From: Alicyclobacillus sp. SO9
GTDB lineage: Bacteria > Bacillota > Bacilli > Alicyclobacillales > Alicyclobacillaceae
Assembly: GCF_016406125.1 (NCBI RefSeq)
Contig: NZ_CP066339.1
Location: 992,001 to 1,056,000 of the forward strand
Direction: 5' to 3'
Length of the DNA: 64,000 bases
Position numbers and translations under genes: made by a program
Notes under the pieces: generated by a model
Told to the model about the DNA's origin: nothing
The model's database searches: none
What the model saw: only the letters and a program-made list of their open reading frames with translations
Shown here: piece by piece, positions 1-64,000 of the stretch
Position numbering within the stretch: position 1 is the stretch's first letter
How the letters are laid out: the number at the start of each line of letters is the position of its first letter

Positions 1-1514
1 TCTACCAAGGGAATGTTCCTATCCCTCCCGTTGCCCCTCATCTGAGGGTGTCTTCCGAGGAAAGATTGTTCCCCTGGCCCCATGGAATAGACCTACACGC
101 TGACTGTTTCCCGGTCCGTCATCCCTCCTGCCAGCAGAAGGAGGCTCGTGCACCGATGACGTCTGGTGTATTCCAATAGCTCGCAAGGCTGTCGTTCATG
201 GGTTTCCCAGGGTCATCCCGAGGTCGCAGGCATCTGCATCCCAACCTGAAGGAGGTGATTATATTGACTTCCTCCTTGTTTGTCGGAATTGATGTAGGCA
301 GCCAAGAGAACGTGGTTTGCTGCTTAACACAGGACGATGAGAAACGACCTGTGAGTCGATTCACCGTTACCAACAATCGTCCTGGGATTTTAGAGTTTCA
401 GGATCGTATCTCCAAGCTGGCAAAACAGAAACAGGCTGAAGAGATTCTCTTTGGTCTCGAACATACTGGATGCTACTCAACCCATGCCGCCATGTATCTG
501 CAACGTCATTTGGACTTTGGTGTTCAGCGTAGGGTCTACGTCTTTAACCCCAGTCTTATCAGGGAGTTTAAGAAATCCCATTACCTGAGTGCCCCCAAGA
601 ACGATAGAGTAGATGCCTGGTTTATCGCAGCTAAGCTTCGGACAGGCCTTCTCCCGCATCCCTTTACCTGGAGCGAGCCGCTCATGGCGTTGCAGCGCTT
701 GACGCGAGCCCGCTACCACCTGATGCAGGATCTGTCTAGAGAGAGCAACTTCCTCATGACGAACTTGTATCTCAAGTTCAGTGACTACAGCAGCACAGGT
801 CCCTTTAAGAGAAACAAGCTCTCGGCAACTTCCATTGCTGTCATGGAGGAATTCGAATCCGTTGAGGAACTCTGTGAGATGCCCCTTGAGCGTCTCATTG
901 AATTCCTTGTGGCACATGGCAAGAACCGATTCGAAAATCCTGAGGTCGTTGCTAAAGTGCTACAGAAGGCTGCTCGCTCCTCGTACCGGCTACCCCAGTC
1001 GATGTCGGACTCGGTCAATCTCGCAATGGCTTCTAGTATTCGCGTGATTCGAACGGTACAAGAGCAACTGAAGGCACTACGCAAAGGAATTGAGGACCAC
1101 TTGGCGACGATCCCGCAAACCCTTGATTCCATTCCCGGTATCGGTCCCATTCTTGCTTCCGGCATTGTAGCTGAGCTGGATGTAAGCCAGTTTAAGAGCC
1201 ACGCGGAAGCCGCTAAACACGCCGGGCTCGCTTGGACCGTTCACCAGTCCGGGAAATTCACAGCCAACCGAACTCGACTGATTCATTCTGGCAACCGCTA
1301 CCTCAAGTACTACATGGTTGAAGCGGCAAACAGTGTCCGGGTGCACGACCCTGTTTTCGCCGAGTACTATGCCAAGAAGAGAGCGGAGCCAAAGGAATTT
1401 GCCGAGGGACGTACCCTTGCGCTTACAGCCCGGAAACTGATGCGAGTGGTCTTCTATCTGCTAAAGACCAACCGACTTTACACTCCGGAAGGAGGGGTCC
1501 GACAACGCGCATAA
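1..1514 (+). mobile_element. IS110-family insertion sequence (ends not fixed)
   Basis: The element consists of a single DEDD transposase gene preceded by at least 263 bases of non-coding DNA. IS110 elements usually lack terminal inverted repeats and make no clear target duplication, so neither end can be placed from this sequence and the left end may lie outside the window. The upstream non-coding part can fold locally (CCCTC/GAGGG at 35-48, CCTCCT/AGGAGG at 124-144). In IS110-group elements this position encodes the bridge RNA, so these 263 bases are a candidate for it (inference). Confidence 0.65.
264..1514 (+). CDS. IS110-family transposase
   Basis: This is the DEDD recombinase of an IS110 element. 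The start is the TTG at 264, because GGAGGTGATT lies just upstream at 251-260; an in-frame ATG at 198 has no such site. That gives 416 residues, normal for the family. The RuvC-like catalytic residues are visible: D10 in VGIDVGSQ, E66 in FGLEHTGCY, and D114 and D117 in PKNDRVDAWF. The C-terminal Tnp_20-type domain contains IPGIGPILASGI and a serine in the HSGNRYLKYY segment, the usual place of the catalytic serine. The reading frame is intact, so the protein may be active. It sits at the edge of a stretch with other decayed mobile DNA. Confidence 0.93.
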   Translation: MTSSLFVGIDVGSQENVVCCLTQDDEKRPVSRFTVTNNRPGILEFQDRISKLAKQKQAEEILFGLEHTGCYSTHAAMYLQRHLDFGVQRRVYVFNPSLIREFKKSHYLSAPKNDRVDAWFIAAKLRTGLLPHPFTWSEPLMALQRLTRARYHLMQDLSRESNFLMTNLYLKFSDYSSTGPFKRNKLSATSIAVMEEFESVEELCEMPLERLIEFLVAHGKNRFENPEVVAKVLQKAARSSYRLPQSMSDSVNLAMASSIRVIRTVQEQLKALRKGIEDHLATIPQTLDSIPGIGPILASGIVAELDVSQFKSHAEAAKHAGLAWTVHQSGKFTANRTRLIHSGNRYLKYYMVEAANSVRVHDPVFAEYYAKKRAEPKEFAEGRTLALTARKLMRVVFYLLKTNRLYTPEGGVRQRA

Positions 1515-1816
1515 ACTTACCGCGATCGACCTCTATCCACCAGTTCCTAGGTTTTTCACCATATTTTAAAAATCTAGGTAGGGTGGGCTTAGTTGAGTAT
1601 TGCTAATTTTGGCACCACGTCCAACGTAGTAGCAATTCGACAAATATTATGTCACCTTAGGGCCTTGACATCGTACCGCTGCTCTTTCCTATACGGCATC
1701 GTACGTAATTGCTGCTGGACTTGTATCGGCATTTGTCCGTCAAACAAGTAGGGTTATTGCCCATGCTGGGGTATACAACGTGAAGTACGGTGGGATGAGT
1801 AAGTACGAAGAGTTCC
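1515..1816. other. Intergenic, no gene recognised
   Basis: About 300 bases between the IS110 gene and the IS66 remnant. It is AT-rich around 1560-1620 and holds no convincing open frame. It may include the undefined right end of the IS110 element and older IS66 debris. Confidence 0.4.
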
Positions 1817-1960
1817 TTTGGCGAGACGGTGAACTATTGCCTGAACCAATGGGAGAAGCTCGTAACATTCTTGAAAGATGGGAATCTGGAAGTCGAGAAT
1901 AATCGTAGCGAGCGGTCTATGGAACCTTTCGTTTTTGGGAAGAAAGTCTTGGTTGTGTGA
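1817..1960 (+). pseudogene. IS66-family transposase (TnpC) C-terminal remnant
   Basis: Reading the plus strand from about 1817 gives NYCLNQWEKL, then a segment with DGNLEVENNRSERS and PFVFGKK, ending at TGA 1958-1960. This is the characteristic C-terminal part of IS66 transposases, normally of the form ALNQWE...LEIDNNRAERSIKPFVIGRKN. Only about 45 codons remain. The frame has no start codon, and the usual residues after GRKN are replaced by a stop. It is a dead fragment that marks an earlier IS66 insertion. Confidence 0.75.
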
Positions 1961-2017
1961 TCAAAAAGGATTTCAGACGTCTAATTAACATACGAACAAC
2001 AGAGAAGTTGAAGCACA

Positions 2018-2392
2018 GTGGCCTGGAATGACTTCCAACCGCTGTTAGCGGGTGCAATGGTGACTGGTGAGACGGATCTCACCTTTAAAAATGGACTAAA
2101 AAGTGTTAAACCATTAAAGATAACGTGGAAAGAGCACGGTGTTGTTCACCACGAAACCCCAGGCTTTCAAAAGTGGAATAGCGATGTAGTTGTTACCAAG
2201 AAGCAGGGGGTAACGCAGAGCGTTATGTTTACTTTAAAGTATAATCTAGGAAAATACATGTGGGGATATCAGACGACTCCGGGGAAAAAATCCTTTGAAA
2301 TGGGGTTGCCGAACGAAGGAATGACGCATATCACCCAACCGATTGCAAAGATGACCCTTTTTGTTGGAGGGCAATCAGATACTGTCACTTGA
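2018..2392 (+). CDS. Hypothetical protein, possibly 5'-truncated
   Basis: An open frame of 124 codons with a GTG start and only a weak purine-rich stretch (AGAGAAG) upstream. An in-frame TGA at 2009-2011 prevents extension. I recognise no family. The protein has no signal peptide or membrane segment and is rich in beta-forming residues and lysine. A strong terminator follows the stop codon, which supports a real gene end. The 5' part may have been lost when the adjacent IS66 element was inserted or deleted (inference). Confidence 0.45.
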   Translation: MAWNDFQPLLAGAMVTGETDLTFKNGLKSVKPLKITWKEHGVVHHETPGFQKWNSDVVVTKKQGVTQSVMFTLKYNLGKYMWGYQTTPGKKSFEMGLPNEGMTHITQPIAKMTLFVGGQSDTVT

Positions 2393-2427
2393 AGCGTCAG
2401 AATTCGCCATCAACTTGACACGTAACG

Positions 2428-2460
2428 AGAAGGAGACCTGCATAGGTCTCCTTCTTTGGA
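2428..2460 (+). terminator. Rho-independent terminator
   Basis: A perfect 12-bp stem (AGAAGGAGACCT, loop GCAT, AGGTCTCCTTCT) is followed by a short T-containing tail. It ends transcription of the 2018-2392 gene. Confidence 0.8.
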
Positions 2461-2631
2461 TAAAAAGTGTTGGAGGGGAAAGTGGCAGAGAACAGTTGTT
2501 TATTTTGTACAACTATTCAGTTGGGCACCCAGTCTTCTACTCTACTCACAGGTTCAATGAGACCATGATAGACTTGATAGGGTAAGGATGGTAAATGATG
2601 TCCGATTATGATTACTGAAAGGAGCAGTCAT

Positions 2632-3162
2632 ATGAATTTTAGTATGAAAGAGGCTATTGAGGTTCTTGAACGTACCCCAAAAACACTAGAATATTTTCTA
2701 TCTGGTTTATCGGATGGATGGCTGCAATGCAATGAAGGGGAAGGGACGTGGAATGTTTCTCAAGTAATTGGGCACCTCATTGAGGCAGAGAAAAACAACT
2801 GGATTCCAAGATTAGAATTTATTCTTCAAGAAGGTGAAAATAAACCGTTTCCCCCATTTGATCGTTATTCTCACTTAAATGAAGGCTCTGACAGACCGAT
2901 TGAACAAAAGTTTCTTGAATTTGAGACAATAAGAACACTAAACATAAGCAAACTTAAAGTTCTTATCGAACCTGAATTGCATCTTGAATTGACGGGCTAT
3001 CACCCTGCATTCGGCATCGTGAAGTTAAGAGAATTACTTTCTACCTGGGTCGTACATGATTTAACGCATCTTGCACAAATCGTGCGGGTTATGGCAGAGA
3101 GATATAGATCCGACGTAGGATCGTGGAAAGAATATTTAAGTATATTGAAACGTAACGAGTGA
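2632..3162 (+). CDS. DinB-superfamily protein
   Basis: The start is the ATG at 2632, seven bases after AAAGGAG; an in-frame ATG at 2608 lies upstream of that site. The 176-residue product has the four-helix-bundle pattern of the DinB/YfiT superfamily: an N-terminal helix, [18 protein letters not shown] with the first metal-ligand-type histidine, and [16 protein letters not shown] with the HDxxH pair near residue 145. Such proteins often bind a divalent metal or are bacillithiol-dependent transferases, but the substrate cannot be deduced here. It is monocistronic. Confidence 0.85.
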
Positions 3163-4061
3163 ATGACCAAGCACAAGAGGTGTCTCAAATGCCATACCGA
3201 GTTAGTATTCAAATGATCTAATGACGGGTTTTCTTGGAGAACCGCGATATCGTGTTTACGCACGATGGGAAGTTTTTATGAGTGACGATCAAGGAAATTG
3301 AAGGAGGTTTGTAACCACTCGGCCCGATTGGTAAAATCACGCGCCATGGGGTCTTTTGTTGAATCCAACTAGGTTAATGTGTGCCCCCAGAAGAGGAGGA
3401 GATTCGTGTATAGTTGCGGACCTCGTTGAGTTATTTTCGGAGACTAAAAGGTTGGGTACTTATCCGGGGAGGCCCTCGCTAAGAAAGGCTACTTGTAGAG
3501 GCTGGAACTTCACGAAATTTGCTAGCCTGCATTTTACATTTATAGAAGACGAACCAAAGTTACATTATCTGCAATTGATAAATCTTTTGTTCCAATGTAT
3601 CTGCTTTATTACGGCAGATTAAGATATCAGGACGCTGGCAGACCAATGTTCGGATTTAGATAATCATATTTATTTAGCCTCCCTCAGTGTCACGACTGAC
3701 TAAGGGAGCATTGTTTTTTAGGAATAAGCTTCCCATCACAACAATTGCGGCAACTAAAGCCCCATTAGAAACCCAGAGACGACGATAATTTGGTTTTTAA
3801 TTTCTGAATGTTTTGTTCATTTCTGGACTACGTTGTGTTTAATGTCGCTCTTGTCCTGATGTGATTGCTTATCGGCCGACAGTTCGACTAGCAGTTTGGT
3901 GATTATGTTTTAAAGGGTATTTTTGTATAGGTCTGAAGTTATTTGAAGATGCATACAAATGTTTTCAGCCGTCACAAATAACAGGCGGTTGAATCTTCAG
4001 GCAGGCGAATTATTGTGAGCTAATGCAACGAGCCTGAACTCATGAAAAGGAGAAGTGAGAA
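3163..4061. other. 900-bp region without a convincing gene
   Basis: Several short frames occur here but none has a ribosome-binding site together with plausible composition. The segment at about 3218-3296 reads as a short open stretch ending at TGA and may be a gene remnant. A terminator-like hairpin lies at 3679-3708. The rest is AT-rich and leads into the next gene. Confidence 0.4.
3679..3720 (+). terminator. Terminator-like hairpin
   Basis: CTCCCTCAGT pairs with ACTAAGGGAG apart from one mismatch, and the stem is followed by TTGTTTTTT. No intact gene directly precedes it, so it may belong to a decayed gene. Confidence 0.55.
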
Positions 4062-4751
4062 TTGGCCCAAATCAGAGAGTTGTTAGACCAGTCCCAAGAG
4101 CAACAAACACGTGAGCAATTAGACTTCCTGTTGACCGCGGCTAAGGCAAAGCTTGATACCTTCGTTACTGAAATCAATGACATCTATCGATTTCCAGAGA
4201 AGCAGGAAGGCATTCAGGTTGTAGGTAATCGCGCAGTTGCTTCGTACAAAGAGTACAGAGCAGACGTGAGCCAAGGTGTCGATAGTCAGATTTCAGAGCT
4301 AATCGACAAATTCTTTAGTGGTACTGAAGAAGGTATTAAAAATGGATTTGTCGATATCATCAAAGTGGGACTCCAAACTATTTTGGGGAATGAATCGGCT
4401 GGCGAGCAAGAACAGCATTTCTTCTGTATTGTACCCAATGGTCTTGTCATCACACGTATGGATGTGAAATGCTGGAGATACAACTATTCCAGCACGGGGA
4501 TTATTGGAAAGGTGAAGAACGCTTTCTGCTTCTACACGTCGCTGGCCACGGTCAACCTCAAGTCTTTAACCCCAGAAGAAATCGTGTTTTTCTACCAACA
4601 ACTCATTGGGCCGGATATTGACAAAATTAAAGAGTTTATTGAAAAACTCAAGGAGCTCTATGGCTTCTTAAAGGACAAATCGCCTGAGGAAGTTCACGCA
4701 ATGCACTTGAAGCAGGTCCGGGGGCTAGGTCGTCTCAACTCTGATGAATAA
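4062..4751 (+). CDS. Hypothetical protein beside a caspase-fold candidate
   Basis: The start is TTG 4062, ten bases after AAAAGGAGA. The 229-residue protein has a charged helical N-terminus (1-45), a second helical part (65-110) that ends in an amphipathic stretch IKNGFVDIIKVGLQTILGN, a beta-rich middle (118-170) with cysteines at 122, 137 and 156, and a C-terminal lysine/glutamate-rich helix (172-210). There is no signal peptide. I recognise no family. The order of helices, amphipathic segment and beta sheet made me consider small pore-forming toxins, but no diagnostic motif is present. The neighbour 122 bases downstream, a possible caspase-fold protein, ends at a shared terminator, so the two may form an operon. 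Confidence 0.7.
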   Translation: MAQIRELLDQSQEQQTREQLDFLLTAAKAKLDTFVTEINDIYRFPEKQEGIQVVGNRAVASYKEYRADVSQGVDSQISELIDKFFSGTEEGIKNGFVDIIKVGLQTILGNESAGEQEQHFFCIVPNGLVITRMDVKCWRYNYSSTGIIGKVKNAFCFYTSLATVNLKSLTPEEIVFFYQQLIGPDIDKIKEFIEKLKELYGFLKDKSPEEVHAMHLKQVRGLGRLNSDE

Positions 4752-4873
4752 TAACAGAAATCATTACGTGAAATAGGGGTTTCAAGGCATGAAGGTGTGC
4801 GAGGTCGACTCGCTTTATAACTTTGCACCCGTAGAGATTCAGTGTGACGCGGACATACGAAAGGAGTTCCTGG

Positions 4874-5359
4874 ATGTTAATCGTAATTACAAGAGACGAA
4901 GATGTTATGGAGTGGGCCTCTTCTCCTGAATCAGGTGCAGACGCTTGGGGCAGCATACGGCAATTGTCGGCTGGCACCCAGAGTGACGCGAATCGAGAGA
5001 TGAGGCTTTTGCTATCTCAGGTCCAATCTGGAGAGCCACTGTGCATCACGGGCCATGGCAACGACACGGAAGTGGGTGACGAAGGCAGTCATCCTGCGGA
5101 TTGGACGTGGACACATTCCCAATTGGCAGCCCTTCTTGCGGAATTAGGCGAGGATTATATAGCTCCCATCCTCATGGAGGTTTGCGCCGAGACAGTGACG
5201 GACTTTGCTGCCCATCTCGTCTTGTCACTTGAAAAGAGAAATGCTCTCGCCGGGGTCTGGGTATACGGCTACAATAAGAGTATTAGTATACGACATCCCT
5301 TCCCAAAACCCGTCTCACTCGACAAGAACCTTGAGCTCTATGCCAAACAAGTCCAATAG
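4874..5359 (+). CDS. Possible caspase-fold (clan CD/CHAT-like) protein
   Basis: The start is ATG 4874, seven bases after AAGGAG. The 161-residue product has two hydrophobic strands ending in the residues expected of a caspase-hemoglobinase fold: LCITGHGND, with His61 followed by Gly, and APILMEVCAETVTDF, with Cys104 followed by a small acidic segment. The spacing of 43 residues between them, and a third strand LAGVWVYGY after the Cys helix, fit a minimal clan CD domain. The protein is shorter than typical CHAT proteases and could be a non-peptidase or a partner-dependent enzyme. It sits downstream of an unknown 229-residue protein. The assignment rests on motif layout only and needs a profile search. 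Confidence 0.55.
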   Translation: MLIVITRDEDVMEWASSPESGADAWGSIRQLSAGTQSDANREMRLLLSQVQSGEPLCITGHGNDTEVGDEGSHPADWTWTHSQLAALLAELGEDYIAPILMEVCAETVTDFAAHLVLSLEKRNALAGVWVYGYNKSISIRHPFPKPVSLDKNLELYAKQVQ

Positions 5360-5444
5360 TTGAGAACGTCCAGAGTTCTAGCATAGAGGTCAGAGAGAAT
5401 ACGCTGTCGTGACGGAAACTTGCGATGCATATACAAGGTTTTGC

Positions 5445-5468
5445 GAACCCGCTACGGCGGGTTCTTTT
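5445..5468 (+). terminator. Rho-independent terminator
   Basis: GAACCCGC, loop TACG, GCGGGTTC, then TTTT. It ends the 4062-5359 pair. The 250 bases that follow, up to 5718, hold no recognised feature. Confidence 0.9.
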
Positions 5469-5718
5469 AATTGGAGTCTAATTTGAAGTGACGGCTTTGG
5501 TTCGCTGGAGAGAGATTTATGGACATTCGATATCAAATAAGACTGACGTCTGTGCATTAATTTTGTTGACTTATTGCAACCCTATTGGGATGCAGTAGCA
5601 GTACCACAGAATTGACATCTATTTACCCTAACGATTCTGATTTAAATACTGCTATCAATTTGCCAAGTTAATACTAAAGGAAATTGTGAGGTTTCCCCGC
5701 ACCATAATTGAAGGGAAT

Positions 5719-6384
5719 TTATTTGTAAGAAAACTTTACCCGTACAGTCGATGTTGAATTCCCATATCCGTAAGTAATTTTATACCAACTACTAGAGTGA
5801 ACTCTAAACTGGTAATAGGGATATATACTATTTGTATTCACCGATACATGCTGATTTGACGCCCCCACAACTCTGACTTCCATGAAATTCGCAGGAACTT
5901 GTATTCCAACATTTATCAGATCACTTGAGTGACTACTTTTCGTAGCCCAAGTTGTGAAATGAATGATAAGACTATTATTATTACCAAGTAATAGCCAGTA
6001 TTGCTTAGGATTCTCCTTAGATAAAGTTTTTATAAAACCAAATTTGGTAACGTCATTGCTGTTTTTCCCCTCTTTAAACCGGCCATCATTAGATGACAGA
6101 TCTACATCACTGAGGCGTTGTTTGCTAATTTTAAATGGGTAATTGCCTCCATGAAGTGATTTCGTAGAGACGCAAATTGAATAGCTATTGGTCGGTATAT
6201 CGATTAAAGAGGACAACTTGGGAAGCTTCCCTGATTTTTGAGAACTATCCTGTGTTACAGAATTGGAGTATCTGGAATAGAGAGTGCCTTTGCGGTGTAT
6301 TTGTGTTGTATTCCCGCATCCAACTAATACTGAGCAAATGGTTATCGCGGTACTGCTTAATAATAAAGTACGTTTTGTATGCAA
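5719..6384 (-). CDS. Putative lipoprotein, unknown function
   Basis: The start is TTG 6384 on the minus strand behind AAGGGGAG. The 221-residue product begins with a lysine/arginine pair, a hydrophobic segment and the lipobox SVLVGC, so it should be exported and lipid-anchored at the outer face of the membrane. The mature part is rich in Ser, Asn and Thr and looks beta-structured, with no recognised domain. The local sequence is more AT-rich than the surroundings, which may mean acquired DNA. It is divergent from the sigma factor remnant at 6597. Confidence 0.7.
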   Translation of the reverse strand: MHTKRTLLLSSTAITICSVLVGCGNTTQIHRKGTLYSRYSNSVTQDSSQKSGKLPKLSSLIDIPTNSYSICVSTKSLHGGNYPFKISKQRLSDVDLSSNDGRFKEGKNSNDVTKFGFIKTLSKENPKQYWLLLGNNNSLIIHFTTWATKSSHSSDLINVGIQVPANFMEVRVVGASNQHVSVNTNSIYPYYQFRVHSSSWYKITYGYGNSTSTVRVKFSYK

Positions 6385-6596
6385 TTAAATCTCCCCTTGG
6401 TACGTACTTTTTACATGACGAAATATAAGGACTTGGTGTTACATGCAGAGGATAAATAAACCTTCTTATCGTTCATAGAAAGGTGGATGTCGGGAGAAAC
6501 CGAAGGTCTGGATGTGGAATCGAACGATATGAGTTGGACGCTGTGTTTACGCGTGTAATTAGATGGAGATTCATTCGTCTAGACCATTGAGGTGAA

Positions 6597-7091
6597 ATGA
6601 TGGACGTAGATGAAATCGAAGAGTGGTTTCGGTGTTATGCCGATGACGTAAAGACGTTTCTCGTTTATTACCTTCGGCGGACGGATGTTGATGACTTGGT
6701 ACAGGAAACATTTATTCGAGCTATGGGAGGACAAGTACAATTTCGGCGGCAAGCTAATCCAAAGACATGGTTACTTGCCATTGCTCGAAATCTTGCTGTG
6801 GATTTTGTTCGTACCCAGCAGTTCTCCCGTTACATCCGATATTCAGCAGGTAGATCTGATGTCTACGCAGCCATTGCCAGAGGATATTGCTTTGCTTCAC
6901 GACCAAGTATCGGAGGTCATGCAGGCACTGATGGAAATCCCTAAGCAAAAACGAGAGATTATCCTCTTGCGAACGCTGATGGGGTTATCTGTTTCAGAGA
7001 CAGCCTATCTTCTCGGCTGGACAAGAAACACATGCTGTTGAATTTGGCACAGACGTTCGATAAACAATTTTTAAAGGCAATTGGCAAATGA
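6597..7091 (+). pseudogene. ECF sigma factor, frameshifted
   Basis: The start ATG follows GAGGTGAA. The first frame encodes sigma region 2, with VDDLVQETFIRAM and then KTWLLAIARNLAVDFVR. From about 6840 the homology continues in the +1 frame: IPKQKREIILLRTLMGLSVS is the region 4 helix-turn-helix start. It returns to the first frame near 7033 (LLNLAQTFDKQF) and ends at TGA 7089-7091. Two opposite frameshifts therefore interrupt one ECF sigma gene, and no single frame gives both DNA-binding regions. Either the gene is dead or the assembly has two indels. ATG 7088 overlaps the stop but opens only nine codons. Confidence 0.8.
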
Positions 7092-7131
7092 AAGTGGAGA
7101 AACACTACGATACGTAGTCAGGGGCGTTAAA

Positions 7132-7479
7132 ATGAAATGAATCTCTATAATTGTCGGTTTTGTAGTTATAGCGATTGTACTTGTTTTCGGGATCTCGTCG
7201 TATTACATCAGTTGGGGACCCAATGCGGTTAGTCTCGTATCAACTTCTGTTCTAAAAGTCGAAGCTAAACAACACTCTAAGAATGTTACGCAGCAGTGGA
7301 TTGTCGCCAGTGTTCAAGAGAGTCTGCATCCGTACTTAAAAATCTTTGTAAAAGACCCCAAAGTGTGGAACTTGATTCAGGTAGGAAGGAAGTATTATGC
7401 CAGTTTCGACAAACACAGAGACGGTAGATGGACTTTGGGTCAGATATCTAGGCTAGGAGATTCAAATTTTATAAGGTGA
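7132..7479 (+). pseudogene. Membrane protein gene with stop at codon 3
   Basis: After ATG AAA comes TGA, and then 112 open codons in the same frame. These encode a hydrophobic segment (IIVGFVVIAIVLVFGISSYY) and a soluble part containing QHSKNVTQQWIVASVQE and KIFVKDPKVWNLIQVGRKYY. The frame has no other start codon at its head. The simplest reading is that TGG (Trp) has become TGA, giving an original N-terminus MKW followed by the membrane helix. It follows the broken ECF sigma gene and was probably co-transcribed with it, perhaps as its regulator or target (inference). The family is not recognised. Confidence 0.6.
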
Positions 7480-7864
7480 CTCGGGCAGCAATTGAGATTC
7501 TATTGCGCACATAGGTACGTCTGTCTGAGATGGGATTTACCAGGCTACTAAGTACATAATTATGCAGAGCGCTGATACGGGGTTTCCGGTACTCTCGGGC
7601 TTATGCAATAGCCTCTCTTTCGAGAATTCAAGTAGAAAGAGGATAGCTTTGAAAGACAATAAGACGTATGAAGTGGTTTGAGACATTCGATTGGCGCTAA
7701 TAAATACGCCCCGATATCTACTGCAACAATCGAGAAACGACGTACATCCCTTCAGAGTTCTCACTACAAATATGTTGAAAAATTCCTAAAAGCGGAATAT
7801 CTTTGGATTCCGACTGCATATGTTTGGAATTGTTTCACAAATCATTCACTTTGGAGGGGAATTA
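7480..7864. other. Intergenic region before the G1 peptidase
   Basis: 385 bases with only short frames lacking ribosome-binding sites. It presumably holds the promoter of the secreted peptidase, but I could not place clear -35 and -10 boxes. Confidence 0.35.
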
Positions 7865-8689
7865 ATGATTCGAAAGACACTTGTTCAGGCTGCGATGACG
7901 ACTGCTGTAGCTGGGGCCCTATGTATTCCTGTCACCACGTTTGCGGCAACAGAGGGAACCCATTACACTCATCCGGGCGTCGTCATTAAAAACACACCAA
8001 TGAGGCGTGTACCCACCAACATTCGAACCCCAAACCTCGCAAGAAGGGTCCATAATCTTGGTTGGGCAGCATCCAACTGGTCAGGCTACGCAATTTCCGG
8101 GAGCACCTACAATGACATCACCGGTAATTGGACGGTTCCTACAGTCAAGAGATCCAGCGGTAACACGTACTCGTCATCCTGGATTGGCATCGATGGTTTC
8201 AACAACAGCAACTTGATACAAACAGGGACTGAACAGGATTATGTCAATGGTCATGCTCAATACGACGCATGGTGGGAGATTTTGCCGGCGGCGGAGACGG
8301 TTATTCCAACAATGGCTGTCAGCCCTGGCGACCACATGAGTGCGCATATTCACAATAACGGGAATGGGACTTGGACCATAACCCTAAAAGACTTGACCCA
8401 AGGTGAATCGTTTAGCACAACACAATCGTATTCAGGACCTGGTTCCTCCGCAGAATGGATTCAGGAGGCACCACAAATCAATGGCTCCATCGCGACCTTG
8501 GCCAACTACGGTGCCACAACATTCGATCCTGGCACGGTGAACGGTGGAAACCCCAGGCTCACTTCCTCCGATGGAGGCTATATGATTCAAAACGGTTCAG
8601 TGGTGTCGGATCCGTCTAACCCGGATTCCGACACGGATGGATTTAATGTCATCTTTGGATCAACGCAGCCAAGTGCTCCCCTATCTTAA
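7865..8689 (+). CDS. Secreted G1-family glutamic peptidase (eqolisin)
   Basis: The start is ATG 7865 behind GGAGGGG. The 274-residue precursor has a Sec signal peptide (1-27, cleavage likely after TTFA) and a pro-segment to about residue 65. The catalytic domain follows, beginning NWSGYAISG. The catalytic dyad of scytalidoglutamic peptidase is conserved: Gln119 in LIQTGTEQD and Glu197 in SSAEWIQEAP. The motifs GNWTVPTV, SWIGIDG and YDAWWEILP also match the family. G1 peptidases work at acid pH and are rare in bacteria outside acid-tolerant Firmicutes and some Proteobacteria. The gene is monocistronic with a terminator hairpin after it, and probably serves extracellular protein digestion. Confidence 0.93.
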   Translation: MIRKTLVQAAMTTAVAGALCIPVTTFAATEGTHYTHPGVVIKNTPMRRVPTNIRTPNLARRVHNLGWAASNWSGYAISGSTYNDITGNWTVPTVKRSSGNTYSSSWIGIDGFNNSNLIQTGTEQDYVNGHAQYDAWWEILPAAETVIPTMAVSPGDHMSAHIHNNGNGTWTITLKDLTQGESFSTTQSYSGPGSSAEWIQEAPQINGSIATLANYGATTFDPGTVNGGNPRLTSSDGGYMIQNGSVVSDPSNPDSDTDGFNVIFGSTQPSAPLS

Positions 8690-8721
8690 TTTGTATCAAG
8701 GTTCTATTTGAGACAGTAAAA

Positions 8722-8749
8722 CTCCCCTGCGCAATACCGCGCAGGGGAG
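8722..8749 (+). terminator. Terminator-like hairpin
   Basis: A perfect 11-bp GC-rich stem (CTCCCCTGCGC/GCGCAGGGGAG) lies 33 bases after the peptidase stop. It has no T-run on the plus strand; the preceding AAAA gives one on the minus strand. Confidence 0.6.
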
Positions 8750-8883
8750 AATGGTAAGAGCTACAGCATGTGTCACTCTTGTGACTTTTATCGCAGATAA
8801 ATCTTCTATTGTAAAAACCAAACAAATCTGTTTTGACAATCTGTAGTATTGCTTTCAGTATGTCAATGAAATTATTAAATATG

Positions 8884-8980
8884 TAAAGGGCATACCAACG
8901 GAAACGTTGGGGCGCAAAGCTGAGGGTCTACGGAATGGAAACCAATGGGAAACCCATTCTATGACAGTCTGGCCGCGATT
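8884..8980 (+). promoter_or_regulatory. Cyclic di-GMP-I (GEMM-I) riboswitch
   Basis: The first helix contains GGGCATACC, the hairpin CCAACG-GAAA-CGTTGG with its GNRA tetraloop, and the conserved GGCGCAAAGC. The second helix starts at GAGGGTCTACGG, has a variable hairpin (GAATGG/CCATTC) and closes with TATGACAGTCTGGCCGC. This order and these invariant blocks match the GEMM-I consensus (tetraloop hairpin, CGCAAAGC, then the G-rich strand and the AG-C-GG segment). A terminator follows at 8989 and then a chemotaxis receptor gene, a typical target. It probably links c-di-GMP level to receptor synthesis by transcription termination; whether the ligand turns the gene on or off cannot be read here. 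Confidence 0.88.
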
Positions 8981-8988
8981 GTAATGGG

Positions 8989-9014
8989 AGCGCCCTGCCT
9001 GGGGGTGCTTTTTT
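8989..9014 (+). terminator. Riboswitch expression-platform terminator
   Basis: AGCGCCC pairs with GGGTGCT (one G-U pair), followed by six T residues. It lies between the c-di-GMP aptamer and the chemotaxis gene, as expected for a transcription-attenuation switch. Confidence 0.85.
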
Positions 9015-9091
9015 ATTGCCGCTGTGTCGAGAATGGCGGGGAAAAAACTCCAGATGGAAACGACGTTTAAATAGAGATGAGGAGAAGGTTT

Positions 9092-10777
9092 ATGACACTG
9101 ACGCTTCGCAAAAAAATCATTGGCAGCTTCTTAATCGTAGCTATATTAAGTGGAATCATAGGCGTTATCTCTGTTTACTACAACCACAAGTTAGATGGAT
9201 CATACTCAAACATTACAAATCGCGCTTCTGTCATATTGAACAATGCTACCAGAATGGAATACCTGTCTGAGCATGAAGTCAGTTTACTTAGAGAACACTT
9301 TGCAACGAATGCCCCCGATGATCAAAAGGGGATTCATAGCACCGCGCAACAATTAAGCCAGTTAGTAAAGAAAACGTTGCTCCTGAATCCAACGAAAACG
9401 AGTGTCACAAAACTAAATAAACTGGCAACAATGAACCAGAAATTTGTTGCTGAGTCGGACAACGTCTTTCAAATGTCCAACTCAAAATCTGCATTACAAT
9501 ATACGATAAAAAACAACCTATTCGAATACGGTGTAAACATGCGAAATGTTGCAGCCAGTGTAGCAAAAACCACTCAAGCGAACTTGAGCCATGCCAAATT
9601 GGTAAACCATCAGATATCCCGGAAAACGAATATTGTCGTTATATCTCTTACTATAGTTTTGTTTCTGATAGCTATTGCAGCCGGTGTGATTACGTCCACA
9701 TTAATTACAACGCCGTTGCTCGCATTAATGAGAGAAACTGAAATAATGGCTGCAGGCGATTTGACACGTGATGATGTGATGATTAAGTCCAAGGATGAAG
9801 TGGGCTCTTTAGCACAAGCATTTAATAGAATGAAAAACAATTTAAGATCCATCATACAGAGCGTAAGTGAGTCCTCACAGCAGGTAGCTGCATCCGCGGA
9901 AGAACTTTCGGCAAGCTCTGATGAAACCAGTAAAGCAACAGAGCAGATCGCCGCTACCATCCAACAAGCTGCCGACGGTACTCAAAAACAGTCGCTGAAC
10001 CTTGAAGAGGGAAAGCAATCTATTCTAGAAATGACGAACGGGATTCAGCACATTGCTGAAAACACGAACAATGTAGCCATATCAGCCGAGGATGCGAACC
10101 GCAAGTCTGTGACCGGAAATGAAGCCATTCAAACCGCTGTACAACAAATGAGCTCGATTCAAAATACCGTAACAGATTTGTCCAGCGTGGTGCAGCAGTT
10201 AGGTTCGAAATCTCAGGTAATTGGTGAAATAACTGATGCCATTACCAGTATTGCCAGTCAAACTAATTTATTAGCGTTAAATGCTGCTATTGAAGCTGCT
10301 AGAGCAGGAGAAAGCGGTCGAGGATTTGCCGTAGTAGCAGATGAAGTAAGAAAATTAGCTGAAGAATCATCTAAATCTGCAGAACAAATTGCGGCATTGA
10401 TTAGGCAAATCCAAGATGGAACGAGTCAAGCGGTGTCCGTCACCGCAGCAACAGCTAGCCAGGTATCCCATGGTCTTAAGGCTGTCAATCAAGCAGGAGT
10501 ATCATTCGAGGATATTGGATTCGCAGTGAGCTCAGTGAGTGAGCAAATTCAGAATGTATCGGCCGCAACCCAACAACTTTCCGCTGGGGCCGTTCAACTC
10601 AATGATGCTGTTTCGGAGATTGCTCAAATATCCGAGGTAACTGCTTCCGGTATGCAGACAGCGTCTGCGTCTACTGAAGAACAACTCGCCGCTGCTGAAG
10701 AGATTGGTGCTTCCGCATCTTCGCTTAGAGATATGGCAGAGCAGCTACAAGAATTGATTGGGCAATTTCGTATTTGA
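9092..10777 (+). CDS. Methyl-accepting chemotaxis protein
   Basis: The start chosen is ATG 9092, seven bases after GGAG; an ATG at 9077 overlaps that site. The 561-residue product has an N-terminal membrane helix (about 8-30), an extracellular four-helix-bundle sensor (30-180), a second membrane helix (about 183-208), a HAMP linker ([19 protein letters not shown]) and a long cytoplasmic coiled coil. The conserved hairpin tip for CheA/CheW binding is visible as [20 protein letters not shown] followed by [18 protein letters not shown]. The ligand is unknown because this sensor type is variable. Expression appears to be set by the upstream c-di-GMP riboswitch. A 12-bp tandem repeat begins at its stop codon. 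Confidence 0.95.
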
Positions 10778-10830
10778 GAACGTATTAGAGAACGTATTAG
10801 AGAACGTATTAGAGAACGTATTAGAGAACT
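10776..10830 (+). repeat. 12-bp tandem repeat, four copies plus a partial
   Basis: The unit GAGAACGTATTA occurs four times without change (10776-10823) and continues for seven more bases. It overlaps the last two bases of the chemotaxis gene stop codon, so the repeat may have grown from the gene end by slippage. As the unit is a multiple of three, copy changes would not shift a frame. Confidence 0.95.
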
Positions 10831-10911
10831 ATCCACTCAGAATTAGTGGGTTAACTTTAGATATGAGGTCCGAAGCCATGCCAAACGGACACATCCTCCG
10901 GTCAAAATGAA

Positions 10912-10939
10912 AACCGGCTGCCTTGCGTTACAGCCGGTT
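10912..10939 (-). terminator. Terminator of the GyrI-like gene, possibly bidirectional
   Basis: A 9-bp perfect stem (AACCGGCTG/CAGCCGGTT) with a 10-base loop. On the minus strand it is followed by TTTTCATTTT, fitting the gene that ends at 11002. It may also stop the chemotaxis gene. Confidence 0.75.
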
Positions 10940-11001
10940 GATTCTGGTTTGTTGCGGCATTGTTGTTACTTGGCTCCTTAGCGTTTGCCGACCTTTAGGT
11001 C

Positions 11002-11481
11002 TCATTGGGCTACAACCGGGATCCACATTTCACCAACGACAAGGTCATCCTGTCGTCCCGTCACAACGATTGTGTTTGGGCCACCCACATAGGCGTAGTT
11101 TTTGATTTCTGCCAAGGCTTGACCAAAGGCAATACCGGAAAGCGTATTATTTAATTCAGCAGCTGTCTCTGATTCTCCTTTAACAACTAGGTATTGCCCT
11201 TGTGGAAATTGAATAATTCTTGCGCCTTCTGGTGCAGATGACGTTGTCATGACACCAGCGTAATGCATCATCTTGCCATTCACCGCTTCATTGACAGCAA
11301 AAATGTAATCATTTGAGGCAATGGCTCTTAAACTCTCCAGTGTGCCATCTTGATCTGCGGCCTGCCAAAAATCCGCTTTTTCCTTGTTTAAACCAGCAAA
11401 GTCTGTGTAGTGACTCTTTAGCTCAGTTCCCAGTCCTACAACGGTGAAGCTGTCTTTTTCCTCTAAGGCATAATTGGCCAT
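11002..11481 (-). CDS. GyrI-like small-molecule-binding domain protein
   Basis: The start is ATG 11481 (minus) behind AAAGGACG. The 159-residue protein matches the stand-alone AraC-type effector-binding (GyrI-like, SRPBCC-related) fold: an opening strand SFTVVGLGTELKSHY, a central FAVNEAV region, and GARIIQFPQGQYLVVKGES before the last helix. Single-domain members bind hydrophobic or cationic small molecules or act as hydrolases; the ligand is unknown. It is divergent from a WYL-domain regulator with a 109-bp shared region, so that regulator probably controls it (inference). Confidence 0.82.
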   Translation of the reverse strand: MANYALEEKDSFTVVGLGTELKSHYTDFAGLNKEKADFWQAADQDGTLESLRAIASNDYIFAVNEAVNGKMMHYAGVMTTSSAPEGARIIQFPQGQYLVVKGESETAAELNNTLSGIAFGQALAEIKNYAYVGGPNTIVVTGRQDDLVVGEMWIPVVAQ

Positions 11482-11590
11482 CGTTACAATCGTCCTTTCC
11501 GTTTGTATATCAAATGTCTTGTCTTCTTCATTTGATGGGTATAGGATAACCTTAAATTATGTCAGAAAACGATACTGTTTAGGAGTTCTG

Positions 11591-12544
11591 ATGAAAAAAG
11601 TCGAACGTATCAATACCATCATGCGGTACATCAATAACCGGGCCCGCTTTACAATTTCTGAAATCATGCGGGAGTTTGACATCTCTCGCTCGACAGCCAT
11701 ACGAGATATCAAAGAGATTGAGGCCATGGGAATGCCGCTTATCGCCGAAGTTGGGAGGGATGGGGGTTATCTTGTCATGTGCAATTCCGTCCTCCCAGAT
11801 GTTCGCTTTACCAACGATGAGATGAAAGCTCTTTTTATTGCGTTCATGGCTACAAGAAATCAACAACTTCCTTATCTGAAGAGTCGACAGTCTTTAGCCG
11901 AAAAGCTGCTCGGCCTAATTTCAGAAAACCAGCAGGATGAGCTTGTTTTGTTAAATGAGATCTTGGTCTTTGAAGGGACCAACCCGCATGACCCGGATTT
12001 GCTTGAACTCTCAGACCTTCCCCATCCCATACTAGAGAAGTTAATCCAAGCCCTGCTTTGGGACCGGCGCTTACTGATTAGCATCCAAGAAGGGAAGCTG
12101 ACAAAATCCTATTCAATTTATGTATTGCATCTTTTTCGTGAAAAGAGTCTGTGGCTGATTGAAGGTTTCGATATAGCGGCTGCAAAAAAGGAACTTTTTT
12201 ACGTCGATCACCTCACAAGTGTCGAACCCTATCCGACGAAGAGGCCGTTGAGCAAGAAAGAGATTTTAGAAGAACTCAGTCGCCAAAAAGATGTCATTAA
12301 CCTCGTTATTGACCTTGGTCCAAAGGCCATTGCTCAGTTCAAAAAATACCATCCGTTAACTGCGTCTCTCTCCTACACGAATCCTTATCAAACAACGGCG
12401 GTTCTAAAGACTTTCGTGAATGTTCAGAATCCCGAAGAATTAGAAGAAATAATAAGTTGGTTACTCTTTTTAGGTCAGGATGTCAAGGTCAGAACGATAC
12501 CTGAAGAGGTCATTCAAGGACTGGAAGAGAGAGTGTATTTATGA
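11591..12544 (+). CDS. YafY-type HTH and WYL-domain transcriptional regulator
   Basis: The start is ATG 11591 behind TAGGAG; an in-frame upstream ATG at 11474 has no ribosome-binding site and would run through the divergent promoter region. The 317-residue product has an N-terminal DeoR-type helix-turn-helix (ARFTISEIMREFDISRSTAI, about 17-36) with the wing-like GRDGGYLV, and a WYL ligand-sensing domain (about 150-240, LWLIEGFD in place of the WYL strand). A C-terminal WCX extension follows. The divergent GyrI-like gene is the likely target. Confidence 0.9.
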   Translation: MKKVERINTIMRYINNRARFTISEIMREFDISRSTAIRDIKEIEAMGMPLIAEVGRDGGYLVMCNSVLPDVRFTNDEMKALFIAFMATRNQQLPYLKSRQSLAEKLLGLISENQQDELVLLNEILVFEGTNPHDPDLLELSDLPHPILEKLIQALLWDRRLLISIQEGKLTKSYSIYVLHLFREKSLWLIEGFDIAAAKKELFYVDHLTSVEPYPTKRPLSKKEILEELSRQKDVINLVIDLGPKAIAQFKKYHPLTASLSYTNPYQTTAVLKTFVNVQNPEELEEIISWLLFLGQDVKVRTIPEEVIQGLEERVYL

Positions 12545-12577
12545 CTAGGTTGCAGTGCTCTGGAAGCGGCACGCGTG

Positions 12578-13147
12578 CTAGTAATACAAGTGTGTAAAGA
12601 CACCAATCGACTTTAAGTCTTTTGGGATTAAGTTATGAATTGAGCTATATACGATATCTACCTTGTCATGAGGTATAGCACCATCGACAGTGTTTTTTGA
12701 TAGGACTGTATATATTTCTTGAACAAGTTTCTTTGCTTGGTTTGGCGTAATAGTTACAACTGTTTTATCATTGGTTCCTACTAGAAACTTCATATTATTT
12801 CCAACTAGAGCCATAGCTACATATGAGACAAAAGAAGCGTCTTGCTGAATGAGTTGGGCATTTTTCTGGTTATGAGCCGCGGCCTGTAGATAAAGGTTTT
12901 CTAACCCGTTAGCTGCATAGCTCATATTCACAGAAGCACGTTGATAACCAGGAAAACGGAACCCGCCTCCATCTGCAAGATATACATGAGATATGAGATG
13001 ATTATATAGACTATGCGTGTACTGATGTTGTCGATTGATTCTCTTTAGAAAAACAGTGTTTAGAATGAGAGAAGTGACGAATCCAATAGATAGAATTAGG
13101 AAAACAGTATTAGCTAAGCGTTTGCGAAGGATGGGCCATCTTCCTCT
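12578..13147 (-). pseudogene. Membrane-anchored protein lacking a usable start
   Basis: The minus frame from 13147 to the stop at 12578 is open for 189 codons and reads like one protein: a basic head (LRKRLANT), a membrane helix (VFLILSIGFVTSLILNTVFL), a short linker with DGGGFRFPGYQRASV, and a soluble helical domain (about 60-185). The only good start codon, ATG at 13139-13137 behind GAGAGGAAG, is one base out of frame with it. A GTG at 12931 would give a 117-residue product without the membrane anchor. Probably one indel has broken the 5' end, or there is a sequence error. The function is unknown. Confidence 0.6.
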
Positions 13148-13210
13148 CTAAAAGGTTAGCTCTACTCTATTCATATTGCGATAAGGGCTGCAATTGCAAA
13201 CGGGATCGAT

Positions 13211-13232
13211 CGTGTTAGCAGGGAGGCTAACA
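13211..13232 (+). other. 8-bp inverted repeat hairpin
   Basis: GTGTTAGC, loop AGGGAG, GCTAACAC, followed by a C/T-rich stretch. It is 167 bases before the flavin reductase gene and could be an attenuator or an old terminator. The rest of 13150-13398 shows no gene. Confidence 0.5.
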
Positions 13233-13398
13233 CAGGTCTCGCTTTTCTTCAAACGTAACACTACCTGTCAAGAGTACGCTCAAAATTCTCGTCTCTGGCC
13301 GTCACCTGACTTACATACATCATTCGATGATGGTCGAGTGCTCCGTCAATTAGAATGGATGTGGGACAGGAGAAAGGATTTGGAGGCGATTAAACAAA

Positions 13399-14019
13399 AT
13401 GACACGTGGTATCGATGAACTCACGGAAACTCGGATTATCTCTCCGAAAATACTGTACTTTGGAACACCGGTAGTGCTGCTAACAACGCTGAATGAGGAC
13501 GGTTCAAGCAACATTACACCTATGTCGTCAGCATGGGCCTTGGGCAACTCTATTGTTCTTGGACTTGGTGCAGGCGGACATGGCTTTGCAAATTTGCGCA
13601 GGCATGGGGAATGTGTTGTTAATGTCCCCAGCCCAGAATCATGGAAGAAAGTAGAATCGCTCGCGCCGTTGACCGGTGCCAATCCGGTTCCTGAACACAA
13701 GCGAAAGGTATTCCGATACGAGAAAAACAAATTTAGCGTGTCTGGTCTTACAGTAGTTCAATCTCACCGAGTGCTACCTAGTCGGATTGATGAATGTCCG
13801 TTGCAAATTGAGGCAAAGGTTAGAGATATTCGTCTGACAGGAGAAGCTGCACGCTTTGGTATTATTGAAGTGGAAGCGCTGACTGTGCACGCACACGAAG
13901 ACATTGTACTGGACGACTCTCACATCAATACCGCAGCTTGGAGCCCGCTCATTTATAACTTTCGCCATTATTTTGGGCTTGGCGAAGAACTTGGAAAAAC
14001 GTTCCGAGCAGAAGCATAG
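13399..14019 (+). CDS. Flavin reductase-like FMN-binding protein
   Basis: The start is ATG 13399, after GGAGG at a rather long spacing. The 206-residue protein has the split-barrel FMN-binding fold of flavin reductases (DIM6/NTAB class): YFGTPVVLLTTLNEDGSSNI at the head, PMSSAWALG, then GLGAGGHGFANLRRHGECVVN. Such proteins reduce FMN or bind it as oxidoreductases, often beside a monooxygenase. The following gene is a small antibiotic-biosynthesis-type monooxygenase 29 bases on, so the two are likely co-transcribed. The physiological substrate is not evident. Confidence 0.88.
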   Translation: MTRGIDELTETRIISPKILYFGTPVVLLTTLNEDGSSNITPMSSAWALGNSIVLGLGAGGHGFANLRRHGECVVNVPSPESWKKVESLAPLTGANPVPEHKRKVFRYEKNKFSVSGLTVVQSHRVLPSRIDECPLQIEAKVRDIRLTGEAARFGIIEVEALTVHAHEDIVLDDSHINTAAWSPLIYNFRHYFGLGEELGKTFRAEA

Positions 14020-14048
14020 GTCGTTGTTTGAATACGAGGAGGAAAGTA

Positions 14049-14375
14049 ATGAAAGAGATTGCACATACGCCAAAACCACCGTATTTTGCCGTAATCTTTA
14101 CATCGAAACGAACAGATTTTGAGGATGAATACGCCGATGTGGCGGAGGAGATGTTTCGGCTGGCTTCCATTCAACCAGGATTCCTAGGTGTGGAGAGCGC
14201 TGACGACGGGTTAGGAATAACGGTATCGTATTGGGCGTCTCTTGAGGCAATTCAAGCGTGGAAACGAAATGAGCGACACATGATGGCCCAAGATAGAGGA
14301 AGGGCTGATTGGTATCGCGAATACAAAACAAGGGTGTGCAAAGTCGAAAGAGACTATGAGTATGAGGCTGATTGA
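14049..14375 (+). CDS. Antibiotic biosynthesis monooxygenase (ABM) domain protein
   Basis: The start is ATG 14049 behind GAGGAGGAAAG. The 108-residue product has the ferredoxin-like dimeric alpha/beta barrel of ABM proteins: YFAVIFTSKR strand, a helix with MFRLASIQPGFLGVESA, GITVSYWASLEAIQAWKRN, then HMMAQDRGRADWYREYKTRV. Members are cofactor-free monooxygenases or simple stress proteins (YgiN/HmoB-like). It is in an apparent operon with the flavin reductase-like gene. Confidence 0.85.
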   Translation: MKEIAHTPKPPYFAVIFTSKRTDFEDEYADVAEEMFRLASIQPGFLGVESADDGLGITVSYWASLEAIQAWKRNERHMMAQDRGRADWYREYKTRVCKVERDYEYEAD

Positions 14376-14458
14376 ATGCTTACATTGAGATGACTGTGTG
14401 AGTTTGGGTAAGTAACGTGCCAAATTTAGGCTGGGTCTTGGTTCAAGGAGAGATGTAG

Positions 14459-15025
14459 ATGGTTCCTAAATTGTATGCGGCTTGGCTTACAGTCATTTCT
14501 AGTTCCGTGCTCAGCGGTTGCTCGATGATATCAAACCATCAGCCGCGACAGAGCAACTATGCAGTATCGTTTTCAATCGACAATACCGCGCCGTTCCTTC
14601 GTGGAGTGAAGGGGGAATATCAGACTCAGTTCGACGTGAATGTATCCAATTGGAGTCAAAATTATGATAAGAAGAGTTGTGAGGTATTCCTCATTGTAAC
14701 AGACAAAAATCATGTTCCAGTTACTGATTTGGAAACGAATAGCCCTAATCAGTTCTCATACGGTGGCTGGTTCAATCGCAATGCGGAAAATCCTGTTTTG
14801 GAATCTTTGGGACTACAGCCATTTCCGACTCATGCAACCGTAAACAACTGGTTCAACGTGGGAAACACCTCGCAAGCTGCCTCAAAATTCATCGCACGCA
14901 CGAATCAACCAGTCCCGCGTAAGGATTGGCGGTTCGTTATCATGGGATTACGCGGCAATCGCCGTGGAGGAAAAGTTTTGTGGACGAAAGTTGTGCCACC
15001 TTCCAACGTGGCTATTCCAAGATAG
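14459..15025 (+). CDS. Putative lipoprotein, unknown function
   Basis: The start is ATG 14459 behind AAGGAGAG. The 188-residue precursor has a hydrophobic N-terminus ending in the lipobox SVLSGC, so it should be a membrane-anchored outer-face lipoprotein. The mature part contains SFSIDNTAPFLRG and a WTKVVPPSN segment near the C-terminus and looks beta-rich. I recognise no domain. It stands alone between the ABM gene and the GNAT-TetR pair. Confidence 0.72.
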   Translation: MVPKLYAAWLTVISSSVLSGCSMISNHQPRQSNYAVSFSIDNTAPFLRGVKGEYQTQFDVNVSNWSQNYDKKSCEVFLIVTDKNHVPVTDLETNSPNQFSYGGWFNRNAENPVLESLGLQPFPTHATVNNWFNVGNTSQAASKFIARTNQPVPRKDWRFVIMGLRGNRRGGKVLWTKVVPPSNVAIPR

Positions 15026-15273
15026 CTGGTATCAGCAGGTTGAGTGGCCCGATTAGCCTGCTGTCATTGGTTAAGTCGAGGTGGAGCATAATAATACAAA
15101 TGTTTTCTTTATTAATCAGCTACCGTTATAGTTAAAAAAGACCGACTAGTCGGTTTTGATTGTGCCATAGAGACTTTCGCCGTAATGGACATCGCAGCGG
15201 GTCGATGGAGCAATTCAGTGGACTTGTGCCCAAAGTTGTGAGTGGCGGAAGCTTAACGAGAGGAGAGGGACAC

Positions 15274-16158
15274 GTGCAGATTACGAGAATGAGTGAGTGT
15301 TCGTTGAACACTGCACTGGAAGTATGGAACATGGGGTTCAAGGGGTACTTTGTGAATGTGACCATGACGCTTACTCAGTTCGTTAAAAGGGTAGCAAATG
15401 ATGGATTATCTCCTGAACATTCGCTGATTGCATGGGTCGATGGAAAACCCATAGGATGCATCTTCACCGGAGTTCGAGACATTTCTGGTAAACGAATTGC
15501 CTGGAACGGAGGAACAGCTGTCGTTCCTGAGCATCGAGGACAGGGTGTTGGACAGCGTATGATGCAAGCGTGTCTGGACGTATATCGTGAACTTGACGTT
15601 GACGTTGCCTATTTGGAAGCGCTCGTTCAAAATGCCCCAGCAATCAGGTTATATCAGCAGTCTGGATATAAGATTGTCAATACCGTAGCTCTTCTAGTTC
15701 GCAATGGGCCATTATCCGCTCGGGCTTTTGAAGGTGAAACTGGGTCGTGGAGAACGGTGAAATCCGGATTACCGCATGAAGTCATGTCATTACCTTTTTA
15801 TCAACCATTTAGTACTTGGCAGACGCAGTGGCAAAGTCTAGCTGGGGGTGAGTCTTTAATCCTTTATGACAATGAGGCGACGCCCATAGCTTATGCCTTA
15901 TACAAACGTACACCAGACGAAAGCGGCATAACGAAGTCAATTGTCTTATACCAATGTGAAACAATTCCTAGCTTGCAAAACAAAACAAGTGCTCTTAGGC
16001 GGTTGTTGCACGATGTGTATGTCCAGCACGAATTAGACTGCATGCGAATGGCAGTAAACATTCCAGTCTCGAACCGCGAAGTCATTGGGATACTCGAGGG
16101 AGAAGGATTTACGATATCAGAGCAGCAGGTAAGTATGATGCGTCAGATGAAGAGGTGA
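15274..16158 (+). CDS. GNAT-family N-acetyltransferase
   Basis: The start is GTG 15274 behind GAGGAGAGGG; longer in-frame starts lack such a site. The 294-residue product carries a GNAT domain in its first half, with the acetyl-CoA motif A VVPEHRGQGVGQRMM and motif B NAPAIRLYQQSGYKI. The second half (about 160-290) looks like a degenerate second GNAT copy with no clear acetyl-CoA loop. The gene ends six bases before a TetR gene, so the two are co-transcribed and the regulator probably senses the acceptor substrate or its product. The substrate is unknown. Confidence 0.88.
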   Translation: MQITRMSECSLNTALEVWNMGFKGYFVNVTMTLTQFVKRVANDGLSPEHSLIAWVDGKPIGCIFTGVRDISGKRIAWNGGTAVVPEHRGQGVGQRMMQACLDVYRELDVDVAYLEALVQNAPAIRLYQQSGYKIVNTVALLVRNGPLSARAFEGETGSWRTVKSGLPHEVMSLPFYQPFSTWQTQWQSLAGGESLILYDNEATPIAYALYKRTPDESGITKSIVLYQCETIPSLQNKTSALRRLLHDVYVQHELDCMRMAVNIPVSNREVIGILEGEGFTISEQQVSMMRQMKR

Positions 16159-16164
16159 TGGAAC

Positions 16165-16785
16165 TTGGCACCAAAGGTCACAAAAGAGTACCGTGATGAG
16201 CGAAGGTCGGAACTGCTTAAAAGTGCACTGCAATGTTTCTCGGACAATAGTTATGCGAACACTACTATAGATGACATTGTTCGCTTGACAGGCGTATCGA
16301 AAGGTATGTTTTACACGTATTTTTCAAGCAAAGAGGAAGTATTTCTTGCTCTCGTTATGGAGCGAACTGAACGTTTTCTCGAGCAAATTGAATCAGTATT
16401 TTCTGCAATGCCCAATGCTTGGGATAGACTTCGATATTTATTGGAAGTGTATCGTGAACCGTTGCGTTATGACCAACGTCAATGGATCTCTGTCTTTCTT
16501 GAGTTCTTTTTGTCCACTTCCCGTAATGAATCTAGAATGGATTTTATGCAACGAAGATACAATCGGTTGATCAAGCTTTTAGAAAACACAGTAAATGAAG
16601 GGAAGGCTACTGGGGAATTCCGTCACGATGTCGATTCAACAGCAGTTTCTACATTGTACTGGGCCTTATGTGACGGGCTGCACTTGCACCGTTCGCAACT
16701 GACGCAATTGGAGGACAATGATGAAGTCTACCGTACAGCCATTGACATGATGCATAGGTTTGTAACAAACGCCCCAATGAGTTGA
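16165..16785 (+). CDS. TetR-family transcriptional regulator
   Basis: The start is TTG 16165 behind AGAGGTGATGG. The 206-residue product has a standard N-terminal TetR helix-turn-helix: TTIDDIVRLTGVSKGMFYTY followed by FSSKEEVFLALV. The C-terminal ligand/dimer domain (about 60-200) is not assigned to a ligand class. It directly follows the GNAT gene and likely autoregulates the pair. A strong terminator follows. Confidence 0.92.
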   Translation: MAPKVTKEYRDERRSELLKSALQCFSDNSYANTTIDDIVRLTGVSKGMFYTYFSSKEEVFLALVMERTERFLEQIESVFSAMPNAWDRLRYLLEVYREPLRYDQRQWISVFLEFFLSTSRNESRMDFMQRRYNRLIKLLENTVNEGKATGEFRHDVDSTAVSTLYWALCDGLHLHRSQLTQLEDNDEVYRTAIDMMHRFVTNAPMS

Positions 16786-16829
16786 AATACTTATTCTCTG
16801 TGTTTAGAGGGCCATTAAGTGGGGGATAT

Positions 16830-16869
16830 GACCACAGTCAATTTTTCGTTGACTGTGGTCATTTTTATT
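16830..16869 (+). terminator. Rho-independent terminator
   Basis: A perfect 12-bp stem GACCACAGTCAA/TTGACTGTGGTC with loop TTTTTCG is followed by ATTTTTATT. It ends the GNAT-TetR operon. Confidence 0.95.
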
Positions 16870-17000
16870 CATTAGGGCGGCTGAATAAGTCAAGCAGCGG
16901 ACCTATCCTAAGATGAGTTTGATTCCTGAGGACATATATCAGAGAAGACAAAGTACAATTTATGCGGAAAGTCACACGAATGACGAAATTGTGGTTCGTA

Positions 17001-17020
17001 ACTGTGATTCAGATCACAGT
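17001..17020. promoter_or_regulatory. FNR/CRP-family operator palindrome
   Basis: ACTGTGAT-TCAG-ATCACAGT has perfect 8-bp arms and contains the consensus TGTGA-N6-TCACA used by FNR and CRP relatives, including Bacillus Fnr. The centre lies about 147 bases before the PAS gene start. A -10-like AAAATA/TATGTAAAAT at 17041-17054 would put the site near -41, the position of a class II activator. The gene may thus respond to oxygen or redox state (inference). Confidence 0.75.
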
Positions 17021-17157
17021 CACACATACGCTAGAGGCGCAAAATATGTAAAATCCAGTAGAATTCTTTGGGGCGTTTGGCCAACTGGATGCAGGTATCT
17101 TTGCAGTGAGTTGAAAATCCTATGTGGATTATTCTTTCTCGTAAAGGGGAGTTACAA

Positions 17158-17637
17158 ATGACTCAAGAAAAATTGTCAGACTTAATTAGTCCTGAAGCTG
17201 TGATTAATTTTGAAACTGGTGCGATAAAAGCCAGCACTTTGGATTCCATTATCAAACTTCTGCCATTTGAAATGGGCTTTTGCGATGCTAACGATATTTT
17301 TCGCTGGTATTCCGACAATCCCAACCGTGTCCATAGTCGCCGAAAAGAAGCGATTGGCCGGCCCGTGCTTGAGCTTCATCCAAGAGTGGCCAATTACGTT
17401 GAAAAATTGTTAAATGATTTTCGCTCAGGAAAACGCGATGAATGGGAATTTTGGTTCCCAAAACGTTCTGGAGAATCTGGTCAAATCTATCAAAAGTTCA
17501 TGGCTGTTCGCGATGAAAACGGGAAATACCTTGGTTGTATGGATGTGACCGTCAATATCAATCTCTTTCAAGGAAAAGACGGAAAACACACTCCTGAGAC
17601 GATTGAGGAATTTAAAGCTGTTGAAATGGAATGGTAA
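17158..17637 (+). CDS. PAS-domain protein
   Basis: The start is ATG 17158 behind AAGGGGAG. The 159-residue product is nearly all one PAS domain like the one at the C-terminus of DUF438 proteins: LLPFEMGFCDANDIFRWYSD, then GRPVLELHPRVANYVEKLL, FRSGKRDEWEFWF and FMAVRDENGKYLGCMDVT. No output domain is attached, so it may act as a small sensor or a partner subunit. DUF438-type PAS domains are often linked to anaerobic or heme/redox sensing, which fits the FNR-type palindrome upstream. Confidence 0.88.
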   Translation: MTQEKLSDLISPEAVINFETGAIKASTLDSIIKLLPFEMGFCDANDIFRWYSDNPNRVHSRRKEAIGRPVLELHPRVANYVEKLLNDFRSGKRDEWEFWFPKRSGESGQIYQKFMAVRDENGKYLGCMDVTVNINLFQGKDGKHTPETIEEFKAVEMEW

Positions 17638-17738
17638 ACAATCCGGATTAACCTATAAACGACTTCTTCGACTGATATCATCTGACTAAGTAAAACTTGA
17701 CCCCTGACTCCATCGTGTGGGTGATGATACGCGCTTGT

Positions 17739-17765
17739 ACCCGTTGGCACTTGCGGCCAACGGGT
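17739..17765. terminator. Bidirectional terminator hairpin
   Basis: A 10-bp perfect stem ACCCGTTGGC/GCCAACGGGT with a 7-base loop lies between convergent genes. T-runs are weak on both sides. Confidence 0.6.
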
Positions 17766-17795
17766 GTTCTGCGTTTGAATATCAATTCATATGGG

Positions 17796-18620
17796 TCATC
17801 GGAAAGCTCCGGCGTTATCCTTCACCCACTGGGAATACGTACGTGCTGGCTTGCCGGTGATTCTTTCGACTGTGTCTAACACAGGTTGAGGCTTAATTCT
17901 AGTTCCTTGCATCAGCTTAAAGAGAGCATCCACAATTTCTTCAGGAGCGTGTTGTGTCATATACTGTCTGGCAACTTCCTCAGGAATACTTTGGAAAGCG
18001 ACTTTTTTACCAAGGACATCCCCGATGATATGAGCCTGGTCCTCCGGATTGAGTGCTTCCGGCCCTGTTAACGTATAGATTTCATTGTCATGCCCTGCAG
18101 AGGAAAGAGCCTTGACGGCAACAGAAGCAATATCCTTTGGATCGATGGGAACTGACAATACATCGCCAAATGGGGCCCGAACCATGCCCTCCGTACGAAC
18201 AGATTCTGCCCACTGCAGCGAATTCGACATGAACGCATCGGGTCTTAGGAACGTCCAAGTAACTCCAGACTGCCTAATCAATTCTTCGACTTCTGCATGC
18301 ATCCGCCCAATACCGTTCTCAATTGCAGACTCGATGGCACCGGAAGAAAGGAATACAATATGTTCTACTCCTAGTTCTTTCGCAAGTTTCGGAACCTCTT
18401 CGCCGCCTGAAATGTATATCAAGAATACTTTATTGACCCCAGTTAACGCTGGTTTCACCGTCTCCATATCTGCGAGGTCTCCGGTCACAACTTCCACACT
18501 GTCGGGAAATTGAACCTTTTCTGGATTGCGGCTCAACACTCGAACCCGTTGCCCCATACTATGCAATTGCTCAACGACCTCACGACCCACGTTACCTGTA
18601 GCTCCAGTGACTAGAATCAT
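17796..18620 (-). CDS. NmrA-like NAD(P)-binding reductase (atypical SDR)
   Basis: The start chosen is ATG 18620 (minus), eight bases after GGAGG; a GTG six bases upstream is too close to that site. The 274-residue product opens with MILVTGATGNVGREVVEQL, the Rossmann GxxGxxG of NmrA/QOR2-type proteins. It continues with VRVLSRNPEKV, VTGDLADMETV, IVFLSSGAI and WTFLRPDAFMSN. The Tyr-x-x-x-Lys catalytic pair of classical short-chain dehydrogenases is absent. Relatives act as quinone reductases or redox-sensing NAD(P) binders. It is divergent from a TetR-efflux operon. Confidence 0.88.
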   Translation of the reverse strand: MILVTGATGNVGREVVEQLHSMGQRVRVLSRNPEKVQFPDSVEVVTGDLADMETVKPALTGVNKVFLIYISGGEEVPKLAKELGVEHIVFLSSGAIESAIENGIGRMHAEVEELIRQSGVTWTFLRPDAFMSNSLQWAESVRTEGMVRAPFGDVLSVPIDPKDIASVAVKALSSAGHDNEIYTLTGPEALNPEDQAHIIGDVLGKKVAFQSIPEEVARQYMTQHAPEEIVDALFKLMQGTRIKPQPVLDTVERITGKPARTYSQWVKDNAGAFR

Positions 18621-18649
18621 TTTCACAACCTCCGTCCACGGATTTGAAT

Positions 18650-18665
18650 GTAAGTGATTGCTTGC
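18650..18665. promoter_or_regulatory. Imperfect palindrome, possible TetR operator
   Basis: GTAAGTGATTGCTTGC matches its own reverse complement at 10 of 16 positions, with mostly transition differences. It lies at the 5' edge of the reductase gene in the region shared with the TetR-DHA2 operon. Confidence 0.35.
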
Positions 18666-18810
18666 ATACTATAAGTTAGTGGTTTAGTATTGAGATGTCA
18701 ATATGTTCTTGCCTTGTGGAGACAGCTCTCCGGCAGGGAACTGAAGAAGCGATTGCTATCGCTTATTGAGCGTACTGATAACCGGTAAAACATGTTTGAG
18801 GTGAAGACAA

Positions 18811-19413
18811 ATGGCAGTTAAATCAAACACTAGAGAGCGCATTATTCAGGCGGCTTTAGCCGCTTTCTCCCAAAATGGATATGAAGGGAGTTCGACGCGA
18901 GAGATTGCGAAGAGGGCTGATGTAAACGAAATCACCCTGTTCCGCCATTTTCAAAACAAAGAAAACTTGTTTCGTGAAGTACTGCATTTTCATGCTCCAA
19001 CCTCACTACTGACCGATGAACTGGATGAGAAATTGACAGACAATCTGTCTGACAGCTTGACCTACCTGGCACAAATTTATTTGGAACATGAGTATAAAAA
19101 TCTTGATTACATCAGAATCGGAATCATGGAAGTCCCTCGGAATCCAACCTACGCAAACATTGTACGCATGATTCCAATGCGTTTGGAGGAACACCTGAAA
19201 AAGTATCTAACGGATTTGTCAGAGCGGGGCTTGATACGGTCTGCTAATTATAAGTTGTTGGCTAGAATGTTCTATGCTCAATTATTCCAACACGTGTCCA
19301 TGATTTGTAGCTTTGGAGACGATGACAGCTCACTGAAGCAGGAATCAGATGAATTGGTTGAAACAATTGTGTTCATGTTTACGAGCATTCTGAGCGATTC
19401 AGAAAGCAAATAA
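18811..19413 (+). CDS. TetR-family regulator of the DHA2 transporter
   Basis: The ATG at 18811 lies behind a weak GAGGTGAAG. The 200-residue product has the TetR helix-turn-helix SSTREIAKRADVNEITLFRH followed by FQNKENLFREVL. The C-terminal part (about 65-195) resembles the TetR_C_33-type ligand domain. It is followed 28 bases later by a DHA2 efflux gene and is divergent from an NmrA-like reductase, so both are likely under its control and a toxic organic compound is the likely inducer (inference). Confidence 0.92.
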   Translation: MAVKSNTRERIIQAALAAFSQNGYEGSSTREIAKRADVNEITLFRHFQNKENLFREVLHFHAPTSLLTDELDEKLTDNLSDSLTYLAQIYLEHEYKNLDYIRIGIMEVPRNPTYANIVRMIPMRLEEHLKKYLTDLSERGLIRSANYKLLARMFYAQLFQHVSMICSFGDDDSSLKQESDELVETIVFMFTSILSDSESK

Positions 19414-19441
19414 AACGTGTATAAAAAGTTAGGAGATTAGA

Positions 19442-21094
19442 ATGGTGAATAGTCATCAAAAGGAATCAAATTCCCACAAGTGGTGGGCTTTAGTCGCAAT
19501 TTGTTTTGGTTTATTTATGGCGCTCATTGATGTCACCGTCGTCAATGTGGCTCTGCCGACGATTGCGAAGGATTTGAACGCTGCTTTAGGCAGTTTGCAG
19601 TGGGTCATCAGTGCTTATGCCATTGCTCTTGCCGTATTTATTATTACGTCCTCAAGATTGGGTGACATATTTGGCAGAAAGCGATTTTTTATCATTGGTA
19701 TGTCGGTGTTTACAATAGGTTCTCTCTTATGCGCTTTGTCCGGGGATTTCACCATTGGGAGCTTAAGCCACGTTGACATACTTAACATTTCCCGTGTCAT
19801 ACAAGGGTTGGGCAGTTCAGCGATGATGCCCCTTTCGCTCGCTCTTATTTCCTCCACCTTTGAAGCCAAAGAACGGGGTATGGCATTCGGAATTTGGGGC
19901 GGGGTCAGCGGGCTGGCCACAGCCATTGGGCCTGTTCTTGGCGGAATATTGGTCACCAAAGTCAATTGGCAGTCAATTTTTCTTATCAATATTCCGATTG
20001 GCATCATCGGTATTCTCATGGCCATGTGGGCGCTGAAGGAAGCGCGCGATAATCATGCACCGCGATCAATCGATGTATTTGGGCTGGTCACCGTCACGGC
20101 CTTTATGTTCTGTTTGGTTTTGGCTCTCATTCAAGGGAATGACAAAGGCTGGACCTCGACTTATATTATCACCTTGTTTGTTATTGCCGCGGTCAGTCTG
20201 ATTGTTTTCATTATTGGTGAACTTCGCATGAAATTTCCAATGGTGGACCCGCGGATTTTTAAGAACGCCAGCTACACGGGTTCTGCCATCAGTGCGTTTA
20301 CGTTAAGTGCCGGACTCTACTCCCTATTGTTTTATCTCGCACTGTATTTACAAAATTTTCTCGGTTTCAATGCGTTGCAAGCGGGACTTCGCTTTCTCCC
20401 TTTAAGTGCCCTCGTTCTGTTAACCGCTCCGCTAGCGGGGCGCATGACCGACCGTGTTGGGGCAAAGCCGATTTTGTTTGTAGGTCTCGGCTTGATTACG
20501 GTGGGAGTGGCGTTTATGACCCGCATCTCACCCCAAGACCAAGCTGCTGACTGGGTCGTGCTGCTTCCTGCCTTAATTCTCGCCGGTCTCGGAAACGGAC
20601 TTGTCAATCCCCCTATATCCAGTGTTGCTTTGGGTACTATTGACCCGAGACGATCCGGTATGGCCTCAGGGGTTAACAATGTGAGCCGCCAAATTGGGAT
20701 ATCGTTTGGCATCGCTTTTCTTGGGGCCATGTTGACGGACCGATATAACATCTATATTAAGAATCAAATTTCGGCGCTGAATATCCCCCACTTGACCGCG
20801 GCCGTAAAGACGCAAATCATCACTGGCCTCCAAAAAGCAGGGACGATTGCGGCGAGCACAGGATTGAGGACAAATCCCAACCACCCAAACCCATATTCCA
20901 ATTCACCGTTCTTTCCAGATGTACAGAAAGCTGTGCGAGTCGCATTTATCCACGGCATGACGGACATTTTACTGTGGGCGACAGGATTTCTCGCGGTTGG
21001 AGCAGTGTCCGCGTTATTCTTGATTAAAAGAGCGGATATGTATCATCATAGGAACGAACACAATAGGAACGAACACGAATCCACGGAAAACTGA
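19442..21094 (+). CDS. DHA2-family MFS drug efflux transporter (EmrB/QacA type)
   Basis: The ATG at 19442 follows TTAGGAG. The 550-residue protein is of the 14-membrane-helix drug:H+ antiporter class. Family motifs are visible: ALIDVTVVNVALPTIAKDL in helix 1 (motif D1), RLGDIFGRKRFF (motif A) and AIGPVLGGIL (motif C). The C-terminus ends in a hydrophilic His/Asn-rich tail with a short repeat (RNEHNRNEHE). It exports hydrophobic drugs or cations across the cell membrane. It is the second gene of the TetR operon. Confidence 0.94.
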   Translation: MVNSHQKESNSHKWWALVAICFGLFMALIDVTVVNVALPTIAKDLNAALGSLQWVISAYAIALAVFIITSSRLGDIFGRKRFFIIGMSVFTIGSLLCALSGDFTIGSLSHVDILNISRVIQGLGSSAMMPLSLALISSTFEAKERGMAFGIWGGVSGLATAIGPVLGGILVTKVNWQSIFLINIPIGIIGILMAMWALKEARDNHAPRSIDVFGLVTVTAFMFCLVLALIQGNDKGWTSTYIITLFVIAAVSLIVFIIGELRMKFPMVDPRIFKNASYTGSAISAFTLSAGLYSLLFYLALYLQNFLGFNALQAGLRFLPLSALVLLTAPLAGRMTDRVGAKPILFVGLGLITVGVAFMTRISPQDQAADWVVLLPALILAGLGNGLVNPPISSVALGTIDPRRSGMASGVNNVSRQIGISFGIAFLGAMLTDRYNIYIKNQISALNIPHLTAAVKTQIITGLQKAGTIAASTGLRTNPNHPNPYSNSPFFPDVQKAVRVAFIHGMTDILLWATGFLAVGAVSALFLIKRADMYHHRNEHNRNEHESTEN

Positions 21095-21221
21095 TTTGCA
21101 TAGTACGAGAAGACCTCAGGATATTTTTCTTTATCATTGTGCCTTAGCGAAATAGGGGGCTAAGCTGACGCTTCTGGGAATCTATGGGTGAATGTTGACG
21201 ACTGGCGAAAGGGTTAGTCGC

Positions 21222-22841
21222 TCATCCCGATTCAATTGTCCCCGACTTAATTTGGACTTCGTGAGATAATCGATAAGCGATGAGTGCGATTTGGAACTCA
21301 AATCGGTCACGCGGTTGATGTAAACTTCGGTTTGTTAAGCCCTCAATTTTTTCTATTCGGTAATTTAGTGTGTGTCTATGAATAAAGAGTTCCTGAGACG
21401 TAAGCTTTCGGCTCATATTGTTACGAAGTAGTGTCTCAAGCGTATCAAGCAGGTAAGGAGCGGTAAGGAGCGGGTAAAGAAGCTTATGATAACATTTAGA
21501 AAGCGATAGTCCTTGTTCTAGCATATTGATGAAAGGAAGATAGGGCTCCAGTGAAGTAATATCAGAGACAAGTGAATCAGGATTTAAAACAGGCGCGTAT
21601 TTTCTTATCAGTTCTGCATCCGTTGCGCTTTCCCGTAGTGTAACTAATTCAGCACAAGATGCTCCTATAGCAGCACTTATCTTAGGATTTTTCCACTCAG
21701 TGAGTCTTTTCTCCAGTTGTCTCGTGATTGACAGGAGTTCATCAGATCTACAAAGCACAATAAATCCGTTTATGGTTTCCTTGGACAAGTACCATAAGGA
21801 CAGTGAATCGAAGAATTTCTCCACTGTTCTCGTCATGGTTGCATCCCATGAGCAATTTTGAGCGTAGAACTGCACAACGGTATGGCGTTGCTGCAGATCC
21901 ATTCCTAAATCCATTAGCCGATTCTGTACCTCCCTAGACTCACTATGTTCGAGCCGAAATACTTCTGTTAAAAGGTCTGCTTTAAATCTTCGTTGCGATT
22001 CTTTAATTTGTTTCTTGGCCAGAAACTCCAGGGCACAAATCGTTGATGCATGCTCCATAGCTAATAGGTCTAAGTCAGAGAAGTCGTCTTCTTTTAGTAC
22101 TATTACATAACCCAGCAAACTATTTGCAGCAATAATAGGAGAGGTTCTTACATTGAAACATACTTCAGAGTAAGTCATTTTGAACGAACTTACACTGTGT
22201 TTTTCGTTCGAGGTTGGGTTACGAATCGAGATTGAACCCGAGTCTGAGTAATCCAGGACTACATGCAAAAGTTTCTCCAGTGAGTAAAGAGTAGATCTCC
22301 CCGCTAAGAGAACGAACTCGTCATCACATATAATAATATGCCCATTTATCCACTGCTCCAACGAATCAGCTATTGACTGTAAATTCTGTTTAGTAATTAG
22401 TAGGTTTGTCAATTTGTGATAGATAGACTCTGAAAATTCAGCGATGTGTAGTCTGTTATTCACTACCTGCTGGAGCAGTTCGCGGGTTATCATGGAAAAA
22501 TTGAGTTCGCTAGGAAGTTCTATTAATGGCAGTTGATATCTATTGGCTGCTTCGATGAACTCCTGCGGAATAGATTGTAGGTAAAATCCAGTTTGGATTG
22601 CGACGGCAGATAATTGTCGTGAAGACAGTTTCTCGATGAACTCCCTTTTAGCTGAGGTACTATTCTGCAGTCCGTATGCCGTGGTGATGAGGAATTCGTT
22701 TTGCTGAAGCCGCGTTTCGTCCTCAATCACTTCAACAATGGTCACCCAGTGAATTGGATTGCTAAGTCCTGCCTGTCCAGCCACGAGTTTTGTCCGTTCC
22801 ATTACCGGTAATTTCATTGCATCAAACACAGTTACTGCCAT
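21222..22841 (-). CDS. PucR-family transcriptional regulator
   Basis: The 539-residue product has an N-terminal PucR domain (about 5-125: LVAGQAGLSNPIHWVTIVEV, then FLITTAYGLQNS), a central GGDEF-like region with no GGDEF motif, and a C-terminal PucR helix-turn-helix (MSRKLTSQELFIHRHTLNYR, then IEKIEGLTNRSL). PucR proteins activate catabolic genes for purines, amino acids and related nitrogen compounds. This one is divergent from the aminotransferase/CoA-transferase island and is its likely activator. Confidence 0.93.
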   Translation of the reverse strand: MAVTVFDAMKLPVMERTKLVAGQAGLSNPIHWVTIVEVIEDETRLQQNEFLITTAYGLQNSTSAKREFIEKLSSRQLSAVAIQTGFYLQSIPQEFIEAANRYQLPLIELPSELNFSMITRELLQQVVNNRLHIAEFSESIYHKLTNLLITKQNLQSIADSLEQWINGHIIICDDEFVLLAGRSTLYSLEKLLHVVLDYSDSGSISIRNPTSNEKHSVSSFKMTYSEVCFNVRTSPIIAANSLLGYVIVLKEDDFSDLDLLAMEHASTICALEFLAKKQIKESQRRFKADLLTEVFRLEHSESREVQNRLMDLGMDLQQRHTVVQFYAQNCSWDATMTRTVEKFFDSLSLWYLSKETINGFIVLCRSDELLSITRQLEKRLTEWKNPKISAAIGASCAELVTLRESATDAELIRKYAPVLNPDSLVSDITSLEPYLPFINMLEQGLSLSKCYHKLLYPLLTAPYLLDTLETLLRNNMSRKLTSQELFIHRHTLNYRIEKIEGLTNRSLHQPRDRFEFQIALIAYRLSHEVQIKSGTIESG

Positions 22842-22976
22842 TTATAATCATCCTTAAGTTTTAAGTAATGTAAAAAATCAGAATATATTGTACGCGGTGT
22901 CGAAAAATTAAGAGACAACGTAGTCCACCATGACGAATGAAAAGATATACTACTTTAATATATCATCTAATCTAAT

Positions 22977-22999
22977 AATTCTGAATTGTAAATTCTGAA
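22977..22999. promoter_or_regulatory. Direct repeat AATTCTGAA, possible regulator site
   Basis: AATTCTGAA occurs at 22977-22985 and again at 22991-22999, 14 bases apart, between the divergent pucR and aminotransferase genes. A repeat on the same face of the helix could be a PucR-type site, but no consensus is known to me. Confidence 0.3.
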
Positions 23000-23028
23000 A
23001 TTGAAGTAGGATTCGGGAGGCACCTATT

Positions 23029-24363
23029 GTGAGTGAACAAACTTATCTTATAAAGCCTAATCTCAATCAAACATATCCAGTTGTCTCTCATGGTAAAGGA
23101 ATCTATCTGTTTGATACATCCGGGAAAAAGTATCTCGATGGATCGTCTGGGGCCATAACAAGTGCTATTGGACACGGCGTAGAACAAGTTCTGAATGACA
23201 TGATGGTACAGGGCAACAAGGTTTGCTTTGTGCATAGGGGACATTTTACGAACCAACCAGCTGAGGAATTGGCTGAAGCACTCGCTAAACTCGCCCCGGG
23301 GCACTTAAATCAAACCTTTTTTGTAAATAGTGGTTCAGAAGCGACAGAGACTGCAATGAAGCTGGCCGTTCAGTACTGGCAGGAACGGGGCTGCGGAAGT
23401 AAAAATCGGATTATATCAAGGTGGATTAGCTATCATGGCATAACCAACGGAGCGTTATCAATGTCCGGCCATGTTATTAGAAGAAAGCGCTTTGCATCCC
23501 TCTTACAAGACCTTCCGGTTATCTCTCCTCCGTATTTGTATAGAAGCCTTTACCAAGGTGACAGTTCGGAGGTGGCCGAAAGGTACGCAAAGGAATTAGA
23601 GACAGCCATTGAAAGAGCGGGTTCGGAAAATGTTGCCGCATTCATTGCCGAGCCGGTCATTGGTGCTGCCGGAGGAGTAATTATTCCCCCTGACGGTTAT
23701 TTCCAACGCATACGTGAAATTTGTGATAGATACGACATTCTCCTAATCGCTGATGAAGTTATGACTGGACTGGGTAGAACCGGAAAAATGTTTGCGATGG
23801 AGCACTGGGGAGTGGTAGCAGACATCATGACATTGGGAAAAGGAATGAGTGCCGGTTACAGTCCGATTGCTGCCGCCGTTGTGAGTGACAGTATTGTCGA
23901 TACCATTCGCAGCAATTCCGGTTCCATTATGGGTGGACATACATACAGTGCCAACCCGTTATCCTGCGCTGCTGCACTCTCCGTAGTGCGTTATGTTGAA
24001 GAAAACGACTTGGTCTCAAACGCAAATGAGCAAGGCGAGTATCTTCTTCAGGGATTAAACGAAATTAAAGTACAGTCAAAATGGGTTGGCGACGTAAGAG
24101 GCATTGGTTTGATGTGTGGCATCGAATTCGTACGAGATAAGAAGACAAAAGAGCCATTCACATTAGACAGTCACTTGACAGACAAAATGCTCCAAGCGTG
24201 CTTCAACAATGGACTTATAGCGTATCCGGCAACTGGAGCAATTAACGGCAGCGCCGGTGACGCAATGATGATTGCGCCACCTCTAACGATCTCACGTAGT
24301 GAAGTTGACGAACTCGTAGATATACTGCAAAAATCCATTGCTGAAGTTGAACAACATTTGTGA
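23029..24363 (+). CDS. Class III PLP-dependent aminotransferase
   Basis: The start is GTG 23029 behind GGGAGG. The 444-residue product is a fold type I omega-/class III aminotransferase: YLDGSSGAITSAIGHG, FFVNSGSEATETAMKLA, WISYHGITNGALSMSGH, LLIADEVMTGLGRTGKMFAM, and the PLP lysine in IMTLGKGMSAGYSPIAA. The amino donor cannot be fixed from sequence. It starts the PucR-flanked island, followed by CoA-transferase subunits and a thiolase, which suggests that it makes a keto acid that is then activated to a CoA ester. Confidence 0.93.
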   Translation: MSEQTYLIKPNLNQTYPVVSHGKGIYLFDTSGKKYLDGSSGAITSAIGHGVEQVLNDMMVQGNKVCFVHRGHFTNQPAEELAEALAKLAPGHLNQTFFVNSGSEATETAMKLAVQYWQERGCGSKNRIISRWISYHGITNGALSMSGHVIRRKRFASLLQDLPVISPPYLYRSLYQGDSSEVAERYAKELETAIERAGSENVAAFIAEPVIGAAGGVIIPPDGYFQRIREICDRYDILLIADEVMTGLGRTGKMFAMEHWGVVADIMTLGKGMSAGYSPIAAAVVSDSIVDTIRSNSGSIMGGHTYSANPLSCAAALSVVRYVEENDLVSNANEQGEYLLQGLNEIKVQSKWVGDVRGIGLMCGIEFVRDKKTKEPFTLDSHLTDKMLQACFNNGLIAYPATGAINGSAGDAMMIAPPLTISRSEVDELVDILQKSIAEVEQHL

Positions 24364-24432
24364 AGAGCCAATTCTACCATGGTGTTCTGACTTTAGGTGA
24401 TAAAAAGTGATGTTTGTCGAAAGAGTGAGGCT

Positions 24433-25146
24433 ATGAGAACCGGAAATAACACGTATGGAAAAATCATGTCATTAAACAGCGCTCTAACGCTGATTCGTGA
24501 CGGCATCAGGCTGATGTACGGTGGTTTTGGAGGAATTGGCAGCCCTCCGTCGTTAATCGATGCAATTTACGAGGCTGGTGTAAAAGACCTGATTCTTATT
24601 GGTAACGATTCTGGGTTTCCTGATATTGGAATAGGGAAACTAGTGACTGCCAGGCGTGCTTCGAAACTCATTACCTCCCATATTGGCTCCAATCCTAATG
24701 CGGGTGACTTAATGAATCTCGGTGAACTTGAGGTTGAGTTCTCATCCCAAGGCACTCTTGCAGAGAGAATTCGTGCCGGTGGCGTGGGATTAGGTGGGAT
24801 CCTAACAGATATCGGGCTAGGAACACAAGTTGAGGAAAATAAGCAAGTCGTTATGGTAGACGGTGAGAAATTCCTGTTAGAGACACCTCTCACTGCAGAC
24901 GTTGCCATCGTATATGCTGCGAAGGCAGATCCCTTCGGTAACCTAGTGTACAACAAAACGGCTCGAAATTTTAACCCACTGGTAGCCATGGCGGGTTCAA
25001 CTACTATTGCCGAGGTTGATGAAATTGTGCCGTTAGGAGATTTAGATCCCGAGGAAATTGTGACACCCGGTGTGTTTGTGGACGTAATAGTTCGTAGTAA
25101 AGGGGTGAACTGGAAGTGGGTTTGGGAACAAAGGAAAGACAAATGA
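24433..25146 (+). CDS. 3-oxoacid CoA-transferase subunit A (AtoD-like)
   Basis: The preferred start is ATG 24433 behind GAGTGAGG; GTG 24397 is an alternative. The 237-residue product matches the alpha subunit of family I CoA-transferases: LMYGGFGGIGSPPSLIDA, LILIGNDSG, SHIGSNPNAGDL and NFNPLVAMA. With subunit B it moves CoA from acetyl- or succinyl-CoA to a 3-oxoacid. The next gene overlaps its end, as usual for this pair. Its place before a thiolase suggests that a 3-oxoacyl-CoA is made and then cleaved. Confidence 0.92.
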   Translation: MRTGNNTYGKIMSLNSALTLIRDGIRLMYGGFGGIGSPPSLIDAIYEAGVKDLILIGNDSGFPDIGIGKLVTARRASKLITSHIGSNPNAGDLMNLGELEVEFSSQGTLAERIRAGGVGLGGILTDIGLGTQVEENKQVVMVDGEKFLLETPLTADVAIVYAAKADPFGNLVYNKTARNFNPLVAMAGSTTIAEVDEIVPLGDLDPEEIVTPGVFVDVIVRSKGVNWKWVWEQRKDK

Positions 25147-25778
25147 TTGCGAGGAGAGCAGCACAAGAGATAAAACCAGGTATGATAGTGAATCTGGGTA
25201 TCGGAATTCCTACAATGGTGTCAAATTTCGTATCTCCAGATCTTAACGTTGTGTTTCATGGAGAGAACGGAGTTCTCGGATACGGCGGCACACCGGAGAC
25301 TGGGGCGGAAGATGAGAATATGTGCAATGCTGGTGGACTGCCAGTGAACGTTAGTCAGGGTGCTTCCTTCTTCGATAGTACTGTTGCCTTTGGAATCATA
25401 CGGAGTTCGCGTTTAGACATTACTGTTTTAGGAGCATTACAGGTTAGCGTTAGAGGTGACATTGCCAGTTGGGTAGTGCCCGGACGACGTGTACCAGGCA
25501 TGGGCGGGGCAATGGAACTTACCCAGAAGACAAGAAGAGTCATTATTGTAATGGAACACTTAGATAAAGCTGGTAATTCAAAAATTATGACAGAATGTAC
25601 CTTTCCATTAACTGCACGAAGGTGTGTGGACCTCATCATCACTGACAAGGCAGTCATTGAGGTTACAGGCGGGAAATTGCTGCTAAGGGAGGTCGCTTGC
25701 GGTACAACGATTGAGGAGGTGCTAAGGTTGACTGATGCGCCGCTGGAGTTACATGACGCAATAGATTATTTCAGCTAG
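25116..25778 (+). CDS. 3-oxoacid CoA-transferase subunit B (AtoA-like)
   Basis: The start is GTG 25116, which keeps the KERQMIARRAAQEIK head typical of the family; ATG 25143, overlapping the stop of subunit A as ATGA, is the alternative. The 220-residue beta subunit carries the catalytic glutamate Glu50 in the GENGVLG motif, which forms the glutamyl-CoA thioester, and the conserved NLGIGIPTMV and GRRVPGMGGAMEL segments. It works as a heterotetramer with the preceding gene product. Confidence 0.94.
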   Translation: MGLGTKERQMIARRAAQEIKPGMIVNLGIGIPTMVSNFVSPDLNVVFHGENGVLGYGGTPETGAEDENMCNAGGLPVNVSQGASFFDSTVAFGIIRSSRLDITVLGALQVSVRGDIASWVVPGRRVPGMGGAMELTQKTRRVIIVMEHLDKAGNSKIMTECTFPLTARRCVDLIITDKAVIEVTGGKLLLREVACGTTIEEVLRLTDAPLELHDAIDYFS

Positions 25779-25819
25779 ACAGTAGTCTTTCCAATGAATG
25801 CAGAAAGGAGATGGTAAGT

Positions 25820-27112
25820 ATGGGGGAACCTATGCAGGATATTAAGGGACAAATCAAGCTGTGGATTGAAAGTCACTATGCCGACAACACGCGATTGCTA
25901 CAGCAGATGGTCCGCATTCCTAGTTTAGAAGGTAATGAGAAAAAGATTCAGCACTTTATTGCAAAGACGCTCGAGGATATGAAACTTAAAGTGGATGTCT
26001 GGGAACCTGACAGTGCTGATATGCATGCAAATCCACATTTTTGTGGTTCGCGGACCCAGTTTCATAACAGTCCAAATGTGGTAGGTGTTCTGCAAGGTGC
26101 AAATCCAGAGCAAGACGGCGCACGCTCAATCATCTTGAATGGTCACGTAGACGTTGTGCCAATTGGAGACGTTTCTCAGTGGGAAACGGATCCATGGTCT
26201 GGAAAGATCTTAGAAAATCGCTTGTACGGTCGAGGAAGCACTGATATGAAGGGAGGACTAGCGGCGTCTATCATTGCACTGCAATGCCTAGTGGATCTTA
26301 ATGTACAGCTCATGGGCGATGTGATTCTTGAAAGTGTAATTGATGAAGAGAGTGGCGGAGCAGGTACATTAGCGACTCTTATGCGAGGTTATACAGCCGA
26401 CGCTGCCATCATCCCGGAACCAACTAATCTTCATATATTCGCCAAACAACAAGGTTCCATGTGGTTTCGAATTAAAATTAAAGGTCGTTCAGCCCATGGC
26501 GGTACTCGCTATGAAGGGATTAGTGCCATTGAGAAAGCTATGTATATTTTGAGCACAGTACAATCCTTGGAGAATGTTAGAAACGCAAGAATTACAGACC
26601 CGTTTTACAAAGATGCTCCGATTCCCATTCCAATTAATGTTGGGGTGATAAAAGGAGGAGATTGGCCCTCAAGTGTTCCGGATAACGTAGAACTGGAAGG
26701 ACGCATGGGCATAGCTCCTGATGAAACCCTGGAACAGGCTAAAAGAGAATTGGAAGACTCGGTATTGCAGGCGGCACAACAAGACTCTTGGTTAAAGGAC
26801 AATACTCCCGTGATTGAATGGTTTGGTGCTCGGTGGTTACCTGGGCAAGTTGGGGAAGACCACCCGATTGTACGTACTATTGTTCAAGGTTATCGAGATG
26901 TAATACAAGAAGAACCAACTTTAAAGGCTTCGCCATGGGGTACAGATGGTGGTCTTATGCAAACCATGAGGGACATTCCTTTTGTGATATTTGGGCCGGG
27001 TGTAACTGAAATAGCCCATTTTCCCAATGAATATGTGGAAATTGATAAGGTGATGAAATGCTCCGAGATTTTAGCTGTGAGTCTTATCGAGTGGTGCGGC
27101 ACAAGCAGTTAG
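25820..27112 (+). CDS. M20-family amidohydrolase (ArgE/DapE/deacylase type)
   Basis: The start is ATG 25820, nine bases after AAAGGAG; an ATG at 25811 touches that site. The 430-residue product has the M20 two-domain layout with zinc ligand motifs ILNGHVDVVPIGD, GRGSTDMKGGLAAS, VIDEESGGAG and IPEPTN, and a lid domain (about 200-310). Such enzymes remove N-acyl groups from amino acids or cut dipeptide-like amides. In this island it probably frees an amino acid from an N-acylated substrate before transamination (inference). Confidence 0.92.
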   Translation: MGEPMQDIKGQIKLWIESHYADNTRLLQQMVRIPSLEGNEKKIQHFIAKTLEDMKLKVDVWEPDSADMHANPHFCGSRTQFHNSPNVVGVLQGANPEQDGARSIILNGHVDVVPIGDVSQWETDPWSGKILENRLYGRGSTDMKGGLAASIIALQCLVDLNVQLMGDVILESVIDEESGGAGTLATLMRGYTADAAIIPEPTNLHIFAKQQGSMWFRIKIKGRSAHGGTRYEGISAIEKAMYILSTVQSLENVRNARITDPFYKDAPIPIPINVGVIKGGDWPSSVPDNVELEGRMGIAPDETLEQAKRELEDSVLQAAQQDSWLKDNTPVIEWFGARWLPGQVGEDHPIVRTIVQGYRDVIQEEPTLKASPWGTDGGLMQTMRDIPFVIFGPGVTEIAHFPNEYVEIDKVMKCSEILAVSLIEWCGTSS

Positions 27113-27134
27113 TCTGATAAGTAGGTGATTTGTA

Positions 27135-28295
27135 GTGGAAGCCGTGATTGTATCGGCAGTACGTACAGCAATAGGAAAATCTGGAGGCTCTCTTGCCAGT
27201 ATACCTGCTTACAAGTTAGCTGCTTCCGTAATCAGGGAGGCAATTGCTAGGGTTAAGTTGGATGTCAACCAGATTGACGACCTTATCTTCGGGAACTGTT
27301 TCTCAGCAGATGCGAATCTCTCCAGATTGTCTGGTCTTGAGGCCGGACTACCAGTCACTGTGCCTGGGGTGACCATAGACAGGCAATGTGCATCAGGTCT
27401 CAATTCCATTAGTCTGGCTGCATCTTTAATTCGGGCCGGAGAAGGCGACGTGTATGTTGTCGGAGGTGCGGAAAACCTGTCGCAACGCCCTTATGTGCAA
27501 TTGCCGTCCGGGAGGGCATACGACCGGCGCCCCCCTCAGTATTACGCGCCAAAGCTGTCTCCAGAATTTCTGGGAAATCCGCCTATGGGTGTCACTGCAG
27601 AGAATCTAGCACGTATGTACCGCATTTCGAGAGAAGAACAAGACAATTACGCATTGAAGAGTCAGGAAAGAATGCTTGAGGCGATTAAAGCGCATCGTTT
27701 CGAAGAACAAATAGTCGGAATTGAAGTACCTAAAATCAAGGGAGAATCACAGTGGTTTGATAGAGACGAGCACCCTAGAAGTACTTCAATTCAGGAACTT
27801 TCAACCCTTAAACCAGCGTTTGAATCTAACGGGACCGTTACCGCAGGTAACAGCTCTGGTATCAATGATGGTGCAGCTGCAATCGTCTTGATGTCAAAAA
27901 AGAAGGCTGATGATTTGGGATTAAAGGTGCTTGCTACAGTGGGCACTACAGTCGTTACCGGAGTAGATCCCAACTTGATGGGAATTGGCCCCGTTTCGGC
28001 GATTCGGAAACTATTAGACAAATCAGGCAAGCGAATGCGTGAAATAGAGTTAATCGAATTGAATGAAGCATTTGCGGCTCAGGTTTTAGCGTGTGGAAAA
28101 GAATTGGAATTAGACTGGGATCGCGTCAACGTCAACGGTGGTGCCATCTCCCACGGGCATCCTATAGGTGCAACAGGGGCAATTTTAGCTACAAAACTGG
28201 TTTATGAAATGGAAAGGGTTAACTTGAAGACTGGACTTGTGTCGATGTGTATAGGTGGTGGTCAGGGGATAGCGACACTGTTTGAAAGGTACTAA
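27135..28295 (+). CDS. Thiolase (acetyl-CoA acyltransferase)
   Basis: The start is GTG 27135. The 386-residue product is a classical thiolase with the nucleophile Cys85 in DRQCASGLNS, His342 in SHGHPIGATG and the acid/base Cys372 in SMCIGGGQG. The His-to-second-Cys spacing of 30 residues equals that of known biosynthetic thiolases. It cleaves or forms a 3-oxoacyl-CoA. Directly after a CoA-transferase pair it most likely works in the degradative direction, giving acetyl-CoA and a shortened acyl-CoA. Confidence 0.95.
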   Translation: MEAVIVSAVRTAIGKSGGSLASIPAYKLAASVIREAIARVKLDVNQIDDLIFGNCFSADANLSRLSGLEAGLPVTVPGVTIDRQCASGLNSISLAASLIRAGEGDVYVVGGAENLSQRPYVQLPSGRAYDRRPPQYYAPKLSPEFLGNPPMGVTAENLARMYRISREEQDNYALKSQERMLEAIKAHRFEEQIVGIEVPKIKGESQWFDRDEHPRSTSIQELSTLKPAFESNGTVTAGNSSGINDGAAAIVLMSKKKADDLGLKVLATVGTTVVTGVDPNLMGIGPVSAIRKLLDKSGKRMREIELIELNEAFAAQVLACGKELELDWDRVNVNGGAISHGHPIGATGAILATKLVYEMERVNLKTGLVSMCIGGGQGIATLFERY

Positions 28296-28464
28296 AGGTA
28301 ATTATTTATGCTGAAAGGCGCTCGGACTCGCCCATTAGAGAATAAAGCTGTTCAAGCAATTGAATCTCCAACTTTTGAATCTGAATACTCAAACAAATGA
28401 ACGGGGCTGAAGCTTAGGATGACACATATGGCAGATTTCAATACTGTAAAGGGGTGGACTGGCA

Positions 28465-29169
28465 TTGATACATTTCTTTCATGACTTTATACAATCGTTT
28501 CCGTTATTTGTTAACGGGGCACGTATTACCATTGAGGTTACAGCTTTGTCGCTGCTGCTTGCTATGATTATCGGCTCGGTGTTTGCTCTGTTTGCTCTCT
28601 CGCGTTTTAAAGTGCTGATTTGGCTAAATGTATTGTATGTGTGGTTAATTCGTGGGACTCCATTAATTCTACAAATTGTGTTTCTATACTATGCTATGGA
28701 CCAGTCATTTCACATTAACTTGAATGCTTTTACGGCGGGTGCATTTGCCTTGGCTTTCCACAACGGTGCATATCTGTCAGAGATTTTGCGCGGGTCAGTT
28801 CAATCCATAGACAAAGGTCAGCATGAAGCAGCTAGTGCCATTGGTATGAATAAATACATGGCAATGCGAAGGATCATTGCTCCCCAAGCTATCAAAAACG
28901 CTATTCCACCTACCATAAACCAATTCATTATAGGACTGAAAGACTCTGCCTTGGTCGCTTACATTGGCGTGTCGGAACTCTATAACGTAGCACTCGGCGA
29001 GTACTCTCGTACTTATGCACCGACAGAATGGTTTCTCATAGCAGGGATCTATTATTTAATCTTGACCCTCTTGTTTACTCTTCTTGGAAAGTGGGCTGAG
29101 AGACGGCTCGATGTCACAAGGAAAACGACAACGTCATTTCACATTGTATCTGAGGAGGGTGTGGCGTAA
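28465..29169 (+). CDS. Polar amino acid ABC transporter permease
   Basis: The TTG at 28465 lies behind AAAGGGGTGG. The 234-residue membrane protein has about five helices and the HisM/GlnP permease signature: [34 protein letters not shown] and the coupling loop [20 protein letters not shown]. It forms the inner-membrane channel for the binding protein at 29978 and the ATPase at 29169, whose ATG overlaps its TAA. The substrate is probably an amino acid or an acylated amino compound handled by the enzymes on both sides. Confidence 0.93.
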
Positions 29170-29894
29170 TGATTTCCGTTCGCAATTTGCATAAGCGTTT
29201 TGATTCCGTACAAGTTCTCAGAGGAATTGACCTTGATGTAGCTCAACGAGAAGTCGTTGTGGTTCTGGGAGCAAGCGGCTCTGGTAAGAGCACCATGCTT
29301 CGCTGCATGAACGGCCTTGAGACGATAGACGAAGGGACCATTAGTATTGCAGGTCACGAACTTCATTCCGATACCCGAAAAATCAACATGGCTCGCCGAG
29401 ACATAGGTATGGTGTTTCAACATTTCAACTTATTTCCTCATCGTACAGTCATTCAAAACGTCTGTGAGGGACCAATTTACGTTAAAGGGGTAAAGAAGAG
29501 CCAAGCTCGAGAAGAAGGCCTTGAACTCTTAAACAGCGTCGGCTTGTCCGATAAGGCTCATGTATATCCTCATTCTCTCTCAGGCGGTCAAAAGCAACGC
29601 GTAGCTATTGCGCGGGCTTTGGCTATGAAACCTAAAGTGATGCTGTTTGACGAACCTACATCAGCGTTAGATCCAGAGCTGGTTGGAGAGGTGCTGAGTG
29701 TATTGAAACGATTAGCGAAAGACGGAATGACGATGGTAGTCGTTACACACGAGATTGGATTTGCCAGAGAAGTTGCCGATCACGTTGTTTTTATGGCACA
29801 GGGACGAATTCTTGAAGAGGGAACACCGCAGGAGGTACTAGAGCAGGCGCAAAGTAAAGAGGCAAGTCAATTCTTTAGTAAGGTTTTGCACTAA
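29169..29894 (+). CDS. Polar amino acid ABC transporter ATP-binding protein
   Basis: The 241-residue ATPase of GlnQ/HisP type has Walker [10 protein letters not shown], the Q-loop [13 protein letters not shown], signature [15 protein letters not shown] and Walker [13 protein letters not shown] followed by the H-loop VVTHE. Its ATG shares a base with the permease stop codon, so translation is coupled. It powers uptake by the neighbouring permease and binding protein. Confidence 0.95.
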
Positions 29895-29977
29895 AACTTG
29901 GCGGGATACAGATTAATTAAAACAGCTTTTACCGCTTCTGCGGATTAGCATAAAGATGACACAGGGGGAGTTTACTT

Positions 29978-30784
29978 ATGAAGAAGTATATCGTTACTAG
30001 TATGGTAAGTTTGGCATTAGTCTTGACGGCAGCCGGCTGCGGAACAAATGGAGGCAATAGCACATCTGGGAGTGGAGCACAAAAGACATTCACGTTTGGG
30101 ATGAGTGGTAAGTACCCGCCATTTAACTACAAAGACAAAAACGGAAAACTGACTGGATTTGATGTTGCAATTGGAGATGCAATTGCTAAGCAGATGGGAA
30201 TGAAACCCAAGCCCGTCACTAATCCATGGGCAACTATCATAGGCGGCCTGAAGGCCAAAAAGTATGATGCCATAGTGGGTAGTATGACCATTACGAAAGC
30301 GAGAGAGAAAGAAGTGAGTTTCTCCAAGCCCTATTACGTCAGTGGAACCCAAATCTTCGTAAAAGCAGGAAACAACAGTGTAACCAGTCTGCAGGGTTTA
30401 AAGAATAAACGTATAGGGGTGGACACTGGCAGTACTTTTGCGAAAATCGCGAAAACCGTCACAACCCAGGCGAAGGTCCATGGTTATAGTAGTGATGTTT
30501 ATGCTCTAAAGGACTTGGCTGCTGGCCGCTTAGATGGAGTTATTACTGACCAATTGGTGGGCCAATATGCTATCAAACACTCACACATCAAAGTTCAGCC
30601 GGCTGGAAAGCCTTTGAACTTGGCTTATGCGGGGATTGCAGTCCGAAAGAGTGATACCTCCTTATTGACGAAGATTAACAAAGCACTCAAAGCGATTGAG
30701 AAAAATGGTACTTACGCTAAAATTTCAAAACAGTACTTTGGCGTGAACCTGTTAAATGACCCTGCTTTTACTAAGAAAAGCTAA
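29978..30784 (+). CDS. Amino acid ABC transporter substrate-binding lipoprotein
   Basis: The ATG at 29978 lies behind CAGGGGGAG. The 268-residue protein has a lipoprotein signal ending at Cys21 (LVLTAAGC), a Gly/Ser-rich linker and a family 3 solute-binding domain: FGMSGKYPPFNYKDKNGKLT, GFDVAIGDAIAKQMG, DAIVGSMTITKAREKEVSFS and KRIGVDTGSTFAK. It sits on the outside of the membrane and hands its ligand to the permease at 28465. Family 3 proteins mostly bind polar amino acids or small amines. Confidence 0.94.
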   Translation: MKKYIVTSMVSLALVLTAAGCGTNGGNSTSGSGAQKTFTFGMSGKYPPFNYKDKNGKLTGFDVAIGDAIAKQMGMKPKPVTNPWATIIGGLKAKKYDAIVGSMTITKAREKEVSFSKPYYVSGTQIFVKAGNNSVTSLQGLKNKRIGVDTGSTFAKIAKTVTTQAKVHGYSSDVYALKDLAAGRLDGVITDQLVGQYAIKHSHIKVQPAGKPLNLAYAGIAVRKSDTSLLTKINKALKAIEKNGTYAKISKQYFGVNLLNDPAFTKKS

Positions 30785-30912
30785 CTGATAAGGTTAAATC
30801 TGTAGCTGATTAAAGTAAGTAGTTAGAATCATCATAAAATTCAATCCGGTCAGGGTGAAGGTTCTCTACACGGCGTACGTTCATGGCATTGAACTTTGGA
30901 GGAGGGACTTAA

Positions 30913-32271
30913 ATGAAAGCTAAAGTTTTTCAGCAAAACTCTATTCAACTGAACACGTCGATTCCGGGACCGAAGGCCGCCGCAATGTTGGAGGAGAGAA
31001 AGAAACATGTGCCGCGCGGTGTATCCAACACCGTTCCGACATTTGCCGAAACAGCCGAAGGAGCACTTGTTACTGATGTGGATGGAAACACGTTCATCGA
31101 TTTTGCCGGAGCCATCGGCACTTTGAATGTGGGTCACCGTCCCCAGGCATTGGTGGATGCGTTAAAGCAGCAACTCGATAAATACCTCCATACAGGATTC
31201 AATGTCATGATGTACGAGCCGTACATCCAGCTTGCAGAGAAGCTGAATCAATTGACACCGGGAGACCACGCAAAGAAGACGTTGTTTTTAAACAGTGGTG
31301 CAGAAGCGGTGGAAAACGCGGTCAAAATTGCACGGAAGTATACAGGCAGAAAAGCCATTATCTCCTTTGAACGGGGATTTCACGGCAGAACCCTGCTCAC
31401 CATGTCCCTGACCAGCAAAGTGAAACCCTACAAATACCAGTTTGGTCCCTTTGCACCGGAAACCTACAAGATGCGTTATCCCTACTACTACCGGGCGCCA
31501 TTTGGTGTCACGCCCAAGCAAGTGGATGAGCAAGTTTTGGCCCAGTTTGAGGAGTTCTTCCTCTCCGAAGTGGCCCCTGAAGATGTAGCTGCAGTCATCC
31601 TGGAACCCGTGCAGGGTGAGGGCGGATTTGTGGTCCCGTCCAAGGCCTTCGTCCAAGGTGTGAAGAGGATTTGCGAGAAATACGACATCCTGCTGATTGC
31701 AGACGAGATTCAGACCGGATTCGGCCGAACGGGAAAGCTGTTTGCTATGGAACACTTTGATGTGATTCCCGATCTCGTTACTCTATCCAAATCGATTGCC
31801 GCCGGCCTGCCCCTGAGTGCTGTCACGGGCCGTGCAGACATCATGGATGCATCGAGTCCTGGTGAAATTGGCGGGACCTACGGCGGCAGCCCGCTGGGTT
31901 GTGTTGCAGCCCTTGAAGTGATTAAGATGATGGAAGAGGATCATCTGCCGGACAGAGCGGCAGTGATTGGCGAAAAGATTAGGGCACGCTTTGAAAAGCT
32001 GAAAAGCCGGTATGCTTTTATCGGTGACGTTCGCGGCTTAGGTGCTATGTGCGCATTGGAAATCGTCAAAGACCCCGAAACCAAAGAACCCGACAAGGCA
32101 CTGACAAGTCGCATTATTCAGGCGTGTTATCAGAACGGCGTGATGGTGCTCAGTGCAGGTTTGTACAGCAACGTCATACGGACCCTCAGCCCGCTGGTCA
32201 TCACAGACGAGCAGTTGGAAGAAGGACTGGACGCCATGGAACAAGCGTTCGCCGAGGTTGCAGGGAGTTAG
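30913..32271 (+). CDS. 4-aminobutyrate-type aminotransferase (GabT-like)
   Basis: The ATG at 30913 follows GGAGGAGGG. The 452-residue class III aminotransferase shows the GabT pattern: FIDFAGAIGTLNVGHRPQAL, LFLNSGAEAVENAVKIARKY, ISFERGFHGRTLLTMSLTSK, LLIADEIQTGFGRTGKLFAM and the PLP lysine in VTLSKSIAAGLPLS. It should take the amino group from an omega-amino acid such as 4-aminobutyrate or 5-aminovalerate to 2-oxoglutarate. The next gene is an aldehyde dehydrogenase that would oxidise the semialdehyde formed. Local GC is higher than in the preceding genes. Confidence 0.93.
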   Translation: MKAKVFQQNSIQLNTSIPGPKAAAMLEERKKHVPRGVSNTVPTFAETAEGALVTDVDGNTFIDFAGAIGTLNVGHRPQALVDALKQQLDKYLHTGFNVMMYEPYIQLAEKLNQLTPGDHAKKTLFLNSGAEAVENAVKIARKYTGRKAIISFERGFHGRTLLTMSLTSKVKPYKYQFGPFAPETYKMRYPYYYRAPFGVTPKQVDEQVLAQFEEFFLSEVAPEDVAAVILEPVQGEGGFVVPSKAFVQGVKRICEKYDILLIADEIQTGFGRTGKLFAMEHFDVIPDLVTLSKSIAAGLPLSAVTGRADIMDASSPGEIGGTYGGSPLGCVAALEVIKMMEEDHLPDRAAVIGEKIRARFEKLKSRYAFIGDVRGLGAMCALEIVKDPETKEPDKALTSRIIQACYQNGVMVLSAGLYSNVIRTLSPLVITDEQLEEGLDAMEQAFAEVAGS

Positions 32272-32321
32272 GGATGTAGGAACGAGGGATCATCAAGTGG
32301 TAACGAAAGGGGCGGTGCAGG

Positions 32322-33743
32322 GTGAAAAAGCAACTGTTTATCAACGGTGAATGGGTCGAGGCCAGCAAGTACGTGGAACTGAAGTCACCTTATGACGGGT
32401 CCGTCATTGCAGAGATTCCCGAGGCTGTGCCGGAGGAAGTGGACCAGGCCATTGCTGCAGCTGATGCAGCACGGCAAGTCATGGCGAAAATGCCTGCTCA
32501 TCAGCGGGCCAGCATTCTGGAGAAACTGGTTCATCTATTTGAAACCCGGGCAGATGAGGCAGCGGAGATTATCGCGACGGAAGCTGCTAAACCATTGAAA
32601 ACCGCCAAGGGTGAAGTTGCCCGGACCATTCAGACCTATAAATTTGCAGCCGAAGAAGCGAAGCGTATCCACGGTGAGACGGTGCCTTTGGACGCAGCAC
32701 CCGGCGGGGAAGGCCGCATGGGTTTCACAGTCCGTGAACCGTTGGGTGTCGTGGGGGCTATTACGCCCTTCAACTTCCCCATGAACCTAGTGGCTCATAA
32801 GGTTGGACCTGCCATTGCAACCGGGAACACCATTGTCCTGAAACCGGCCAACCAAACACCGCTGTCCGCATTTTTTCTGGCAGAACTTCTGGAAGAGGCC
32901 GGGTTGCCGAAAGGCGCACTGAATGTGGTGACAGGCAGAGGTTCTGTCGTCGGGGAGCAGATTGTGAAGGACAGTCGTGTCAGTATGATTACCTTCACAG
33001 GCAGCCCCGGTGTGGGCATCGGGATCCGCAACAAGGCTGGGTTGAAGCGTGTGACCTTGGAGCTTGGATCCAATTCGGCACTGATTGTGGATAACCATAT
33101 TGACGTGGACAAAATCATCAATCGGTGTGTGACAGGCGCATTCTCATTCCAGGGCCAGGTGTGTATTTCGCTGCAGCGCATTTATGTGCACGAAGGTGTG
33201 TTTGATACTTTTGTGGAGCGGTTCAAGGAGGAGACGGCGAAACTGCAAGTGGGCAATCCCCTTGACCCTGGCACAGACGTTTCGGCCATGATTACCCGGG
33301 CCGATGTAGACCGGGCCATGGATTGGATTCGGGAAGCCCACGAAGGCGGAGCTGAAGTTGCCGCAGGGGGTGTAGGTGAGGACGGCATCTTGTATCCGAC
33401 AGTCCTTCTTCACTCCGAGAACACCATGAAAGTGTGTTGTAACGAAGTGTTCGCACCGATTGTTTCGATTAACAAAGTGGCCTCTATCCAGGAAGCCATC
33501 GACAAGGTGAACGATTCCCGGTACGGGCTGCAGGCAGGTATTTATACCGACAATGTTCACACAGCATTCGACGCAGCGGAGCAACTGCATGTAGGAGGCG
33601 TGATGGTGAACGACATCCCGACATTTCGCGTGGACAACATGCCATACGGTGGAGTCAAGGAAAGCGGAACAGGCCGTGAAGGTGTGAAGTACGCTGTGGA
33701 AGAGATGACAGAACTGAAACTGGTCGTGTTTAACCGGAACTAG
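32322..33743 (+). CDS. Aldehyde dehydrogenase (semialdehyde dehydrogenase type)
   Basis: The start is GTG 32322 behind GAAAGGGG. The 473-residue NAD(P)-dependent enzyme has ITPFNFPMNLVAHKVGPAIA, FTGSPGVGIGI, the catalytic Glu in TLELGSNSALIV and catalytic Cys in FSFQGQVCISLQR. Beside GabT it is likely to oxidise succinate or glutarate semialdehyde. Succinate semialdehyde is also the expected product of the HPA pathway at 51-61 kb, so this enzyme could serve both pathways (inference). Confidence 0.92.
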   Translation: MKKQLFINGEWVEASKYVELKSPYDGSVIAEIPEAVPEEVDQAIAAADAARQVMAKMPAHQRASILEKLVHLFETRADEAAEIIATEAAKPLKTAKGEVARTIQTYKFAAEEAKRIHGETVPLDAAPGGEGRMGFTVREPLGVVGAITPFNFPMNLVAHKVGPAIATGNTIVLKPANQTPLSAFFLAELLEEAGLPKGALNVVTGRGSVVGEQIVKDSRVSMITFTGSPGVGIGIRNKAGLKRVTLELGSNSALIVDNHIDVDKIINRCVTGAFSFQGQVCISLQRIYVHEGVFDTFVERFKEETAKLQVGNPLDPGTDVSAMITRADVDRAMDWIREAHEGGAEVAAGGVGEDGILYPTVLLHSENTMKVCCNEVFAPIVSINKVASIQEAIDKVNDSRYGLQAGIYTDNVHTAFDAAEQLHVGGVMVNDIPTFRVDNMPYGGVKESGTGREGVKYAVEEMTELKLVVFNRN

Positions 33744-33780
33744 TTTGCAGGGCTGGAGTCTAAGGGAGTAAAGCAAAGTC

Positions 33781-33819
33781 GAGAGTTCTCATCATTGACG
33801 GGATGATTTGTGAACTCTC
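33781..33819 (+). other. Intercistronic inverted repeat
   Basis: GAGAGTTC pairs with GAACTCTC and inside it ATCAT with ATGAT, so a strong hairpin can form just before the creatininase ribosome-binding site. There is no T-run. It may protect mRNA or tune expression of the last gene. Confidence 0.5.
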
Positions 33820-33839
33820 AATAGAAATGAGGAGAGCAA

Positions 33840-34664
33840 ATGACGACAAGCAGCTTTCTGTTTGGTGAAATGACATGGCCGGAAATAAAGCAAGTCATAA
33901 AGGAAGACAGGGTGGCCGTGGTTCCAGTGGCCATGATTGAAGAGCATGGATATCATCTTCCTGTAAACACTGATCTTGTCTTGGCAGATGAAATTGCACG
34001 CAGAGCGGGAGAAAAGTCTCCAGGGGAAATAGTAGTGGTTCCTCCCATCATTCATGGGTATGCCCCTCATCAGATGGATTTTCCAGGCGTGATATCCATT
34101 ACAGCAGAAACCTTTATTCGGTATGTTGTTGACGTGTGCAATAGCTTGGCCCACCAGGGTTTCAAAAGAATACTGCTCTTTAACGGGCACGGTAGTAACG
34201 TCTCGCTGTTGCAAGTAGCTGCGAGACAGACAATCCTAGCTTATCCAGATGTCATGTGTGCTGCTATCTCTCATTGGGACCTGAAGCCTGTTGTCGAAGT
34301 GGCCAACAAAAACAGGCGTTCCGAAAATCCGGGTGGTATCAATCATGCGGGCGAACTTGAGACTGCTATGTATCTCGCTATTAGGGACGATTTAGTTAAG
34401 ATGGATCTGGCTAGACGGGATTTGGACAAGTACGAACAAGAAAAATACTTTTGGTTAGATCTCGTTGGAAGTGGTGATGGAAAACCGGTGGTAATGATGC
34501 CGTACTGGAGTTCCATTTCCGAAACAGGAGTGCTCGGGGACCCAACATGTGCTACCAAAGCGTTTGGTGAGATGCTGATGAATGCTGCCGTAGATGGATT
34601 AGTCGAATTCGTATCGATTTATAAGACGAGGAGCTACAACTCGCGAGTGAATCATCTCGAATAG
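33840..34664 (+). CDS. Creatininase-family amidohydrolase
   Basis: The ATG at 33840 follows GAGGAG. The 274-residue product has the creatininase fold with metal-ligand motifs: VVPVAMIEEHGYHLPVNTD (Glu, His and Asp ligands), LFNGHGSNVSLL and the conserved NHAGELETAMYLA. Family members open cyclic amides (creatinine) or act on related amides in cofactor and amino acid metabolism. As the last gene of the PucR island it may open a lactam or amide to give the omega-amino acid used by GabT. The substrate is not fixed by sequence. Confidence 0.9.
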   Translation: MTTSSFLFGEMTWPEIKQVIKEDRVAVVPVAMIEEHGYHLPVNTDLVLADEIARRAGEKSPGEIVVVPPIIHGYAPHQMDFPGVISITAETFIRYVVDVCNSLAHQGFKRILLFNGHGSNVSLLQVAARQTILAYPDVMCAAISHWDLKPVVEVANKNRRSENPGGINHAGELETAMYLAIRDDLVKMDLARRDLDKYEQEKYFWLDLVGSGDGKPVVMMPYWSSISETGVLGDPTCATKAFGEMLMNAAVDGLVEFVSIYKTRSYNSRVNHLE

Positions 34665-34680
34665 GATGCCAAATATCAGT

Positions 34681-34701
34681 CCGTCCCCGTACAGGGGACG
34701 G
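34681..34701. terminator. Hairpin between convergent genes
   Basis: CCGTCCCC, loop GTACA, GGGGACGG. It has no T-run but lies 17 bases after the creatininase stop and before the convergent glucoamylase-like gene. Confidence 0.5.
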
Positions 34702-34815
34702 CGAATTGTGTTCAATACGGAGACGAACTGGAACTCTACTATCAACTAAAACCAAGGGCTTACATGATGAAGAGACAAGATGCTCTGGCGACGGTCAGTG
34801 ATTGGATGTAGACGG

Positions 34816-36237
34816 TCAGTGATTTGATGTAATTGAAAACTTCTCTTCCGACAGCAGGTGTTGGGGCCGTCTTCCGATGGAACTACGATTGAAGGTTCGA
34901 ATTAAGGCATCCCTGTTCAAATAATTGTCCAGCGATGCCAAAATCATTCCCTCATCCAGTGCTAAATAAGAATGCGTTACAGTCGATGTATGAACATTGA
35001 CAGAATCGTAAAATCCGTATTTGCCAAGCATATGATAGTTTGTCTTCAACTTATAAATATTTCTCAAAGCCTGCCTAGGCGCAAACTGAAGGGCAAGGAA
35101 GCTGGCATAAGGAGTAATGGTACCGTTTTCCTGGTAGGGAGGGTTTGCGCTCCCTAACTGTGGGATTCCAAACACGCCGTACCCGTCGTTTGGCAGAGCG
35201 GCTGGAGAAATCCCCCAGACGGGATAGTTCTTCGACTGAGCGTATTTGATTTGAAGTTGTACCATCCTCTTATCATTTAGACCAAGTGCCCGCGGCGCGA
35301 GCCCTTTTTCATTTAAGAACAGAGTTGGCATTAAAGACTCAAACATGCTGCCTCCCCAACTTGGGACATACTTAATTCCGTCCCAACTATAATGTCCTTC
35401 GAATACCTTAACACCATCGTAAGTGGCGTAGTATCCAACGGGTGTCTGCTGTTGCCAGGTCCATGATTTTGGAAGTGTCCGATACACCCCGAACCAGAGT
35501 TTACTGGGAAGGTTCCGTTTACCAATGGCGATGTAATCTGCAATCCTGGTTTCCGTATTGATGTTGCCGAAGGTATATCCCGTGGGCCCCTGACCAACCG
35601 TGTACCCGCCGTAGAGTTGGTTGAGTGATGTATCATAGAGCAAGGAAAAGTTCATTTGTTTTAGCATTCTTGTGAGCGGACGTTTAAATTGAGGAAAGGT
35701 TTTACTGTCGATGATTAATCCAGTATCCAGCCAAGCGACGTCTACAGTTGAGACAAACTTTTGACTCGGCTTACCGTTTGTTGTGCTGTACCAATCGTAA
35801 AAGAATCCCTTGTATTTTTGTAATGATTGTAGTTCCGAAAGAACTTTCGCAAGTCGTCTCGCAGCTTCTCTTTCATGAATGATGCCCAGGTTTTTGGCTG
35901 CTGCAATACTTACAAGGTACATCCCTATGTTGGTATCGTTCGTAGAGGTAGACAATTTTTGCCCAGTTGAAGTGATATCAATCCTGTCTGCGGGAAGCCC
36001 AGTAGGTGTCTGTGTAGCGCTTACATAGAAGTTCCATGTAGACTTGGCGACGTTATAGAGATTCAAGTTACGGTAAGAATCATGAGGGTTGCGAATGGCA
36101 GCCGCATCAACAACGTGGGGGGTGCCTGTTAAAGATAGCATTGAACCGACAAAGAGTGCTGCAAAAGCAGATTTCTTGCTCAACAATGTTTTCAACCGTA
36201 TGGTCTTCTTCGAATGAATGGTATTCCTCAAACGCAT
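34816..36237 (-). CDS. Secreted glucoamylase-like (PF10091-type) protein
   Basis: The ATG at 36237 (minus) lies behind AAGGAGGA. The 473-residue product has a basic head, a signal peptide ending near VVDAAA (residue 47) and an alpha/alpha-barrel domain. Segments typical of the putative glucoamylase family are present: STNDTNIGMYLVSIAAAKN, GFFYDWYST, WGGSMFESLMPTLFL, VWGISPAALPNDGYGVFG, ITPYASFLALQFAP, GKYGFYDSVN and YLALDEGMILASLDNYL. Relatives act on beta-glucans or oligosaccharides. Being secreted and divergent from LacI and a sugar ABC locus, it may cut an outside polysaccharide into imported fragments. Confidence 0.88.
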   Translation of the reverse strand: MRLRNTIHSKKTIRLKTLLSKKSAFAALFVGSMLSLTGTPHVVDAAAIRNPHDSYRNLNLYNVAKSTWNFYVSATQTPTGLPADRIDITSTGQKLSTSTNDTNIGMYLVSIAAAKNLGIIHEREAARRLAKVLSELQSLQKYKGFFYDWYSTTNGKPSQKFVSTVDVAWLDTGLIIDSKTFPQFKRPLTRMLKQMNFSLLYDTSLNQLYGGYTVGQGPTGYTFGNINTETRIADYIAIGKRNLPSKLWFGVYRTLPKSWTWQQQTPVGYYATYDGVKVFEGHYSWDGIKYVPSWGGSMFESLMPTLFLNEKGLAPRALGLNDKRMVQLQIKYAQSKNYPVWGISPAALPNDGYGVFGIPQLGSANPPYQENGTITPYASFLALQFAPRQALRNIYKLKTNYHMLGKYGFYDSVNVHTSTVTHSYLALDEGMILASLDNYLNRDALIRTFNRSSIGRRPQHLLSEEKFSITSNH

Positions 36238-36346
36238 ATAGAGTCCTCCTTCGTATATTCTTTAAGGGTCCTGCCAAGGCCTCCTTTCCAGCCATAGGAC
36301 AATCACTGATACAGAAATACGCGTTAAGTGAGCAAGGACAAGAATA

Positions 36347-36356
36347 GAAACGTTTC
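36347..36356. promoter_or_regulatory. LacI-type operator (copy 1)
   Basis: GAAACGTTTC, a perfect palindrome with the CG centre typical of LacI-family sites. The 13 bases GAAACGTTTCGAT are the same as at 36582. It lies in the 5' leader of the glucoamylase-like gene, about 80 bases after the predicted start of transcription. Confidence 0.75.
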
Positions 36357-36437
36357 GATTTTTGGTCGACGGCATCATTAAATCCAGTGGCAGCAACTAT
36401 TTCCTTTGGAACGACCTTGAATTTGCTACTTGAAACT

Positions 36438-36467
36438 AAAATAGTCTCCATTCTAAAGCTTTGTCAA
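36438..36467 (-). promoter_or_regulatory. Sigma-A-type promoter of the glucoamylase-like gene
   Basis: On the minus strand TTGACA (36467-36462), an 18-base spacer and TATTTT (36443-36438). The consensus -35 supports transcription toward 36237. Confidence 0.65.
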
Positions 36468-36534
36468 GACTTATTTTACGTAATATACAGAAAATAATAA
36501 GAATTTCCTACGGTTTCAATTGACTGAAAGACTC

Positions 36535-36563
36535 TTGACAGCGCTTTCCTATCCCCTTATACT
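36535..36563 (+). promoter_or_regulatory. Strong promoter of lacI-type gene with cre-like site
   Basis: TTGACA (36535-36540), a 17-base spacer and TATACT (36558-36563). The sequence TGACAGCGCTTTCC, starting inside the -35 box, matches the CcpA cre palindrome TGAAAGCGCTTTCA at 12 of 14 positions, so carbon catabolite repression is likely (inference). Confidence 0.8.
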
Positions 36564-36580
36564 GAGTTCCATAAAACAAG

Positions 36581-36592
36581 CGAAACGTTTCG
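36581..36592. promoter_or_regulatory. LacI-type operator (copy 2)
   Basis: CGAAACGTTTCG, a perfect 12-bp palindrome about 12-23 bases after the predicted transcription start of the lacI-type gene. Together with copy 1 it would let the regulator control itself and the divergent secreted enzyme, possibly by looping. Confidence 0.8.
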
Positions 36593-36669
36593 ATGGAATT
36601 GTTTCAATATTACAAACTAGCAGTTTTGCGTATAGAAATTACAGTTGTTGTGATAGAGGATGGGGTACG

Positions 36670-37668
36670 GTGGCAACCATTAAAGATGTTGCAAAAAAGG
36701 CAAAAGTAGCGGTTTCGACGGCATCTTTGGCGTTACATCACGATAAGCGGGTCAAAGAAGAGACACGTCAACGCGTACTCGAGGCTGCTCAGGAGTTGCA
36801 GTATCGTCCGAACGGTATTGCGCGGGATTTAAAAACAAGAAAGACGGAAACGATTTGTGTCCTGCTTCATGACTTGGGCGGTCCGTTCTACTCCGAACTG
36901 CTTCAGGGTGTACAGGATGTCGCTGCCGAAAACGGATACAACACAATTGCAAGCGGATCTACGGGCGGCAAGCACGGAGCCGGAGCCAGGCTTTTGCTGG
37001 AACGGCGTGTTGACGGTGTTATCGTTCTTGCACAAGATGTAGACGATGAAATGATTTTGAGGGCTGCAGGTAATGACCTTCCAGTTGTGGTGTTGGACCG
37101 TGAATTGATTTCAAAAAACATCTTTACTGTTCGTGTAGATAATGTGCACGGAGGTTATGAAGCAACCAAACATCTACTTGACGAAGGGTATAGGAGAATT
37201 GCTTTTGTCAGTGGGCCTGCGGATTCTCTGGACTCCGATGAAAGATATGAAGGCTACTTAAAGGCGATGGGAGAGTACGCAGTCGACGAGTCGAAACGCA
37301 TCACGTATAACGGACGATTTACGGAAGAAGGAGGGTACTCAGTGGGGCGTGTGATTGCTACCAACCGTCAACTGCCTGAAGCGGTTTTTGCAGCTAACGA
37401 TGAGATGGCAGTTGGATTACTGAAAGCGTTTCAAGATAAGGGGATTGCTGTTCCGGAGGACGTTGCTGTTGTCGGTTTTGACAACATCAGAATTTCGGAG
37501 TACGTCCGTCCTGCATTGTCAACGATAAAGCAGCCAATGTATGAAATGGGTGCAGTATCTGCCCAACTTCTATTTCAGGCCATGAACAATTCTCTAGAAT
37601 TAGAGCCTGTGCTGTTGCGGACTGAGCTGGTAGTTCGTCAGTCTTCTCGAAAGGGGGGGCGACAGTAA
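36670..37668 (+). CDS. LacI-family transcriptional regulator
   Basis: The start is GTG 36670 (VATIKDVAKKAKVAVSTASL), since the family begins directly with the helix-turn-helix; the longer in-frame ATG at 36520 would precede the promoter boxes. The 332-residue product has the LacI hinge (YRPNGIARDLKTRK), a periplasmic-binding-protein-like sugar domain with ICVLLHDLGGPFYSELLQGV, and VDGVIVLAQ and VVGFDNIRISEYVRPALST motifs. It probably represses the ABC/GH35 genes and the divergent glucoamylase-like gene until an oligosaccharide binds. Confidence 0.94.
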   Translation: MATIKDVAKKAKVAVSTASLALHHDKRVKEETRQRVLEAAQELQYRPNGIARDLKTRKTETICVLLHDLGGPFYSELLQGVQDVAAENGYNTIASGSTGGKHGAGARLLLERRVDGVIVLAQDVDDEMILRAAGNDLPVVVLDRELISKNIFTVRVDNVHGGYEATKHLLDEGYRRIAFVSGPADSLDSDERYEGYLKAMGEYAVDESKRITYNGRFTEEGGYSVGRVIATNRQLPEAVFAANDEMAVGLLKAFQDKGIAVPEDVAVVGFDNIRISEYVRPALSTIKQPMYEMGAVSAQLLFQAMNNSLELEPVLLRTELVVRQSSRKGGRQ

Positions 37669-37704
37669 TGAGATGGTCTCTGGCGCACTCCCGTTGAGGT
37701 TAGC

Positions 37705-37716
37705 CGTGCCGGCACG
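37705..37716. promoter_or_regulatory. 12-bp GC-rich palindrome before the ABC operon
   Basis: CGTGCCGGCACG is a perfect palindrome between lacI and the binding-protein gene. It differs from the GAAACGTTTC operators. It may be a second regulator site or a small mRNA hairpin. Confidence 0.4.
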
Positions 37717-37805
37717 AGTGTGATTCTGATATTCAAGTGTGGAGATTGAGGGCGTTAGCGCAGAAAATTAGTATTCAAAATATTTGGGACAATGGGGGTT
37801 TAGCC

Positions 37806-39497
37806 TTGAAATCTAAGACGATTAAAGTCAGCGGTGTACTACTGTCGACGGGTTTATCAGTTGTGCTGCTTGCCGGGTGCAGCACTGGGGCATCGGCCAA
37901 TAGCACAGCATCCAATAGCACCGGCTCTAATTCAAACGGCAGCAGCGGGAGCTCAAAACTTGTTATCGGAGTGGATAATGGTTCTCCTACTTTTACTGAT
38001 AATTTTAATCCACTGGCTCCCAGTAAGCGCCAAGGTACCAGTTACATCTATGAACCACTGTTTTATATTAGTAGTCTCAGCGGAAAAGTTACACCGTGGT
38101 TGGCGACGAGTTATACCTGGAAAAGCAACAAACAACTCGTTATGAAAATCCGTCAGGGAGTGAAATGGAATGACGGTAAGCCTTTCACAGCGAAAGATGT
38201 TGCCTTCACTTTTAATTACATGAAACAGCACCCAGCCTTGGACTGGCAAGGGCTATGGAAGAAGCTAAGCAGTGTGACGGCTAACGGCAGTCAAGTGGTG
38301 TTCAAATTAAAGAAACCGGACGGACAGATATTTGACCAGCTTGCGAGTACTATCATCATTCCTCAGCATATCTGGGCATCAGTCCAAAATCCCGCAAAAC
38401 GTGTAGTCAAGCATCCGGTCGCAACGGGTCCATATATGGTTTCCAAGTTTACACCTTATCAATATACGTTAAAGAAGAATCCAAGCTATTGGCAAGCAAA
38501 CAAGGTACAGGTTAAGACGCTGGAGTTTCCGGTTCTCGGCAGTTCCCAGACGGCATCACTGAAGCTGTCATCAGGCAAATGGGACTGGGGCACTGTTTTT
38601 ATGCCCAATGTAAAGAAAACTTTCGTAAATCGGGATCCAAAGTTCAACCATTATTGGTTCCCTTCAGGCGGTGTTATTTCCCTGTCTCTGAATCTAACAA
38701 AAAAACCGTTTGACAATCTGGCATTCAGGAAGGCCATTGCATACGCAATCAACCGCAAGAAGATTGCGTCTCAGGCTGAAGATGGTTATGTAAAGACGGC
38801 AAATCAAACTGGTTTGTTACCGGGCCAAAAGAAATGGCTCGACAGTTCGTTACCGAACAACGCTTCTTATACCTATAATTTGCAAAAAGCGAAAACTATG
38901 CTCTCAAATGCGGGATACAAGGAAAATTCGAAAGGTCAGTTGTTGAACAAGTCCGGTCAACCAATATCATTTAAGATTGAAGTTCCAAACGGCTGGTCGG
39001 ATTGGATTGAAACAGCTCAAATTATTAGAAGTGATTTAAAGAAGGTTGGCATCACAGTCCAAGTGTCTACACCACAGTATGGTGCCTATAATTCCAGTAT
39101 GAGCACAGGACAATACGACGGTGCTCTGGTGGGAATTGGAGGAGGATCCAATCCGTTTAACATGTACAATCAGTTGCTTAGCAGCAAGTTCTATAAACCC
39201 CCAGGAAAAACAGCCAGTGCTAATACCGAGCGGTTCAAGAGTCAAGCAGCCAATCAGATTTTGAACAAATGGCTGGTTTCTATTAAACCGCAAACAGACA
39301 TGAAATACGCACACCAGATGGAAAGTGTCATGTACAACCAACTTCCCGTTATCACACTGTTCTACGGTGCTACGTGGAGTGAGTACAGTACGAAAAACTT
39401 CATTAACTGGCCCAGTGCTAAAAATCCCTATGCCAGTCCAGCTCCTTACGGTCAATCGCCCCTCATGATTTTAACGCACTTAAAACCAAGAGCTTAA
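37806..39497 (+). CDS. ABC transporter family 5 substrate-binding lipoprotein
   Basis: The start is TTG 37806, six bases after GGGGGT; GTG 37737 is an alternative with no clear site. The 563-residue precursor has a lipobox (VVLLAGC), a Ser/Asn/Gly-rich linker and a family 5 solute-binding domain: YIYEPLFYISSLSG, IRQGVKWNDGKPFTAKDVAF and AFRKAIAYAINRKKIA. Family 5 proteins bind peptides, nickel or beta-linked oligosaccharides. The LacI regulator and GH35 enzyme in the same locus favour an oligosaccharide. Confidence 0.92.
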   Translation: MKSKTIKVSGVLLSTGLSVVLLAGCSTGASANSTASNSTGSNSNGSSGSSKLVIGVDNGSPTFTDNFNPLAPSKRQGTSYIYEPLFYISSLSGKVTPWLATSYTWKSNKQLVMKIRQGVKWNDGKPFTAKDVAFTFNYMKQHPALDWQGLWKKLSSVTANGSQVVFKLKKPDGQIFDQLASTIIIPQHIWASVQNPAKRVVKHPVATGPYMVSKFTPYQYTLKKNPSYWQANKVQVKTLEFPVLGSSQTASLKLSSGKWDWGTVFMPNVKKTFVNRDPKFNHYWFPSGGVISLSLNLTKKPFDNLAFRKAIAYAINRKKIASQAEDGYVKTANQTGLLPGQKKWLDSSLPNNASYTYNLQKAKTMLSNAGYKENSKGQLLNKSGQPISFKIEVPNGWSDWIETAQIIRSDLKKVGITVQVSTPQYGAYNSSMSTGQYDGALVGIGGGSNPFNMYNQLLSSKFYKPPGKTASANTERFKSQAANQILNKWLVSIKPQTDMKYAHQMESVMYNQLPVITLFYGATWSEYSTKNFINWPSAKNPYASPAPYGQSPLMILTHLKPRA

Positions 39498-39510
39498 TCC
39501 AGATAAGTGT

Positions 39511-39543
39511 GCTTACCTGGTAGAACTCATCTGCCAGGTAAGC
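39511..39543 (+). other. Intercistronic hairpin after the binding-protein gene
   Basis: A perfect 10-bp stem GCTTACCTGG/CCAGGTAAGC with a 13-base loop and no T-run lies 13 bases after the stop codon. Such hairpins keep binding-protein mRNA stable and lower permease expression relative to it. Confidence 0.65.
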
Positions 39544-39567
39544 CGTCAGCAGAGTAGGGGGATTGAT

Positions 39568-40560
39568 ATGCGCTATTTCTTGCGAAAGATTGGATTTCTC
39601 GTATTAACTACGTGGATAGCACTTTCTCTGAACTTTATCCTGCCTCGTTTAATGCCTGGTAATCCCGCTCAAGCGATGTTAGCAAAATATGCGCAACAGG
39701 GGACTTTGACGCCCACACAAGAGCATGCTATGGAACTTATGCTGGGGTTACCTACCGGTTCCGTATGGAACCAATATGTTCAGTATTTGGGCGACATTCT
39801 TCATGGGAACTTTGGCATCTCTTATTCGTTTTACCCCGAAAAAGTTCTCACAGTCATTATGCAGGCACTACCTTGGACACTTACTCTGGTTGGGCTCGTT
39901 ACAATCATTCAATTCGTTTTTGGAACCCTTCTCGGGATTTATGTTGCATGGCATCGGGGGAAGAAGTTTGATTCTATAGCAACGGTTCTGTTTTCGTTCA
40001 CTTCTGCCATCCCTTATTTTTGGATAGCTCTAGCGTTTATCTATTTTTTCGGTTTTGTGGTGCATTGGTTTCCAATTTCAGGTGGATACAACGGTGCTTT
40101 TTCACCTTCATTTAATGGGTCGTTTATTGGAAGTGCTGTCTATCACAGCATCCTCCCTGCTTTTACGATTTTTATTACTGGTATTGGCGGTTCGTTGCTT
40201 GGAATGCGCAACAACATGATTAACACGCTCGGTGAAGATTACATCCTGCTTGGAAGAGCCAAGGGCCTGCCAAGTTTCGTGATTGCAACAGGGTATGCCG
40301 CTAGAAATGCATTACTGCCAATTGTAACGAATTTCGCGATGTCGCTTGGCGGAATTGTGGGTGGGTCACTGCTGATGGAGGTAGCGTTTGCGTATCCAGG
40401 TATGGGGTATTTAATGGACACGGCTGTGACAAATCAGGACTATCCGTTGCTACAGGCATTGTTTTTGTTCATTACAATCAGTGTGTTAATCGCGAACTTT
40501 ATTGCAGACCTGGCGTATGGGTTTCTCGATCCTCGTGTTCGAAGGGGGCTTGCCCGATGA
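39568..40560 (+). CDS. ABC transporter permease (DppB type)
   Basis: The ATG at 39568 follows TAGGGGGA. The 330-residue permease has about six membrane helices. Features of the DppB/OppB family are LMPGNPAQAMLAKYA near the start, an outer domain, and the coupling loop EDYILLGRAKGLPSFVIATG with YAARNALLPIVTNFAM. It forms the membrane channel with the next gene product, whose ATG overlaps its TGA. Confidence 0.94.
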   Translation: MRYFLRKIGFLVLTTWIALSLNFILPRLMPGNPAQAMLAKYAQQGTLTPTQEHAMELMLGLPTGSVWNQYVQYLGDILHGNFGISYSFYPEKVLTVIMQALPWTLTLVGLVTIIQFVFGTLLGIYVAWHRGKKFDSIATVLFSFTSAIPYFWIALAFIYFFGFVVHWFPISGGYNGAFSPSFNGSFIGSAVYHSILPAFTIFITGIGGSLLGMRNNMINTLGEDYILLGRAKGLPSFVIATGYAARNALLPIVTNFAMSLGGIVGGSLLMEVAFAYPGMGYLMDTAVTNQDYPLLQALFLFITISVLIANFIADLAYGFLDPRVRRGLAR

Positions 40561-41459
40561 CGGCGCTTGAGCTAGGCAGAGATAAGAAGCCGGCGACTGA
40601 TACGGACAAACAGCAAAAACAACCCGGTTTCATTCGGTTGTTATGGGCGAATCGGAAGGCCCGTATCGGAATGGCTCTCTTGGCTGTATTTATTCTCATG
40701 GCTGTATTTGGACCTTTGGTAGCACCCTATTCAATTCACGATACCAACTTTCCTGTCTCGCAAAATCCAAGTGCTGCACACTGGTTGGGGACGACTCAGC
40801 GAGGACAAGATGTCTTTACCCAACTGCTATACGGCTCTCGGGTTTCAATGTTTGTCGGATTCGTCGCGGGGTTAATCACGATTATGATTGCGATTCTGGT
40901 GGGCTTTTTTGCAGCTTACTACCGTGGCATCACAGATGACGTGTTGTCCCTTGTTATCAACGTAGTGCTGGTGCTTCCGGGACTGCCCCTAATGATTTTA
41001 ATTGCGACATACATTCCTACTCATGGAATTTGGGAAATCATCGGTGTCATGTCCATTACTGGATGGGCATTTGGGGGAAGGTCCTTTCGGGCTCAAATCA
41101 TGACAGTGGTGCAGCAGGACTATGTCATAGCGGCAAGATTTGCAGGGGAACGGGCTCCTCGCATCATCTTTCACGAAGTCTTGCCAAACATGTTTTCCTA
41201 TGTCATTGCTCACTTCTTTGGAGCAGTGATTGGGTCTGTGCTCGGGGAAGCGGGTCTGGAGTTTCTTGGTCTCGGCAATCCCAGTATTACCAGTTGGGGG
41301 ACCATGATTTATTGGGCTCAAAATGCGGATGCAATGCTAACCGGTCAGTGGGGGTGGATTCTCGCACCTGGGCTCTGTATTGCCTTAGTTGCTACGTCTC
41401 TGACGCTGATAAACTTTGGAATAGATGCCGTGGCAAATCCACGCCTCCAAGAGGAGTAG
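40557..41459 (+). CDS. ABC transporter permease (DppC type)
   Basis: The ATG overlaps the previous stop (ATGA). The 300-residue permease has a soluble N-terminal part of about 35 residues, a first helix (IGMALLAVFILMAVFGPLVA), the DppC-type segment HWLGTTQRGQDVFTQLLYGS and the coupling loop DYVIAARFAGERAPRIIFHE. It pairs with the DppB-type subunit to import the ligand bound by the family 5 lipoprotein. Confidence 0.94.
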   Translation: MTALELGRDKKPATDTDKQQKQPGFIRLLWANRKARIGMALLAVFILMAVFGPLVAPYSIHDTNFPVSQNPSAAHWLGTTQRGQDVFTQLLYGSRVSMFVGFVAGLITIMIAILVGFFAAYYRGITDDVLSLVINVVLVLPGLPLMILIATYIPTHGIWEIIGVMSITGWAFGGRSFRAQIMTVVQQDYVIAARFAGERAPRIIFHEVLPNMFSYVIAHFFGAVIGSVLGEAGLEFLGLGNPSITSWGTMIYWAQNADAMLTGQWGWILAPGLCIALVATSLTLINFGIDAVANPRLQEE

Positions 41460-41466
41460 TGAACAC

Positions 41467-42435
41467 ATGATTGAAGTTGAAAACTTGTCAGTCACCTACA
41501 AGTCAAAGCATCGCGTACCTGTAACGGCTGTACGCAATGTCTCCTTTACGATTCACGACAATGAGTTTGTCGGACTCGTCGGTGAATCCGGATGTGGGAA
41601 GTCAACCCTTGGTTATGCGATGGCCAATCTCCTAGACGACGTACATCACGATATTAAGGGGCGAGTATTGCTCGACGGTACTGATTTACTATCGTTGCCT
41701 GAGAAAAAAATGAGGCTGCTGCGCTGGGCTAAAATTGCCGTCGTACTCCAAGGCGGAATGAATGCATTCAACCCTGTTATTAAATTAAAGCATCAATTTA
41801 TGGACGGCATGAAGGCGCACACCAAGATGACGAAAGCAGAGATGGGTCATCGAATCACATCTCTACTCGAACTGGTCAAGCTTGAACCAGAAGTCGCTGA
41901 CATGTACCCCCATGAACTGTCAGGGGGGATGAAGCAGCGTGCAGCAATTGCGTTAGCACTGAGTCTGAATCCGGAAGTCATTATTATGGATGAGCCTACA
42001 ACTGCTTTGGATGTGGTCGTTCAACACTCTATTGTCAACACCTTAACGAGTTTACAGCGGCAACTCAAGTTCTCCGTACTGTTTATCACCCATGACTTGG
42101 GAGTGGTTTTGGAAGCTGCAAATAAAATCATGGTCATGTACGCCGGACAAACAGTTGAACACAATTCTGCTGAAGAGATTCTTAAACACCCCAGACACCC
42201 TTACACTGAGGCACTGATGGGCTGTTATGTGGACCCTCAGTCGGATAACATACAACTCTCAGGAATTCCTGGTGCGCCGCCTGATTTGTCCTTGGCCTTG
42301 TCGGGTTGTCCTTTTGCCCCGCGTTGTACAAAGGTTTTTGACACCTGTTTAACCGTCACGCCGCCGAACACAGAAACCACAGAGGGGTCTGTATTATGCC
42401 ACTTATACAGTAAGGAGGGAGTGCCTCAGTCATGA
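41467..42435 (+). CDS. Oligopeptide/oligosaccharide ABC transporter ATPase (DppD type)
   Basis: The start is ATG 41467, seven bases after the permease stop. The 322-residue ATPase has Walker A GESGCGKST, signature LSGGMKQRAAIALAL and Walker B VIIMDEPTTALD. The C-terminal extension, with CPFAPRCTKVFDTC, carries the cysteine set of the oligo_HPY domain that often binds an iron-sulfur cluster. It works with the DppF-type partner encoded next, whose ATG overlaps its stop codon. Confidence 0.95.
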   Translation: MIEVENLSVTYKSKHRVPVTAVRNVSFTIHDNEFVGLVGESGCGKSTLGYAMANLLDDVHHDIKGRVLLDGTDLLSLPEKKMRLLRWAKIAVVLQGGMNAFNPVIKLKHQFMDGMKAHTKMTKAEMGHRITSLLELVKLEPEVADMYPHELSGGMKQRAAIALALSLNPEVIIMDEPTTALDVVVQHSIVNTLTSLQRQLKFSVLFITHDLGVVLEAANKIMVMYAGQTVEHNSAEEILKHPRHPYTEALMGCYVDPQSDNIQLSGIPGAPPDLSLALSGCPFAPRCTKVFDTCLTVTPPNTETTEGSVLCHLYSKEGVPQS

Positions 42436-43505
42436 GAAAAATCGTGTCAGAAGCTAAAGGCAGTGAACACCTCCCTCTGATGTCCTTTGAAAATGTGTCA
42501 AAAGTGTTCAGTCGGCGTCGAGGCAAACAAACTGTCGCAGTAAATGAGGCCTCATTTGAACTTCATGCGGGCAGCATTACCGCGTTGGTTGGAGAAAGCG
42601 GCAGTGGAAAATCAACCATTGGGAAACTGGTAACAGGCGTAGAAAAGCCGAGTGCTGGCTCTATTGTGTTTGAGAATACTCAGGTCCACACGCTAAAGTC
42701 CAGAAATTTGAGGTCGTATTGGCGGCACGTTCAAATGATTTTTCAAGACCCATTTGCCTCTTTAAATCCGCATAGTACAGTGCTCTACACCATCATGCGC
42801 CCCCTTGTTAATCATCGGGGTCTCACTGAAAAACAAGCAAGACAACGAGCTTTGGAAATTATGAACCTGGTTCGTTTGGTGCCAACCAATCAATTCGCAG
42901 AGAAGCGGCCTCATCAACTTTCAGGGGGCCAAAGGCAACGATTGGTGATTGCGCGTGCCATTGCAGTTGAACCAGAACTCGTAGTCGCTGATGAGCCCGT
43001 CTCCATGCTGGATGTTTCGATTCGTTCCGACATTTTGTACTTAATTGATGATTTGCGTAAGCGTACCGGTATGTCTGTACTGTACATTACCCACGATTTG
43101 CTGAGCGCCCGTGTGCTGGCAGATGAAGTTCTTGTTCTGTACAAAGGTCATATTGTTGAGCGGGGATCTGCTGATGCTGTGATTCGAAACCCGCGTCATC
43201 CATACACCCGCCTGCTGTTGGAGGCCATCCCTAACCCATGGCGGCATCGCCATGAGGATGGAACTGACACCAATGAGCACAGCAATGACGCAGCCAACGA
43301 ACACAGCAATGACGCAACCAACGAACAGAGCAGAAGCGGCGCAAAAATGAAGGGGTCAAAAGCGGACCGGATATCGGAGCATGTATCTGATGTCGCTGCA
43401 TGTCCGTTTCATCAACGATGTGAACTGGCCACGGACAAGTGTCGAACGGAAAAACCGGGTCTGTCCGGGGATAGCAACCATCAATCTGCATGCTTCTATA
43501 TGTGA
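42432..43505 (+). CDS. Oligopeptide/oligosaccharide ABC transporter ATPase (DppF type)
   Basis: The ATG overlaps the previous TGA. The 357-residue ATPase has Walker A GESGSGKST, signature LSGGQRQRLVIARAI and Walker B LVVADEPVSMLD. Near the C-terminus the cysteine motif ACPFHQRCELATDKC is split from the core by a long hydrophilic linker with imperfect repeats (NEHSNDA, NEHSNDA, NEQSRSG; 43270-43340). This insert is not usual for the family and arises from a 24-bp tandem duplication. It is the second ATPase of the importer. Confidence 0.94.
   Translation: MRKIVSEAKGSEHLPLMSFENVSKVFSRRRGKQTVAVNEASFELHAGSITALVGESGSGKSTIGKLVTGVEKPSAGSIVFENTQVHTLKSRNLRSYWRHVQMIFQDPFASLNPHSTVLYTIMRPLVNHRGLTEKQARQRALEIMNLVRLVPTNQFAEKRPHQLSGGQRQRLVIARAIAVEPELVVADEPVSMLDVSIRSDILYLIDDLRKRTGMSVLYITHDLLSARVLADEVLVLYKGHIVERGSADAVIRNPRHPYTRLLLEAIPNPWRHRHEDGTDTNEHSNDAANEHSNDATNEQSRSGAKMKGSKADRISEHVSDVAACPFHQRCELATDKCRTEKPGLSGDSNHQSACFYM
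43270..43332 (+). repeat. 24-bp imperfect tandem repeat in the DppF linker
   Basis: The unit AATGAGCACAGCAATGACGC and close variants recur about 2.5 times. Each unit encodes eight residues (NEHSNDAA-like), so copy changes lengthen the linker without frameshift. Confidence 0.75.
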
Positions 43506-43565
43506 TTCGCCTGATTCGAATATCTGTATGATTTTCAAACTATCAGTGACATGGGGGACCTACTA

Positions 43566-45980
43566 TTGATTCAACTAGAGAACCATCATTTTCGTATTAA
43601 CGGACAGAAGACGTTTTTATATGGAGCCGAGTTTCACTATTTCCGAGCCAATCCCGAGGTTTGGCAGGAGCGACTCAATCAAATCAAAGAGGCTGGATTT
43701 AACCTTGTCAGTACTTATGTGCCGTGGCTTTGGCACGAGTTTGAAGAGAATCATTTCGACTTTACCGGACGTACCCATAAACGCAGAAATCTTGAAAAGT
43801 TTTTATCCCTCTGCAACGAGTTGGGGCTGTACTGCATTGTCAGACCAGGTCCCTATGTCATGTCTGAACTGAAACATGAAGGCATCCCTTCGTGGCTGCT
43901 TCATCATTATCCTGAAACATTGGCGCTCGATAAGAGCGGGAATCCTCATCCTACGAGGGTCGTGTCGTACCTTCACCCCATCTTTCTCCGCTTGGCGCAG
44001 CGCTGGTATGAGCGTGTTTGCCATGTGATACGACCCTATCTTATTACCAACGAAGGTTCAGTTATTATGTTTCAACTGGATAATGAAATTGGCATGCTAC
44101 ACTGGGTGACGAATACACCGGATTACAGCCGAGTCAGTGTGGACGGCTTTTCTGCATATCTACAGGACAGATACCACAACATCGTTGAAGCAAACACCGT
44201 TTTTTCAACAACGGCAGCAAGTTTTACAGAACTCACGCATCAACTGGTTTACGATGGCACAAGCCCTTTGCAAACGCACTGGGTTTGGGGAGAGTATCGC
44301 AGGCATTTCGCGGTTCGCTATGTGGAGAGGTTAAAAGAAGCCGCTGTAAACGCCGGAATTGATGTCCCGTTTATCGTAAATGTCCACGGATTTAAGGATT
44401 TCTCCATTTACAGCCGTGGAACGGACTATCCAATTGGCTTGTCACAACTGCGAGACGTGTCCGACCTTGATGATGTTGTCATCGCAGGTGACTTTTATCC
44501 TGGAAAAATTAGCTACGATAATTTCCACGATCTCGTTATCAGCTCGGTATTAACAGAATCCATTTCGCGACCGGAGCAACCGCTGTTTTCCGCGGAGTTT
44601 CAATCTGGGCGCTTGGCTGATAGACCCAGAGTGCAGCCACAGGATTTGGAGCTCATCACTCGTATATGCGTATCCCAAGGCATGAATGCTTTGAACTACT
44701 ATATGTTCGCCGGAGGAGACAACCCCGAGGGTATTGGTATTTTTGGCAGGCGTCACGAATGGCAAGCTCCCATTGCTTCGAATGGTCAACTGGGACCGTC
44801 CTATCATCGCGCCAAATACCTTGGGGAAGTATTCAATACCTTTAAAAGTGAGCTTGCCTCAGCGAATAAATTAGTTGACCTTGCTATTGGGTTTTATAGT
44901 CCCTACTACATGACCGAAACTACTGACCGCGACATTGAGGATGTCAGGGAAGTGATTCAGACCATTGAAGCAGAGCGAGAACAATTCCATTTTGACGGCG
45001 TGTGGAGACTTTTATCCGCAACAAGCACTTCGTATAACGCGGTTGAGATTCAGAAGAGTTCGGTAACACCGAAACTCTACCCCATCCTCTGGGTCGCATC
45101 CACTCGATACATGGATAGACGGACACAGATGAAGTTAGTGGATTATGTGAAACAGGGTGGACAATTAATTGTGGGGCCAGAAGTTCCGCACTTGGACTTA
45201 GCAAGCAAACCTTGCTCCATTTTAGTTGATGCTATTGGAGCACAGGTGATTGGAAAACACTTTGCAGAGACTGTGACGGCTTTCGGCGTCGAGGACGTGT
45301 TTTGTCCGTACTATAGTGCCTATGACATTCCGCCGGATGCAGAAGCATGCATTGTAGGACATGAAAATGAGGGCGAGAAGTCACGAGTAGCAGGGTTTAT
45401 TCGCGGCATCGGGAGGGGACGTGTGATGGTTGTGGGCGCCGCTTTTACGCATCAGTACAACTATTACACGGAAGTCATAACCAAACTGCGCGAGAGATTT
45501 GGAATTGAACGAGCAGTCCATACTGAAAACCCCAACCTATTCGTCACTGAGCGTCGGGGAGCGGACGGAACCTTTGTATCGCTTATCAATGCAGATGATC
45601 TCAATCATTCCACTGTGATTTACCGCAATGGCAAACAAGCTTTTTCCGGAGCGCAGATCCATGTGTGTGGGAGAAGCGGCAAATTGCTGCCTGTTGATAT
45701 CCCGTTGGCATCACAACTTGTCCTCGAGTACTCGACTTTGGAGGTTGTCGAGATGAAACGTTCAAGGAGGGAGGTATCTATCACGCTGCACATACCGGCA
45801 AATGAATCGGGACAGTTATGTCTGAACAGAGCAACAAATCAGTGGAAATGTATCGACTCAGAAACTACGTTAAGGTCTAATTTGACGGATAAAAACCGAG
45901 ATTTACACGACATCGAGGGACAACGGACAGCCAGGCGATTAAGAATCGTCTATGCTTTGGAACCTGTTTACAACGCGTAG
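43566..45980 (+). CDS. GH35 beta-galactosidase
   Basis: The preferred start is TTG 43566, just before IQLENHHFRINGQKTFLYGA, with GGGGGA eight bases upstream; ATG 43551 is five codons longer but has no ribosome-binding site. The 804-residue cytoplasmic enzyme shows the GH35 barrel: GAEFHYFR, AGFNLVSTYVPWLWHEFEEN, YCIVRPGPYVMSEL, the acid/base Glu174 in FQLDNEIGML and the nucleophile Glu344 in LFSAEFQSG. The C-terminal half has beta-sandwich and GATase-like parts. It should cut beta-galactosides taken up by the ABC transporter just before it. A terminator follows. Confidence 0.92.
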   Translation: MIQLENHHFRINGQKTFLYGAEFHYFRANPEVWQERLNQIKEAGFNLVSTYVPWLWHEFEENHFDFTGRTHKRRNLEKFLSLCNELGLYCIVRPGPYVMSELKHEGIPSWLLHHYPETLALDKSGNPHPTRVVSYLHPIFLRLAQRWYERVCHVIRPYLITNEGSVIMFQLDNEIGMLHWVTNTPDYSRVSVDGFSAYLQDRYHNIVEANTVFSTTAASFTELTHQLVYDGTSPLQTHWVWGEYRRHFAVRYVERLKEAAVNAGIDVPFIVNVHGFKDFSIYSRGTDYPIGLSQLRDVSDLDDVVIAGDFYPGKISYDNFHDLVISSVLTESISRPEQPLFSAEFQSGRLADRPRVQPQDLELITRICVSQGMNALNYYMFAGGDNPEGIGIFGRRHEWQAPIASNGQLGPSYHRAKYLGEVFNTFKSELASANKLVDLAIGFYSPYYMTETTDRDIEDVREVIQTIEAEREQFHFDGVWRLLSATSTSYNAVEIQKSSVTPKLYPILWVASTRYMDRRTQMKLVDYVKQGGQLIVGPEVPHLDLASKPCSILVDAIGAQVIGKHFAETVTAFGVEDVFCPYYSAYDIPPDAEACIVGHENEGEKSRVAGFIRGIGRGRVMVVGAAFTHQYNYYTEVITKLRERFGIERAVHTENPNLFVTERRGADGTFVSLINADDLNHSTVIYRNGKQAFSGAQIHVCGRSGKLLPVDIPLASQLVLEYSTLEVVEMKRSRREVSITLHIPANESGQLCLNRATNQWKCIDSETTLRSNLTDKNRDLHDIEGQRTARRLRIVYALEPVYNA

Positions 45981-46006
45981 GATGTACAACGCGTGAGGAG
46001 AAGCCT

Positions 46007-46047
46007 AGGCGGTGACATCGGGATTGTATCTCGGGTCACCGCCTTTT
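46007..46047 (+). terminator. Rho-independent terminator
   Basis: AGGCGGTGAC pairs with GTCACCGCCT and is followed by TTTTT. It ends the sugar transport/GH35 operon. Confidence 0.9.
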
Positions 46048-46233
46048 TGTTGTTCATGTTGTTTTAAATAAATGGGCGTCAACCAGTTAAGGCACAGAGG
46101 CAGAGAAGAGTTTTCGCTGTTGTGCTTTAACACATACAAGCGTTTAAACTTTAAATCACATTCTTGTGAATTTTTGTTCAATTATATAGTTTACATATAA
46201 GGGGTGCCTACTTTTCGAAAGGAGGAATCAAGA

Positions 46234-47310
46234 GTGGACAACATTAAGCCGAGAGAGCAAATAGAGAAAATTGAAGCTTATTCACCTGGAACTCCCGTTG
46301 AGGAAGTCCAGAGACAGCTCGGATTAACCAAAGTTGTGAAACTGGCATCAAACGAGAATCCTTTCGGTTATTCACCATTGGCCGAACAAGCCATGATTGA
46401 AGAAGTACAAAAAATCAATATGTACCCAGAGGTAGCGCTGCCGCTGTTGGCCGGAAGCCTGGCAGAGAAACTGGGCGTTTCGCGGGAACAACTCTTCTTT
46501 GGAAACGGATCGGACGAAATCATCCGACTTTTAACAACAACCTATATCAACCAGAGCGACGAAGCCGTTATGGCGGATGTCACATTTCCTCGATACTACA
46601 CTGACGTGCTGATAGGAGGAGGCACGCCGATAACAGTGCCGCTGGTTGAAGGTGTGCATGACTTGGAGGGCATGCTTGCGGCTGTACGTGCAAAAACGAA
46701 AATGGTATTTGTATGTAATCCCAATAATCCGACCGGAACAGTGGTTGGGAAGGAGCAACTGCTGCATTTTATCGAACGGATTCCTTCCCATGTGCTCATT
46801 GTCATTGATGAGGCCTACTACGAGTACGTCCATTCAACTGACTATCTGGAGACGGTTCCGCTTCTCGATAAGTATCCCAATTTGATTGTGCTGAGAACAT
46901 TTTCAAAGATTTACGGACTGGCCGGATTGAGAGTTGGCTACGGTCTGATGAATCCAGAACTCGTTCAAAACCTCATGAGGGTCAAAGAGCCGTTTAATGT
47001 CAATAGAATGGCGCAAAGAGCGGCACTTGCATCTCTAAATGACGACAAATTTGTAGCGATGACAAGGGAAAGAAACGAGCAAGGGAAGCGCATCTACGAA
47101 AGAACATTTTCGGAACTAGGTCTGCCTTATTTCTCCTCCCAGGCTAACTTTGTGATGGTCGATGTAAAGCGGCCTGCAAAAATAGTTTACATGGACTTAT
47201 TAAAACGCGGTGTGATTGTTAGGCCGGTAGGTTATCCCACCACGATTCGCGTCACGATTGGTAATGAAGAAGAGGTCGAGACGTTTGTACAAGCTTTAAA
47301 AATGTTGTAA
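46234..47310 (+). CDS. HisC-like (aromatic amino acid) aminotransferase
   Basis: The start is GTG 46234, eight bases after AAAGGAGG. The 358-residue fold type I enzyme has KLASNENPFGYSPLA, FFGNGSDEIIRLL, FVCNPNNPTGT, VIDEAYYEYV and the PLP lysine in LRTFSKIYGLAGLRVGYG, all typical of histidinol-phosphate aminotransferases. HisC enzymes of Bacillus also use tyrosine and phenylalanine. No other histidine gene is near; the gene opens an operon with a thioesterase and 2-oxoacid dehydrogenase next to HPA catabolism. It therefore most likely converts tyrosine to 4-hydroxyphenylpyruvate (inference). Confidence 0.9.
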   Translation: MDNIKPREQIEKIEAYSPGTPVEEVQRQLGLTKVVKLASNENPFGYSPLAEQAMIEEVQKINMYPEVALPLLAGSLAEKLGVSREQLFFGNGSDEIIRLLTTTYINQSDEAVMADVTFPRYYTDVLIGGGTPITVPLVEGVHDLEGMLAAVRAKTKMVFVCNPNNPTGTVVGKEQLLHFIERIPSHVLIVIDEAYYEYVHSTDYLETVPLLDKYPNLIVLRTFSKIYGLAGLRVGYGLMNPELVQNLMRVKEPFNVNRMAQRAALASLNDDKFVAMTRERNEQGKRIYERTFSELGLPYFSSQANFVMVDVKRPAKIVYMDLLKRGVIVRPVGYPTTIRVTIGNEEEVETFVQALKML

Positions 47311-47322
47311 GAGGTGACAGCA

Positions 47323-47721
47323 ATGAAACCAGGCTTGGAACTAGGCAACACGGCTGCCATAACAGCAAAAGTTACGCCGGATATGTATGCGCAGTTTGAG
47401 GGGCAAATTGTCCATCGGGCCTATTCCACGGTTTCGATGGTTTACCACATGGAATGGGCAGCAAGACAGATTATACTGCCCTATCTGGAAGCAGACGAAG
47501 AGGGGATTGGCGGAGGCGTCACTGCCAAGCATGTGTCGCCCACTGCGGGCGGTGACACCATTACTGCGACAGCCACGGTGACAGGACTGAAGGGCCGTGC
47601 TGTCATTACAGCAGTGGAAGTGCATAACGGCAAGCAGTTGGTGGGAACAGGTGAAGTGACACAGTACGTTCTGCCCAGAAGTGAGATTGAAAAGAAACTA
47701 GCATCGGAGCAAGCAAAATGA
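47323..47721 (+). CDS. Hot-dog acyl-CoA thioesterase (FlK-like)
   Basis: The start is ATG 47323 behind AAGAGGTGA; the GTG at 47314 lies inside that site. The 132-residue hot-dog protein aligns with fluoroacetyl-CoA thioesterase FlK: YSTVSMVYHMEWAAR, then LPYLEADEEG and VTAKHVSPTAGGDTI. The catalytic triad of FlK (Thr42, Glu50, His76) is matched by Thr36, Glu44 and His70 with identical spacing (8 and 26). It hydrolyses a small or aryl acyl-CoA. Between an aromatic aminotransferase and a 2-oxoacid dehydrogenase, the likely substrate is 4-hydroxyphenylacetyl-CoA, giving free HPA for HpaB (inference). Confidence 0.88.
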   Translation: MKPGLELGNTAAITAKVTPDMYAQFEGQIVHRAYSTVSMVYHMEWAARQIILPYLEADEEGIGGGVTAKHVSPTAGGDTITATATVTGLKGRAVITAVEVHNGKQLVGTGEVTQYVLPRSEIEKKLASEQAK

Positions 47722-47754
47722 GCGAAAAGACTACAAGAGACGGGGAGTGACACT

Positions 47755-48822
47755 ATGGAAGACCAATTTCCAATCAGAGAGATTTTACATGGTGACGGAA
47801 AATTGGTGGATTCGGCTTACGAGTCAAAGATTACAGAAAAACTGGCGAAGTCGCTTTTCTATAAGATGCTGAGAGCACGAATGCTCGATCAAAAGTGTTT
47901 TAACCTGCAGCGTCAAGGCAGGATTGGCACGTATGTCCAATATGAAGGTCAGGAAGCTTCACAAATTGGCAGTTCGGCAGCGCTGGAAGAGGGGGATTGG
48001 CTCTTTCCGACTTATCGCGATCACGGAGCCATGCTCACATTTGGCTATCCCATGCAGACGTTGCTGTTACTTTGGAAGGGACGTTTCGCTGGGAACGTTG
48101 CACCGCAAGGAAAAAACATTGTACCTCCTTCCATCCCCATTGCATCGCAGTTGCCGCAAGCCGCAGGAGCTGCCATTGCGGAACGGAAAAAGGGAACAGA
48201 CCGGGTCTCCATCGTGTATTTCGGAGACGGAGCGACATCTGAAGGGGATTTTCATGAAGGTATCAATTTTGCAAGCGTTTTCAATGCTCCTACGATATTT
48301 TTCAATCAAAACAATGGGTTTGCCATCAGTGTTCCAATTGCCAAACAAATGAAGTCAAAGACAATAGCGCAAAAGTCACAGGCTTATGATATTGAAGGTG
48401 TGCGCATTGACGGGAATGATGTATTCGCGGTTTATTTCACCACCCTTGACGCGATTAAAAAAGCCCGAAGAGGAGACGGTCCAACGTTAATTGAGTCTGT
48501 GACCTGGCGTTACAATGCCCATACCACAACAGATGACGCTTCCAGATATCGCAATCAAGAAGAAAGCAAAAAGCGCCGGGAAACAACGGATCCGCTGTTG
48601 AGAGTGGAACGTTTCATGAAGGCCAAGGGCTGGATTGACGATAACTGGATTGAACAACAAAGACAAGGCATTACTACAGAAATTAATGACGCAATCGAGG
48701 CAGCTGAAAACTATCCCCAAGCTGGGGTTGATGAATTGTTTGATTACGTTTTCGAAAAGCCCACATGGAATCTGGAAGAACAAAAAAGAGCCTATCTGGA
48801 TATGAAAGCGGGTGTTCAATAA
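47755..48822 (+). CDS. 2-oxoacid dehydrogenase E1 component, alpha subunit
   Basis: The ATG at 47755 follows GGGGAGTG. The 355-residue subunit has the E1alpha thiamine diphosphate motif (GDGATSEGDFHEGINFASVF, then FFNQNNGFAIS), the GQEASQIGSSAAL segment, FPTYRDHGAML, and the phosphorylation-loop-like YNAHTTTDD. It decarboxylates a 2-oxoacid and passes the acyl group to the lipoyl domain of E2. Sequence alone does not separate pyruvate, branched-chain and arylpyruvate use; the operon partners suggest 4-hydroxyphenylpyruvate. Its stop overlaps the ATG of E1beta. Confidence 0.94.
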   Translation: MEDQFPIREILHGDGKLVDSAYESKITEKLAKSLFYKMLRARMLDQKCFNLQRQGRIGTYVQYEGQEASQIGSSAALEEGDWLFPTYRDHGAMLTFGYPMQTLLLLWKGRFAGNVAPQGKNIVPPSIPIASQLPQAAGAAIAERKKGTDRVSIVYFGDGATSEGDFHEGINFASVFNAPTIFFNQNNGFAISVPIAKQMKSKTIAQKSQAYDIEGVRIDGNDVFAVYFTTLDAIKKARRGDGPTLIESVTWRYNAHTTTDDASRYRNQEESKKRRETTDPLLRVERFMKAKGWIDDNWIEQQRQGITTEINDAIEAAENYPQAGVDELFDYVFEKPTWNLEEQKRAYLDMKAGVQ

Positions 48823-49826
48823 TGGCAATTTCTGCACGCGTTGAAACGAGACAGATGACCCTTGTTCAAGCCGTCACAGATGCGCTTCGAACCATGTTGC
48901 GTGAGCGAGACGACGTCTTGTTGCTTGGAGAGGACATCGGCAAAAACGGTGGTGTTTTTCGAGCCACAGACGGCTTGATGGACGAGTTTGGAGAAGAGCG
49001 GGTGATGGACACCCCCCTTGCTGAATCAGGTATTATCGGCTCTGCCATTGGCATGGCCATCAACGGATTCCGCCCGGTGGCTGAAATCCAGTTTCTTGGC
49101 TTCATTTACCCAGGGCTCAATCAGATTATGACGCATGCGACCAGAATGCGATCGCGATCGCTTGGGCGTTACAGTGTGCCCATGGTGATCCGTGCTCCGT
49201 ATGGCGGGGGAGTGCGGGCGCCGGAAATTCACTCTGACAGCATGGAAGCACTGTTCACACATATGCCGGGGATTAAAGTAGTGGTGCCTTCCACTCCCTA
49301 TGATGCCAAAGGACTGTTAATTTCTGCTATAGAAGACCCTGACCCCGTACTGTTTCTTGAACCATTAAGGAGTTACAGAGCCGGCAGAGGCGACGTGCCG
49401 GAAGGGAAATACTCCATTGAATTAGGTCAGGCTGCCACTTTGAAAGAGGGAAATGACGTCTCCATATTTGCATGGGGCGCTATGATTCCCAAAGCTCTAA
49501 AAGCTGCTGAGAAAATAGAACAGGAGCAAGGTATTACGTGTGACGTCATTGATTTACGCACGCTCTACCCGTTGGATAAGGACGCAATTTCTGCGTCGGT
49601 GCAGAAAACAGGACGTGCAGTCATTGTCCACGAAGCTCAATCCACAGGCGGTGTCAGCGGGGATATTATGTCTGTCATTAACGATACGTCGTTTTTGTAC
49701 TTGCGGTCCCCAATTGAAAGAGTCACAGGCTATGATATGCCTGTCCCAATGTTTTCCCTTGAAGACGAATACCTGCCGAACGAAGACAGGATACGGCATG
49801 CTATTAAGAAGTCCGTCAACTTTTAG
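48822..49826 (+). CDS. 2-oxoacid dehydrogenase E1 component, beta subunit
   Basis: The start is ATG 48822, which shares a base with the E1alpha TAA. The 334-residue subunit has the transketolase pyrimidine-binding fold: LLLGEDIGKNGGVFRATDGL, DTPLAESGIIGSAIGMAING, VAEIQFLGFIYPGLNQI and the C-terminal domain CDVIDLRTLYPLDKDA. It forms an alpha2beta2 E1 with the preceding gene product. The 18-base gap to E2 keeps the three genes in one transcript. Confidence 0.95.
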   Translation: MAISARVETRQMTLVQAVTDALRTMLRERDDVLLLGEDIGKNGGVFRATDGLMDEFGEERVMDTPLAESGIIGSAIGMAINGFRPVAEIQFLGFIYPGLNQIMTHATRMRSRSLGRYSVPMVIRAPYGGGVRAPEIHSDSMEALFTHMPGIKVVVPSTPYDAKGLLISAIEDPDPVLFLEPLRSYRAGRGDVPEGKYSIELGQAATLKEGNDVSIFAWGAMIPKALKAAEKIEQEQGITCDVIDLRTLYPLDKDAISASVQKTGRAVIVHEAQSTGGVSGDIMSVINDTSFLYLRSPIERVTGYDMPVPMFSLEDEYLPNEDRIRHAIKKSVNF

Positions 49827-49844
49827 TGCACGGGAGGGGCAACC

Positions 49845-51365
49845 ATGACTGAAGTGAAGCTAAACGATATCGGTGAAGGAATGACAGAAGCCGAAATCAT
49901 GCAGATCCTCGTTGAACCTGGAGCATCGGTTTCTGTTGATGAACCGCTTGTCGAAATACAGACGGATAAATTGACTGCAGAACTCCCTTCCCCCGTAGCC
50001 GGCGTTGTCGAGAAGATTCATGCAAAGGTCGGAGATATTGTTCAGGTTGGGAATGCAGTCGTTACAGTCTCCGCGGCTGGGGAAACCATATCCGAAGAGC
50101 ACAAGACAGCGCAACCGTCAGAAGGCAACAGTATGGGGTCTCGCACAAACGAGAGTGCTGAAAGCGGCGTAAACGATGAATTGATGCCGTTCAATTCAAA
50201 AACGGGACATGTCCTGGCAGTACCGCACACGCGCAAGATAGCCCGTGACCTTGGAGTGGATATTGAACACATTCAAGGAACTGGACCTTCGGGTCGTGTA
50301 ACGGAAGAGGACGTTTATGCGTTTTCTGCCCACCCAAAGTCAGGCGTGGATAACAAAACCTATGAATCGGTTCGAAGTGAAGCGGGTTCAGCCGAGCCTG
50401 GTTTAGCCGAATCTGGTCTGTCTCAAGCGAGTCAACCGGAATCTGGTGCTCTGGCGAGCAGTGTGCGCGGCATCGCAAGTGCATCACCTGCAGTCCGCAA
50501 GTTGGCCAGGGAATACGGCGTAGACTTGGCGGATATTAGGGGCAGCGACGGCTTGGGACGAATCCGCGCGGAGGACATAACTGCACACCAAGCAGGGCCG
50601 GCTGTGACACAAAGCATCGTGCAAACAATATCTGCCGAGGTCAAGTCCCAGGAAGCCAAGTCTTCCGACGCAAGAGAAATTCCATTTCGCGGACGCAGAC
50701 GAGCCATTGCAAAAAAGATGTCGCAATCCATGTTCACGATTCCCCACGTTACGCACTTCGACGAGGTCGACGTCACGGATATTTTTGCGGTTAAAGAGTC
50801 ATTGAAAAAGGTCGATCCAGAAAAGAATGTATCGGTTGCGGCGTTCTATATCAAAGCGTTGCAATTTGCTTTGCAAGAAGTACCGATTTTCAATGCCAAG
50901 CTTGATGAAGAAAATGAAGTCATTCGGCTGGAGCAAGAATACAACATCGGGATAGCGGCCGACACAGAGGATGGGCTGATAGTGCCTGTCATTAAGAATG
51001 TGGAGAAGTTGTCCGTATTTCAAATTCATACACAGATGAAGCAACTCATCAAAAAAGCAAAAGAAAATCGGTTGACGGCTGCAGATATTTCCGACGGTAC
51101 ATTTACGGTATCCAATGTCGGTCCGATGGGAAGTACCGGTGCGACACCGATTATTAACTACCCTGAGTGTGCTTTGATGGCTTTTCATAAGACAAAAAAG
51201 ACGCCGGTGGTCAGAGACAACGACGAGATTGTCATCCGCCAGGTGATGAACATTTCCATGACGTTTGACCACAGAGTCGCCGACGGTGCAAAGGCTGTAC
51301 AGTTCACGAATCATTTCATCAAGTATATTGAAAACCCCAACCTGCTACTTGTGGACTTGGGCTAA
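49845..51365 (+). CDS. 2-oxoacid dehydrogenase E2, with two subunit-binding domains
   Basis: The ATG at 49845 follows GGGAGGGG. The 506-residue acyltransferase has one lipoyl domain (1-78, lipoyl Lys42 in EIQTDKLTAE), then two peripheral subunit-binding domains in a row: about 124-160 (VPHTRKIARDLGVDIEHIQG) and about 212-248 (SPAVRKLAREYGVDLADIRG). Most E2 proteins have one. A catalytic domain (278-506) follows, with the active-site motif DHRVADG (His476). The two linkers are Ser/Ala/Pro/Glu-rich. It passes an acyl group from E1 to CoA. No E3 gene is in the window, so a housekeeping dihydrolipoamide dehydrogenase must serve it. Confidence 0.94.
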   Translation: MTEVKLNDIGEGMTEAEIMQILVEPGASVSVDEPLVEIQTDKLTAELPSPVAGVVEKIHAKVGDIVQVGNAVVTVSAAGETISEEHKTAQPSEGNSMGSRTNESAESGVNDELMPFNSKTGHVLAVPHTRKIARDLGVDIEHIQGTGPSGRVTEEDVYAFSAHPKSGVDNKTYESVRSEAGSAEPGLAESGLSQASQPESGALASSVRGIASASPAVRKLAREYGVDLADIRGSDGLGRIRAEDITAHQAGPAVTQSIVQTISAEVKSQEAKSSDAREIPFRGRRRAIAKKMSQSMFTIPHVTHFDEVDVTDIFAVKESLKKVDPEKNVSVAAFYIKALQFALQEVPIFNAKLDEENEVIRLEQEYNIGIAADTEDGLIVPVIKNVEKLSVFQIHTQMKQLIKKAKENRLTAADISDGTFTVSNVGPMGSTGATPIINYPECALMAFHKTKKTPVVRDNDEIVIRQVMNISMTFDHRVADGAKAVQFTNHFIKYIENPNLLLVDLG

Positions 51366-51500
51366 TGCCTCTCAGCCGAGCAGCTTGTTTACAGTTCCTT
51401 GGTTCACCCTGTATTGAGATGAAGTGATGCGGGGTGAACTGAGTCGATTGCTATGCAGCATACGCGAGCAGGTTTGAGTAAGAGGCATTCTCTGACGTAC

Positions 51501-51884
51501 TTAGGACCGAAACCGTTGATGAATGTTGTTCTTTTTGTATGTCGGATGTGAAAACTCGTATAGTTCCAGTGAGACTGCAAGGTACCTTGTGTCAAAGAGA
51601 TTGGCCGTATGTGAAGTAATCACATCAAACAGTGCTTGGCAAATCGTATCCAGGGATTCCTTATCTCGTCCGCCGCCTAATTTTAGTGTGGCATGGATAA
51701 AAGCGTCGTCTTCTTTTCCGTCTGCAATTTCATAATCGTGAAGCTGAATCGCTCGCGAGCGGATGCCTCCTGTGGGCAATATAGGGTTGTATGAAATTAA
51801 GACCTCGTTTATTTTCTTTAACAGGCTTTTTATTTGAAGCGCGTCGGAGAGATTGTCTGTGTATTCAACGATGACGTGGGGCAT
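51501..51884 (-). CDS. hpaF: 5-carboxymethyl-2-hydroxymuconate delta-isomerase
   Basis: The ATG at 51884 (minus) lies behind GGGAGGAAA. The 127-residue product belongs to the tautomerase superfamily, with the catalytic proline right after the initiator Met (MPHVIVEYTDNL). It has GIRSRAIQLHDYEIADGKED and HATLKLGGGRDKES, typical of CHMI (HpaF). It isomerises 5-carboxymethyl-2-hydroxymuconate in HPA meta-cleavage. It is the last gene of a minus-strand operon with the two HpaG-like genes and ends convergent to the E2 gene. Confidence 0.92.
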   Translation of the reverse strand: MPHVIVEYTDNLSDALQIKSLLKKINEVLISYNPILPTGGIRSRAIQLHDYEIADGKEDDAFIHATLKLGGGRDKESLDTICQALFDVITSHTANLFDTRYLAVSLELYEFSHPTYKKNNIHQRFRS

Positions 51885-51976
51885 GGTGTTTCCTCCCTCG
51901 AATCAGAATGATTTAAGACTTTTGTTAATCCTTGTGCCTGTGCGTGTGAGGTTCGAAGCTGCTGTAACCAGTTGAC

Positions 51977-52729
51977 CTATGGAGCAGGCATAAGCCGCCC
52001 TATAGTGTTGTGGAGTTTTCCGATGCCTTCAATTTCTGTCACAACCTCATCGCCTTCATGTATGTTCACTGCACCTTTAGGGGTTCCGGTCAGAATGATA
52101 TCTCCAGGGCTCAGGGTCATGAAGCTGCTCAAGTATTCGATGAGGAAGGGAACACTGAAAATCATGTCTTTAGTTGTTCCTTCCTGGGTAACCTCACCAT
52201 TGACATAAGTCCGCAACTGGAGGTTCATGGGGTCTTCGATGTCCGGTGCATCTACAATCCACGGTCCAATGGGCGTACAGGCGTCACGGTTTTTGACCCG
52301 CAGATTTGGACGATAGTAGTTTTCGAGATAGTCTCTGATGGCGTAATCATTGGCCACGGTGTATCCAGATATGTATTCATAGGCGTGTTGCTGTTTGACA
52401 TGCTTCGCCTCTCTCCCGATAACAGCTACCAGTTCGCATTCATAATGCATATTCGCTGCGTCTGCGGGACGAGGTGTGATGCCTCTGTGGCCAACAAAAG
52501 TGTTTGGCCCTTTTAGAAAGACCAGGGGTTCTGTGGGGGCTTTAAACTCCAGTTCAGAAGCGTGATCGGCGTAGTTTAAACCCAGTGCAAATGAGGTCTT
52601 TGGGTCCAGAGGAGGCAGCCACGTTACCTCATGTTCGTTCACAAACGTTCCGTCGGGAAGTTGTATGCCCTCTGCAGTATTAATCACTGACCGTATTTGT
52701 CCTTGATATCCGATGCGCCCTCGTTTCAC
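51977..52729 (-). CDS. hpaG: HpaG C-terminal-half homologue (FAH-family decarboxylase/isomerase)
   Basis: The start is GTG 52729 (minus) behind GGAGGGAG, overlapping the previous stop as GTGA; a longer in-frame ATG at 52783 lies inside the upstream gene. The 250-residue FAH-fold protein has FALGLNYADHASELEFKAP, the metal-ligand pair in MHYECELVAVIG and ANDYAIRDYLENYYRPNLRV. These match the C-terminal half of E. coli HpaG, which as one fused protein does the decarboxylation and isomerisation of 5-oxopent-3-ene-1,2,5-tricarboxylate. Here the halves are separate genes. Confidence 0.9.
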   Translation of the reverse strand: MKRGRIGYQGQIRSVINTAEGIQLPDGTFVNEHEVTWLPPLDPKTSFALGLNYADHASELEFKAPTEPLVFLKGPNTFVGHRGITPRPADAANMHYECELVAVIGREAKHVKQQHAYEYISGYTVANDYAIRDYLENYYRPNLRVKNRDACTPIGPWIVDAPDIEDPMNLQLRTYVNGEVTQEGTTKDMIFSVPFLIEYLSSFMTLSPGDIILTGTPKGAVNIHEGDEVVTEIEGIGKLHNTIGRLMPAP

Positions 52730-53517
52730 TGTGCTCCCTCCAGTACTTGCTTGTGTTCTGGCTGAACTTTGTTTTGAAGCCATCCGATGCCTTCGATTTC
52801 GATTCGCACTTCGTCGTTTGCGGATACAAGAGGAGCCTGCTCCGGAGTGCCGACTAAAAGCGTATCACCGCGATAGAGAGTCATAAACTCAGTTACGTCA
52901 GCCAAAAGCCGTGCAATGGATCGGACTAGATTTCGGGTATTGTTGGCCTGCCTTAAAGTTCTGTTTACAAATACGCGAATATCGAGGTTATCCGGGTTCG
53001 GGATGTCGTTCTGTGAAACAATCCAAGGGCCAATGGGACAAAAACCGTCGCGGCTTCTATGCTTAACGCCAGGACGGAAGACACTGTCGTACGGAACACT
53101 GATATCGTTGGCAATGGTATATCCGGCAATGTAAGCAAAGGCTTCTTCCTTTTTCACGCGAGTTGCGGTTTCGCCGATGACAATCCCTAGAGCAGCCCCT
53201 ACCTGAATTTTGTCCACAGCTTGTGGAAGAGGGACAGGTATATTGGTTGCAATAAGCGTATTTTGCGGCTTGATATACAGAATGGGGGCTTGCGGCGGCT
53301 GGTTGTAGGGGGGCTTGGTGAAAACCTCTCCGAACGCTTCTAGTTCTCCCTTGTAGTTAAGCAGTGTGCCGTAGACGGTTCCAGTTGCAGGAATGTCAAA
53401 GCCTCCATTGGGCAGTGAGACAGTGCCGCTGTCTGCCGTAATCGTCCGATTTGATAAATCCACATTTCCTTCGAGGAATTTCTGTTCGCCTAACGGTTTG
53501 TACCTTATACGTGCCAT
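52726..53517 (-). CDS. HpaG N-terminal-half homologue (FAH family)
   Basis: The start is ATG 53517 (minus), nine bases after GAGGAG; a longer in-frame ATG at 53550 has no site. The 263-residue protein matches the N-terminal half of E. coli HpaG: LYIKPQNTLIATNIPVPLPQ, VGAALGIVIGETATRVKKEE, YIAGYTIANDISVPYDSVFR and RDGFCPIGPWIV. The Glu-x-Glu metal pair of FAH enzymes is replaced by GAALG, as in E. coli, so this half may need the partner protein for catalysis. It is the first gene of the minus-strand hpaG-hpaF operon. Confidence 0.9.
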   Translation of the reverse strand: MARIRYKPLGEQKFLEGNVDLSNRTITADSGTVSLPNGGFDIPATGTVYGTLLNYKGELEAFGEVFTKPPYNQPPQAPILYIKPQNTLIATNIPVPLPQAVDKIQVGAALGIVIGETATRVKKEEAFAYIAGYTIANDISVPYDSVFRPGVKHRSRDGFCPIGPWIVSQNDIPNPDNLDIRVFVNRTLRQANNTRNLVRSIARLLADVTEFMTLYRGDTLLVGTPEQAPLVSANDEVRIEIEGIGWLQNKVQPEHKQVLEGAQ

Positions 53518-53564
53518 TTGACAGCACTCCTCAGCATAGGTATCTGACATCTCGATGCGAATAT

Positions 53565-53588
53565 ATTATATAGAATATCATATATGAT
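53565..53588 (-). promoter_or_regulatory. hpaG promoter with palindromic operator (site 1)
   Basis: A TATAAT -10 box lies on the minus strand at 53570-53565. The perfect palindrome ATCATATATGAT (53577-53588) falls in the spacer upstream of it, where a bound repressor would block RNA polymerase. The same 12 bases recur at 56008 and, with one change, at 61320. The divergent gntR gene begins at 53719. Confidence 0.8.
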
Positions 53589-53718
53589 GTGTGGATGTTT
53601 GTGAAGGAGTAGGCCTTATGAGCCTGTTCTCCGGCCGCATGAGGCCGTACGAGGTCGCAGTGTGGCAATGCAGTTCGGGTCGTTGTGTTTTGATGTAGAA
53701 TTATATAGGATAATTGAT

Positions 53719-54381
53719 ATGGAAAATCAGACGCAAACCCAAAACAAGCAAGAGCAAGCATACGACATCATTAAGTCTCGTATTATGAGCGGCGAATATG
53801 GGGCGGGGTTCCGCCTTGTAATTGATAGGTTGGCCAAAGAATTTGGATTTAGCGCAATTCCCGTTCGGGAAGCTGTGCGTCGTTTAGAGGCAGAAAATCT
53901 GGTGGAATATGAGAAGTTTAGCGGAGTTCGCGTGACACGCATTGATGAGGGTGTGTATATCGAGACTTTGTCTGTTCTTGCTGTGCTTGAAGGTTATGCG
54001 ACACGGCTGGCCAGCAGAAAACTGAAGCAAACGGACCTGGATGAATTGAAAGATATTAACCGTCAGATGAAAGCGGCGCGTGAACAATTTGATTTGAGCA
54101 ACTATAGTTCCTTAAATAAGCAATTCCACTTTAACATCGCGCAGGCAGCAGAACACAAGTTTCTTCTTCATCAGATGGCAACTCTGCAGGACAGAATCGA
54201 TGCCATCCGCTCCAGTGTGTTTATGCTCATACCGCATCGAACTACAGATTCGATTGATGAGCACAGCCGGTTGATTACCATGATGGAAAATCAGGCTTCG
54301 GAAGAAGAGATTGAGTTGTTTGCCCGCCAACATAAGATGGCAACCCTTGATGCCTTTAAACGCTGGAGTGCAACGCGTTAA
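53719..54381 (+). CDS. GntR-family (FadR/FCD-type) regulator
   Basis: The start is ATG 53719, directly before the helix-turn-helix region; an upstream in-frame ATG at 53662 has no clear site. The 220-residue product has a GntR winged helix (AYDIIKSRIMSGEYGAGFRL, then FGFSAIPVREAVRRLEAENL) and a C-terminal FCD domain (about 90-210) with the metal-binding Asn/His pattern FHFNIAQAA. It sits amid the hpa genes and is divergent from hpaG. The repeated palindrome ATCATATATGAT is its likely operator, with an HPA-pathway compound as inducer (inference). Confidence 0.92.
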   Translation: MENQTQTQNKQEQAYDIIKSRIMSGEYGAGFRLVIDRLAKEFGFSAIPVREAVRRLEAENLVEYEKFSGVRVTRIDEGVYIETLSVLAVLEGYATRLASRKLKQTDLDELKDINRQMKAAREQFDLSNYSSLNKQFHFNIAQAAEHKFLLHQMATLQDRIDAIRSSVFMLIPHRTTDSIDEHSRLITMMENQASEEEIELFARQHKMATLDAFKRWSATR

Positions 54382-54386
54382 ATACC

Positions 54387-55160
54387 CTAAAGAATTAAGG
54401 CCCCCATTTTTCGGGATATGTTTTGGGCTGTAGCCAACACCGCTTGCTTGGCCATTTGCAGATTTTCTCCTTGTAGATAGACAGACGGCCCGTCGATGCC
54501 CACGGCTGCAACGAATTCATTGCGGCTGTTAAATACGGGACTGGCAATTCCGGTGACGCCAAGAATGGCTTCATCTGTTTCTACGTATACCTGCTCTTCG
54601 TGAATCCTTTTTAGTCGGTGCTTTACTGTCCGGATATCTGTAACGGTGTTGGGTGTAAACTGAGGAATCGGTTCAGACAAGAGAGTATTCAATGTTTCTG
54701 TCTCCATATGAGCCATAATCACATAACCAAACGCCCCAAACACAGGCGGCCGACGCGGTCCCTGGAATGACGCCACTTTTAACCCTTCCGGTGTCTCTTT
54801 GCGGTAAATGTAGACCATTGCATCGTGTTCCAGTACGGCCATGATAACGCTGTGGCCTGTCTGAATATAAAGGTCGTTGAGCCAATCTACCGCTTCTTGA
54901 CGTAAGTCCAAGGTTGACGTGACCAAATCCCCATAACCGAGAAACTTAAAACCCAACTGATATGTATTGGTTTCCTTGTCAAAACGCACGAGCCCCCGGC
55001 GTTCCAGTGTATATAGGATGCGGTATACAGTGGCCTTTGCAATAGAAGTGTTCTTGCTTATTTCATTAATTGTTTGCTGCGGGTTCTGGTATGTGAAGCT
55101 CTCCAATACGTCCACAGCCCTGTCTATTGCTCGAATCGATTGCATTTGAATTTCCCGCAT
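54387..55160 (-). CDS. IclR-family transcriptional regulator
   Basis: The start is ATG 55160 (minus), seven bases after AAGGAG. The 257-residue product has the IclR winged helix (SFTYQNPQQTINEISKNTSI, then AKATVYRILYTLERRGLVRF) and the C-terminal effector domain (about 80-250) with GVTGIASPVFNSRNEFVAAV. IclR proteins often activate aromatic catabolism genes. It is divergent from hpaC with a 330-bp region between, so it may control the hpaC/hpaE/hpaB genes beside GntR. Confidence 0.93.
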   Translation of the reverse strand: MREIQMQSIRAIDRAVDVLESFTYQNPQQTINEISKNTSIAKATVYRILYTLERRGLVRFDKETNTYQLGFKFLGYGDLVTSTLDLRQEAVDWLNDLYIQTGHSVIMAVLEHDAMVYIYRKETPEGLKVASFQGPRRPPVFGAFGYVIMAHMETETLNTLLSEPIPQFTPNTVTDIRTVKHRLKRIHEEQVYVETDEAILGVTGIASPVFNSRNEFVAAVGIDGPSVYLQGENLQMAKQAVLATAQNISRKMGALIL

Positions 55161-55314
55161 ATCTAGACTCCTTATCGCATTCTGGACATGCCTGTTCTCA
55201 GCCCGTTGGATGATTCTGGTTGTGTTGATTGTAGATTCACTCTATGAATTCGTCAACTTGAACCATGAATCGATGGAAACAGTATGCGAAGGACAATTAT
55301 CTGAATATACGCTG

Positions 55315-55341
55315 TTGACAATATAATTAAATAAATATTAA
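55315..55341 (+). promoter_or_regulatory. Probable hpaC promoter
   Basis: TTGACA (55315-55320), a 15-base AT-rich spacer and TATTAA (55336-55341). The spacing is short, which fits a promoter that depends on an activator such as the adjacent IclR protein. Confidence 0.5.
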
Positions 55342-55367
55342 ACTGACGTCATAAAATGAATTAAACA

Positions 55368-55382
55368 ACTCACTCTGTGAGT
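55368..55382. promoter_or_regulatory. Inverted repeat downstream of the hpaC promoter
   Basis: ACTCAC-TCT-GTGAGT has perfect 6-bp arms. It differs from the ATCATATATGAT sites and could be the operator of the IclR protein. Confidence 0.45.
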
Positions 55383-55493
55383 CGAATCTGGTTTGACAGA
55401 CACGACTTAAAACAGATTGACCCGCTCTCACTAGCTGCGAATTAACTTGCAGACCTTTCTATTAGCGATATCGAAATTCAAAGGAGGGGAAAG

Positions 55494-55988
55494 ATGACTA
55501 CTGTACTGGATACAAAGACGTTTCGTCAGGCAATGGGGATGTTTGCCACAGGGGTTACGGTGATGGCAACAGAAGCGGATGGAGAACTGCACGCCATGAC
55601 TGCAAACGCTTTCTCGTCGTTGTCACTGGATCCGCCACTTATCTTAATCTGTCTCAAGCGCGGTGCAAAAATGGAGCATCTGATTAATCAAGGCAGCTAT
55701 TTCTCAGTCAGTTTTCTGTCAGAGCAGCAGGAACTGCTGTCTACCTATTTTGCGGGCGGCAGCAAGGACGGTACGGTTCCGGATTTTCAGTTTCAACCGT
55801 GGTCGAATACTGTGCGCTTGCAAGGGAGTATCTGTTCTGTGGCCTGTCAGGTCCATGAAATTGTTGAAGGCGGCGATCACGTTGTGGTCTTTGGCCGAGT
55901 CATGGACATCGACATGGATTCACAAGGGACTCCGCTGCTGTTCTACAAAGGGAAGTATCAAACCTTAGCGCGGGCTGAACAAGTTTAG
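55494..55988 (+). CDS. hpaC: 4-hydroxyphenylacetate 3-monooxygenase, flavin reductase component
   Basis: The ATG at 55494 follows AAGGAGGGG. The 164-residue protein is a short-chain flavin reductase of the HpaC type: FRQAMGMFATGVTVMATEAD, MTANAFSSLSLDPPLILICL, GSYFSVSFLSEQQELLSTYF and GDHVVVFGRVMDID. It reduces FMN or FAD with NAD(P)H and delivers it to HpaB, encoded two genes downstream. The context with hpaB, hpaD and hpaE makes the assignment firm. Confidence 0.92.
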   Translation: MTTVLDTKTFRQAMGMFATGVTVMATEADGELHAMTANAFSSLSLDPPLILICLKRGAKMEHLINQGSYFSVSFLSEQQELLSTYFAGGSKDGTVPDFQFQPWSNTVRLQGSICSVACQVHEIVEGGDHVVVFGRVMDIDMDSQGTPLLFYKGKYQTLARAEQV

Positions 55989-56006
55989 CTGTTTTTTTAT
56001 TCCTAA

Positions 56007-56020
56007 AATCATATATGATT
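56007..56020. promoter_or_regulatory. GntR-type operator before hpaE (site 2)
   Basis: AATCATATATGATT is a perfect 14-bp palindrome holding the same 12 bases as the hpaG site. It lies 67 bases before the hpaE start. Confidence 0.8.
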
Positions 56021-56086
56021 AGATATGTGATAAGGTATAGCGGATTCTGGGTTGTTCATTGCAAATAAGCGTATGGAGGTTGAAAC

Positions 56087-57577
56087 GTGGGAACAGAACT
56101 GAGGTATGAAGTAAAACCAGTACAGCACTATATCGACGGAGAATTTTGTGACAGCATCTCGGGAAAAACCTTCAAAACGGTGAATCCAACGACAAACGAA
56201 GTGATTACAACAGCGGCTGAAGGCTTCAGTGAAGATATCGATAAGGCTGTGCGAGCGGCAAACAGAGCGTTTCGTGAAGGTCCTTGGGCAGAAATGAAGA
56301 CAAAAGACCGAGCGGAATTAATGAGAACGATTGCTGCAGGAATTGAGAGCAACAGTGAAGAGTTGTCCTATTTGGAAACCTTGGATACGGGACTCCCAAT
56401 TTCTCAGACCAAAGGTCAAGCAGCCAGAGCGGCGGCAAATTTTCGCTTCTTTGCGGAAATGATTAGCCGCATGACAGGTGAGTCCTTTCCCGTAGATGAT
56501 ACTTTCCTCAACTACACAACGATGAAGCCTGTAGGAGTTGCCGGGCTGATTACACCCTGGAATACGCCACTGATGTTGGCTTCCTGGAAGATTGCTCCAT
56601 GCTTGGCCACTGGCAACACTGCTGTTCTGAAGCCTGCAGAATGGTCGCCTCTGACGGCCGCAAAACTTGCCAGTATCCTTGACGCCGCGGGGGTTCCTAA
56701 AGGCGTGTTCAATGTTGTTCAAGGTTACGGAGAAACTGCGGGAGCGGCATTAGTAGCCCATGAAGATGTCAAGCTGATTTCGTTTACCGGAGAGACGACC
56801 ACAGGAAAGGAGATTATGCGAAACGGCGCTGACACACTGAAGCGCTTCTCCATGGAACTTGGCGGCAAGTCACCTGTTGTCGTATTCGCGGATGCTGACT
56901 TGGACAGAGCGGTGGACGCTGTCGTATTCGGTATCTATTCGCTGAATGGTGAACGCTGTACAGCGGGATCGCGGTTACTTGTGGAACGCTCCATCAAAGA
57001 TGAATTTGAGCGCCGGTTACAGGAGCGCGTGGAAAAAATCAAAATCGGCGATCCCTTTCATCCCGACACAGAGGTGGGTGCACTCATCCATAAGGATCAC
57101 TACGACCGAGTCACAAACTACATCCAAATTGGACAAAAAGAAGGAGCCCGGGTGTTGGCGGGCGGCAGCAGGCCAAGGGACATGAGTCAAGGGAACTTCC
57201 TGTCACCGACCTTGTTTGTGGACGTGACAAACGATATGCGGATTGCACAGGAGGAAATCTTTGGACCGGTGCTCGTCTCCATTCCATTCGATTCCGAGGA
57301 AGAAGCCGTCAAACTGGCCAACGATGTAAACTACGGCCTTGCGTCCTATGTTTGGACAACCGATTTAACACGTGCTCATCGGGTGTCTCAGCAGATTGAA
57401 GCCGGGATGGTATGGATCAATTCACAGAATGTCAGAGACCTGCGAACACCGTTCGGAGGAGCGAAGATGAGCGGAATTGGACGTGAAGGCGGGCACTACA
57501 GCTTCGAATTCTATACAGAACAGAAAACAATCCATTTAGCGATGGGAGAACACCACATTCCGCAATTCGGAAAGTAA
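56087..57577 (+). CDS. hpaE: 5-carboxymethyl-2-hydroxymuconate semialdehyde dehydrogenase
   Basis: The start is GTG 56087 behind TGGAGGTTG. The 496-residue NAD-dependent aldehyde dehydrogenase has LITPWNTPLMLASWKIAPCL, FTGETTTGKEIM, the catalytic Glu in MELGGKSPVVV and the catalytic Cys in SLNGERCTAGSR. General ALDH motifs do not fix the substrate. The position between hpaC and hpaB/hpaD, and HpaE-like segments (GGAKMSGIGREGGHYSFEFY), point to oxidation of the ring-cleavage product CHMS. A GntR-type operator precedes it. Confidence 0.92.
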   Translation: MGTELRYEVKPVQHYIDGEFCDSISGKTFKTVNPTTNEVITTAAEGFSEDIDKAVRAANRAFREGPWAEMKTKDRAELMRTIAAGIESNSEELSYLETLDTGLPISQTKGQAARAAANFRFFAEMISRMTGESFPVDDTFLNYTTMKPVGVAGLITPWNTPLMLASWKIAPCLATGNTAVLKPAEWSPLTAAKLASILDAAGVPKGVFNVVQGYGETAGAALVAHEDVKLISFTGETTTGKEIMRNGADTLKRFSMELGGKSPVVVFADADLDRAVDAVVFGIYSLNGERCTAGSRLLVERSIKDEFERRLQERVEKIKIGDPFHPDTEVGALIHKDHYDRVTNYIQIGQKEGARVLAGGSRPRDMSQGNFLSPTLFVDVTNDMRIAQEEIFGPVLVSIPFDSEEEAVKLANDVNYGLASYVWTTDLTRAHRVSQQIEAGMVWINSQNVRDLRTPFGGAKMSGIGREGGHYSFEFYTEQKTIHLAMGEHHIPQFGK

Positions 57578-57594
57578 AAGGCCTGACAGAAAGA

Positions 57595-57618
57595 ACTTGC
57601 CATAAAGACTTGCCATAA
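57595..57618 (+). repeat. Short direct repeat between hpaE and hpaB
   Basis: ACTTGCCATAA occurs at 57595-57605 and again at 57608-57618, inside the 90-base gap between the two genes. It looks like a small slippage duplication. Confidence 0.7.
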
Positions 57619-57667
57619 GGAACCGTGCTAGAAAGACCCCTGTCAAAAGAAAAAGGAGGAGTTTCGA

Positions 57668-59146
57668 TTGGGTATTCGAACCGGTGCTGACTACATGAAG
57701 AGACTGGACGAGACAAAACTTGATGTATGGATTGACGGAAAGAAAGTAGAGGGTCCCATTTCTGAACACCCGGCGTTTAAAAATGTGATTCAGAGCATGG
57801 CTGGATTGTATGATTTGCAGAATGACCCAGACTATCAGGACGAAATGACGTATGTAGAGAACGGAGTTCGGTACGGCGCATCGTTTCTTGTCCCAAAAAC
57901 CACAGAAGACTTGGTGAAAAGACGCAAGATGATGAAGCGGTGGGCCGATTATGCCGGGGGCATGATGGGGAGATCGCCGGATTATCTGAACAGTGCCCTG
58001 ATGGCGATGAGTCAGGCCGGAGGATACTTTGAGCAAAATGACCCTCGCTTTGGAGAAAATATTCAGGCTTATTATGAATACATGCGCGAGAATGACTTGA
58101 GCATGACGCACACGCTCATTAATCCGCAAGTCAATCGGGGCGTGAGCAACAGCCAACAAAAAGACCCGTACGTGGCTGCACACGTAGTGGAGAAAAACGA
58201 GCAAGGGGTCGTTATTCGGGGCGCCAGGCTGTTGGCCACACAAGGACCGATTACCGATGAAATCATGGTGTTTCCCTCTACCCTTTTGAAAGGCACAGAA
58301 GAGGACAATCCCTATTCTTTTGCTTTTGCCATTCCCAATTCAACCCCTGGTCTTCGTTATATCTGCAGAGAAACCTTTGACTACGGAAAATCCCATTACG
58401 ACCATCCGCTGGCCTCACGGTTTGAGGAAATGGATGCCATCGTCATCTTCGACGATGTGCTGGTTCCATGGAATCGCGTGTTTCTGCTTGAAGACGCCAA
58501 ACTGTGCAACGGCCTGCATATGACGACTGGGGCCACGGCGCAGATGACCTATCAAGTATTGCAGAAAAACATTGCGAAAGCCGAGTTTGTCTTAGGTATT
58601 ACTGAGAGTATTGTAGACGCCATCGGGATTGGCCAATTCCAGCACGTCCAGGAAAAAGTCTCGGAAATCATTTTAGCTGCCGAGACAATGAAAGCGTTTG
58701 TAAGAGCGTCTGAAGCCGATGCCGAACCCAATCAATGGGGTGTGATGACTCCGGCGTGGGCACCTCTGAATGCAGCAAGAAACATTTTCCCCAAAACCTA
58801 TCCGCGCTTGGTCGAAATTATCCAACTGCTTGGTGCAAGCGGACTGATGGCCATTCCGGGTGAGAACGATTTGAACAGTCCTATTCAACCCGACATTGAA
58901 AAGTACCTGGTTGCCCGCAATGCGCCGGCAGAAGCGAGATTGAAGCTGTTCAGGCTGGCTTGGGACGCATCGCTCAGTGCATTCGGATCGCGGCAAGTGC
59001 TCTACGAACGCTATTTCTTCGGCGACCCAATCCGCATGGCCAGCGCTTATTACAACTCCTACGACAAATCAGAAGCTGTGAACCGTGTGCAGGAATTTTT
59101 GAATCGGCCGGAACAGTCAACCGCAAAGGAACTGCTTTCTAAATAG
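57668..59146 (+). CDS. hpaB: 4-hydroxyphenylacetate 3-monooxygenase, oxygenase component
   Basis: The start is TTG 57668 behind AAAAGGAGGA. The 492-residue protein has the acyl-CoA-dehydrogenase-like fold of HpaB: RTGADYMKRLDETKLDVWID, ENDLSMTHTLINPQVNRG, FDDVLVPWNRVFLLEDA, and the C-terminal LASRFEEMDA and YERYFFGDPIRMASAY segments. With reduced flavin from HpaC and oxygen it hydroxylates HPA to 3,4-dihydroxyphenylacetate. It is 11 bases before hpaD. Confidence 0.95.
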   Translation: MGIRTGADYMKRLDETKLDVWIDGKKVEGPISEHPAFKNVIQSMAGLYDLQNDPDYQDEMTYVENGVRYGASFLVPKTTEDLVKRRKMMKRWADYAGGMMGRSPDYLNSALMAMSQAGGYFEQNDPRFGENIQAYYEYMRENDLSMTHTLINPQVNRGVSNSQQKDPYVAAHVVEKNEQGVVIRGARLLATQGPITDEIMVFPSTLLKGTEEDNPYSFAFAIPNSTPGLRYICRETFDYGKSHYDHPLASRFEEMDAIVIFDDVLVPWNRVFLLEDAKLCNGLHMTTGATAQMTYQVLQKNIAKAEFVLGITESIVDAIGIGQFQHVQEKVSEIILAAETMKAFVRASEADAEPNQWGVMTPAWAPLNAARNIFPKTYPRLVEIIQLLGASGLMAIPGENDLNSPIQPDIEKYLVARNAPAEARLKLFRLAWDASLSAFGSRQVLYERYFFGDPIRMASAYYNSYDKSEAVNRVQEFLNRPEQSTAKELLSK

Positions 59147-59157
59147 GGGGGACAAAA

Positions 59158-60156
59158 ATGGGATACGAAGCGTTCAACATTATACGTGCGGCCCATGCTG
59201 AACTGCTGGTACGGGACTTGGAGAAATCACGTTATTTCTACGTAGATATCCTAGGTTTTCTGGTAACTGAGGAAACATCCAAACAACTGTATTTGCGAGG
59301 TGTGGAAGAACGGGTTCACCACAGTCTGGTGTTGACGCAGGCAGACGAACCCAGCGTAGGGCACCTGAGTTTTCGGGTTGAAAGCAATCGGGACGTGGAG
59401 AATCTCTATCAATTCTATCAAGAAGCAGGCTGTCAGCCGAGAATGCGTGAAGCCGGAGAGGAAATCGGCCAGGGGAGTGCAGTGATTGTACAAGATCCTT
59501 TTGGATTTCCTGTGGAATTCTTTGCCGATATGGAGATTGAGGCACCATTTCACCAAATGTACCACTTGCACCGGGGTGCACAAGTGCGGAGAATGGACCA
59601 CTTTAATGTCTTTAATCCGGACTTTGATAAGGCCTGCGATTTTTGGATGAACCAACTCGGATTTCGCTTGTCAGAGTATGTTGAAACGGATGAAGAACCG
59701 CGGAAAAAGACAGCGGTCTGGACACATCGCAAGCCCAATGTGCACGATTTGGCAATGATGCGGGGGGATGGTCCCCGCGTGCATCATATCGGTTTTTGGA
59801 TGGAGGACATGAACAGTATCATTCGGGCCTGCGACATTCTCGGCGGCGCAGAGTTGCATGAGCACATCGAACGGGGCCCAGGGCGCCACGGCATTTCCAA
59901 TGCGTTCTTTCTGTATTTACGCGATCCCGATGGTCACAGAATCGAACTCTATACAAGCGACTATCTGACTTCCGATCCCGATTTGCCGCCAATCCGCTGG
60001 AGCGCAAACGATCCCAGGCGGCAAACACTGTGGGGGCATAAAACACCTGAAAGCTGGTGGAAAGAGGCCTCTGCGGTGGCAGATTTGAGCTCTGGCGGTA
60101 CAATTCCCGTTGTTTCGGGAGATGCGGTGGCTGGTTCAGAGAAGTTTATTCGCTAA
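59158..60156 (+). CDS. hpaD: 3,4-dihydroxyphenylacetate 2,3-dioxygenase (type I extradiol)
   Basis: The ATG at 59158 follows TAGGGGGGA. The 332-residue protein has two vicinal-oxygen-chelate domains (about 10-130 and 143-270). The metal ligands of the HPCD/MndD enzymes are visible: His148 in RMDHFNV, His210 in RVHHIGFW and Glu263 in HRIELYTSDY. Thus it is the Gram-positive glyoxalase-fold type (Mn or Fe), not the type III LigB-fold HpaD of E. coli. It cleaves homoprotocatechuate to CHMS. Confidence 0.94.
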   Translation: MGYEAFNIIRAAHAELLVRDLEKSRYFYVDILGFLVTEETSKQLYLRGVEERVHHSLVLTQADEPSVGHLSFRVESNRDVENLYQFYQEAGCQPRMREAGEEIGQGSAVIVQDPFGFPVEFFADMEIEAPFHQMYHLHRGAQVRRMDHFNVFNPDFDKACDFWMNQLGFRLSEYVETDEEPRKKTAVWTHRKPNVHDLAMMRGDGPRVHHIGFWMEDMNSIIRACDILGGAELHEHIERGPGRHGISNAFFLYLRDPDGHRIELYTSDYLTSDPDLPPIRWSANDPRRQTLWGHKTPESWWKEASAVADLSSGGTIPVVSGDAVAGSEKFIR

Positions 60157-60231
60157 CAAGAAATGCGACAGAGAATATGATGCGATTTTCGGGGGATTAG
60201 AGACCAGAAATCACAATTTAGGAGGCACAAC

Positions 60232-61116
60232 ATGGATAAGTTTCGCGGTTCAATTGTCCCATTGGTGACACCCTTTCAGGAAAATGGCGAGATTGACGAG
60301 GCAGCCTATAAAGACTTGATTGAGTGGCAAATTGAAAGTGGCAGCCATGGGATTTCCTGCTGCGGCACCACAGGCGAACCCAGTTCTCTCAGCTTTGATG
60401 AACGCAAATACATGCTCGAACTGACAGTGAGTCAAGTAGGTGGCAGGGTGCCGACTGTGCTGGGGACTGGAAGTACAAACCACGATGAGACCATGGCATT
60501 GACGAAGCATGCGGAGAAAGTCGGTGTGGACGCAGCGCTGGTTATTGTTCCGTATTACAACAAGCCGTCTCAAGAGGGACTGTACCAGCATTTTCGGGAA
60601 GTAGCCGATTCAGTAGAGATTCCTGTTATTATCTACAACATTCCAGGCAGAACAGGCGTAAATATGGAGCCCTCTACAATGGCTCGACTGCGCAAATCCT
60701 GTTCCAATATTATTGGTGTAAAGGAATCCAACAAGAACTTCGAACAAGTCAGTAAGGTGCTGCATGAGTGCGGCAGAGATTTTAACGTATACAGCGGCAT
60801 TGAACTTCTCTGCTATCCGATGCTTGCGCTTGGCGGCGCCGGGCATGTCAGTGCGACTGCCAATCTCCTGCCACGAGAAGTTGCGGACATCTATAACTTT
60901 GTAGAGCAGGGAAAGTGGAAGGAAGCCATCGACCTTCATTATTATTTGCTGGAGCTGAACGAAGCGCTATTCTGGGAAACGAATCCAGGACCGCTGAAAG
61001 CTTCGATGGGGATGACTGGGAAGATTAAACCGGTGATTCGGAGCCCCTTAGCCCTTCCTTCTGAAGACATGCAGGGCAAATTGCGTGACGTTCTGACGAA
61101 GTATCAACTTGTTTGA
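60232..61116 (+). CDS. DapA/NAL-family aldolase, probable HpaI replacement
   Basis: The ATG at 60232 follows TTAGGAGG. The 294-residue product is a class I (Schiff-base) lyase of the dihydrodipicolinate synthase family: GISCCGTTGEPSSLSFDERK, VPYYNKPSQEGLYQHF, IIYNIPGRTGVNM (Tyr135, Arg140) and the Schiff-base Lys164 in IIGVKESNKNF. Lysine synthesis is unlikely here because all neighbours are hpa genes. No class II HpaI aldolase is in the window, so this enzyme may cleave 4-hydroxy-2-oxoheptanedioate to pyruvate and succinate semialdehyde (inference). A true DapA cannot be ruled out. Confidence 0.88.
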   Translation: MDKFRGSIVPLVTPFQENGEIDEAAYKDLIEWQIESGSHGISCCGTTGEPSSLSFDERKYMLELTVSQVGGRVPTVLGTGSTNHDETMALTKHAEKVGVDAALVIVPYYNKPSQEGLYQHFREVADSVEIPVIIYNIPGRTGVNMEPSTMARLRKSCSNIIGVKESNKNFEQVSKVLHECGRDFNVYSGIELLCYPMLALGGAGHVSATANLLPREVADIYNFVEQGKWKEAIDLHYYLLELNEALFWETNPGPLKASMGMTGKIKPVIRSPLALPSEDMQGKLRDVLTKYQLV

Positions 61117-61231
61117 GCTTTGTTTGCGATTTTGAGTATGATTCGAGTGCGATTTGTGTGAAATGGAGATTAGACAGTCTGACGTGCAGGCGTAATTTGC
61201 CAAGACCTGTGCAGAACGCAGTTTACAATCG

Positions 61232-61267
61232 GGGCTTTTGAGGGTGTCCATTCCGGACACCAAGCCC
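61232..61267 (+). other. Hairpin after the aldolase gene
   Basis: GGTGTCC/GGACACC (loop ATTCC) is extended by the outer pairs GGGCTT/AAGCCC with a bulge. There is no T-run directly after. It separates the aldolase from the MFS gene promoter. Confidence 0.5.
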
Positions 61268-61303
61268 TGATTGGCTGATACCTCAATATAAAAAATCTGA
61301 ATA

Positions 61304-61340
61304 TTGACTTTTATATAAAATCATATACGATTTTATATAA
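61304..61340 (+). promoter_or_regulatory. MFS-gene promoter with 30-bp palindromic operator (site 3)
   Basis: The arms TTATATAAAATC (61311-61322) and GATTTTATATAA (61329-61340) are perfectly complementary around ATATAC. The core ATCATATACGAT differs by one base from the sites at 53577 and 56008. A -35-like TTGACT at 61304-61309 precedes it and a -10-like TACGAT falls inside it, so binding would block transcription of the transporter gene. Confidence 0.8.
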
Positions 61341-61399
61341 ATTAAAAGGGTGTAAGCAGCCTAAAACGGAGTACATTCTAAGCAAGGGGAGGTAAAATT

Positions 61400-62836
61400 G
61401 TGGCAGAGAAGTTGCAGGGCGATTCACAGACTCCATCTGGCATCTTAGCAAGGCTGGACCGACTGTCCGTATGGAGTCTTCCATGGTTGTTTGTCGGAAT
61501 CATAGGTGTCGGATTTCTTTTTACGTTCTTTGACATCTTTGACATTAACGTATCTTTTATTCAAACGTGTACTTCCATAGTGCCTGGATGTAAGCCGGAA
61601 AATGCAAATAACTATCTCGGTATGCCGGTGGTCATGAACTTGGTGGGATACGTGCTGGGAACCTTGATTTTGAGTCCGCTGTCAGACCGAATTGGTCGCA
61701 GGCATATGTTGTTGATTACTCTGCTCGTTACTGGGTTGGGCTCACTTGTAACAGGCTTTGTCAGTTCATACGGTTGGTTTGTCTTTGCAAGGTTTGTGAC
61801 AGGCCTCGGTATTGGTGCCGATCTCGCTATTGTCAACACGTACATTAATGAAGTTGCACCCAGAGAGCACAGGGCTCGCTATACCTCTCTCATTTTTGTC
61901 ATGTCGGCTCTCGGCGCCCTGGCGGGGATTTGGCTGGGATTGCTTTTGACAACACCAAAGACGCCGTTTCCAATGGGCCTCCCATTCGCATTGGCTTCGG
62001 TCCACTTCGCCAATGGTTGGAGAATCATGTACTACATTGGCGGTGCCTTGGCATTGGTTGGGTTACTGATGCGCGCGCAGTTGCCGGAGTCACCGCGGTG
62101 GCTCATTTCGCGCAATCGTCTTGCTGATGCACATCGAGTCGTATCAGACATGGAAGCGATTGCATCGAGACACGGAGAACTGCCGCCAGTTACTCATGGA
62201 AGAGCCGAAGCGGAAGCAGAGACTACCATGCCATACGCTGAGATTTTCAAAAACAAAGTCTATGTAAAAAGAACCGTTATGCTGGTGCTTATGTGGCTGT
62301 TCAGTTATATCACCGTGTACTCGTTTGCGTCAGGTTTCACGACTATCTTGTCTTCGCTGAAGTATGCCCCGCCTGAAGCGGGCCTCATTGCAGCTGTTGG
62401 TACCATTGGATTCGTACTGTGTGCTTTGGCGGCTACTGTTTTTGGTGAGAAACTGGAACGAAAGACTTGGTTACCCATTTCCGCTGTCCTCACGATTATC
62501 GGTACTTTAATTGTTGCATTGGCTAAGACGGACCTATCCGTTGCGATGGTTGGTGCGGTTGTCATCTTCTTCGGATTCAACTTATGGGTCCCTATTGCCT
62601 ACACTTGGTCTACAGAGCATTATCCAACGCGAGCAAGGAGCACGGGTTTTGCATTGGCGGACGGTCTCGGTCATGTTGGCGGAGGCATTGGTGTACTCGT
62701 GATTGCCCCGCTCATCCCAGCCTTGGGCGTTATGTCAGCCTTTTTATTAATCGATGCATTTCTCGTAATCGGAGCGATGATTGCCATGTTCGGTCTAAGA
62801 ACAAAGGGCAAGAAACTGGAGGAACTTTCCCCCTGA
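61400..62836 (+). CDS. MFS transporter, likely aromatic acid/HPA uptake
   Basis: The start is GTG 61400 behind GGGGAGG. The 478-residue protein has about 12 membrane helices and the sugar/aromatic-acid porter motifs SPLSDRIGRRHMLLITLLVT (motif A) and GLGIGADLAIVNTYINEVAP followed by HRARYTS, with PESPRWLISRNR after helix 6. A cytoplasmic loop of about 50 residues follows. The hpa context and the palindromic operator suggest HPA or a related aromatic acid as substrate (inference). A terminator follows. Confidence 0.9.
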   Translation: MAEKLQGDSQTPSGILARLDRLSVWSLPWLFVGIIGVGFLFTFFDIFDINVSFIQTCTSIVPGCKPENANNYLGMPVVMNLVGYVLGTLILSPLSDRIGRRHMLLITLLVTGLGSLVTGFVSSYGWFVFARFVTGLGIGADLAIVNTYINEVAPREHRARYTSLIFVMSALGALAGIWLGLLLTTPKTPFPMGLPFALASVHFANGWRIMYYIGGALALVGLLMRAQLPESPRWLISRNRLADAHRVVSDMEAIASRHGELPPVTHGRAEAEAETTMPYAEIFKNKVYVKRTVMLVLMWLFSYITVYSFASGFTTILSSLKYAPPEAGLIAAVGTIGFVLCALAATVFGEKLERKTWLPISAVLTIIGTLIVALAKTDLSVAMVGAVVIFFGFNLWVPIAYTWSTEHYPTRARSTGFALADGLGHVGGGIGVLVIAPLIPALGVMSAFLLIDAFLVIGAMIAMFGLRTKGKKLEELSP

Positions 62837-62849
62837 TTGCAAGTTTCTC

Positions 62850-62886
62850 GACCTCATGGCGCAATCCTGCGGCATGGGGTCTTTTT
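62850..62886 (+). terminator. Rho-independent terminator
   Basis: GACCTCATG pairs with CATGGGGTC (one G-U pair) and is followed by TTTTT. It ends the MFS gene and the hpa cluster. Confidence 0.85.
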
Positions 62887-63003
62887 GGCCTTATCAATAT
62901 AACGGCGATTTAGTAATTGGTTCGGTTCCTGCAATATCATTCCAATTCATGAAGTATGCAATAATGGTATGAAACGTGTGTTCGCTAAAAGGAGGTCAGT
63001 TCA

Positions 63004-63213
63004 ATGTGGCGTCTGCAAGTATGGGAAGGGAAGCACAACGTCGAAGGCTTTTTGCTCGACAGCGAGGAAGAAGTGCAAGCCAAGAAGGAAGAGATGAAGA
63101 GCAAATATCCAGGACCTGTGTATTCAATCAAGATTGAAGAGTTACGTCGTCCTAATAAAAAAGCAACCAAAATCAAACGAGTTGTTGACGCGATTTTCGA
63201 TGCCTTGTCTTAG
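63004..63213 (+). CDS. Small hypothetical protein
   Basis: The ATG at 63004 lies behind a consensus AAAGGAGGT, which supports translation. The 69-residue product begins MWRLQVWEGKHNVEGFLLDS, has a Glu/Lys-rich helix (about 22-36) and a basic C-terminal helix (RRPNKKATKIKRVVDAIFDA). No domain is recognised. Its stop codon overlaps that of the convergent adaA gene by three bases, so the two mRNAs share complementary 3' ends. Confidence 0.7.
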   Translation: MWRLQVWEGKHNVEGFLLDSEEEVQAKKEEMKSKYPGPVYSIKIEELRRPNKKATKIKRVVDAIFDALS

Positions 63214-63785
63214 GTTCTCAAGTTAGGTTGTTCTACTGTACTGATTGCATATTGTCGGAAGTCGGAAGGTTTTTGACCGGTTTCTCTATGGAAAACAGTA
63301 GAGAAATGGGATGCAGTGCGAAAACCCACCGCCAAGGCAATGTCTGTTATTGAACGTTTGGGTTCTGTCCGCAGTGCTTCCTTTGCTGTTTCAATCCGCT
63401 TGCGGAGCAGGTAATCCGCTGGTGTGATTCCCGTTGAACGTCGGAACACACGGTGCAGATGGTATGGACTGATGGCCAACTCAGCCGCCACCACCTCCAA
63501 TGTCAGCCGTTCCTCCAAGCGACGAGTGATGACGGTCTTGGTCGCTTCAACCAGTGCTGCGTCTGGATTCAGGTAATGCTCATCAGGTTTGCATCGTTTA
63601 CAGGGCCGGAACCCATCGTCCAGTGCTGCGCCAACCGTTGAGAAAAGGGAGACATTCTCTGGTATGGGTGCACGAGACCGGCACGATGGGCGACAAAAAA
63701 TACGGGTTGTCTTTACACCGTAAAAAAACTCTCCGTCGAATGCTGCATCACAGTTGATAATGGCCTCCCACTGCGCCTGGTTCAT
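63210..63785 (-). CDS. adaA: AdaA-type methylphosphotriester repair protein and AraC-type activator
   Basis: The start is ATG 63785 (minus), seven bases after GGAGGTG; longer in-frame starts have no site. The 191-residue protein has an N-terminal Ada zinc domain with the four cysteines Cys31, Cys35 (RIFCRPSCRSR), Cys62 and Cys65 (RPCKRCKPDE), where the first accepts a methyl group from phosphotriesters. A C-terminal AraC-type DNA-binding domain follows (SPYHLHRVFRRSTGITPADY, SITDIALAVGFRTASHFSTV). When methylated it activates alkylation-repair genes. No alkyltransferase partner (adaB) is seen inside the window. Confidence 0.93.
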   Translation of the reverse strand: MNQAQWEAIINCDAAFDGEFFYGVKTTRIFCRPSCRSRAPIPENVSLFSTVGAALDDGFRPCKRCKPDEHYLNPDAALVEATKTVITRRLEERLTLEVVAAELAISPYHLHRVFRRSTGITPADYLLRKRIETAKEALRTEPKRSITDIALAVGFRTASHFSTVFHRETGQKPSDFRQYAISTVEQPNLRT

Positions 63786-63900
63786 GCCTTCGCACCTCCT
63801 ATTGCTACTATACCCGGGAAGTCCTGAAAAAGTAATAGCTTGGAATATGACAGCAAGATAAGGAAAGCCTGCAAACCGGAAGACGAGCCGGCGAATCAAG

Positions 63901-64000
63901 CTACTCGTGCTTATGCAGGAAAGCCTCCACTGTGGAGAAGTATTCTTCCGGCTCCTCGTCAATTGCAGAGTGTGAACTGTGACGATATACATGAAACTCG
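63901..64000 (-). CDS. 3' end of an unknown gene (partial)
   Basis: Read on the minus strand, the last 32 codons of a gene enter from beyond the window and end at TAG 63903-63901. The visible C-terminus contains HSAIDEEPEEYFSTVEAFLH, which resembles the last helix of alpha/beta hydrolases (a Pro-Glu followed by a helix ending in a hydrophobic pair). Too little is present to assign a family. Confidence 0.5.
   Translation of the reverse strand, partial: EFHVYRHSSHSAIDEEPEEYFSTVEAFLHKHE

Follow-up and report, generated by a model that had tools for sequence, protein, structure and literature searches.

The window, by which we mean the whole 64,000-nucleotide stretch of Alicyclobacillus sp. SO9 that was analysed, contains an operon in which a gene for a thioesterase of the FlK family stands second (Table 1). 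The gene order is aminotransferase, thioesterase, E1 alpha, E1 beta and E2, with short gaps throughout. The thioesterase frame encodes 132 residues, with the stop codon inside the coordinates given, and its ATG lies 12 bases past the aminotransferase stop, behind the sequence agaggtg. The true start of the aminotransferase is probably the GTG at 46234, read by eye behind aaaggagg, and the ATG of E1 beta overlaps the E1 alpha stop (taATG). Pfam domains for E1 alpha, E1 beta and E2 are all present in the neighbouring genes. No E3 gene follows E2 in this operon, and no dehydrogenase of the leucine/phenylalanine type lies between the thioesterase and E1 in the window. A promoter and terminator scan was no richer than shuffled sequences (8 against a mean of 8.8, and 7 against 8.0). 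Upstream of the aminotransferase, the genes between 37737 and 45980, read by eye as an oligopeptide-type ABC transporter followed by an 809-residue beta-galactosidase-like protein, are apparently unrelated to the operon. On the other side lies a separate operon, the hpa cluster, which is convergent with that of the thioesterase (the two ends facing each other at 51365 and 51501). The region after hpaB (59158-62836, also by eye) holds genes for a dioxygenase-like protein (59158-60156), an aldolase resembling DapA (60232-61116) and an MFS transporter; the DapA-like product may serve in place of the hpa aldolase.

Table 1. Features of the thioesterase operon and of the convergent hpa cluster in the window.
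Feature	Coordinates	Strand	Remarks
HisC-family (class I/II) aminotransferase, probable aromatic aminotransferase (inferred)	46204..47310	+	HisC equivalog by score
Thioesterase ribosome-binding site agaggtg	47310..47316	+	Read by eye
paa-type FlK-family hotdog thioesterase	47323..47721	+	T36, E44, H70; clade markers H31, R48, Q114
2-oxoacid dehydrogenase E1 alpha	47755..48822	+	TIGR03181, 444.2 bits, cut-off 411.35
2-oxoacid dehydrogenase E1 beta	48822..49826	+	Listed ORF begins earlier, at 48765
E2 acyltransferase	49845..51365	+	Lipoyl, E3-binding and catalytic domains
hpaF-like 5-carboxymethyl-2-hydroxymuconate isomerase	51501..51884	-	Pfam CHMI, 160 bits
HpaG C-terminal-type isomerase/decarboxylase	51977..52783	-	TIGR02303, 399.8 bits, cut-off 276.4
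HpaG N-terminal-type isomerase/decarboxylase	52726..53550	-	TIGR02305, 264 bits, cut-off 228.65
HpaC-like flavin reductase	55494..55988	+	Below curated cut-offs of all listed families
Aldehyde dehydrogenase, HpaE-like	56087..57577	+	Named by eye
HpaB 4-hydroxyphenylacetate 3-monooxygenase, oxygenase component	57668..59146	+	TIGR02309, 706.1 bits, cut-off 480.2

At the level of sequence, the resemblance of the thioesterase to FlK is far beyond chance. Its match to Pfam PF22636 (FlK) has an E-value of 8.5e-32 and 109.8 bits against a cut-off of 27, it is the only product of its genome to match this family, and residues 32-121 align with residues 38-127 of FlK (PDB: 3kv7; 2.1e-10) with no gap. 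Because the alignment is ungapped, T36, E44 and H70 fall on T42, E50 and H76 of FlK. This bears out the initial annotation, which had matched the Thr-Glu-His triad to that of FlK in identity and in spacing (+8 and +26), and the MEWA and PYLE segments named there also agree with FlK. A search of NCBIfam, the PaaI model included, found no family at E 0.001. Among solved structures the closest match is the Thermus protein TTHA0967, which is nearer in sequence (5.5e-19) than FlK and is also the top structural match (PDB: 2cwz; Z 21.1, rmsd 1.1, 37% identity) of the AlphaFold model (mean pLDDT 96.2). FlK structures come second (Z 18.0-19.0, 24-27% identity), a ranking that Foldseek also gave, and Thermus PaaI (PDB: 1j1y) superposes at Z 14.0 with 18% identity.

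We aligned 130 sequences, namely the window protein, TTHA0967, FlK, 108 further members of the clade described here and 19 more distant members of the family. The maximum-likelihood tree divides them into 110 that group with TTHA0967 and 20 that group with FlK, with support of 100/99 for the split; since the alignment has few columns and several branches are long, those of FlK and TTHA0967 among them, the inner forks of this midpoint-rooted tree are unsure. The side containing TTHA0967, which we call the paa-type clade, is marked by H31, R48 and Q114, each present in 108 of the 108 further members as well as in the window protein and TTHA0967. The position of Q114 is arginine in FlK (R120) and in all 19 of the non-clade members. 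At the position of Phe36 of FlK, a numbering fixed by F36A mutant entries among the PDB matches, the window protein has V30 (the 108 clade members have valine in 88 cases and isoleucine in 20), and V30 is preceded by a six-residue gap, the six FlK residues before Phe36 having no counterpart. This comparison with the Phe gate of FlK, proposed in the initial annotation and made here by alignment, finds the lid Phe missing. We take the gating Phe36 lid and R120 of FlK to be important in its recognition of fluorine. The Pfam match and the triad would suit a fluoroacetyl-CoA thioesterase that confers fluoroacetate resistance as FlK does, but Phe36 and the residues before it are without counterpart, all 108 clade members have Q in place of R120, the clade stands apart from FlK in the tree and most of the neighbourhoods that we read are those of aromatic catabolism. 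We regard this function as very improbable, and fluoroacetate resistance was rejected on the missing lid Phe and R120; arylacetyl-CoA is the likelier substrate of the two. Descent of FlK from the paa-type clade was likewise rejected, an origin there being unsupported since FlK, on its long branch, lies outside the clade and groups with other family members.

The triad itself is present in the window protein, TTHA0967 and FlK, and in every one of the 108 further clade sequences and 19 more distant relatives. It is not diagnostic of function, because every aligned relative has it, and we dropped the suggestion that an intact triad points to a special role (127 of 127 aligned relatives).

Membership of the clade follows the capacity for phenylacetyl-CoA catabolism. 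The thioesterase alignment finds a match of some kind in 126 of 398 genomes of the phylum and one of at least 101 bits in 11; this line for the clade was chosen once the scores were seen to leave a gap from 101.2 to 74.7 bits. Strong matches to PaaA/PaaC occur in 13 of the 398 genomes, and all 11 clade genomes are among these 13, the two others being G375 (63 bits) and G432 (no match). Fisher's test gives p = 9e-20 over the 398 genomes with kinship ignored, and such values overstate independence because the genomes are related, the 11 positives coming from 6 families. Below 101 bits, as a control, there is no link with PaaA (1 of 115 against 1 of 272, p = 0.51). PaaA was matched at E 0.001 in 15 genomes, in 14 of them over the cut-off, and 13 were counted as strong; the two dropped were G298 (19 bits, or 33.3 with in-frame neighbours) and G320 (22.1 bits), and counting both in keeps all 11 clade genomes inside. 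Among 61 relatives, HpaB over cut-off is found in 15 genomes, 13 of which have the thioesterase gene, against 8 of the 46 others, an association (p = 2e-6, with the weak matches G058 and G060 dropped from 23 genomes) that is confounded by kinship.

A scan of genome contigs yielded 136 relatives of the thioesterase, of which the best 80, all Bacillales loci with thioesterases 52-71% identical to the window protein, were kept and searched for neighbour genes by tblastn (E 1e-8). Alignment A1, which drew on 40 of these 80 loci, matched PF22636 in 41 of its 41 rows. Among the best 80 of 136, E1 alpha, E1 beta and E2 occur together in the same 77 loci, a Glu/Leu/Phe/Val dehydrogenase in 78 (at most 200 bp from the thioesterase in 75), PaaX in 68, E3 and a PaaY-like gene in 63 each, a thiolase in 59, PaaH in 53, an ABC permease in 48 and its substrate protein in 46. 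The PaaX and E3 queries, from L045, exceed their NCBIfam cut-offs; the 'PaaY' query from the same locus is under its own (131.6 against 319.6), its best score, also below cut-off, being to gamma carbonic anhydrase. The substrate proteins are kin of 6hni, 3lkv and 3lft, some of which bind aromatic amino acids. PaaX or one of PaaA, C, D and K is present in 70 of the 80 stretches fetched for the best 80 of 136, and some of the 10 without lie on short contigs. The sequence of L092 ends just past the dehydrogenase. In L060 and L075 the thioesterase and dehydrogenase are found with E1-E2 missing from the fetched stretch; the complex can thus be parted from the thioesterase-dehydrogenase pair. The window aminotransferase has relatives in 13 of the best 80 of 136 loci, and HppD is present in all 13.

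The dehydrogenase of this Bacillales module carries the motif TGTDMGT in 77 of the best 80 of 136 loci (it was not found in 3), at a position where TAEDVGT or TAEDVNT stands in leucine dehydrogenases. We take this Gly/Ala exchange to be the switch between phenylalanine and leucine dehydrogenases. The closest PDB entries by score are leucine dehydrogenases and no NCBIfam family is matched over its cut-off, which counts against a phenylalanine role.

Wide stretches were also fetched for 20 of 22 other genomes with a match, G019 and G030 being left out. By tblastn, 18 of these 20 family-relative stretches hold the thioesterase gene (the two without are the weak matches G058 and G060), and PaaA, C, D, K or R accompanies it in 16 of the 18, the exceptions being L032 and L034. 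Aminotransferase relatives are found in 3 of the 20, one of which (L025) adjoins E1-E2. Six further stretches came from the phylum sample: L177, L178 and L179, from two other families, have a PaaA-PaaC-PaaD-thioesterase row; in L181 E1-E2 adjoins the thioesterase with no other queried genes; and no queried gene, whether for paa, the dehydrogenase or E1-E2, was seen in L180 or L182. Adjacency to paa is therefore common, not universal. The three paa rows stand without an E1 complex alongside, as would suit a safety valve of the paa pathway, in which the thioesterase would hydrolyse surplus phenylacetyl-CoA or dead-end ring-CoA intermediates and return CoA, like PaaI/PaaY, with the hpa neighbours of the window incidental. 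A PaaI-like gene, sought with a single query, was found in just 2 of the best 80 of 136 Bacillales loci, which also favours such a function, as do the Thermus PaaR operon with its PaaK (PMC6651687) and the description of PaaI as a phenylacetyl-CoA thioesterase that clears excess (PMC4498308). The tie to E1-E2 in 77 of the best 80 of 136 loci tells against it, as do the presence of PaaI alongside in Thermus, in the relative stretch L036 and in the genome studied here, and the distance in this genome between the thioesterase and paa. We hold the safety valve to be rather unlikely, and the narrower idea of a plain stand-in for PaaI is weakened by the PaaI genes of this genome and of Thermus.

In the thioesterase tree the window protein nests among Bacillales (82 rows, 99/95; 34 rows, 99/96), apart from the groups formed by its own family, whose members are 39-50% identical to it. 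The E1 proteins likewise cluster with Bacillales, E1 alpha in a group of 8 rows (96/91) and E1 beta in one of 26 (100/99); their trees were built from hand-chosen loci (34 of 86 and 36 of 88 with a match, respectively). The simplest reading of these trees would be that the thioesterase and E1 genes were acquired together by transfer. One tree row (L146) is identical to another (L117). The thioesterase of L096, on a contig labelled Chryseobacterium sp. ISL-80, pairs with that of Cytobacillus (L100; 100/97), and this assembly is probably mislabelled or contaminated.

The paa genes of the present genome lie elsewhere, with two PaaA/PaaC matches (267.7 and 220.4 bits; C1:2731275-2733537) at a distance of 1.69 Mb from the thioesterase. 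They belong to a cluster (L131, C1:2719000-2738900) in which PaaR-, PaaA-, PaaC-, PaaD- and PaaK-like genes were recognised by eye; it has a TGTDVGT dehydrogenase but, unlike most of the relatives' paa clusters examined, no FlK-family thioesterase. By the Gly/Ala rule we take this dehydrogenase to be of the phenylalanine type. Other E1 genes are found in a 970-residue frame, in a four-gene operon (L132) and in an operon that includes a leucine dehydrogenase-type TAEDVGT enzyme (L133). From their gene order the two operons look like pdh and bkd, and the E1-E2 genes of the window are therefore the genome's third such system. These separate operons bear on a third function for the thioesterase, the hydrolysis of acyl-CoAs, short branched ones or others, that the neighbouring 2-oxoacid dehydrogenase would make from branched-chain 2-oxoacids or pyruvate. 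TIGR03181 does name the window E1 alpha a pyruvate dehydrogenase over its cut-off, and the module dehydrogenase is nearest leucine dehydrogenases; with pdh-like and bkd-like operons present separately, a TGTDMGT motif in the module enzyme and paa markers in 70 of the best 80 of 136 loci, we consider this function improbable. The genome further contains one other HisC over cut-off, a PaaI over cut-off and 32 Pyr_redox_2 matches, which offer many candidates for E3. HPPD was not found over cut-off in this genome (best 34.7 bits against 277), so a route for tyrosine through homogentisate is unlikely.

Since the catalytic residues are kept, those specific to fluorine are lost and the neighbours belong to aromatic breakdown, the substrate is probably an arylacetyl-CoA rather than fluoroacetyl-CoA; judged by comparison, hydrolysis of arylacetyl-CoA by the paa-type clade is on balance likely. 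We infer the substrate, the direction of flux and the catalytic steps as follows. The aminotransferase would yield phenylpyruvate or 4-hydroxyphenylpyruvate, which E1-E2, with an E3 from elsewhere, would convert to phenylacetyl-CoA or 4-hydroxyphenylacetyl-CoA, and the thioesterase would release the free arylacetic acid. Free 4-hydroxyphenylacetate could then feed the convergent hpa cluster, and phenylacetyl-CoA could enter the distant paa cluster. The reported chemistry of FlK is an alpha-deprotonation (ketene-like). By analogy, catalysis here may proceed in the same manner, aided by the acidic benzylic position: such an alpha-CH2 suits deprotonation, so that arylacetyl- and fluoroacetyl-CoA would share a mechanism. 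HpaB acts on free 4-hydroxyphenylacetate, and a CoA ester derived from tyrosine must therefore be hydrolysed before it, as phenylacetyl-CoA need not be. That requirement would give the thioesterase a role within the pathway here, with the safety valve as main rival.

Several observations count against this reading. The hpa cluster is separate, convergent and seen at no other examined locus, HpaB, HpaC and HpaD being present in 0 of 100 comparison stretches, 98 of which hold the thioesterase gene. The genome's own paa cluster is remote, adjacency to paa is not universal and paa rows occur without E1; a thioesterase in the paa route would undo useful work; the E1 alpha score and the likeness of the module dehydrogenase to leucine dehydrogenases point elsewhere; the module's dehydrogenase is missing between thioesterase and E1 here; and the genome also has a PaaI. 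The initial proposal that the neighbours indicate an arylacetyl-CoA gains from comparison (98 neighbourhoods, co-occurrence and the Thermus regulon), whereas its tie to 4-hydroxyphenylacetate is an adjacency in one genome. Use of the enzyme in this genome to turn tyrosine into 4-hydroxyphenylacetate is a tentative suggestion, short of an even chance. More doubtful is the general scheme, a tyrosine route via a CoA ester in which a dedicated 2-oxoacid dehydrogenase would make 4-hydroxyphenylacetyl-CoA and a paa-type thioesterase would free 4-hydroxyphenylacetate for ring cleavage.

The published record on this clade centres on TTHA0967, whose structure, with the protein named in its title, was released in 2005 (PDB: 2cwz). 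Table 5 of a later paper lists it as a 'hypothetical protein' in the operon TTHA0963-67, which includes PaaI (TTHA0965) and phenylacetyl-CoA ligase (TTHA0966) and is raised without PaaR (TTHA0973) (PMC6651687). Within the accessible parts of three other papers, 2CWZ is called unassignable to any hotdog subfamily (PMC2698920), TTHA0967 is listed with a binding site and nothing more (PMC4948773), and a 2026 survey of the pathway names neither FlK nor hotdog in its main text (PMC13186573). Our literature search, a weak one in that subscription journals are thinly covered, returned no paper assigning arylacetyl-CoA activity to the clade, and 4-hydroxyphenylacetyl-CoA, thioesterase and tyrosine were nowhere found together. 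The single paper retrieved for 4-hydroxyphenylacetyl-CoA concerns methionine in Salmonella, and most components of the module came up jointly in just one publication, on a Pseudomonas genome. Both family and pathway are on record, but the literature searched contains no account of the clade, of its markers or of its use. The idea of a new natural role was partly prefigured by the 2005 structure and by the listing of TTHA0967 in the PaaR operon. The Pfam label 'fluoroacetyl-CoA-specific thioesterase', given to the whole family, is probably wrong for the paa-type clade, which many phenylacetate-degrading Bacillota share with Thermus; H31, R48, Q114 and the missing lid set the groups apart. If correct, our reading would supply a candidate substrate for TTHA0967, still hypothetical in 2019 according to the same table (PMC6651687), and would point to a path from tyrosine to 4-hydroxyphenylacetate that is oxidative and depends on CoA.

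Four known systems can be set beside the window. FlK of Streptomyces cattleya (PDB: 3kv7 and others) shares the Pfam family, fold, triad and triad spacing, but carries Phe36, preceded by six additional residues, along with R120 and H118 where the window protein has V30, Q114 and V112, and the window protein is set apart further by H31 and R48. PaaI (PDB: 1psu, 1j1y) has in common the hotdog fold, the pathway and the proposed reaction; it belongs to another hotdog family, as the weaker structural match and the missing NCBIfam match indicate. The Bacillales module (thioesterase, dehydrogenase, E1 alpha, E1 beta, E2, E3; L045-L124) has the same gene order apart from the dehydrogenase, and its E1 proteins are kin to those of the window, which differs in having an aminotransferase in front, no dehydrogenase separating thioesterase and E1 and no E3 in the operon, and in adjoining hpa instead of paa. 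TTHA0967 shares with the window protein its side of the tree, the triad, H31, R48 and Q114, the fold and a place in the paa regulon; in the operon listing it stands with PaaI and PaaK, whereas the window protein stands with an aminotransferase and E1-E2.
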